20,240 bases of DNA. It comes from a virus. The stretch spans positions 1-20,240 of the IMG/VR virus record IMGVR_UViG_3300042518_001488; one strand, given 5' to 3'. Made by a program: the position numbers and the translations under genes. Position 1 is the stretch's first letter, and each line of letters starts with the position of its first letter. Shown piece by piece: positions 1 to 20,240 of the stretch. Below the pieces are notes generated by a model. It searched no databases and was not told where the DNA came from. It was given only the letters and a program-made list of their open reading frames with translations.

Positions 1-1
1 T

Positions 2-385
2 GAATGCCCAGGGACGGCGTTTTCGGTCAACTGCCTTGATTTTCAGATCAGCCCAGAGAATGAAGCGACGTGTTTCAGGCCGGGAGTTGGGTTTCCTTTT
101 GGGGATTTGTCGGCTTGCGGTTGTGCGATTAGCGTAGGCGGTGCGGGCGAAACCACACCGCCCTATTTCGATACATCGGACTGTTTTATCGGCAATTGCA
201 ACGAAGCTTGCTGCGACTTCCTAGACGATTGCGAATGTTGCTTGCCAGACGGAAGATGCTTGCCTAAGTTTGCTCAAAAGTGGAATCAAACAGTTACCGC
301 CCACACTCGGACCCAAACGTGTTCGGGTTTCTCAAGTCAATCAGTCTGCACAGGGGCTCCATCGTGGACAATCAATCTGTCGTAA
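2..385 (+). CDS. Cysteine-rich protein, C-terminal part (5' end outside window)
   Basis: The frame is open from base 2 to TAA at 383-385, giving 127 residues with no convincing internal start, so this is the C-terminal end of a gene beginning upstream. It holds 15 cysteines, concentrated in a knot-like stretch around base 180-265 with pairs such as ACC and ECC. This spacing suggests a small disulfide-stabilised domain, as in secreted or virion-surface proteins. No family is recognised. Its 3' end overlaps the next gene by 22 bases, so the two are probably translated together, and that neighbour resembles a sulfhydryl oxidase. A tail or adhesion protein is a guess from position only. Confidence 0.7.
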   Translation, partial: ECPGTAFSVNCLDFQISPENEATCFRPGVGFPFGDLSACGCAISVGGAGETTPPYFDTSDCFIGNCNEACCDFLDDCECCLPDGRCLPKFAQKWNQTVTAHTRTQTCSGFSSQSVCTGAPSWTINLS

Positions 386-783
386 ATATCAACATGGATG
401 GAACGCCATTTACCCCAGGCAAGCCAGCGCAACCGCGATCTTTCACGATCACGATGCAGGGCGATCCGCCGCCGACAATCAGCCAAGAGCAAGTCAACGC
501 GAAGCGGATCGAGAGAACAATCAAGCAGGGCCAATTCGCTTGGGCCAAGCTCCATTCCTATCGCGGGTGCGACCCTCAGTGGCTCGACATTTGGCAATAC
601 CTCATCCCGCAGCGGTGCGATTGCAAAGACGGCTACCAGCGGATCCTAGCCGAGATGCCCCCCGACTTCTCATCCCCCGAAGCATTCTTCGCCTGGGGCG
701 TAGCGTTGCACAACGCGGTCAACGCGAAGCTCGGCAAGCAGCAGATCACGATCGACGAAGCCCTCAAAATCTGGCGTTCGTAG
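364..783 (+). CDS. ERV/ALR-like (sulfhydryl-oxidase-type) small protein
   Basis: This 139-residue protein starts at GTG 364, with AGGGG about 8 bases upstream; a longer GTG start at 280 would overlap the previous gene by over 100 bases. Its C-terminal half follows the ERV/ALR flavin-linked sulfhydryl oxidase layout: a W..LHS segment at 60-65, an IP..C.C at 81-87, then Trp111 exactly 24 residues after the second cysteine, and HNAVNAKLGK at 116-125. HN.VN..L.K is the FAD-contacting signature of that family. The redox pair is C.C (85, 87) rather than the usual C..C, so activity is uncertain. Family members make disulfides, which fits the Cys-rich upstream neighbour. The homology was judged by eye. 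Confidence 0.6.
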   Translation: MDNQSVVNINMDGTPFTPGKPAQPRSFTITMQGDPPPTISQEQVNAKRIERTIKQGQFAWAKLHSYRGCDPQWLDIWQYLIPQRCDCKDGYQRILAEMPPDFSSPEAFFAWGVALHNAVNAKLGKQQITIDEALKIWRS

Positions 784-817
784 GGTCTAGCCAAAAAAAC
801 CGCAATCTTTTTTCCCT

Positions 818-844
818 GCGTTTTCGTTGGCGAAACGCTTGTTT
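818..844 (+). terminator. Candidate terminator after the late region
   Basis: GCGTTTTCG at 818-826 pairs with CGAAACGC at 831-838 (8 bp, one bulged T, TTGG loop), followed by TTGTTT. It sits 35 bases after the ERV-like gene and before promoter P1. The U-tract is imperfect, so strength is uncertain. Confidence 0.4.
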
Positions 845-851
845 CGGGAAA

Positions 852-919
852 AACTTCGATATCTTTTTGAATAAAGGTGTTGATCTTTGTTTGGGGTGGC
901 GATAATATACACACGTCGG
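852..919 (+). repeat. Promoter-containing direct repeat, copy 1
   Basis: This 68-bp segment aligns without gaps to 1405-1472, with about 49 of 68 identities by eye. The last 20 bases, CGATAATATACACACGTCGG, are identical. Similarity continues more loosely into the leaders (GACGCAAACCA-type blocks, then ACGATGAACG). The two copies bracket the genes at 964 and 1177. Confidence 0.8.
880..908 (+). promoter_or_regulatory. Promoter P1 (sigma70-like)
   Basis: TTGATC at 880-885 is separated by exactly 17 bases from TAATAT at 903-908, both close to the sigma70 consensus. It lies in a 180-base gap, just upstream of the first gene of the rightward gene train. The same spacing and the same -10 context recur at 1433-1461, which strengthens both calls. 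Confidence 0.75.
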
Positions 920-963
920 AAGCAATTGAGACTGACGACGCAACGCAAACCAGGGCAGTAACG

Positions 964-1125
964 ATGAACGCAACATTCGAGCAAGCAATCAGCGCAGCAA
1001 ACGACCTACTCAAAAGCGACGACGCAATCGTATCAGTCGAAATCGAGTTTTCGCTTTCAACAGGCCAAGTCTACCGAGGGGAATGGGACGGGCTTAACTT
1101 CCTGAGTCTGGTAAAGATCAGCTAG
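964..1125 (+). CDS. Small unrecognised early protein (53 aa)
   Basis: The start is set at ATG 964, downstream of promoter P1 and preceded by CCAGGGCAG; an in-frame start further upstream would lie inside the promoter. The product is small and acidic (MNATFEQAISAANDLLKSDD...) with no membrane segment and no recognised family. As the first gene after an early-type promoter it may be a host-takeover or regulatory protein, but nothing in the residues shows this. A 51-base gap follows. Confidence 0.55.
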   Translation: MNATFEQAISAANDLLKSDDAIVSVEIEFSLSTGQVYRGEWDGLNFLSLVKIS

Positions 1126-1176
1126 TTCGCTATACGCCTGATGCCGGGATAGGCTCCGGCTTTGAGGGGTGAAGCG

Positions 1177-1395
1177 ATGGAAACACGACAGTGGAAGGTA
1201 ACGGCGTACACAGGCAAGAATCGAAACGTCTTGCTTGGTTCTAGCTATGTTTTGGCGGATAGCGAATCCGAGGCGATAGACCTTGGCAGGCAAGCATTGC
1301 GGCTAATCGGGGTGCGCGGGACATTTCGCGTTTCGGCGATGCGATACAACCCGCTCAGGGACTTGGCCTTTCAAGGTTTTGTTAGGGCGGTATAG
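1177..1395 (+). CDS. Small unrecognised early protein (72 aa)
   Basis: ATG 1177 has a GAGGGGTGAAGCG leader; the in-frame TTG at 1162 lacks such a signal. The product (METRQWKVTAYTG...) looks like a small mixed alpha/beta domain: a predicted strand, then a helix rich in Glu and Ala (SESEAIDLGRQALRLIG), then more strands. The family is not recognised. A short hairpin (GCCGG 1143-1147 with CCGGC 1156-1160, then TTT) lies just upstream and could attenuate transcription or be incidental. Both promoter repeats flank this gene together with the one at 964. Confidence 0.6.
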   Translation: METRQWKVTAYTGKNRNVLLGSSYVLADSESEAIDLGRQALRLIGVRGTFRVSAMRYNPLRDLAFQGFVRAV

Positions 1396-1404
1396 CCCCA
1401 AAAA

Positions 1405-1472
1405 AACTTCCACATCTTTTCCCGAAAACCTGTTGACCTTTAATTTACCGCCCGATAATATACACACGTCGG
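1405..1472 (+). repeat. Promoter-containing direct repeat, copy 2
   Basis: Gap-free counterpart of 852-919. Conservation is highest over the -35, the -10 and the 11 bases downstream of it, and lowest in the spacer, the pattern expected if promoter function is what is being kept. Confidence 0.8.
1433..1461 (+). promoter_or_regulatory. Promoter P2 (sigma70-like)
   Basis: TTGACC at 1433-1438, a 17-base spacer and TAATAT at 1456-1461. It is a diverged duplicate of P1 and stands in the 118-base gap before the gene at 1514. Its -35 is closer to consensus than that of P1. Confidence 0.8.
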
Positions 1473-1513
1473 CAACAACGCTGACGCAAACCACTAACCG
1501 GAGACGATGAACG

Positions 1514-1708
1514 ATGACGACCTGCGAACTAGCCGCCGACCTGAAGAGTTTTATTGACGGCCAATTGTGCCTGATCTACGAATGCGGCGAAAATCGAGAC
1601 GACGTTTTCGACAATATCAACGCCAAGACGGTCGGAATGAACGACGACTGCCGTCAGGCTTTTTACGATTACCGAGATACGCAGGAGGCTTGCTACCTAG
1701 CACGCTAG
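1514..1708 (+). CDS. Small acidic unrecognised protein (64 aa)
   Basis: ATG 1514 lies 11 bases after a GGAG. An earlier ATG at 1507, which corresponds to the first gene's start in the duplicated leader, opens a different frame of only 16 codons and could act as an overlapping leader peptide. The product is acidic with four cysteines and no membrane helix. No family is recognised. It is the only gene between promoter P2 and the candidate terminator at 1731, so it may be strongly expressed early. Confidence 0.6.
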   Translation: MTTCELAADLKSFIDGQLCLIYECGENRDDVFDNINAKTVGMNDDCRQAFYDYRDTQEACYLAR

Positions 1709-1730
1709 CCCACTAACCAGCCGGGAACGG

Positions 1731-1752
1731 CGAAACCCTTCGGGGTCTTTTT
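1731..1752 (+). terminator. Candidate intrinsic terminator (UUCG loop)
   Basis: ACCC-TTCG-GGGT (1735-1746) forms a short stem with a very stable UUCG tetraloop, and CTTTTT follows. The stem is only 4 bp plus a mismatch and a further A-T pair, so termination is probably partial, letting P2 transcripts continue into the long gene train. Confidence 0.5.
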
Positions 1753-1778
1753 ACTCACACCTTTTTGGAGACGATACG

Positions 1779-2069
1779 ATGAAATTCGACAATGATTTCT
1801 TGGTGATTTGCGGCCAGCATTTTTCTAGGCACGGCAAGATGATTCGAGGGCCATTCAAGACGATTGCTAAGCTTGCCAGAAATGGCTGGTCGGATCGGTC
1901 GAAGATTCTAGCACACGTCACCAGCAATGGCGATGTTTGGCACGAGGTTGAATTCAAGACGATCAGGGAAGCAAAGCAGGCATTCGCGACCCTTCAAACC
2001 AAAAAGGGCTCGATGAGCTTTGCTGAGTACAACCGGCGATGCCAAGGCGATTATCTGGCAACTGCGTAA
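1779..2069 (+). CDS. Unrecognised basic protein (96 aa)
   Basis: ATG 1779 is preceded by TTTGGAGACGATACG, a good ribosome-binding site that resembles the leader of the gene at 4069. The product is basic, with repeated lysine and arginine and a patterned middle (hydrophobic strand, WHEVEF, then helix REAKQAFATL), suggesting a small alpha/beta domain that may bind nucleic acid. The family is not recognised. The next gene starts 8 bases after its stop. Confidence 0.65.
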   Translation: MKFDNDFLVICGQHFSRHGKMIRGPFKTIAKLARNGWSDRSKILAHVTSNGDVWHEVEFKTIREAKQAFATLQTKKGSMSFAEYNRRCQGDYLATA

Positions 2070-2077
2070 GGCCATTC

Positions 2078-2287
2078 ATGAAACCTTGCACCAAATGCCG
2101 AACCACCAAGCCCTTCGGCGAGTACCGCAAATCCAACCGGACTCGCGACGGGCTCGACACTCAATGCAAAGCATGCCGACAGGCGAAAGCCAAGACGACA
2201 GAGGCCAGAAACACACCCTCGACGCTAGCCAATTGGGCTCGCGGGACGATGGCGAAACTACACTTAACCGAGAGGGATTATTCGTGA
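2078..2287 (+). CDS. Small zinc-finger protein (C..C / C..C)
   Basis: Sixty-nine residues from ATG 2078. The N-terminus carries CTKC, then a basic stretch with RDGL, then CKAC about 27 residues later. This is the treble-clef/zinc-ribbon pattern common in small phage proteins and in the zinc part of HNH-type proteins, but no HNH catalytic residues follow. It probably binds one zinc through four cysteines. Its stop overlaps the GTG of the next gene (GTGA). The role is unknown; nucleic-acid binding is an inference from the fold type. Confidence 0.7.
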   Translation: MKPCTKCRTTKPFGEYRKSNRTRDGLDTQCKACRQAKAKTTEARNTPSTLANWARGTMAKLHLTERDYS

Positions 2288-2514
2288 AAAAAACTGACGA
2301 AGAACTACTCGACGATATCCGGCAGGCGGCTCTAGCGATTCGTGACGCAAGCGACGAGATCCCGCTAATAGGCTCGATGACGATTGCGGAAATCACGCAA
2401 ATCGAGAGCCATGCCAACGCACTAGCGATCTACTGCAAGCTCCTACGGCAGCGGCTTGAAGCACAAGACCCGGCAATCCAACACTTACGCAAAACACTAC
2501 AGGAGGGCGAATAA
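2284..2514 (+). CDS. Small helical unrecognised protein (76 aa)
   Basis: GTG 2284 overlaps the preceding TGA (GTGA) and is preceded by GAGGG, which supports coupled translation. The protein is almost entirely charged helix (KKTDEELLDDIRQAAL..., then a Leu/Arg-rich C-terminal half), consistent with a small coiled-coil or helical bundle. No family is recognised. It ends in TAATG, shared with the next gene. Confidence 0.65.
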   Translation: MKKTDEELLDDIRQAALAIRDASDEIPLIGSMTIAEITQIESHANALAIYCKLLRQRLEAQDPAIQHLRKTLQEGE

Positions 2515-2726
2515 TGGCATTGCATTCAGCGAACGAACTTAGGGCAATCGCGGAACTTTTGGACGCGATAACAAAATTTGAATCCGATTATTCGCACCCC
2601 TTGACTTTGTCCGGAAGCCTTGATGTCTCAGACGGAGAGGGCAACCCCAAAGCAGGCGAGCTGCAAATTAGCGGTGGAGTTTGGCGATACGTACCGACAA
2701 CCGAGGAGACCAAGGAAAATGAGTAG
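2514..2726 (+). CDS. Small unrecognised protein (70 aa)
   Basis: ATG 2514 overlaps the preceding TAA (TAATG). An amphipathic N-terminal helix (ANELRAIAELLDAITKFES) is followed by short strands and an acidic tail ending TTEETKENE. No motif is recognised. The 3' end overlaps the next gene by 8 bases, placing it within a continuous translationally coupled series. Confidence 0.65.
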   Translation: MALHSANELRAIAELLDAITKFESDYSHPLTLSGSLDVSDGEGNPKAGELQISGGVWRYVPTTEETKENE

Positions 2727-3105
2727 CGACAAAATACCGGGCGTACCGGAGGGCTGGGAGTTGGTGAGAATCGGCAAGCCTGAGATCGGCGAATGGTTTA
2801 TCAACGGGCTAGACGATCTCGTTCGAGCGATCGACGACAAGCACTTTTATGGATGCGCTATCATCCGCAAGATCGAGAAGCCCGCACGCTATCGACATTT
2901 TGCGAATGCGGAAGAATACCTGCCTCATTGGGGCAAGCCGATCCGCTTAAAGGACGGGACGGGCTTCGAAAGCGTGGTTAGCACTAGCAAGCTTGGCATC
3001 TACGTTGCGTCTGGAAGCTCAGTCATCCGACACGAAATGGCCGTTGCTTTCGATCTATTTGAATTTGCCGACGGAACCCCCTTTGGAGTTAAGATCGATG
3101 AGTGA
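2719..3105 (+). CDS. Conserved-type phage hypothetical protein (128 aa)
   Basis: The start is ATG 2719, with AAGGAAA just upstream and a short overlap with the previous gene. It begins with a P.GWELVRIGKP..GEWF motif and continues with IEKPARYRHFANAEEY.PH, ending in FEFADGTPFGV. I recognise this arrangement from many tailed-phage early regions, where it carries no assigned function. The GW..VRIG..K.GE.. element resembles the GYRLL....V.VGDEF motif of the protein at 9606, so the two may share a small beta-rich fold. Confidence 0.7.
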   Translation: MSSDKIPGVPEGWELVRIGKPEIGEWFINGLDDLVRAIDDKHFYGCAIIRKIEKPARYRHFANAEEYLPHWGKPIRLKDGTGFESVVSTSKLGIYVASGSSVIRHEMAVAFDLFEFADGTPFGVKIDE

Positions 3106-3355
3106 CACCGTCAACGTCAACACAACGCAACCGTTACGCATCGCAGAGCTATTGAGCGAAGCGGCGAAGGCTGAGGGAGTTGAGAAATCGCCGTTTGTAG
3201 GGGCAGCGATAGTAGATCGGGCGATCAAGATCCTCGGGTTGAATCGCAAGGAAACGCTCGCATCGATTCCCGTTCGCGGCAGAGGGCGTCCGGTCCAATA
3301 CGACCCTGCGAAAGCTCCAGCAGTGAAGCGAAAGCGAGGTAGGCCAAATGGATGA
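3098..3355 (+). CDS. Small protein with two AT-hook-like motifs (85 aa)
   Basis: ATG 3098 overlaps the preceding stop by 8 bases. Residues 1-60 are a helical domain of unknown type. The tail has RGRGRPVQ and then KRKRGRPNG, two copies of the GRP core flanked by basic residues that defines AT-hooks, which grip the minor groove of AT-rich DNA. DNA binding is therefore likely. A possible role in transcription or nucleoid interaction is inference. The same type of tail occurs in the protein at 18471. Confidence 0.7.
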   Translation: MSDTVNVNTTQPLRIAELLSEAAKAEGVEKSPFVGAAIVDRAIKILGLNRKETLASIPVRGRGRPVQYDPAKAPAVKRKRGRPNG

Positions 3356-3364
3356 GTTTTACTT
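3348..3364 (+). repeat. Start-codon repeat ATGGATGAGTTTTAYTT, copy 1
   Basis: Matches 3655-3671 at 16 of 17 bases. Copy 2 is the start of the gene at 3655 (MDEFYL); copy 1 spells MDEFYF immediately before the start I prefer for the gene at 3387. The pair brackets that single gene. Confidence 0.7.
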
Positions 3365-3386
3365 TGGATTGCTTGAAAGGGAAATA

Positions 3387-3662
3387 ATGGCGATAAAACC
3401 TAGGACAATTTGCAGCGACGGAACTAGCCTTTCGATACAGGCCAGCCGAACGCATTATTGCACGCCGAGAGAAGACGAAGGGCCGTATCTGGCTATGGAG
3501 GCGGGGTACATTCTGGACGCTAACGGCAACCAGCTAACGCCCCCTGAATCATGGGCTGACTACACAGACGGCCCAGTGTTTCCCAATGATGTTTACGGCT
3601 ATGTGCCTGTCGAACTAATTGAGTCGTTTATTGCCGACCACGGAGGGCGGGCTGATGGATGA
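3387..3662 (+). CDS. Conserved-type phage hypothetical protein (91 aa)
   Basis: ATG 3387 follows AAAGGGAAATA, a good ribosome-binding site. An in-frame ATG at 3348 would add 13 residues that merely duplicate the start of the next gene, so I treat it as a repeat remnant. The protein has SDGTSLSIQAS..HYCTPR, then a GYI.D..G..LTPP..W.DY.DGP segment and VYGYVPVELI..FI..HGG. This pattern recurs in many phage early regions without a known role. It lacks membrane segments. The 3' end overlaps the next gene by 8 bases. Confidence 0.7.
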   Translation: MAIKPRTICSDGTSLSIQASRTHYCTPREDEGPYLAMEAGYILDANGNQLTPPESWADYTDGPVFPNDVYGYVPVELIESFIADHGGRADG

Positions 3663-4047
3663 GTTTTATTTGCTGGTCGTGGCTCGGCGTAAGCAGCGAA
3701 AGCGGACCAAGGCACCTAACGGGCGATGGCTGAAACAAAAGCCCAAAGACCGGACCCGGATAACGCGGGTAGCGAAATGCACGTTCCGTTACGATTGCTT
3801 TTCTGACGACGGGTTTACAGTGGGCCGGTGGTGGAAGATCGAGGTATTTGATAACCCGATTACACACATGATGGATTTGATTTTTGTAGGAATGCACTTC
3901 GACCCTGGCGTAAGGGCAGCGGAAGCATTGTCTGAGCGGATGGTATCGGGCTTGAGTCTTGCCAGCGGCGTGAAATGGGAGGCTGATTGCGAAATAATTG
4001 AGCGAGGCCAAGCGATTAAAAAGCGGATTGATTTGGAAGTTGCTTAG
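3655..4047 (+). CDS. Unrecognised protein with basic N-terminus (130 aa)
   Basis: ATG 3655 follows GGAGGGCGGGCTG. The first 40 residues are strongly basic (RRKQRKRTK, KQKPKDRTR), the remainder mixed with a strand-rich centre (GRWWKIEVFDNP) and a helical C-terminus. It may bind nucleic acid through its basic end, but no domain is recognised. Its first 17 bases are duplicated at 3348. Confidence 0.65.
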   Translation: MDEFYLLVVARRKQRKRTKAPNGRWLKQKPKDRTRITRVAKCTFRYDCFSDDGFTVGRWWKIEVFDNPITHMMDLIFVGMHFDPGVRAAEALSERMVSGLSLASGVKWEADCEIIERGQAIKKRIDLEVA

Positions 4048-4068
4048 ACTTTTTTGGAGATTGAAACG

Positions 4069-4287
4069 ATGGAAGACAAGATTATTAGTTTTTTGAGGCG
4101 TCGACATGCGAGCCTGTTTCGGGCGATCGAGAACTTGGAGCATAACCGAAATGCGATCGAGGACCGCGACGATCTCGGCACGGGGCTCATGGGTATCTTT
4201 GATCACATCGAGGAAGTTTTGAGCGAGGTCAAGGCGATCCGAACGGCGATCGATGACAAGATTGCCGAACTGGAGGGTGCATCGTGA
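4069..4287 (+). CDS. Small coiled-coil-type protein (72 aa)
   Basis: ATG 4069 has TTGGAGA eight bases upstream; the in-frame TTG at 4054 is part of that leader. The sequence is nearly all helix with heptad-like hydrophobic positions (IISFLRRRHASLFRAIENL..., then IEEVLSEVKAIRTAIDDKIAEL), so a dimeric coiled coil is likely. No family is recognised. Its stop overlaps the GTG of the next gene (GTGA). Confidence 0.65.
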   Translation: MEDKIISFLRRRHASLFRAIENLEHNRNAIEDRDDLGTGLMGIFDHIEEVLSEVKAIRTAIDDKIAELEGAS

Positions 4288-4730
4288 ATAAATTCAACGC
4301 GCTACAACAGTTTCAATCGTGGCCCCCTGAGTGGCAGCGGCTTTGTGCGGAATACTGGATTGAGACGGGGGGGGTTGAGCCTACGAAGGTTTCGACGTTC
4401 GGCGAAAGGCTAGAGTCAGCCAAAAAGCTTTTGATGGGCCAGGAAAGCGTACAGGCCAAGATATCAGCAAGGCTAGCGCAAGACCAACCCAAGGCGGGGA
4501 AGGTGGCAGCGAAGCCAGCACGCAATTTTATGCGATACACCCGCGATGAGTTGACCGAAGTGGATTCGCATGTTTCGGAGGGTCGAGGGCCTTCGGAAGT
4601 TGCTCGAATCATGGACAAGAAATACCCTAAGCAGCGAACTATCGACGCATGGGAAAAGATGGCGAACCGGATTAAAAAGTTCGGATTCCTGCACATGATG
4701 GATCGGGCTGTCGATGTGGAGTTCAAATAA
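4284..4730 (+). CDS. Putative DNA-binding protein with Myb/SANT-like C-terminal helices (148 aa)
   Basis: GTG 4284 is preceded by GGAGGGTGCATC and overlaps the previous TGA. Residues about 85-135 read TRDELTEVDSHVSEGRGPSE, then VARIMDKKYPKQRT, then a helix beginning IDAWEKMANRIKK. The spacing (acidic first helix, short G-containing turn, IA-type helix, then RT..A...) resembles Myb/SANT or related three-helix DNA-binding domains. The N-terminal part is helical and unassigned. A transcription or packaging-adaptor role is possible but not shown. Confidence 0.6.
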   Translation: MNKFNALQQFQSWPPEWQRLCAEYWIETGGVEPTKVSTFGERLESAKKLLMGQESVQAKISARLAQDQPKAGKVAAKPARNFMRYTRDELTEVDSHVSEGRGPSEVARIMDKKYPKQRTIDAWEKMANRIKKFGFLHMMDRAVDVEFK

Positions 4731-4816
4731 TGGCAATCCTACTTGTCCTAACCGGCTTTATCCTCGGTTGCTCCTTCGGTTGCGGAATGGTGCTATGGGG
4801 GCTCATGGATGATTGA
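4730..4816 (+). CDS. Tiny membrane peptide (28 aa)
   Basis: ATG 4730 shares its A with the preceding TAA (TAATG). The whole product is hydrophobic (MAILLVLTGFILGCSFGCGM...) and should form a single transmembrane helix. LTGFILGC also looks like a lipobox ending at Cys14, so a lipopeptide is an alternative. It overlaps the next tiny gene by 8 bases. The function is unknown. Confidence 0.5.
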   Translation: MAILLVLTGFILGCSFGCGMVLWGLMDD

Positions 4817-4904
4817 TACCGTCGAGATCTGCCGAGCATTGTTTGCCGGTGGTTGTGTTGCGATTCTTTTGGCTATTTTCTCAGAGGTGATTTATGGGGA
4901 GTGA
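4809..4904 (+). CDS. Tiny membrane peptide (31 aa)
   Basis: ATG 4809 overlaps the end of the preceding mini-gene, and its own end overlaps the ATG at 4894 by 11 bases, so it closes the only gap between two larger genes. The product has a short polar N-terminus (MIDTVEICR) and one transmembrane helix (ALFAGGCVAILLAIFSEVI). The function is unknown. The neat overlaps on both sides are the main evidence that it is real. Confidence 0.5.
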   Translation: MIDTVEICRALFAGGCVAILLAIFSEVIYGE

Positions 4905-5277
4905 TAAATACAATTTTGATTTTGAATGCACGCCAGAGCAATATCATGCGGGCCTGCATATGCTATGGAACGTACTCGGAAACAGGAACCCAGCGAACGA
5001 AGACGTCTTCACGCTAGCAGCCAGGGCAATCGAGGAAGCCCAGCGGCGGCCAAGCCGTCGAGAGATCGCGGCAATGGCGATGCAGGGGCTGTTGAGCGAC
5101 CCTGAGGAATCAGGGGTCTATGCAACAGTCGCGGATGTTGCGGTTAGATACGCCGACGCGCTCATCGAGCGACTATCCGCCGAACCAGTGGCCGAGGGCG
5201 TCAATCTGTTGCCGATGTATTCACGCGAATTGGATGAGGGGCTAGACAACGACCAGGATAGGGGGGCGAGCCGATGA
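4894..5277 (+). CDS. Conserved-type phage hypothetical protein (127 aa)
   Basis: ATG 4894 overlaps the preceding mini-gene. The centre has RPSRREIAAMAMQGLLSDP followed by AVRYADALIERL, a segment I recognise from short phage proteins where REIAAMAMQG...A...A..ADALI recurs without assigned function. The C-terminus is acidic. It overlaps the next gene by ATGA. No catalytic motif is visible. Confidence 0.7.
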   Translation: MGSDKYNFDFECTPEQYHAGLHMLWNVLGNRNPANEDVFTLAARAIEEAQRRPSRREIAAMAMQGLLSDPEESGVYATVADVAVRYADALIERLSAEPVAEGVNLLPMYSRELDEGLDNDQDRGASR

Positions 5278-5534
5278 AACCAACTGACGACGGCGGGCCA
5301 GCGTTTCCGTGTGTGGATGCACGCAACTTTGTTTCGACCGGCATGAGCCTGCGGGATTACTTTGCGGCCAGCGCAAGCGAGCAGGACATCGAAGAGCATT
5401 TGGGCGGCAAGATATCTCCGAAGACAGGTCGCAAGATAGACTGCCTGTCGCGAGAAAAAGCAAAATTCGCCTATGCCGATGCAATGATAAAAGCCAGGGT
5501 GGCCGATCCGGCAGAGGGGACTAGCCATGAGTGA
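5274..5534 (+). CDS. Conserved phage protein of the DGGPAFP / GMSLRDYFAA type (86 aa)
   Basis: ATG 5274 overlaps the previous TGA. It has the hallmarks of a widespread phage protein of unknown function: DGGPAFPC near the N-terminus, TGMSLRDYFAA in the middle and a helical end with YADAMIKAR. The usual length is about 80-100 residues, so this one is complete. It overlaps the exonuclease gene by 8 bases. Confidence 0.8.
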   Translation: MKPTDDGGPAFPCVDARNFVSTGMSLRDYFAASASEQDIEEHLGGKISPKTGRKIDCLSREKAKFAYADAMIKARVADPAEGTSHE

Positions 5535-6357
5535 CTATTACGCGATTAAGGCCCTATCGCATTCCATGCTGAGTTGTCTGGCCCAAAACCCGATGGAATG
5601 CCGGATGCGATATGTTGACGATCCACCAAGCCTACCGCCAAAAGACACGGCAGCGTTTGCGATGGGTCATGCGGTTCATTGCTTGGCGTTGGAGCCTGAG
5701 AGGTTCGACGAGCGGTTTGCGGTTGCCCCAAAGGTCGACAGGCGAACCACAGCGGGCAAGGTGGCTTGGGCCGAATACTTAGCAGACTGCGAAGGCAAAA
5801 CCATCCTCGACGATCAAGACTACGCCGACGCGGTGGCTTGCGTTCAGGCACTAAATAATCACCCTGAGTTTGCGGCGATCATGGCGCAGCCTCGGCGGGT
5901 CGAGGTGGAGCATCATTTTGATTTGTTCGGGCATCGGTTTAAGGCTCGGCTGGATTGCGTTATCGACTCGATGCGGTTGATCCTTGACATCAAGACAACC
6001 GACGACGCAAGCCCGCACAGGTGGCAATGGTCGGCGGTTGATTATGGGTATCATCGGCAGGCTTTCATCTACCAGGGGGCTGTGGAGCTTTCGCACGCAA
6101 ACAAAGAGCCCATCAGGGAATCGTACCGATTTATTTTCGCAGTCGTCGAGAAGCCAAAGCCGTCAACGCGGGGCATACCGCCAACGGTGGCATTGTATGA
6201 GCTTGACGATGCGACGATGCGAATGGGGGCCGAGGACACACACAGGCTAGTCCAGGATTACGAGACAAGACGAGAAACAAAGAATTGGCAGCAATACTAC
6301 AGCAGCGGGATTGTCCCCTTGCGGTTGCCAAAGCGAAGGGTTTACGAGGGAGAATAG
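5527..6357 (+). CDS. PD-(D/E)XK exodeoxyribonuclease (RecE/exonuclease VIII-like)
   Basis: This 276-residue protein matches the phage exonuclease-VIII-like PD-(D/E)XK nucleases. LSHSMLSCLAQNP at 10-22 and AFAMGHAVHCLALEPE at 44-58 carry the usual substrate helices with His51. The catalytic core is E127/E129, then KARLDCVID at 139-147 with Asp143, then ILDIKTT at 152-158 with Asp154 and Lys156, and YHRQAFIY at 175-182. It should resect double-stranded ends, leaving a single strand for the annealing protein encoded directly downstream; such exonuclease-RecT pairs act in recombination and replication. The start is ATG 5527 inside the previous gene's end. Confidence 0.9.
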   Translation: MSDYYAIKALSHSMLSCLAQNPMECRMRYVDDPPSLPPKDTAAFAMGHAVHCLALEPERFDERFAVAPKVDRRTTAGKVAWAEYLADCEGKTILDDQDYADAVACVQALNNHPEFAAIMAQPRRVEVEHHFDLFGHRFKARLDCVIDSMRLILDIKTTDDASPHRWQWSAVDYGYHRQAFIYQGAVELSHANKEPIRESYRFIFAVVEKPKPSTRGIPPTVALYELDDATMRMGAEDTHRLVQDYETRRETKNWQQYYSSGIVPLRLPKRRVYEGE

Positions 6358-6361
6358 AACG

Positions 6362-7303
6362 ATGACGAAAACGACAACAGACCAACCAGCGACGGCGGTA
6401 GATATTCCTACCGGAAAACAGCCAGCGGTAGAGATCCCTACGGGTAAACAGGCAGCGGGGGCCGTTGCGGTGGTTCAGGCGGCCAGGAAGGTTCTTACGT
6501 TCCGAGAGCGATGCTACGAAATCAGCTTCCCGATGCTCAAGAGCATGGTAGGCGAAGAAAGGGCCAAGGAGGCATCTGGGCGCGTCGCAGCGGCACTGGC
6601 GGCATCCAGGGCGGCAGCTAGAGACCCGAAGGACTTTGACTTGTGTACGGTCGAGAGTATTGGCCGGGTAGTCGCAGTCTCGGCTCTTACGGGAATCTAC
6701 CCTGGGACCGGGGCAACCGCTCTGGCCTATGCGATTCCAAGGAGACCGCGACAAGGCGAAGACCCGCAGCTAACCTACCAGCTATCTCATCGCGGATTGA
6801 ACGCTTTGGCGAATCGGGCAGGGGCTCACATGGTCGCGATTCCGATCAGCTACAACGATCAGATCGAGGTGACTGAGACCGGCGACGCGGTTATCCGGTC
6901 GATGGACTTGGACAACCCGCCGACGACCGAAGCGGAACTGCGGGGCGTTGTGGTCTTGGTCAAGCGACTCGATACAGGGACGCTTGTTTATGCGGGATGG
7001 GTTCCGAAGAAACTCATTCACGAACGCCGAGACGTTTCGGATTCGTTCAAGTACGCCGAAAGCCCGAAGGGAGATTGGTCTAAAGGCTCAAGCCCTTGGC
7101 ACGCATGGTATACTCCGCAAGCGATGAAAACGGCGATGCATTACGCAATAGCCCGAGGCTGGTGCGTGATCGACGACACAGACGCTCAACGGGCTCTATC
7201 TGCCGATGTTGAGAGCGATATCATCGACGTTGAATCCAGACCCTTGAACCGCGTCGCGCTCGGACGCAACGAACTACCAGCGATCGAGGGGCCAGCGGAA
7301 TGA
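6362..7303 (+). CDS. recT: RecT-family single-strand annealing protein
   Basis: Three hundred and thirteen residues from ATG 6362, four bases after the exonuclease stop. The core has TVESIGRVVAVSALTGIYPG at 96-115, then TGATALAYAIPRR and LTYQLSHRGLNALANRAG at 137-154, typical of RecT, which binds ssDNA and anneals complementary strands. The N-terminus is extended and holds two copies of (V/E)IPTGKQ at about residues 14-30, an imperfect internal repeat. The last codons (GPAE, stop) are duplicated at the end of the next gene. The product works with the upstream exonuclease. Confidence 0.9.
   Translation: MTKTTTDQPATAVDIPTGKQPAVEIPTGKQAAGAVAVVQAARKVLTFRERCYEISFPMLKSMVGEERAKEASGRVAAALAASRAAARDPKDFDLCTVESIGRVVAVSALTGIYPGTGATALAYAIPRRPRQGEDPQLTYQLSHRGLNALANRAGAHMVAIPISYNDQIEVTETGDAVIRSMDLDNPPTTEAELRGVVVLVKRLDTGTLVYAGWVPKKLIHERRDVSDSFKYAESPKGDWSKGSSPWHAWYTPQAMKTAMHYAIARGWCVIDDTDAQRALSADVESDIIDVESRPLNRVALGRNELPAIEGPAE
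7289..7301 (+). repeat. Gene-end repeat GGGCCAGCGGAAT, copy 1
   Basis: Identical to 7564-7576. Both copies encode the C-terminal EGPAE of their genes and run into the stop codon, so the gene at 7300 is bracketed by them. Confidence 0.65.
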
Positions 7304-7578
7304 TCGAGTCAATCTACGGGCTCAAGGTGTTTATCGACGATCGGATTTGCGTCAAGGTTGAGCGAAAGCAAGTTCGATTTCCTAGGTCAAGCAAAGTGAG
7401 GATTCGCAAAAAGTGGTCCAAGCAAGGGAAGAACTTTGCCGAAAAGGTGGCGCATGTTGCATACCGACAAGGGCGAAACCTTTTTGTGTCGACCGAGATT
7501 TACAAGTCGCTCAAAAATGGACTGGTCGACGAAATGAAAACGCACCCGCTTTTTGGTAAAGAAGGGCCAGCGGAATAG
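7300..7578 (+). CDS. Small basic phage-type protein (92 aa)
   Basis: ATG 7300 overlaps the RecT stop (ATGA). The product is rich in Lys and Arg, with a basic centre PRSSKVRIRKKWSKQGKN followed by short strands and a helix. Small proteins with RIRKKW-type segments occur in phage early regions, but I cannot name a family. A nucleic-acid-binding role would suit both the charge and the position after recT. Its C-terminus repeats that of RecT. Confidence 0.65.
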   Translation: MIESIYGLKVFIDDRICVKVERKQVRFPRSSKVRIRKKWSKQGKNFAEKVAHVAYRQGRNLFVSTEIYKSLKNGLVDEMKTHPLFGKEGPAE

Positions 7579-7607
7579 CGAACCAGGATCGTCCAGGGGA
7601 TCAGCCA

Positions 7608-7712
7608 ATGATCGCTACATGCGGCGTGCTGAGCAACTGTCCAAGGTTGCCGATCCTTTTGCCAACCCAATTCGGGGCGGCGTATGGAGGTGAATTATGG
7701 CCAGATACATAA
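7608..7712 (+). CDS. Possible small ORF altered by cassette insertion (34 aa)
   Basis: ATG 7608 follows CCAGGGGATCAGCCA. The product begins MIATCGVLSNCPRL and includes PTQFGAAYGGE, encoded by the 39-bp repeat at 7661-7699. The second repeat copy encodes PTHFGAAYGGE followed directly by TGA, overlapping the ATG of the membrane peptide at 8107. This suggests the original gene ended there and was cut off by insertion of the gene at 7697. The evidence is modest. Confidence 0.35.
   Translation: MIATCGVLSNCPRLPILLPTQFGAAYGGELWPDT
7661..7699 (+). repeat. 39-bp direct repeat containing RBS and start, copy 1
   Basis: Matches 8071-8109 at 37 of 39 bases (differences at 7670 and 7696). It includes TTCGGGGCGGCGTATGGAGG and ends in the ATG of the gene at 7697. 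Confidence 0.9.
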
Positions 7713-8071
7713 GAAAAGTCGCGTGGGTCGAGGCTAGGCAGTTTACTACAAACAACGAGCCGGACAATAAAGAAATGGATTCAATCATTTTGTGGCTAGA
7801 ATCAAATGGCACGAAGGCGACGCACGACGGCACGAGCATTTACATCAAGACGGCCAGCGGACAAGTAGCGGAGGCCGTTGTCGGCGACTTCATTGTATTT
7901 GATCGAAGCCTAGGGGTTTTGTTTTTGGCCAGCGAGTTTTCTTTTTCCGAGGCTTTTGAGGAGTGTACTCACGACTGGGAAGCCATCGACGATACCGATA
8001 AAGATCAGTGCTTGTTCTGCGAGGAAGTGCGGACGTATCCCGTGCAGTATTTTGGAGATGAAGTCTTGTAG
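7697..8071 (+). CDS. Phage-type protein with added C-terminal C..C segment (124 aa)
   Basis: ATG 7697 sits 7 bases after TGGAGG in repeat copy 1, and its TAG is the first base triplet touching repeat copy 2. The N-terminal 90 residues follow a common phage pattern: Y.RKV.WVEA.QFT, a DG-containing loop, IYIKTASGQVAEAVVGDFIV and a final S.F.EAFEE. After that comes an unusual tail with CTHDW and CLFC, possibly a small zinc site. The function of the family is unknown. The flanking repeats suggest it entered as a single-gene cassette. Confidence 0.75.
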   Translation: MARYIRKVAWVEARQFTTNNEPDNKEMDSIILWLESNGTKATHDGTSIYIKTASGQVAEAVVGDFIVFDRSLGVLFLASEFSFSEAFEECTHDWEAIDDTDKDQCLFCEEVRTYPVQYFGDEVL

Positions 8072-8109
8072 CCAACCCACTTCGGGGCGGCGTATGGAGG
8101 TGAATGATG
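8071..8109 (+). repeat. 39-bp direct repeat containing RBS and start, copy 2
   Basis: Copy 2 of 7661-7699. It ends at the ATG of the membrane peptide at 8107, so the same ribosome-binding site now serves two genes. Confidence 0.9.
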
Positions 8110-8181
8110 CTGGAGATACTACTATGGTTTATCGCGTTTGCTGTCTTTGTGTTTGTTGTTGCGTTTACGTTTGCATCGTAG
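8107..8181 (+). CDS. Tiny transmembrane peptide A (24 aa)
   Basis: ATG 8107 (or the adjacent ATG 8104) follows TGGAGGTGA. The product MLEILLWFIAFAVFVFVVAF plus four residues is one hydrophobic helix and little else. A second ORF in another frame (8124-8228) starts inside it. The same nested layout is repeated at 8238-8434. The function is unknown; a lysis or superinfection-related membrane role is inference. Confidence 0.5.
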   Translation: MLEILLWFIAFAVFVFVVAFTFAS

Positions 8182-8228
8182 GTTGCAAGGCGCAACCTGT
8201 GCGGTATGAGATCGCTCAAGTTTACTAG
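8124..8228 (+). CDS. Nested lipoprotein-like peptide A (34 aa)
   Basis: ATG 8124, in the +2 frame relative to peptide A, follows CTGGAGATACTACT. It has a lipoprotein signal: MVYR, a hydrophobic Cys-rich stretch, then the lipobox IVGC with Cys21 and a basic +2 residue, leaving a 14-residue mature peptide ending YEIAQVY. The copy at 8243 keeps the same layout, with synonymous changes (GGT/GGG, GAG/GAA) and an in-frame 3-base indel after the lipobox. It could resemble Rz1-type small lipoproteins, but no matching long spanin partner is present. Confidence 0.45.
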   Translation: MVYRVCCLCVCCCVYVCIVGCKAQPVRYEIAQVY

Positions 8229-8237
8229 GAGGTCCAA

Positions 8238-8297
8238 GTGACATGGCTCATCGTATTTTTTGTTTTTGTGTGCTTGGTTGTTTTGGTTTTTTCCTAG
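8238..8297 (+). CDS. Tiny transmembrane peptide B (19 aa)
   Basis: GTG 8238 follows AGGAGGTCCAA, the best ribosome-binding site in this area. The product MTWLIVFFVFVCLVVLVFS is entirely a membrane helix and ends in TAG at the position matching the end of peptide A. It is the second copy of the nested pair. Confidence 0.4.
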   Translation: MTWLIVFFVFVCLVVLVFS

Positions 8298-8434
8298 GGT
8301 GCAGGTCACCCGCAACGTATGAAATCATCGAGGTTTCAGATGGCGAAAAGATGCTCGATTTGCACCGATGGAATCGAGGCGTCAGGTGTCGACAAATGCC
8401 CGAAGTGCCAAGACCTGACAGAGCTTGGCGTTGA
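8243..8434 (+). CDS. Nested lipoprotein-like peptide B (63 aa if read to its stop)
   Basis: ATG 8243 is 10 bases after AGGAGG and in the +2 frame relative to peptide B. It begins MAHRIFCFCVLGCFGFFLGC with lipobox FLGC (Cys20), then R and ATYEIIEV, matching peptide A in order. Where copy A stops, this frame runs on for about 30 further codons into the zinc-ribbon gene at 8340, and that part looks non-functional. The call is tentative because the T-rich DNA could give such frames by chance. Confidence 0.35.
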   Translation: MAHRIFCFCVLGCFGFFLGCRSPATYEIIEVSDGEKMLDLHRWNRGVRCRQMPEVPRPDRAWR

Positions 8435-8984
8435 TCGGATTTCGATTTTGCTTCGGCACGCCAAGAAAATCCCGCGACGAGCCGAGCGGTATTTGGCTCG
8501 GATCGAACACTTCCGAGAGATTGACGCTAAGGCAGCGGAGGCGGCAAAGGCTGTCGTCGAGGTAATTGCCGAGCCGGTTGCTCAAAAGCACTGCAAGATT
8601 TGCGGAACGCCACCACGGCTCAAGGATCGCAACTGTTGCCGGGAATGCTTTGGCATCAAAAAAACAATCAGCGACCCCTACGAGATTTGCCAATTCTTGA
8701 TGCAAAAGCGACCTGAAAAGGCGGCTCAATATCAGGCGATGGCCGACCAGCACAGGCAGCGGATGATCGAAACTTCGGTCGACCCTAAAAGGGAGATCCG
8801 GATCAACAGACGGCTAGCGGCTTTGGCGGCTAGCATCAAGCCTTGCAAGCCGCGAATTGTGACGACCAACGGGGTCGAGTCGACTTGCCGATACTGGCGG
8901 TGTGGGCGTTGTCGAAACGTATTGACAAGGCCTAGTTGTTTGAAATGCGAACAGATTATTAAAGGAGAGATTCAAGATGACTGA
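8340..8984 (+). CDS. Multi-zinc-ribbon protein (214 aa)
   Basis: ATG 8340 follows GAGGTTTCAG; an in-frame ATG at 8319 lies in the duplicated leader. Three cysteine clusters are spread along the protein: CSIC...CPKC at the N-terminus, CKIC...CCREC near residue 85-105, and CRYWRCGRC...CLKC near the C-terminus, with basic helices between (LLRHAKKIPRRAERYLARIE; INRRLAALAAS). This suggests three zinc ribbons or treble clefs joined by helical linkers, most likely binding nucleic acid or protein. I recognise no named family. It overlaps the next gene by 8 bases. Confidence 0.7.
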   Translation: MAKRCSICTDGIEASGVDKCPKCQDLTELGVDRISILLRHAKKIPRRAERYLARIEHFREIDAKAAEAAKAVVEVIAEPVAQKHCKICGTPPRLKDRNCCRECFGIKKTISDPYEICQFLMQKRPEKAAQYQAMADQHRQRMIETSVDPKREIRINRRLAALAASIKPCKPRIVTTNGVESTCRYWRCGRCRNVLTRPSCLKCEQIIKGEIQDD

Positions 8985-9606
8985 AAAGATCGAGGCATTT
9001 TGGGAAAACGCAACGGCGAAGGATGTCGAGCGGGTGATGCAGGGCGAAACGGTGGAAGCTAGGTTTCGGGATTATGAAAACAGGGGTTGGCACCTGGGTG
9101 AACTTACGGGCTTTTCGCTCAGGGCGTGCCGAGGAAGGTGGGAGACCTACCCTTACTACTTCTACGAATGCCAAGTCTACCGCGAGCCAGCATCGACGCG
9201 CAGTCCAAAGGACGGCTGCCGAATGCTTGAGGGCAACAAACAGCCGATAAGTTTTTGCGACAACCTCGGAGACCTGATTGAATCCCAATCGGAATGGTCC
9301 CAAAAGACATTCGGGACAGACGAAGAGCGCGGGCCAATTGGAACGCTAAAGCATCTCGCAAAGGAAGCCAACGAAGCTCACGAGGCATTCGAGGCTCACG
9401 GAGGCAGCGATCGAAAGTACCTAGACGAGCTAGCAGACTGTTTTATTTTGCTTCTCGATGCAACGCGCAGGTCTAGGGTATCTTTTCCAGGCTTGGTTAA
9501 TCTTGCAATCGCGAAGATGGCAATCAACAAAGCCCGAACATGGCAGACGGGAAAAAACACGAACGAGCCGGTTGAGCACGTGAGAAGCGAAAGCGAGGCT
9601 AAATAA
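8977..9606 (+). CDS. Fusion: phage N-terminal domain plus DUF550/MazG-like pyrophosphohydrolase
   Basis: ATG 8977 follows AAAGGAGAGATTCAAG. Residues 1-70 (MTEKIEAFWENATAKDVERV..., GETVEARFRD, CQVYREP) are shared with the next gene. Residues 106-192 match DUF550-type phage dATP/dGTP diphosphohydrolases: EWSQKTFGTDEERGPIGTLK, then KEANEAHE with E130, E133 and E136, and DELADCFILLLDA with E151 and D154, the MazG-like metal ligands. The enzyme would hydrolyse purine dNTPs to NMP and pyrophosphate, adjusting nucleotide pools. The fusion of the two parts is unusual. Confidence 0.8.
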   Translation: MTEKIEAFWENATAKDVERVMQGETVEARFRDYENRGWHLGELTGFSLRACRGRWETYPYYFYECQVYREPASTRSPKDGCRMLEGNKQPISFCDNLGDLIESQSEWSQKTFGTDEERGPIGTLKHLAKEANEAHEAFEAHGGSDRKYLDELADCFILLLDATRRSRVSFPGLVNLAIAKMAINKARTWQTGKNTNEPVEHVRSESEAK

Positions 9607-10343
9607 TGACTACTGAAAAGATCGAGGATTTTTGGGAAAACGCAACGGCGGAAGATGTTGCGCGGGTGATGGCAGGGGAGACGGTTGAGGCTAGGTTTCG
9701 GGATGATAACTTGCAAGGGTGGACCACCAGGACGCTTTCAGGGTGGCAGACTACTGGAGTTAGGCCGTTGTGGCATTCAAGCGATGGGTTTGTGTGGACT
9801 AGATGCCAAGTCTACCGCGAACCCTCCTGGTGGACGAACAAGCCCGATCCAGGGCCGGGGTATCGGTTGCTTGGGAAGTTTCCCGATGAGCCCGTGGCTG
9901 TCGGCGATGAGTTTTTCAAGGCCGGCGAGTGGTATGAGACCTGTAGGCCCTCCGGAGATTCGCAAGATCGGAACGGCTGGTATCGCCGACGCATCGAGCA
10001 ACTGCTGAGCGGTCATCGATGGCTAGTTAGCGGAGATAGGCTTGAGTCCGGGGATCTGTACTACGAAAAAGGGGCTTTGCTCGAAGTTGGTCACGAGTAC
10101 TGGGGCAATAAGGTTATGCTTACCGAGGCTTTTATGCGCAAGATCGAGCAGCCGGAGCCCGAGCCGAAGCACTACGTTTTGCGGGTCGGCGATACGGTCG
10201 AGACTCCGAGCGGGCAATTAATTAAAGTTGTGAGTTCGAGCGTCGAGCAAATCGAATTCAAGTTAAGAGAAGGCTTCAAAGCGAAACTGCCGAACGGCCA
10301 GACGATCACGGCCACAGAAAAAGGCTATGAGGTGACGCAATGA
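9606..10343 (+). CDS. Phage accessory protein, paralogue of the MazG fusion's N-terminus (245 aa)
   Basis: ATG 9606 overlaps the previous TAA. Residues 1-75 repeat the preceding gene's N-terminal domain (EKIEDFWENATAEDVARVM..., GETVEARFRD, C-QVYREP), similar at DNA level over roughly the first 100 bases. The middle carries the common phage motif GYRLLGKFPDEPVAVGDEFF followed by a W-rich stretch. The C-terminal 60 residues (VLRVGDTVETPSGQLIKVVS..., LPNGQTITATEKGYEV) look like an SH3-like beta module. The role is unknown; it appears to be a mosaic of small phage domains. Confidence 0.75.
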   Translation: MTTEKIEDFWENATAEDVARVMAGETVEARFRDDNLQGWTTRTLSGWQTTGVRPLWHSSDGFVWTRCQVYREPSWWTNKPDPGPGYRLLGKFPDEPVAVGDEFFKAGEWYETCRPSGDSQDRNGWYRRRIEQLLSGHRWLVSGDRLESGDLYYEKGALLEVGHEYWGNKVMLTEAFMRKIEQPEPEPKHYVLRVGDTVETPSGQLIKVVSSSVEQIEFKLREGFKAKLPNGQTITATEKGYEVTQ

Positions 10344-10576
10344 AACGCGAATTGATTTTGATCTTTGCGTTTTCGTCGATCCTGACATTGTGCGTAGCGG
10401 CGAATAAATACTTTGAGGCCGAACCCAGCGACCCCCAACGCTACACAGTACACTTCGACGGCATCGACTACCAAGACCTGACGCGAATCGGTAGCTTTAG
10501 TCACGGGACCAGCTACAAAACCAAAGCGGGCAAACGCATTGAATTTCACGGATCTTTTTATGAGGTTGAGCAATGA
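10340..10576 (+). CDS. Exported or membrane-anchored small protein (78 aa)
   Basis: ATG 10340 overlaps the preceding TGA (ATGA). The N-terminus MKRELILIFAFSSILTLCVA is a classic signal peptide or anchor (two basic residues, hydrophobic core, small residues at the end). The remaining 55 residues are polar and strand-rich (YTVHFDGIDYQDLTRIGSFS). It probably acts in the periplasm or on the outer face of the inner membrane. The family is not recognised; a superinfection-exclusion role would be speculation. Confidence 0.65.
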   Translation: MKRELILIFAFSSILTLCVAANKYFEAEPSDPQRYTVHFDGIDYQDLTRIGSFSHGTSYKTKAGKRIEFHGSFYEVEQ

Positions 10577-11001
10577 CACAATGGCAAGCAACAACTAGAG
10601 GCGGGCATCTATCCCGGATCACGGCAACAGAACCCGATTCGGATTTCCTGATGCGCGGCGAGGTCGAGGACTCAGGATTCGTGGTTCGTTGCGAGTGGAG
10701 CAAAGACGGCAGGATTTCACCGGGCAGTGAAAGCCAATACGACCTAATTCCCATCGAACCAGAGGCCCCTAGCCCCGCGAAGGTGCGAGTCGATTTGGCT
10801 TTGGCGGCGATGGCGTACAAGCTAGCTAGCGACGCAGAGCAAGCAGCTATGGAAAGAATGAGCGATGCCGACGAGAAACTTCGAGAGGCTATGAGGGCGT
10901 GCGGTAAGGATAACGCTGTGGTTAAAATTCACGGCGAACTATTTCTGTTTCAGATCGACGAGGACGGCTGTATTTTTACCGAAAAAACGGAGGTGCTTTA
11001 A
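10573..11001 (+). CDS. Phage accessory protein with QW..TTRGG domain (142 aa)
   Basis: ATG 10573 overlaps the previous TGA. Residues 1-60 (MTQWQATTRGGHLSRI..., RGEV, W..DGR, YDLI) form a small beta-type domain shared with the next gene and, more weakly, the one after it. The C-terminal part is a helical segment (LALAAMAYKLASDAEQAAME) with a final strand pair. The function is unknown. The stop (TAATG) overlaps the next start. Confidence 0.7.
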   Translation: MTQWQATTRGGHLSRITATEPDSDFLMRGEVEDSGFVVRCEWSKDGRISPGSESQYDLIPIEPEAPSPAKVRVDLALAAMAYKLASDAEQAAMERMSDADEKLREAMRACGKDNAVVKIHGELFLFQIDEDGCIFTEKTEVL

Positions 11002-11447
11002 TGAGGCAATGGAAAGAAACCACACGCGGCGGCTACTGGGTGCGCGGCATCGAGCCGATTAACGGAGACGGCTACGGCTGGGACCTTCGCGGGGAAGTCG
11101 GCAATCACAGCAGCGAACCGCCGAGCGAAGATCCGGCAGACTGGGCTCAGGAGACGTGGCGGAGCGATGGGCGGTATGTGGTTGAGAAGGAAAGCTCTAT
11201 GGATTTAATTGAGGTGCAAATGGAACCAACACTTAGCAGCGACGAAATTCAAGTCTGGTGCGTTAGCCCGGACAAGCAAGGGGAAAACAACGAGATTGTG
11301 TTTGACAATCGAGACGAAGCCGAGGATTACGCCGAGCATGTTTTGTCCAATCTTTTCGACGACCTAGACGACGACTGCGAGGAAACAGTAACCATTCGGC
11401 GCGGGAAGATGTTGCGAAGCAAATACGAAAGCTTGGAGGATTGTTAG
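11001..11447 (+). CDS. Phage accessory protein with QW..TTRGG domain (148 aa)
   Basis: ATG 11001 shares a base with the preceding TAA. The N-terminal domain again reads M.QWKETTRGGYWVRGIEP...LRGEVG... W.SDGRY...SMDLIEV, a clear paralogue of the upstream gene. The C-terminal half differs: strands followed by a very acidic segment (FDNRDEAEDYAEH, LFDDLDDDCEE) and a short basic end. Acidic tails of this kind can mimic DNA or bind basic host proteins, but that is inference. Confidence 0.7.
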   Translation: MRQWKETTRGGYWVRGIEPINGDGYGWDLRGEVGNHSSEPPSEDPADWAQETWRSDGRYVVEKESSMDLIEVQMEPTLSSDEIQVWCVSPDKQGENNEIVFDNRDEAEDYAEHVLSNLFDDLDDDCEETVTIRRGKMLRSKYESLEDC

Positions 11448-11822
11448 ATGAGTGGAGTTAAATGGGAAAAAGGGCCGGTTAAGCTGGCCAACGGAGAAGA
11501 GGCTTTCATTGATGCGATCAACGAGGGGCAAGAGGACTATAGATACACAGGGCGAATTCGAGGCAGTAGCGGCATTTGGATCGCTGCGGGCTGGCACGCC
11601 AACGGGCGATACATGTACGCGCATACCGATCACGGGCTTAACCTAGCCCCTCCGCCAAAGAAAACAGTTCGGGTGCGGGCTGCGTGGATGGTGGTTCGCG
11701 AGAATGGCGATTTTGACGTTTTCTATAGCCATGAAACAGCTAGGAAAGTCTTTCAAGGGGTTGGAGCGTTTGCAATCAAAAAAATCGAACCGTTTGAAGT
11801 CACGGAAGGGGAGGAGCTATGA
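11448..11822 (+). CDS. Phage accessory protein, third member of the local series (124 aa)
   Basis: ATG 11448 directly follows the preceding TAG. The first half keeps the same frame of features in weaker form (YTGRIRGSSG, W-HANGRY, GLNLAPP), suggesting a third diverged copy of the domain in the two genes before it. The second half (VRVRAAWMVVRENGDFDVFY, then a helix and IKKIEPFEV) resembles small beta-alpha-beta phage modules. The function is unknown. It overlaps the nuclease gene by ATGA. Confidence 0.65.
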   Translation: MSGVKWEKGPVKLANGEEAFIDAINEGQEDYRYTGRIRGSSGIWIAAGWHANGRYMYAHTDHGLNLAPPPKKTVRVRAAWMVVRENGDFDVFYSHETARKVFQGVGAFAIKKIEPFEVTEGEEL

Positions 11823-12196
11823 TTTACATCTACAAAGCCGAACTAATCCGCGTGGTCGACGGCGATACCGTGGCCCTAGTGATTGACCTGGGGTTCGATA
11901 CGTCACGCATAGAGCGATTCCGGCTCTACGGCGTTGATGCACCGGAGATGAATACCCCAGAGGGCAAGGAGGCTAAGGCGTGGCTACGGGAGGTACTGCA
12001 GCCCCTTGAGGCGATCTACATTGAGACGCTACAGCACAAGACAAAGGCCAAGCGTGATAAGTACGGTCGGTTTCTGGCGGTGCTGTACAGCGACCTCGGC
12101 GACCTCCGGGCGAATCTACCGCCGAAAACACTTTGCGTGGATTCAATCAATGCCCGAATGATTGCAGAAGGTCACGCAAAGGAAAGGTACTGGTAA
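11819..12196 (+). CDS. Staphylococcal-nuclease-like thermonuclease (SNase)
   Basis: One hundred and twenty-five residues from ATG 11819. The SNase pattern is complete: RVVDGDTVAL at 11-20 (Asp14 and Asp16), RFRLYGVDAPE at 33-43 with Arg35, Asp40 and Glu43, and KRDKYGRFLAVLY with Arg84 late in the domain, matching the catalytic Arg-Glu-Arg set and calcium-binding aspartate of the family. There is no signal peptide, so it acts inside the cell. Phage SNases cleave DNA and RNA non-specifically; here it may help host DNA breakdown or repair. The helicase gene follows after one small ORF. Confidence 0.85.
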   Translation: MIYIYKAELIRVVDGDTVALVIDLGFDTSRIERFRLYGVDAPEMNTPEGKEAKAWLREVLQPLEAIYIETLQHKTKAKRDKYGRFLAVLYSDLGDLRANLPPKTLCVDSINARMIAEGHAKERYW

Positions 12197-12358
12197 ATGA
12201 ACCCCTACCAACCCCCTGACGACGAAAACCAACTCGACCGGATCGAGCGGAAGCTAGACCGGCTAAACGGATGGTACTTGCTGACGCTTATCATCGGCGG
12301 GGAACTTACGGCGTTGGGTTTTTTGCTGGTCGAGATTTTTGGTAGATGGAAGTTTTAA
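12197..12358 (+). CDS. Small membrane protein (53 aa)
   Basis: ATG 12197 directly follows the nuclease stop. The N-terminal half is polar with a charged amphipathic helix (LDRIERKLDRLNGW), the second half one transmembrane helix (YLLTLIIGGELTALGFLLVEI). This coil-plus-TM layout recurs in small phage membrane proteins, some of them lysis related, but nothing here fixes a role. It fills the otherwise empty 187-base gap before the helicase. Confidence 0.6.
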   Translation: MNPYQPPDDENQLDRIERKLDRLNGWYLLTLIIGGELTALGFLLVEIFGRWKF

Positions 12359-12383
12359 GTTTCAATTCTTTGGAGGTAGATAG

Positions 12384-13877
12384 ATGAAAATTACATTCGA
12401 CAGAAAAACGATTGCAAGCTACTTGCAGTTTTTGGAGCTGCGGCAGACCCCGGTTTACCACTGGGAAGGATCGGCGGCGATCGTGCCGGATGAATACGCC
12501 AAGGCGTTCGGCTCGAAGGCCAGAGGGCGCAAGCTCAACTACGACCCATGTGAGAAGTCTTTTGACTACCAGCGGGACATTGTTAGGCTGGCGATCAAAA
12601 AACGCAAGTACGCAATTTTCGCGGATTGCGGACTGGGCAAGACGTTAATGATTCTTGAGTTCGCAAGGCACGCAGCGAAGCAAAGCGGCGGCAAGATTCT
12701 AATCGTCTCTCCGCTTATGGTTTGCGAGCAGACAATTGCCGAGGCCTTGCGGTTCTACGGCGAATCGTTCAGTATCGGAAGGGTCAGGGCAAGCGACTTG
12801 CAACACTGGCTCGATAGCAACGACTCGATTGACACTCAGATCGGCGTGACGAACTACGAAGCGATCCGAGATGGCTTGCGTCGCGGCAATCTCAAGGGGC
12901 TTATCCTCGACGAAAGCTCGATGCTCAAGAGCCATTACGGGGCATGGGGTACGAGGCTTATCGAACTGGGCCGGGGCCTTGAATGGAAGCTATGCGCAAC
13001 GGGTACACCTGCACCAAACGACCGGATCGAGTACGCGAATCATGCGGTGTTTCTGGATCGAGCCAAGACTGTCAATGAGTTTTTGGCCTGCTACTTTATC
13101 AATCGAGGGGAGACTCAAAACCGATGGGAACTGAAGCCTCACGCATTGAGGCCGTTTTACAAGTCGCTTTCGGATTGGTCGATATTCTTGACGAATCCGG
13201 CGGTCTACGGGTGGAAAGACAATGTCGGCGTGACGCCTCCGATCATCGTCCACGTTCACCATATCGAATTGACCGACGAACAACGACAAGCGGCGCAGAT
13301 GCTCACGGGCGATCTAGTCACCACGTCAGTAGGCGGCATCGGGACGCGGGGCAAGCTATCGCAGATTGCCAAAGGCAAGAACGGCATGGCATCGAACAAA
13401 AACGGCTTCATTCGATCGCTAGTCGATTCATGGCCGGATGAGTCGTCGATTATCTGGTGCCACTACAACGACGAGCAAGAGCAGATGGAGCGTATTTTTC
13501 CCGATGCGGTTTCGGTCAGTGGCGACACTAAAGAAGACGCGAGGGAATCGGCGATACGTCGGTTTAAATCCGGCGAAGTCAAAACGTTGATTACCAAGCC
13601 CAAGATTCTTGGGTTTGGGTTGAATCTGCAAGTTTGCACTCGGCAAGTTTGGTCAGGCCTCAAGGACAGTTACGAGGAATACTACCAGGGCGTAAAGCGA
13701 TCCAACCGTATCGGATCGACAAAGCCGCTTAACGTCCATATTCCGGTTACTGAATTGGAAGTGCCTTTTGTCGAGAATGTTCTACGCAAAGCGGATCGAG
13801 TCGATCATGACACGAACGAGCAGATGCGGCTATTTAAGGAGATCGGGCATGAAGGTTTCGGTCGAACGAATGATTGA
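12384..13877 (+). CDS. SNF2/DEAD-like superfamily 2 helicase
   Basis: Four hundred and ninety-seven residues; ATG 12384 follows TTTGGAGGTAGATAG. Motifs in order: Q-like DYQRDIVRLA at 61-70, Walker A DCGLGKT at 81-87, ILIVSP at 105-110, the DEAD-box equivalent LILDESS at 173-179 (D176, E177), and ATGTPAPND at 205-213. The C-terminal RecA domain has SGDTKEDARESAIRRFKSGE, then ILGFGLNLQ and YYQGVKRSNRIGSTKP with motif VI arginines. This is the phage SNF2-type ATPase often found next to a methyltransferase. It should translocate on DNA; the precise role in replication, repair or anti-restriction is unknown. Confidence 0.9.
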   Translation: MKITFDRKTIASYLQFLELRQTPVYHWEGSAAIVPDEYAKAFGSKARGRKLNYDPCEKSFDYQRDIVRLAIKKRKYAIFADCGLGKTLMILEFARHAAKQSGGKILIVSPLMVCEQTIAEALRFYGESFSIGRVRASDLQHWLDSNDSIDTQIGVTNYEAIRDGLRRGNLKGLILDESSMLKSHYGAWGTRLIELGRGLEWKLCATGTPAPNDRIEYANHAVFLDRAKTVNEFLACYFINRGETQNRWELKPHALRPFYKSLSDWSIFLTNPAVYGWKDNVGVTPPIIVHVHHIELTDEQRQAAQMLTGDLVTTSVGGIGTRGKLSQIAKGKNGMASNKNGFIRSLVDSWPDESSIIWCHYNDEQEQMERIFPDAVSVSGDTKEDARESAIRRFKSGEVKTLITKPKILGFGLNLQVCTRQVWSGLKDSYEEYYQGVKRSNRIGSTKPLNVHIPVTELEVPFVENVLRKADRVDHDTNEQMRLFKEIGHEGFGRTND

Positions 13878-14019
13878 GATCGAGCAACACGCTCGAAGAT
13901 TTGGACCGGCCAACTGTTGGACCGGGACAAGCGGATCTTTATCCGCGATGATTATTGAGCTATTGAACCATATCAAGGAACTTGAAAAAGATGAAAACGG
14001 AACTACTACAGAACGATGA
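13849..14019 (+). CDS. Small helical protein between helicase and methyltransferase (56 aa)
   Basis: ATG 13849 lies within the helicase's last codons (29-base overlap), and the 3' end overlaps the methyltransferase start by 29 bases. The product is helical and Glu/Arg rich (VERMIEIEQHARRFGP..., MIIELLNHIKELEKDE). No family is recognised. Its fixed position wedged between two enzymes suggests coupled expression, perhaps as an accessory to one of them. Confidence 0.6.
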   Translation: MKVSVERMIEIEQHARRFGPANCWTGTSGSLSAMIIELLNHIKELEKDENGTTTER

Positions 14020-14920
14020 GCAATGGGCGATCCATCATGGCGATTGCATCCCTCACATGCTCGGAGAAATGCCAGAGTCTAGCGTTGATTTCGCGGTGTT
14101 TAGCCCTCCATTCCCCAGCCTCTATGCCTACACCGATTCGGTATCGGACATTGGCAACGTCGACGCGATGGGGACCGAAGCCAAGATCCATCTTGGGTTT
14201 TTCTTCTCTGGGTTTGCAAGGGTACTAAAGCCTGGAAGGGCGGCTATCGTCCACGTTTGCCAGATTCCTCGAATGAAGCGATCCGGCGGCGTTGGTCTGT
14301 GCGACTTCCGAGGGCTTAATATTCGCTTGGGCGAGCGGGCAGGGCTTACCTACGAATACGATTGGAGCGTTCGCAAGAACCCTCAGGCGCAAGCGATCCG
14401 AACCAAAACAAGGGAGCTTCAATTCTCAGGTCTTGAAAACGATCGAGCGGCGCAACGCGGGACGCTTCAAGACTACCTGATTAAGTTCCGCAAGCCGGGT
14501 GAAAATCAAGTCAAGATCGACTCCGAAAGCCAAGTAAGCCGAAACGACTGGATCGACTGGGCTGAGGGCTGCTGGAGCGACATCCAGGAGACCGACACGC
14601 TTAACACGAAAGAGGCGAAAACCGAGGACGACACCAAGCACATTTGCCCCCTTCAATTGGAAGTTATTCGGCGGTGCGTTTTGCTTTACTCGAACCCCGG
14701 CGAAATTGTGTTTAGCCCATTTACGGGGATTGGGTCCGAAGGTTATGTTTCGCTCGGCGGTCGATCGCCAAAGACCAAAAAAGCAATCAAAGACCCGAGA
14801 CGATTTTACGGTTGCGAATTGAAGCCGGAATACTTTGAGCAAGCCAAACGCAACCTGGAGCGAGCCGTACAAGGCCAAGAACCTAGCGATCAGCCAATGC
14901 TTGAACTTGCCTTTGACTAG
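13991..14920 (+). CDS. DNA methyltransferase, N4-cytosine/N6-adenine type
   Basis: Three hundred and nine residues from ATG 13991 (a TTG at 13982 is less likely). The catalytic motif IV SPPF stands at 38-41 in FAVFSPPFPSLY, and the S-adenosylmethionine-binding motif I FSPFTGIGSEG comes late, at 241-251, followed by FYGCELKPEYFEQA at 272-285. IV-before-I is the beta-type order; SPP is the form common in N4-cytosine enzymes, so m4C is favoured over m6A. No restriction endonuclease is visible nearby, so it is probably a solitary phage methylase that protects phage DNA from host restriction or marks it. Confidence 0.9.
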   Translation: MKTELLQNDEQWAIHHGDCIPHMLGEMPESSVDFAVFSPPFPSLYAYTDSVSDIGNVDAMGTEAKIHLGFFFSGFARVLKPGRAAIVHVCQIPRMKRSGGVGLCDFRGLNIRLGERAGLTYEYDWSVRKNPQAQAIRTKTRELQFSGLENDRAAQRGTLQDYLIKFRKPGENQVKIDSESQVSRNDWIDWAEGCWSDIQETDTLNTKEAKTEDDTKHICPLQLEVIRRCVLLYSNPGEIVFSPFTGIGSEGYVSLGGRSPKTKKAIKDPRRFYGCELKPEYFEQAKRNLERAVQGQEPSDQPMLELAFD

Positions 14921-15153
14921 ACCCCAATGAGGCTGGTCCACCTCGGCAAAGGTGCTTGCTGTCTACTGGCAAGAATCCCGCTAAGAGGAATTTCCTCACG
15001 GACTGGTGCGCGGATCGTGCCGGGTTTAATCGGCCCAAACGACCGTTGGTAAGCCTATCGCTTGCCCCCAGGGTCGTCCGTTCTAACGGGCGGGCGGCTC
15101 TTTTACGCTCCGTGTGGGGCGGTTGTTCGGTGGTTTAAATTGGAGCGAATGAA
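14921..15153 (+). other. Non-coding gap with a series of stem-loops
   Basis: This is the longest gap in a window that otherwise has almost none. No credible ORF with a ribosome-binding site is seen. Successive inverted repeats are GAGG/CCTC (14929-14944), CTTGC/GCAAG (14955-14973), GAGGAA-T-TTCCTC (14985-14997), GCCG/CGGC (15019-15034) and an 8-bp stem at 15074-15093, followed 7 bases later by TTTT at 15101-15104. The last could be a terminator; the whole could be a structured RNA. The pattern does not fit a tRNA. No promoter of P1/P2 type is present. Confidence 0.45.
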
Positions 15154-15357
15154 ATGTGCGATTTGTGCGACGAAGATCAGAAGGTTGTAAATTCTGCATA
15201 TAGGTCGGCAAGGTTGCTTGCTGACGAACTAAGGCAGCTAGCTTCACACTACGACAATGTGGCAAGCGGTCGAATCAAGCCGCATACCGACGAGGCCGCC
15301 AAGGCTCAGTCGCTTGCCAACAACGTCATTCGGATGCTTGTTCAGCGATGGGTTTAA
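15154..15357 (+). CDS. Small unrecognised protein (67 aa)
   Basis: ATG 15154 follows TTGGAGCGAATGAA. It begins MCDLCDEDQKVV, a C..C pair near the N-terminus, then forms a helical stretch (ARLLADELRQLASHYDNV) and a second helix (AQSLANNVIRMLVQRW). No family is recognised. It is the first gene after the structured gap and opens the replication block. Confidence 0.6.
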   Translation: MCDLCDEDQKVVNSAYRSARLLADELRQLASHYDNVASGRIKPHTDEAAKAQSLANNVIRMLVQRWV

Positions 15358-15384
15358 AGTCGGTTTAACTTGAAAGGAAACATG

Positions 15385-15681
15385 ATGGCAGAATCGAAAT
15401 TTACCAAGGGGCCGTGGGTGGTTGAAAAAGTCATTGGGGCAAAATGGACACATTGGTCGATTCACACCAAAGATCAATTTATTGCCTCTACAGGGTTTCT
15501 CGGCATATCCTTGGAAGAACAGAAAGCCAATGCCGAACTTATGGCCGAGGCTCCAGAGTTGCTGGAGGTGCTGCGGAAGGTGCTGACCTATGCGGAGCCT
15601 CTCGCAGGTTGGCAGCATATCGACGAAGCGGAACAGGCTTTCGGGGATGCTCACGACCTACTCAAAAAACACGGCGGCTAG
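15385..15681 (+). CDS. Conserved-type phage protein (TKGPW / ANAELMAEAPELL) (98 aa)
   Basis: ATG 15385 (or adjacent 15382) follows GAAAGGAAAC. It carries FTKGPWVVE at the start and KANAELMAEAPELLEVLRKV in the second half, a pairing typical of a widespread phage hypothetical family of similar size. The function is unknown. A 35-base gap separates it from the replication protein. Confidence 0.75.
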   Translation: MAESKFTKGPWVVEKVIGAKWTHWSIHTKDQFIASTGFLGISLEEQKANAELMAEAPELLEVLRKVLTYAEPLAGWQHIDEAEQAFGDAHDLLKKHGG

Positions 15682-15716
15682 ATTATTGTTTGGTGGTTTT
15701 AACTGAGGGTGAAATG

Positions 15717-16484
15717 ATGGCCGGTGATTGGATCAAAATCGAGCATGGGCTATTGGGCAAGCCCGAGGTTATGCTGCTGGCCGACACGCTCGACGCTTCA
15801 CCCTATGAGGTGGTGGGGCACCTAGTCGCGTTTTGGCTATGGGTCGACCTGAATCTGTCCCCAGATTGTCCCCAAGTGAAGGGGACAAAAAAGGGACTAG
15901 ATAGGGTCGCAGGGAGGGACGGTTTCGCGGATGCTCTAGTTTCGGTCGGCTGGCTGTACGTCGAGGATGGCGTAGTTTCGATTCCCGGGTACGAGGTTCA
16001 CCTGTCAAAAAGCGCGAAAGAACGTGCAAAAGGCCAGAAAAAAAAGGCTATGCAGCGTATAAAGCTGTCCCCTAGCAAGGGGGACAAACCGGGGGACAAA
16101 ACCGGGACGGAACAGGGGACCAGAGAAGAGAAGAGAAGAGAAGAGTATTCAAATATAGATACATTGCCTGATTGGCTCAAAAAAGATTGGGTCCGATGGC
16201 TGGACTTTCGATTCGCCAAAGACGGGCAGTGGATGCCAGAGGCCCAAGCTGACGCGATCATCATGGATCTGCTCCGAAGGGGCGAGGCTAAGGCCCTAAA
16301 AGACATCGAGTTTTCAATCCGCATCGGGGCCAAGAACATTTGCCATGACGACGGCGGACAAGGGATGCTAAATAATGGCGGTGGCAAGGGTGGATCGACG
16401 GCAGGGCCTCAAGGCGGCAGAAAGCTATCGGCAGCGGAAAAGACGGCTCAACTACTGGAGGACGTAAAGAATGGACTTGTCTGA
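15717..16484 (+). CDS. Putative replication initiation protein (DnaD/lambda-O-like)
   Basis: Two hundred and fifty-five residues from ATG 15717 (or 15714). Residues 1-100 begin DWIKIEHGLLGKPEVMLLAD and include a helix-rich hydrophobic stretch and VSVGWLYVEDG, resembling the winged-helix N-terminus of phage replisome organisers. A low-complexity basic linker at 100-145 follows, then a second helical domain (DWLKKDWVRWLDFRFAKDGQ, ADAIIMDLLRRGEAKALKDI). Inside the gene, covering the linker codons, lie two clusters of a repeated 7-mer, an arrangement like lambda O with its internal origin. A probable helicase-loader-like gene follows, overlapping by 14 bases. Confidence 0.65.
   Translation: MAGDWIKIEHGLLGKPEVMLLADTLDASPYEVVGHLVAFWLWVDLNLSPDCPQVKGTKKGLDRVAGRDGFADALVSVGWLYVEDGVVSIPGYEVHLSKSAKERAKGQKKKAMQRIKLSPSKGDKPGDKTGTEQGTREEKRREEYSNIDTLPDWLKKDWVRWLDFRFAKDGQWMPEAQADAIIMDLLRRGEAKALKDIEFSIRIGAKNICHDDGGQGMLNNGGGKGGSTAGPQGGRKLSAAEKTAQLLEDVKNGLV
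15856..16165. other. Candidate replication origin inside the initiator gene
   Basis: Six exact copies of TGTCCCC/GGGGACA: 15856-15862, 15867-15873, 15881-15887, 16066-16072, 16080-16086 and 16092-16098, plus weaker GGGAC half-sites at 15893, 16104 and 16115. In both clusters TGTCCCC and GGGGACA face each other with exactly 7 bases between, making two 21-bp palindromic sites, and neighbouring same-strand sites recur about every 11-12 bases, one helical turn. Directly downstream are a purine tract of AGAAG units (16122-16145) and an AT-rich stretch (16146-16165, 17 of 20 A/T), a plausible unwinding element. Protein binding is inferred. Confidence 0.55.
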
Positions 16485-16938
16485 GAATCGGAGTTTTTTC
16501 CTGGAGGTGGCATTAATCCACTTTCCAAGCCTGAACACGTATTTGAGCAGCGCGAGCCCAAAACTAATAGCAACGCTTGATGCTTGGTCGATCACGCTCA
16601 GGGACGTAACAACCCAAGAGGCTATTTCGGTTGTTCATCGATGGAGTCGCGACGAATTGCCAAGGCCGACCTTTCACGAGCTGGGCGATTTCGCCTTGCA
16701 CCTCAGAGCGGTTGTTTTGCAGGATCGAGTCAACGCACGCAAGACGCAACTCGTTGACATGATTCGGAACCGTGAAGAGCCGACGGGCAACTACAGTCAT
16801 GTTTCGCTACGGCCGTACATTTCCAGAGTGCTCGAATCGGGCGAATTGTGCAAACTTGGCAAGATCACGAAAGCGGAACACTACGCGACGCGGGACCAAG
16901 TTCTAGCGGAACTGGCAGCGGCTCAGGTGCGACGATGA
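16471..16938 (+). CDS. Putative helicase loader or replication partner (155 aa)
   Basis: ATG 16471 lies inside the end of the replication gene. The protein is helical: FFLEVALIHFPSLNTYL, TLDAWSITLRDVTTQEAISVV, then W.RDELPRPTFHELGDFALH, and a basic C-terminal part. Small helical proteins with a W...L......A...V..W pattern, placed right after the initiator, are typical of phage helicase loaders of the G39P or lambda-P position, but the residues alone do not prove it. It overlaps the next gene by ATGA. Confidence 0.5.
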   Translation: MDLSENRSFFLEVALIHFPSLNTYLSSASPKLIATLDAWSITLRDVTTQEAISVVHRWSRDELPRPTFHELGDFALHLRAVVLQDRVNARKTQLVDMIRNREEPTGNYSHVSLRPYISRVLESGELCKLGKITKAEHYATRDQVLAELAAAQVRR

Positions 16939-17090
16939 CCGACGACGACGAAAAGACCCGCAAACTCCGGGACAAGGTGTTCCGGTTGCAAATGAGGGTG
17001 AAGTTACTACAGGCAAGAAACAAGGAGCTTAGGCAATGGATCACGAAATTGACAACGAAAAACCATCCAGCAAGGAGGGCGGCCAAGTGA
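16935..17090 (+). CDS. Short basic coiled-coil protein (51 aa)
   Basis: ATG 16935 overlaps the preceding TGA. The product is a single basic helix with heptad leucines and valines (KLRDKVFRLQMRVKLLQARN followed by KELRQWI) and a Lys/Arg-rich tail. It resembles a leucine-zipper-like dimeriser. The family is unknown. Its stop overlaps the next gene's GTG (GTGA). Confidence 0.6.
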   Translation: MTDDDEKTRKLRDKVFRLQMRVKLLQARNKELRQWITKLTTKNHPARRAAK

Positions 17091-17104
17091 AGGTTGGCGA
17101 TAAG
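17084..17104 (+). repeat. Gene-start repeat, copy 1 (pair with 17424-17444)
   Basis: Nineteen of 21 bases match 17424-17444. Both encode VKVGDK near the N-terminus of adjacent genes, so the gene at 17087 is bracketed by related starts. Confidence 0.55.
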
Positions 17105-17422
17105 CTAATCCTGCGGCATGATCGATACGCCGAAGTCCTGACAATCGAACGCATTACCAAGAGCGGGAGAATCAAGGCCGAGGGTTATGAGTTTAATCCG
17201 GACTTGACAAAGCGCGGCGGGGGTCGATGGAATCAAGCCGAGATTGCAACGCAAGAAAAGCTTGAGCGAATAGAGGAAGAACGAAGGGTCGCTAAGGCCA
17301 GGAATGGCTTGAGAGATATTGTTTGGTTTAGAGTTCCGGATAGCGTTGTGCTGGCAACAGCGGAGGCTTACGGTTTGGCAATGGAAAAACACAGCAAAGG
17401 AATCGAGGTGCAAGGTGAGTGA
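17087..17422 (+). CDS. Small protein with VKVGDK SH3-like start (111 aa)
   Basis: GTG 17087 has a strong AAGGAGGG nine bases upstream and a GTGA overlap with the preceding gene; ATG 17036 in the same frame would overlap it by 55 bases. Residues 1-50 (MKVGDKLILRHDRYAEVLTI..., GRIKAEGYEF) look like a small SH3-like barrel, then a charged helix and a short hydrophobic end. The first segment is related to the start of the next gene. The function is unknown. Confidence 0.65.
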   Translation: MKVGDKLILRHDRYAEVLTIERITKSGRIKAEGYEFNPDLTKRGGGRWNQAEIATQEKLERIEEERRVAKARNGLRDIVWFRVPDSVVLATAEAYGLAMEKHSKGIEVQGE

Positions 17423-17795
17423 GCAAGTGAAAGTGGGCGATAAGGTTTGGGTTCAATGCGAAGTCAAGCAAGCACTCCCCGACGGTTTTCAGGTTAAAGG
17501 TTGCTCTGGAGGTGCCCCGTTTTGGGCTCTTGCTGAGGACTGCCGACCCGTCGAGCCGGCCAACTATCCGGAAATCCCGGATAGTTCGAGCGACCCCATC
17601 AACCCTTCGCACTACAAGCAAGGCGGCATCGAGTGCATCGAGGCGATGAAAGCGGCTCTAGGTGGCGGCTTTCTTGGCTACCTTCGCGGCAACGCGATAA
17701 AGTACCTTTGGCGGTACGACAAGAAGGGCGGCGTTAATGATTTGAAAAAGGCTCGGTGGTACTTGGATCGATTGATTCAGGAGGTGGGCGAATGA
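17415..17795 (+). CDS. DUF3310-family phage protein
   Basis: GTG 17415 overlaps the preceding gene by 8 bases. Residues 60-121 are a full DUF3310 domain: DPINPSHYKQGGIECIEAMK, then FLGYLRGNAIKYLWRYDKKG and LKKARWYLDRLI. This domain is common in phages and has been linked to nucleotide-kinase-like proteins, though its biochemical role is not settled. In front of it is an SH3-like module starting VKVGDKVW (residues 5-45), shared with the gene before. It belongs to the replication and nucleotide block. Confidence 0.85.
   Translation: MSEQVKVGDKVWVQCEVKQALPDGFQVKGCSGGAPFWALAEDCRPVEPANYPEIPDSSSDPINPSHYKQGGIECIEAMKAALGGGFLGYLRGNAIKYLWRYDKKGGVNDLKKARWYLDRLIQEVGE
17775..17795 (+). repeat. Gene-junction repeat ATTSAGGAGGTGGGCGAATGA, copy 1
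   Basis: Twenty of 21 bases match 18047-18067. Each copy encodes the C-terminal EVGE, contains AGGAGG and carries the ATGA start/stop overlap, so the gene at 17792 lies between two copies of the same junction. Confidence 0.85.
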
Positions 17796-18067
17796 GCGAC
17801 AAGCCAACACTAAGACCTGTGTGTGTCACGTTCGAGCCTCAAGGGCCGATAAGACTTGAGCCGCTAGGCCAAGACACAATCAAGTTTACCTCCCCGAGAA
17901 TTAACCTCGGTGAGCCTCAAGAAATCAAAATAACCTGCGAGTGGCAACCTAACCCGATTTTCTACGTCGGGCGCAAAGTGCGAATCGAGGGCGTTTTGTG
18001 CAAGATTTGCTCAGTCGAAAAGGACGGGTCGATTACGGTTCAAAGGATTGAGGAGGTGGGCGAATGA
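17792..18067 (+). CDS. Small unrecognised beta-rich protein (91 aa)
   Basis: ATG 17792 follows AGGAGGTGGGCGA. The product is strand-rich with many hydrophobic/polar alternations (IKFTSPRINLGEPQEIKITC) and an SH3- or KOW-like end FYVGRKVRIEGVLCKICSVE. No family is recognised. Both ends are copies of the same 21-bp junction, suggesting an inserted or duplicated single-gene unit. Confidence 0.65.
   Translation: MSDKPTLRPVCVTFEPQGPIRLEPLGQDTIKFTSPRINLGEPQEIKITCEWQPNPIFYVGRKVRIEGVLCKICSVEKDGSITVQRIEEVGE
18047..18067 (+). repeat. Gene-junction repeat ATTSAGGAGGTGGGCGAATGA, copy 2
   Basis: Counterpart of 17775-17795, here providing the end of the gene at 17792 and the ribosome-binding site and ATG of the RusA gene. 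Confidence 0.85.
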
Positions 18068-18471
18068 AAATCTTCATCCCAGGCGAACCGATAGCGCAAC
18101 CACGGGCTAAGGTCTCAACCAAAGGCGGCTTTGCAAGGGCTTACACAGAACGAGACCATCCCATCCATGCGTACAAGCAAGCAGTCAGGTTGGCTTACGT
18201 CAACGCAGGCGGCGAGGTGCTAGAGGGGCCGGTATCGATCAAGATTGTTTGTTTGTTCGACCGACCCAAGAGTCACAGCAAAAAGCGACGGCAATATACA
18301 GAGCCAAAGACCACAAAGCCCGACCTAGACAATGTTGGAAAAGCAATCCTCGATGCCCTTAACGAAATCGCCTACAATGACGACGGGCAAGTGTACAGGC
18401 TCACGGTCGAGAAGTGGTACGTTGGCGGGCCCTACGATTCGATTGGAACGGAAATTGAGGTGATTCAATAA
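18064..18471 (+). CDS. rusA: RusA-family Holliday junction resolvase
   Basis: One hundred and thirty-five residues from ATG 18064. FIPGEPIAQPRAKVS at the start and KPDLDNVGKAILDALNEIAY (residues 85-104) followed by DDGQV are the RusA signature. Asp87, Asp89 and Asp106/107 correspond to the metal-binding aspartates, and Lys/Arg-rich RPKSHSKKRRQ lies before them. RusA dimers cut Holliday junctions symmetrically; here it would resolve intermediates made by the exonuclease-RecT pair or by replication. The length is normal for the family (about 120-140). It ends TAATG with the next gene. Confidence 0.9.
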   Translation: MKIFIPGEPIAQPRAKVSTKGGFARAYTERDHPIHAYKQAVRLAYVNAGGEVLEGPVSIKIVCLFDRPKSHSKKRRQYTEPKTTKPDLDNVGKAILDALNEIAYNDDGQVYRLTVEKWYVGGPYDSIGTEIEVIQ

Positions 18472-18677
18472 TGGAACGAATCAACATTAGCCAACCCAAG
18501 GAGGATCTGGCTTTATGGCGTGCAATCGCCAAGAAAAAAGGCTGGACGTTCGCCTACTTGGTTTTTGACGCAATAAACGCTCGGCATAACCTTGGCAGAG
18601 AGCGACCCGGGCGAGGGCGGCCAAAGTCCAAGCCGGTGGCTAGGAAGCGGCAAAAGCGAAATTCGGGCCCCCGGTGA
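18471..18677 (+). CDS. Small basic DNA-binding-type protein with AT-hook tail (68 aa)
   Basis: ATG 18471 overlaps the preceding TAA. The N-terminal 45 residues (MERINISQPKEDLALWRAIA..., WTFAYLVFDAIN) are helical with a strand-like start and could be a ribbon-helix-helix-type fold. The tail RPGRGRPKSKPVARKRQKR is highly basic with an AT-hook core. DNA binding is likely. It recalls the AT-hook protein at 3098, although the N-terminal parts do not look alike. Confidence 0.65.
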   Translation: MERINISQPKEDLALWRAIAKKKGWTFAYLVFDAINARHNLGRERPGRGRPKSKPVARKRQKRNSGPR

Positions 18678-18725
18678 TTGTCAAGCCCCTTGACTGGGGA
18701 TAAGATGTTGGAAAGGAGAAAAACC

Positions 18726-18914
18726 ATGAACTTAGGCGAACTTGTCAAGAGCAAACGATTTTGGGCGGCAGCGGCTACGATTGCCGTGGTTGTCCTCAAG
18801 GATCGCGTACCACTGTCCGAAGATCAGATTCAGCAACTTGTTTGGGTTATTGGAGCCTGGATCGTAGGCGATTCGGTACGACCCCTGCCCAAGCCCGATG
18901 AGGTGGCAAAGTGA
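18726..18914 (+). CDS. Small membrane protein, holin-like in position (62 aa)
   Basis: ATG 18726 follows GAAAGGAGAAAAACC. KRFWAAAATIAVVVL and QIQQLVWVIGAWIVGDSV give two membrane-compatible helices separated by a short charged loop with LSEDQI. The S-K-FW..........L...QI..I...I..-IG pattern recurs in small phage proteins near lysis or structural genes. It starts a new gene group after the 48-base gap, which contains a perfect 6-bp hairpin (18680-18694). Holin function is not demonstrated. Confidence 0.6.
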   Translation: MNLGELVKSKRFWAAAATIAVVVLKDRVPLSEDQIQQLVWVIGAWIVGDSVRPLPKPDEVAK

Positions 18915-19216
18915 GCCGATTGAAACTTGCAGATCGATTTGCAGCACGCCGAGCGGCTAGGGAAATCTGGATTGCCAGCAAGACCGACGCCGAAGTCGCC
19001 AAGCTTGTCAAACAGGCGGTTGACGGCGATGAGGACGCGCAAAAGCTTCTCTTTGCGTCGCACCCAGAAATGCCAGTAGGCATCGACCCGGCTACGTTGT
19101 TTTTACTTATCCAGATCGCGTTGAAATTGTGGATTTGGTGGCAGCAAAACAAGGTTGAAAGCCCATCGGCAACGGTCGGGGCGGGCGAACCGTTTGACGA
19201 AAGCGACGACGAATAA
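18911..19216 (+). CDS. Membrane-anchored small protein (101 aa)
   Basis: GTG 18911 overlaps the preceding TGA (GTGA). The N-terminal 55 residues are a charged helical region (ADRFAARRAAREIW, AEVAKLVKQAVDGDEDAQKLL). A single membrane helix follows, PATLFLLIQIALKLWIWW, then a short acidic tail. The family is not recognised; the helical domain plus TM layout suggests a cytoplasmic domain tethered to the membrane. It is directly followed by a strong hairpin. Confidence 0.6.
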   Translation: MSRLKLADRFAARRAAREIWIASKTDAEVAKLVKQAVDGDEDAQKLLFASHPEMPVGIDPATLFLLIQIALKLWIWWQQNKVESPSATVGAGEPFDESDDE

Positions 19217-19274
19217 CCCCCCTCGCCAACCCGAAACTACGCAGCAATAGGGGCTCGGTGAGTTGGCAGGGGGG
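19217..19274 (+). terminator. Long GC-rich hairpin, possible terminator
   Basis: CCCCCCT(C)GCCAAC at 19217-19230 pairs with GTTGGCAGGGGGG at 19262-19274, 13 pairs with one bulge; an inner CCGA/TCGG (19231-19234 with 19255-19258) can extend it. It starts on the first base after the stop codon of the previous gene and ends 16 bases before the next ATG. It lacks a U-tract, so it may be a rho-independent-like pause, an mRNA-stability element or a translation control for the next gene rather than a simple terminator. Confidence 0.55.
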
Positions 19275-19290
19275 CCTAATTGGAGTGACG

Positions 19291-19668
19291 ATGGCGAAGC
19301 AAAAAGACAATTGGATTCCTTGGCTCATCATTGGGGGCTTGGTCCTCTACGCGATGAACCAACAACCAAGGGAAGGGGGCGATCCATCTAAGCCTGCCGG
19401 GGTAACTGCCGTGGTCCGGTCGACGATTCCATCAATCAGGGCGGCGTACAAGCAAGCTTTCCTGGATGCGGCAGCGAAGATCGAAACCGGCGAAATTGCC
19501 AACCAAGAGCAATGGACCAAGTTCATTGCCGACAATGCGGGCGGGAAAAATCGCGAGGCTCTTGATAAGGTTTACTCGGCAATCGACAAGCTTGATTTGC
19601 CAGTGACGTTTGCGGGGCGTGAAGCAGAAATAGCACGAATCAATCGAGAAATTTCGGGGGCGTGGTAA
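19291..19668 (+). CDS. N-terminally anchored protein (125 aa)
   Basis: ATG 19291 follows TTGGAGTGACG, just after the long hairpin. WIPWLIIGGLVLYAM (residues 8-22) is a membrane anchor preceded by charged residues (MAKQKDN), so the remaining 100 residues probably lie outside the cytoplasm. They are helical and polar (SIRAAYKQAFLDAAAKIETG, EALDKVYSAIDKL). No family is recognised. It ends GAW with TAATG overlapping the next gene. Confidence 0.65.
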   Translation: MAKQKDNWIPWLIIGGLVLYAMNQQPREGGDPSKPAGVTAVVRSTIPSIRAAYKQAFLDAAAKIETGEIANQEQWTKFIADNAGGKNREALDKVYSAIDKLDLPVTFAGREAEIARINREISGAW

Positions 19669-19769
19669 TGTTTGCAAAAGCCATAGAAACCTTTTTCATT
19701 GTTTTTACAACCGGGCTTTACGGGTTTACTGGATGGATTTTATTCGAGATCGGAAAGCGAAAATGGTAG
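19668..19769 (+). CDS. Tiny membrane peptide (33 aa)
   Basis: ATG 19668 shares a base with the preceding TAA. One transmembrane helix (TFFIVFTTGLYGFTGWILF) is flanked by a short start and a basic tail (GKRKW). The segment GGGCGTGGTAA precedes it at 19658-19668 and recurs at 19791-19801, just before the following gene. Function unknown. Confidence 0.5.
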   Translation: MFAKAIETFFIVFTTGLYGFTGWILFEIGKRKW

Positions 19770-19801
19770 ATTTGGCGACCTATTTTTTGAGGGCGTGGTA
19801 A

Positions 19802-20041
19802 ATGAGCGAAATCGGGCCACTTACTTGGTACATCGTTCAGCTTGTCCTGTGGGCAGGGCCTTTTGGCGTGGGTGCGTTCTTGGCGGCGATCGCAGGGGCG
19901 GCGTTCTACGCAGGCTACTTGATGCGACCCAAAGCCGATAAGCCGATGGGCGCCCAAAAGCTCGATCATATCAAATACGATATCCTGCCCGATGGCACGC
20001 TAGGTCCGGGCGACCCAAGAGGGCTGGAGGATCCGGAATAA
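19802..20041 (+). CDS. Membrane protein with two hydrophobic segments (79 aa)
   Basis: ATG 19802 follows GAGGGCGTGGTAA; the GAGGG serves as ribosome-binding site. Hydrophobic stretches LTWYIVQLVLWAGPFGVGAF and LAAIAGAAFYAGYLM could form one long or two short membrane helices, with a polar tail (DHIKYDILPDGTLGPGD). A holin or virion membrane-associated protein would fit the position, without direct proof. It ends TAATG with the next gene. Confidence 0.6.
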   Translation: MSEIGPLTWYIVQLVLWAGPFGVGAFLAAIAGAAFYAGYLMRPKADKPMGAQKLDHIKYDILPDGTLGPGDPRGLEDPE

Positions 20042-20235
20042 TGGCATCGAACGGACCTCCCCCAAAACCCGATATGCGATTTGCCATATCGCCTCCGCCC
20101 CCAATGAAGAGTGCGGTTGCAATCGCTGTCAGAGAGCGAGTTTCCGTCCGAATGGATGCGGGAAACATTGTCGTGACGGGATTGCTTGGCATTGCTCTCG
20201 CGTCGGATGGCTCAAGGGTGGAGGATGGCGAATGA
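20041..20235 (+). CDS. Small proline-rich protein (64 aa)
   Basis: ATG 20041 overlaps the preceding TAA. The N-terminus is proline rich (GPPPKPD, SPPPPMK), followed by strand-like segments (ERVSVRMDAGNIVVTG, LLGIALAS). Family not recognised. The stop overlaps another ATG (ATGA), which continues the coupled gene series beyond the window. Confidence 0.6.
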   Translation: MASNGPPPKPDMRFAISPPPPMKSAVAIAVRERVSVRMDAGNIVVTGLLGIALASDGSRVEDGE

Positions 20236-20240
20236 AGCGG
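20232..20240 (+). CDS. Start of next gene (only three codons visible)
   Basis: ATG 20232 overlaps the previous TGA as ATGA, as at many junctions here, and is preceded by GAGGATGGCGA. Only MKR is seen, so no product can be given. Confidence 0.4.

Follow-up and report, generated by a model that had tools for sequence, protein, structure and literature searches.

Entericidins are very small lipoproteins encoded by tandem genes, and they, as well as the colicin lysis lipoproteins, have longer mature peptides than the phage products considered here. In lambda, the lipoprotein Rz1 and its partner Rz act through interacting periplasmic domains, and mature Rz1 is 40 amino acids long (PMC6139136). Another phage lipoprotein, Llp of T5, resides at the outer membrane and causes superinfection exclusion (PMC9586334), and Rtp45, a protein of about 6 kDa, adds a beta strand to LptD, forming a beta sheet (PMC12685063). 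Few dual-start overlapping pairs have been described in bacteria and their phages; Kohl et al. 2022 name Thermus rnpA-rpmH, E. coli pqiA, tamA, and narQ, and the lambda holin/antiholin (PMC9841429).

We analyzed a virus record of 20,240 bases (the window) belonging to an uncultivated phage group. The original prediction described two tandem units, each with a hydrophobic ORF and, in another frame, an ORF carrying a lipoprotein signal. Both units were found (Table 1), and the repeated and paired layout was borne out. In each unit, about 60 bases can be read in two frames, one giving a tiny predicted membrane peptide and the other a predicted lipoprotein export signal. We consider it likely that each unit is an overprinted two-protein gene for a mini-lipoprotein and a membrane peptide, an estimate that applies to the architecture and not to the role.

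The comparison with described systems is as follows. Like lambda Rz/Rz1, the units pair a phage lipoprotein with an inner-membrane protein in a different frame. Here, however, the shared bases are those of the signal peptide, the partner consists of a bare helix, the mature core has only about 12 to 14 residues, and the locus is early instead of lying in a lysis cassette. The entericidins and colicin lysis lipoproteins are also very small but not nested, and we found no homology between them and the lipoproteins of the window. T5 Llp, Cor, and Rtp45 are likewise small phage lipoproteins predicted at the outer membrane, although they are larger, are not described as nested, and have receptor-binding or tail-tip genes as neighbors; for the lipoproteins here, no match to a sequence family was found. 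As in Thermus rnpA-rpmH and E. coli pqiA (PMC9841429), one Shine-Dalgarno (SD) sequence positions two starts in different frames. However, the Thermus starts read AUGGAUG and housekeeping proteins are encoded there, whereas the starts here are 5 nt (shared SD) or 17 nt (second SD) apart and the products are predicted to be membrane targeted. A search of open-licence papers turned up no earlier case of a membrane peptide with a lipoprotein signal overprinted on it.

Organization of the locus and its relatives

Both units belong to the early recombination region, where the recT region flanks them on one side and a Cys-rich ORF on the other. The Cys-rich ORF is listed from ATG 8319, a start ruled out by the in-frame stops that several relatives have between 8319 and 8340, and the true start is thus placed at 8340.

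Table 1. Features of the two units and their surroundings in the window
Feature	Position	Strand	Remarks
DUF3799 nuclease-like protein	5527-6357	+	Early region
RecT	Ends 7303	+	Early region; small ORFs follow 3' of recT, then units 1 and 2
SD GGAGG of unit 1 membrane peptide	8096-8100	+	3 nt before ATG 8104, 6 nt before ATG 8107
Unit 1 predicted membrane peptide, 25 aa (24 aa if begun at ATG 8107), MMLEILLWFIAFAVFVFVVAFTFAS	8104-8181	+	Stop 8179-8181
Internal GGAG, likely SD of unit 1 nested start	8112-8115	+	8 nt before ATG 8124
Unit 1 predicted nested lipoprotein, 34 aa, MVYRVCCLCVCCCVYVCIVGCKAQPVRYEIAQVY	8124-8228	+	ATG 8124, stop 8226-8228
SD AGGAGG of unit 2	8227-8232	+	5 nt before GTG 8238, 10 nt before ATG 8243
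Unit 2 predicted membrane peptide, 19 aa, GTG start, VTWLIVFFVFVCLVVLVFS	8238-8297	+	Stop 8295-8297
Unit 2 nested ORF, MAHRIFCFCVLGCFGFFLGCRSPATYEIIEV	ATG 8243, open to 8434	+	Supported product only about 8243-8335
Unit 2 predicted nested lipoprotein, conserved part, MAHRIFCFCVLGCFGFFLGC-RSPATYEIIEV	8243-8335	+	Lipobox FLGC (8291-8302)
GAGG, likely SD of downstream Cys-rich gene	8330-8333	+	Inside Glu-Val codons of unit 2 lipoprotein
In-frame run-on of unit 2 lipoprotein ORF into next gene	8336-8434	+	No selection in lipoprotein frame
Cys-rich ORF	Start 8340	+	Directly 3' of unit 2
dATP/dGTP pyrophosphohydrolase-like protein	8977-9606	+	Domain match over residues 101-207
Holin-like gene	18678-18914		About 10 kb from the two units

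The nested ORF of unit 1 reads MVYRVCCLCVCCCVYVCIVGC-KAQPVRYEIAQVY, with the lipobox IVGC (8175-8186) and a predicted mature peptide, CKAQPVRYEIAQVY, of 14 residues, and its likely SD falls within the codons for Leu-Glu in the membrane peptide. In unit 2, the AGGAGG is common to both starts and overlaps the stop codon of unit 1; the conserved core of the mature lipoprotein has 12 to 13 residues, and three relatives (L004, L007, and L025) have ATG in place of the GTG. The lipoproteins carry a type II signal, as judged by motif only, and Lys or Arg follows the lipobox Cys. When a generic lipoprotein-signal pattern combined with an SD was searched in six frames of the whole window, exactly two ORFs matched, both of them the nested ORFs, and in five related genomes of 38 to 42 kb the same pattern matched only homologues of the nested ORF. 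The nested lipoprotein ORFs exceed chance expectation. Rfam gave no match for the locus, and RNA structure there was nothing stronger than that of shuffled sequence.

Relatives were gathered by scans with the downstream protein, RecT, a 124-aa ORF, the lipoprotein alignment, and DNA patterns, which yielded about 25 viral contigs. The lipoprotein frame was present in 22 of 25 records as 29 copies (a second G015 row, E = 0.0156, was left out of this count), with a tandem pair in seven records. Since G002 to G004 are locally identical, as are G019 to G021, there are fewer independent lineages than records. No relatives of recT were found in named phages or cellular genomes, and TerL and portal of one relative showed only about 30% identity to those of diverse phages.

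The copies differ in how the two starts are arranged. In the 5-nt class (ATGGAATGG, ATGACATGG, GTGACATGG), the starts are 5 nt apart and most copies have one SD common to both, at spacings of 5 to 6 and 10 to 11 nt. Unit 2 shows this ambiguous-start arrangement, two starts in different frames on one SD, and the same layout occurs in L004, L007, L012, L018, and others. In the 17-nt class, 17 nt separate the starts (20 nt when counted from ATG 8104), and the nested start is preceded at 7 to 8 nt by a second SD, within the codons for the conserved Glu of the membrane peptide; this SD reads GGAG or GAGG in all copies of this class except unit 1 of L022 (GGAT). In L044, the membrane frame has no standard start close to an SD and only a GTG 29 nt upstream. 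Frameshifting in place of independent starts was rejected, as the 17-nt class (TTT GCA TCG TAG) lacks a slippery site and each nested copy carries an ATG or GTG of its own.

In four relatives (L021, L009, L052, and L020), the lipoprotein has no peptide nested over its signal, and in the first three of these GGAGG, a strong ribosome-binding site, lies just upstream. The un-nested form of L021 is MRILFLCLFFLGCKSQPATYEIIEV and reads MRILFLCLFFLGC-KSQPATYEIIEV; the divergent one of L020 is MRFLVLLAVLAGCKSAPVQYEMMEV and reads MRFLVLLAVLAGC-KSAPVQYEMMEV, and a separate hydrophobic ORF of 28 aa (MLSELLNLGGVCAAVLVLLSTVAALCDS) overlaps the lipoprotein start with its end. A third tiny ORF of L020 (MTALLFLAGFVLGCSFGCGVTLWGLMDA), at 1390-1480, contains VLGC, which resembles a lipobox; it lies just 5' of the membrane-peptide and lipoprotein ORFs, and its end overlaps the next start.

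Several further observations were made in the region. A conserved segment, GCCAACCC-ACTTC-GGGGCGGCGTATGGAGGT, occurs in the window at 7654-7699 and 8064-8109 and in many loci, where it precedes several different gene starts across the group, as if it were a fixed junction for gene swapping; its small hairpin is no stronger than those of shuffles. tRNA genes or tRNA-like sequences end just 5' of this segment (L052:1540-1621 and L021:5461-5533), and further loci also show tRNA-like 3' ends, which suggests tRNA-flanked gene exchange. In two pairs of adjacent ORFs, the members resemble each other: 8977-9606 and 9606-10343 have closely similar N termini, M(T)TEKIE.FWENATA.DV.RVM.GETVEARFRD, with differing C-terminal parts, and 10573-11001 and 11001-11447 have related starts, MTQWQATTRGG and MRQWKETTRGG, which are repeated in relatives. 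Besides, an in-frame tandem repeat of 30 bases (AVEIPTGKQP-like) lies at 6395-6458 of the window, in the RecT N terminus.

Constraint on the two reading frames

We compared synonymous and nonsynonymous changes in 24 intact copies over an alignment of 14 codons (G-C-x-x-(x)-P-x-x-Y-E-I-I-E-V). Of the 39 distinct substitutions, 23 were synonymous in the lipoprotein frame, against 9.7 expected (p < 0.00005), and 23 were at third codon positions, whereas the other two frames over the same codons showed no synonymous excess and four stop changes each. The excess persisted when the codons of the downstream SD, the copies of type A, or the two members that diverge most were dropped. This purifying selection, together with the intact frame in 28 of 29 copies and the four un-nested relatives, upholds the earlier claim that the nested frame is translated as a lipoprotein, which we regard as most likely. 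A nested frame broken by a stop, which would have spoken against that claim, occurs once, in unit 1 of L022, where Gln is changed to a stop, the nested SD is lost, and the lipobox Cys is replaced by Arg, with the membrane frame kept. Because the SD and the lipobox Cys are degraded too, this unit reads as a dead copy and not as evidence against translation in the other copies.

The original prediction had also drawn on synonymous differences and an in-frame indel after the lipobox between the two copies of the window. This stood only in part: CCT/CCC and GAG/GAA are synonymous and CAA is lost in frame, but most differences there are nonsynonymous (K/R, A/S, V/A, R/T, A/I, and Q/E), and the synonymous excess is visible only across homologues. 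The proposed comparison of both frames succeeded for the lipoprotein frame in the mature region, but within the overlap the counts did not tell the frames apart, because both accept hydrophobic swaps.

In place of a synonymous-rate test, we therefore used a codon-choice simulation, in which the lipoprotein peptide was held fixed and codons were drawn from phage usage. No more than 0.55% of draws (P ≤ 0.0055) attained the observed hydrophobicity of the membrane frame in all 12 nested copies tested, among them unit 1 of the window (P = 0.0007 to 0.001), whereas in three un-nested controls the hydrophobicity of the other frame was reached in 44 to 70% of draws (0.44 to 0.70). The reverse simulation, with the membrane peptide fixed, gave P ≤ 0.0073, and both held with gene-start codon usage (first 20 codons of 230 ORFs); these tests rest on a codon-usage null, and the P values of single copies lack independence because the copies are related. 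With dinucleotide shuffling of the segment, both frames arose together in 0 to 4.4% of cases (0 to 0.044). Thus, the membrane frame is also under constraint. Its peptide has 19 to 25 residues and in all nested copies ends at the hydrophobic stretch or no more than 1 to 2 residues from it. The nested membrane start is absent in L021, L009, and L052; the peptide is not universal and is therefore dispensable, a point against the two-protein architecture.

The end of the unit 2 lipoprotein differs from this picture. Beyond the conserved V its ORF stays open, and most of the final 32 codons of 8243-8434 overlap the Cys-rich gene. Selection in the shared stretch is strong on the downstream frame (34 synonymous changes versus 13.5 expected), and none was detected in the lipoprotein frame (13 versus 14.3), so that about 8243-8335 is the sole supported product of this ORF. 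Tail length varies from 31 to 90 codons among complete relatives, and the conserved E-V partly coincides with the likely SD of the downstream gene. A lipoprotein without a nearby stop and with an unconstrained run-on is odd for a mature lipoprotein and counts against the two-protein architecture.

Alternative explanations

It is possible, although we consider it unlikely, that the lipoprotein is the only functional product and that the membrane ORF is a translational device setting a low lipoprotein level, its start capturing ribosomes so that initiation is split between the two starts. Three relatives without the nested membrane start, the upstream hydrophobic ORF of L020, whose end overlaps the lipoprotein start in the manner of translational coupling, and the better SD spacing at the membrane start in most nested copies are in line with such a device. 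However, a leader need not be hydrophobic, yet hydrophobicity beats expectation in every nested copy tested, and the membrane frame of L022 unit 1 is intact though its lipoprotein is dead.

Still less probable is a toxic module, in which an Ibs/TisB-like depolarizing peptide and a bacteriolytic or colicin-lysis-like lipoprotein would damage the envelope early or on command. The absence of a family match (searches of Pfam and PHROGs with the small proteins gave nothing useful) and a mature peptide much shorter than the colicin lysis proteins argue against it, while the size and composition, which resemble those of known toxic peptides, and the tandem small lipoproteins, which recall entericidins, serve as leads.

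The likeness to Rz/Rz1 spanins suggested in the original prediction did not hold. According to this proposal, the lipoprotein would be a minimal o-spanin and the membrane peptide an i-spanin, disrupting the outer membrane at lysis. An out-of-frame nested lipoprotein with an inner-membrane partner does fit an o-spanin, the frame with the lipobox is under selection, and one A1 member gave a hint to an Rz-like spanin family in PHROGs at E = 0.77, which was the only such match, with none relevant in Pfam. An i-spanin, by contrast, has an N-terminal transmembrane segment and a periplasmic domain reaching the outer membrane; the membrane partner here lacks a periplasmic domain, and because of this the periplasm cannot be spanned. 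Furthermore, the locus lies beside recT and not with holin and endolysin genes: in G013, the lipoprotein is at 21.9 kb, about 8 to 10 kb from the holin-like gene (13.2 to 13.4 kb) and a papain-like peptidase (10.8 to 11.6 kb). The un-nested forms in L021, L009, and L052 have no partner at all, and we regard a spanin as very improbable.

Equally improbable is chance, by which T/G-rich DNA would be hydrophobic in more than one frame, as T/G-rich stretches are in all frames, and the lipobox coincidental: although the synonymous counts within the overlap do not separate the frames, selection acts in the mature region outside the T/G-rich part, un-nested copies have a normal ribosome-binding site, the joint shuffle probabilities are low, the pattern is unique in the genome, and for the lipoprotein frame this reading is already contradicted.

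Possible role and meaning for the phage group

If each unit is an overprinted two-protein gene, one mRNA segment of the carrier, putatively a siphovirus-like phage, would be read in two frames. The upstream start would give a single-helix inner-membrane peptide of 19 to 25 residues, and initiation 5 or 17 nt further on, in the other frame, would give a lipoprotein, with its signal peptide coming from the same bases. Both peptides would be translated, made together, and active early in infection. The lipoprotein would be lipidated and, in a diderm host, directed to the outer membrane by the Lys or Arg after the Cys, although this sorting rule comes from Gram-negative model bacteria and may not apply to the host of this phage.

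As for the role, we lean, weakly and with considerable doubt, to superinfection exclusion or envelope modification, since outer-membrane phage lipoproteins do so and Y-E-I-I-E-V is beta-prone. By analogy with T5 Llp or Rtp45, this short tail might engage an outer-membrane protein, and the membrane peptide might act in the inner membrane or tune the number of ribosomes starting the lipoprotein. Against an exclusion role, the mature core is much shorter than in known examples, and the gene is not beside tail genes, either receptor-binding or tail-tip. With somewhat more confidence, but still tentatively, we suggest that one ribosome-binding region may yield a matched inner- and outer-membrane pair at a fixed ratio, which would represent a new overprinted class of envelope effectors distinct from spanins.

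The family forms a natural series of one gene, with no nested peptide, 5-nt, 17-nt, end-overlapping, and decayed arrangements, and this series makes the origin of overprinted pairs and the sharing of one SD by two starts testable. It also implies that lipoprotein signals can hide in ORFs below the usual gene-calling limits, and that phage envelope effectors of such size may be routinely missed.
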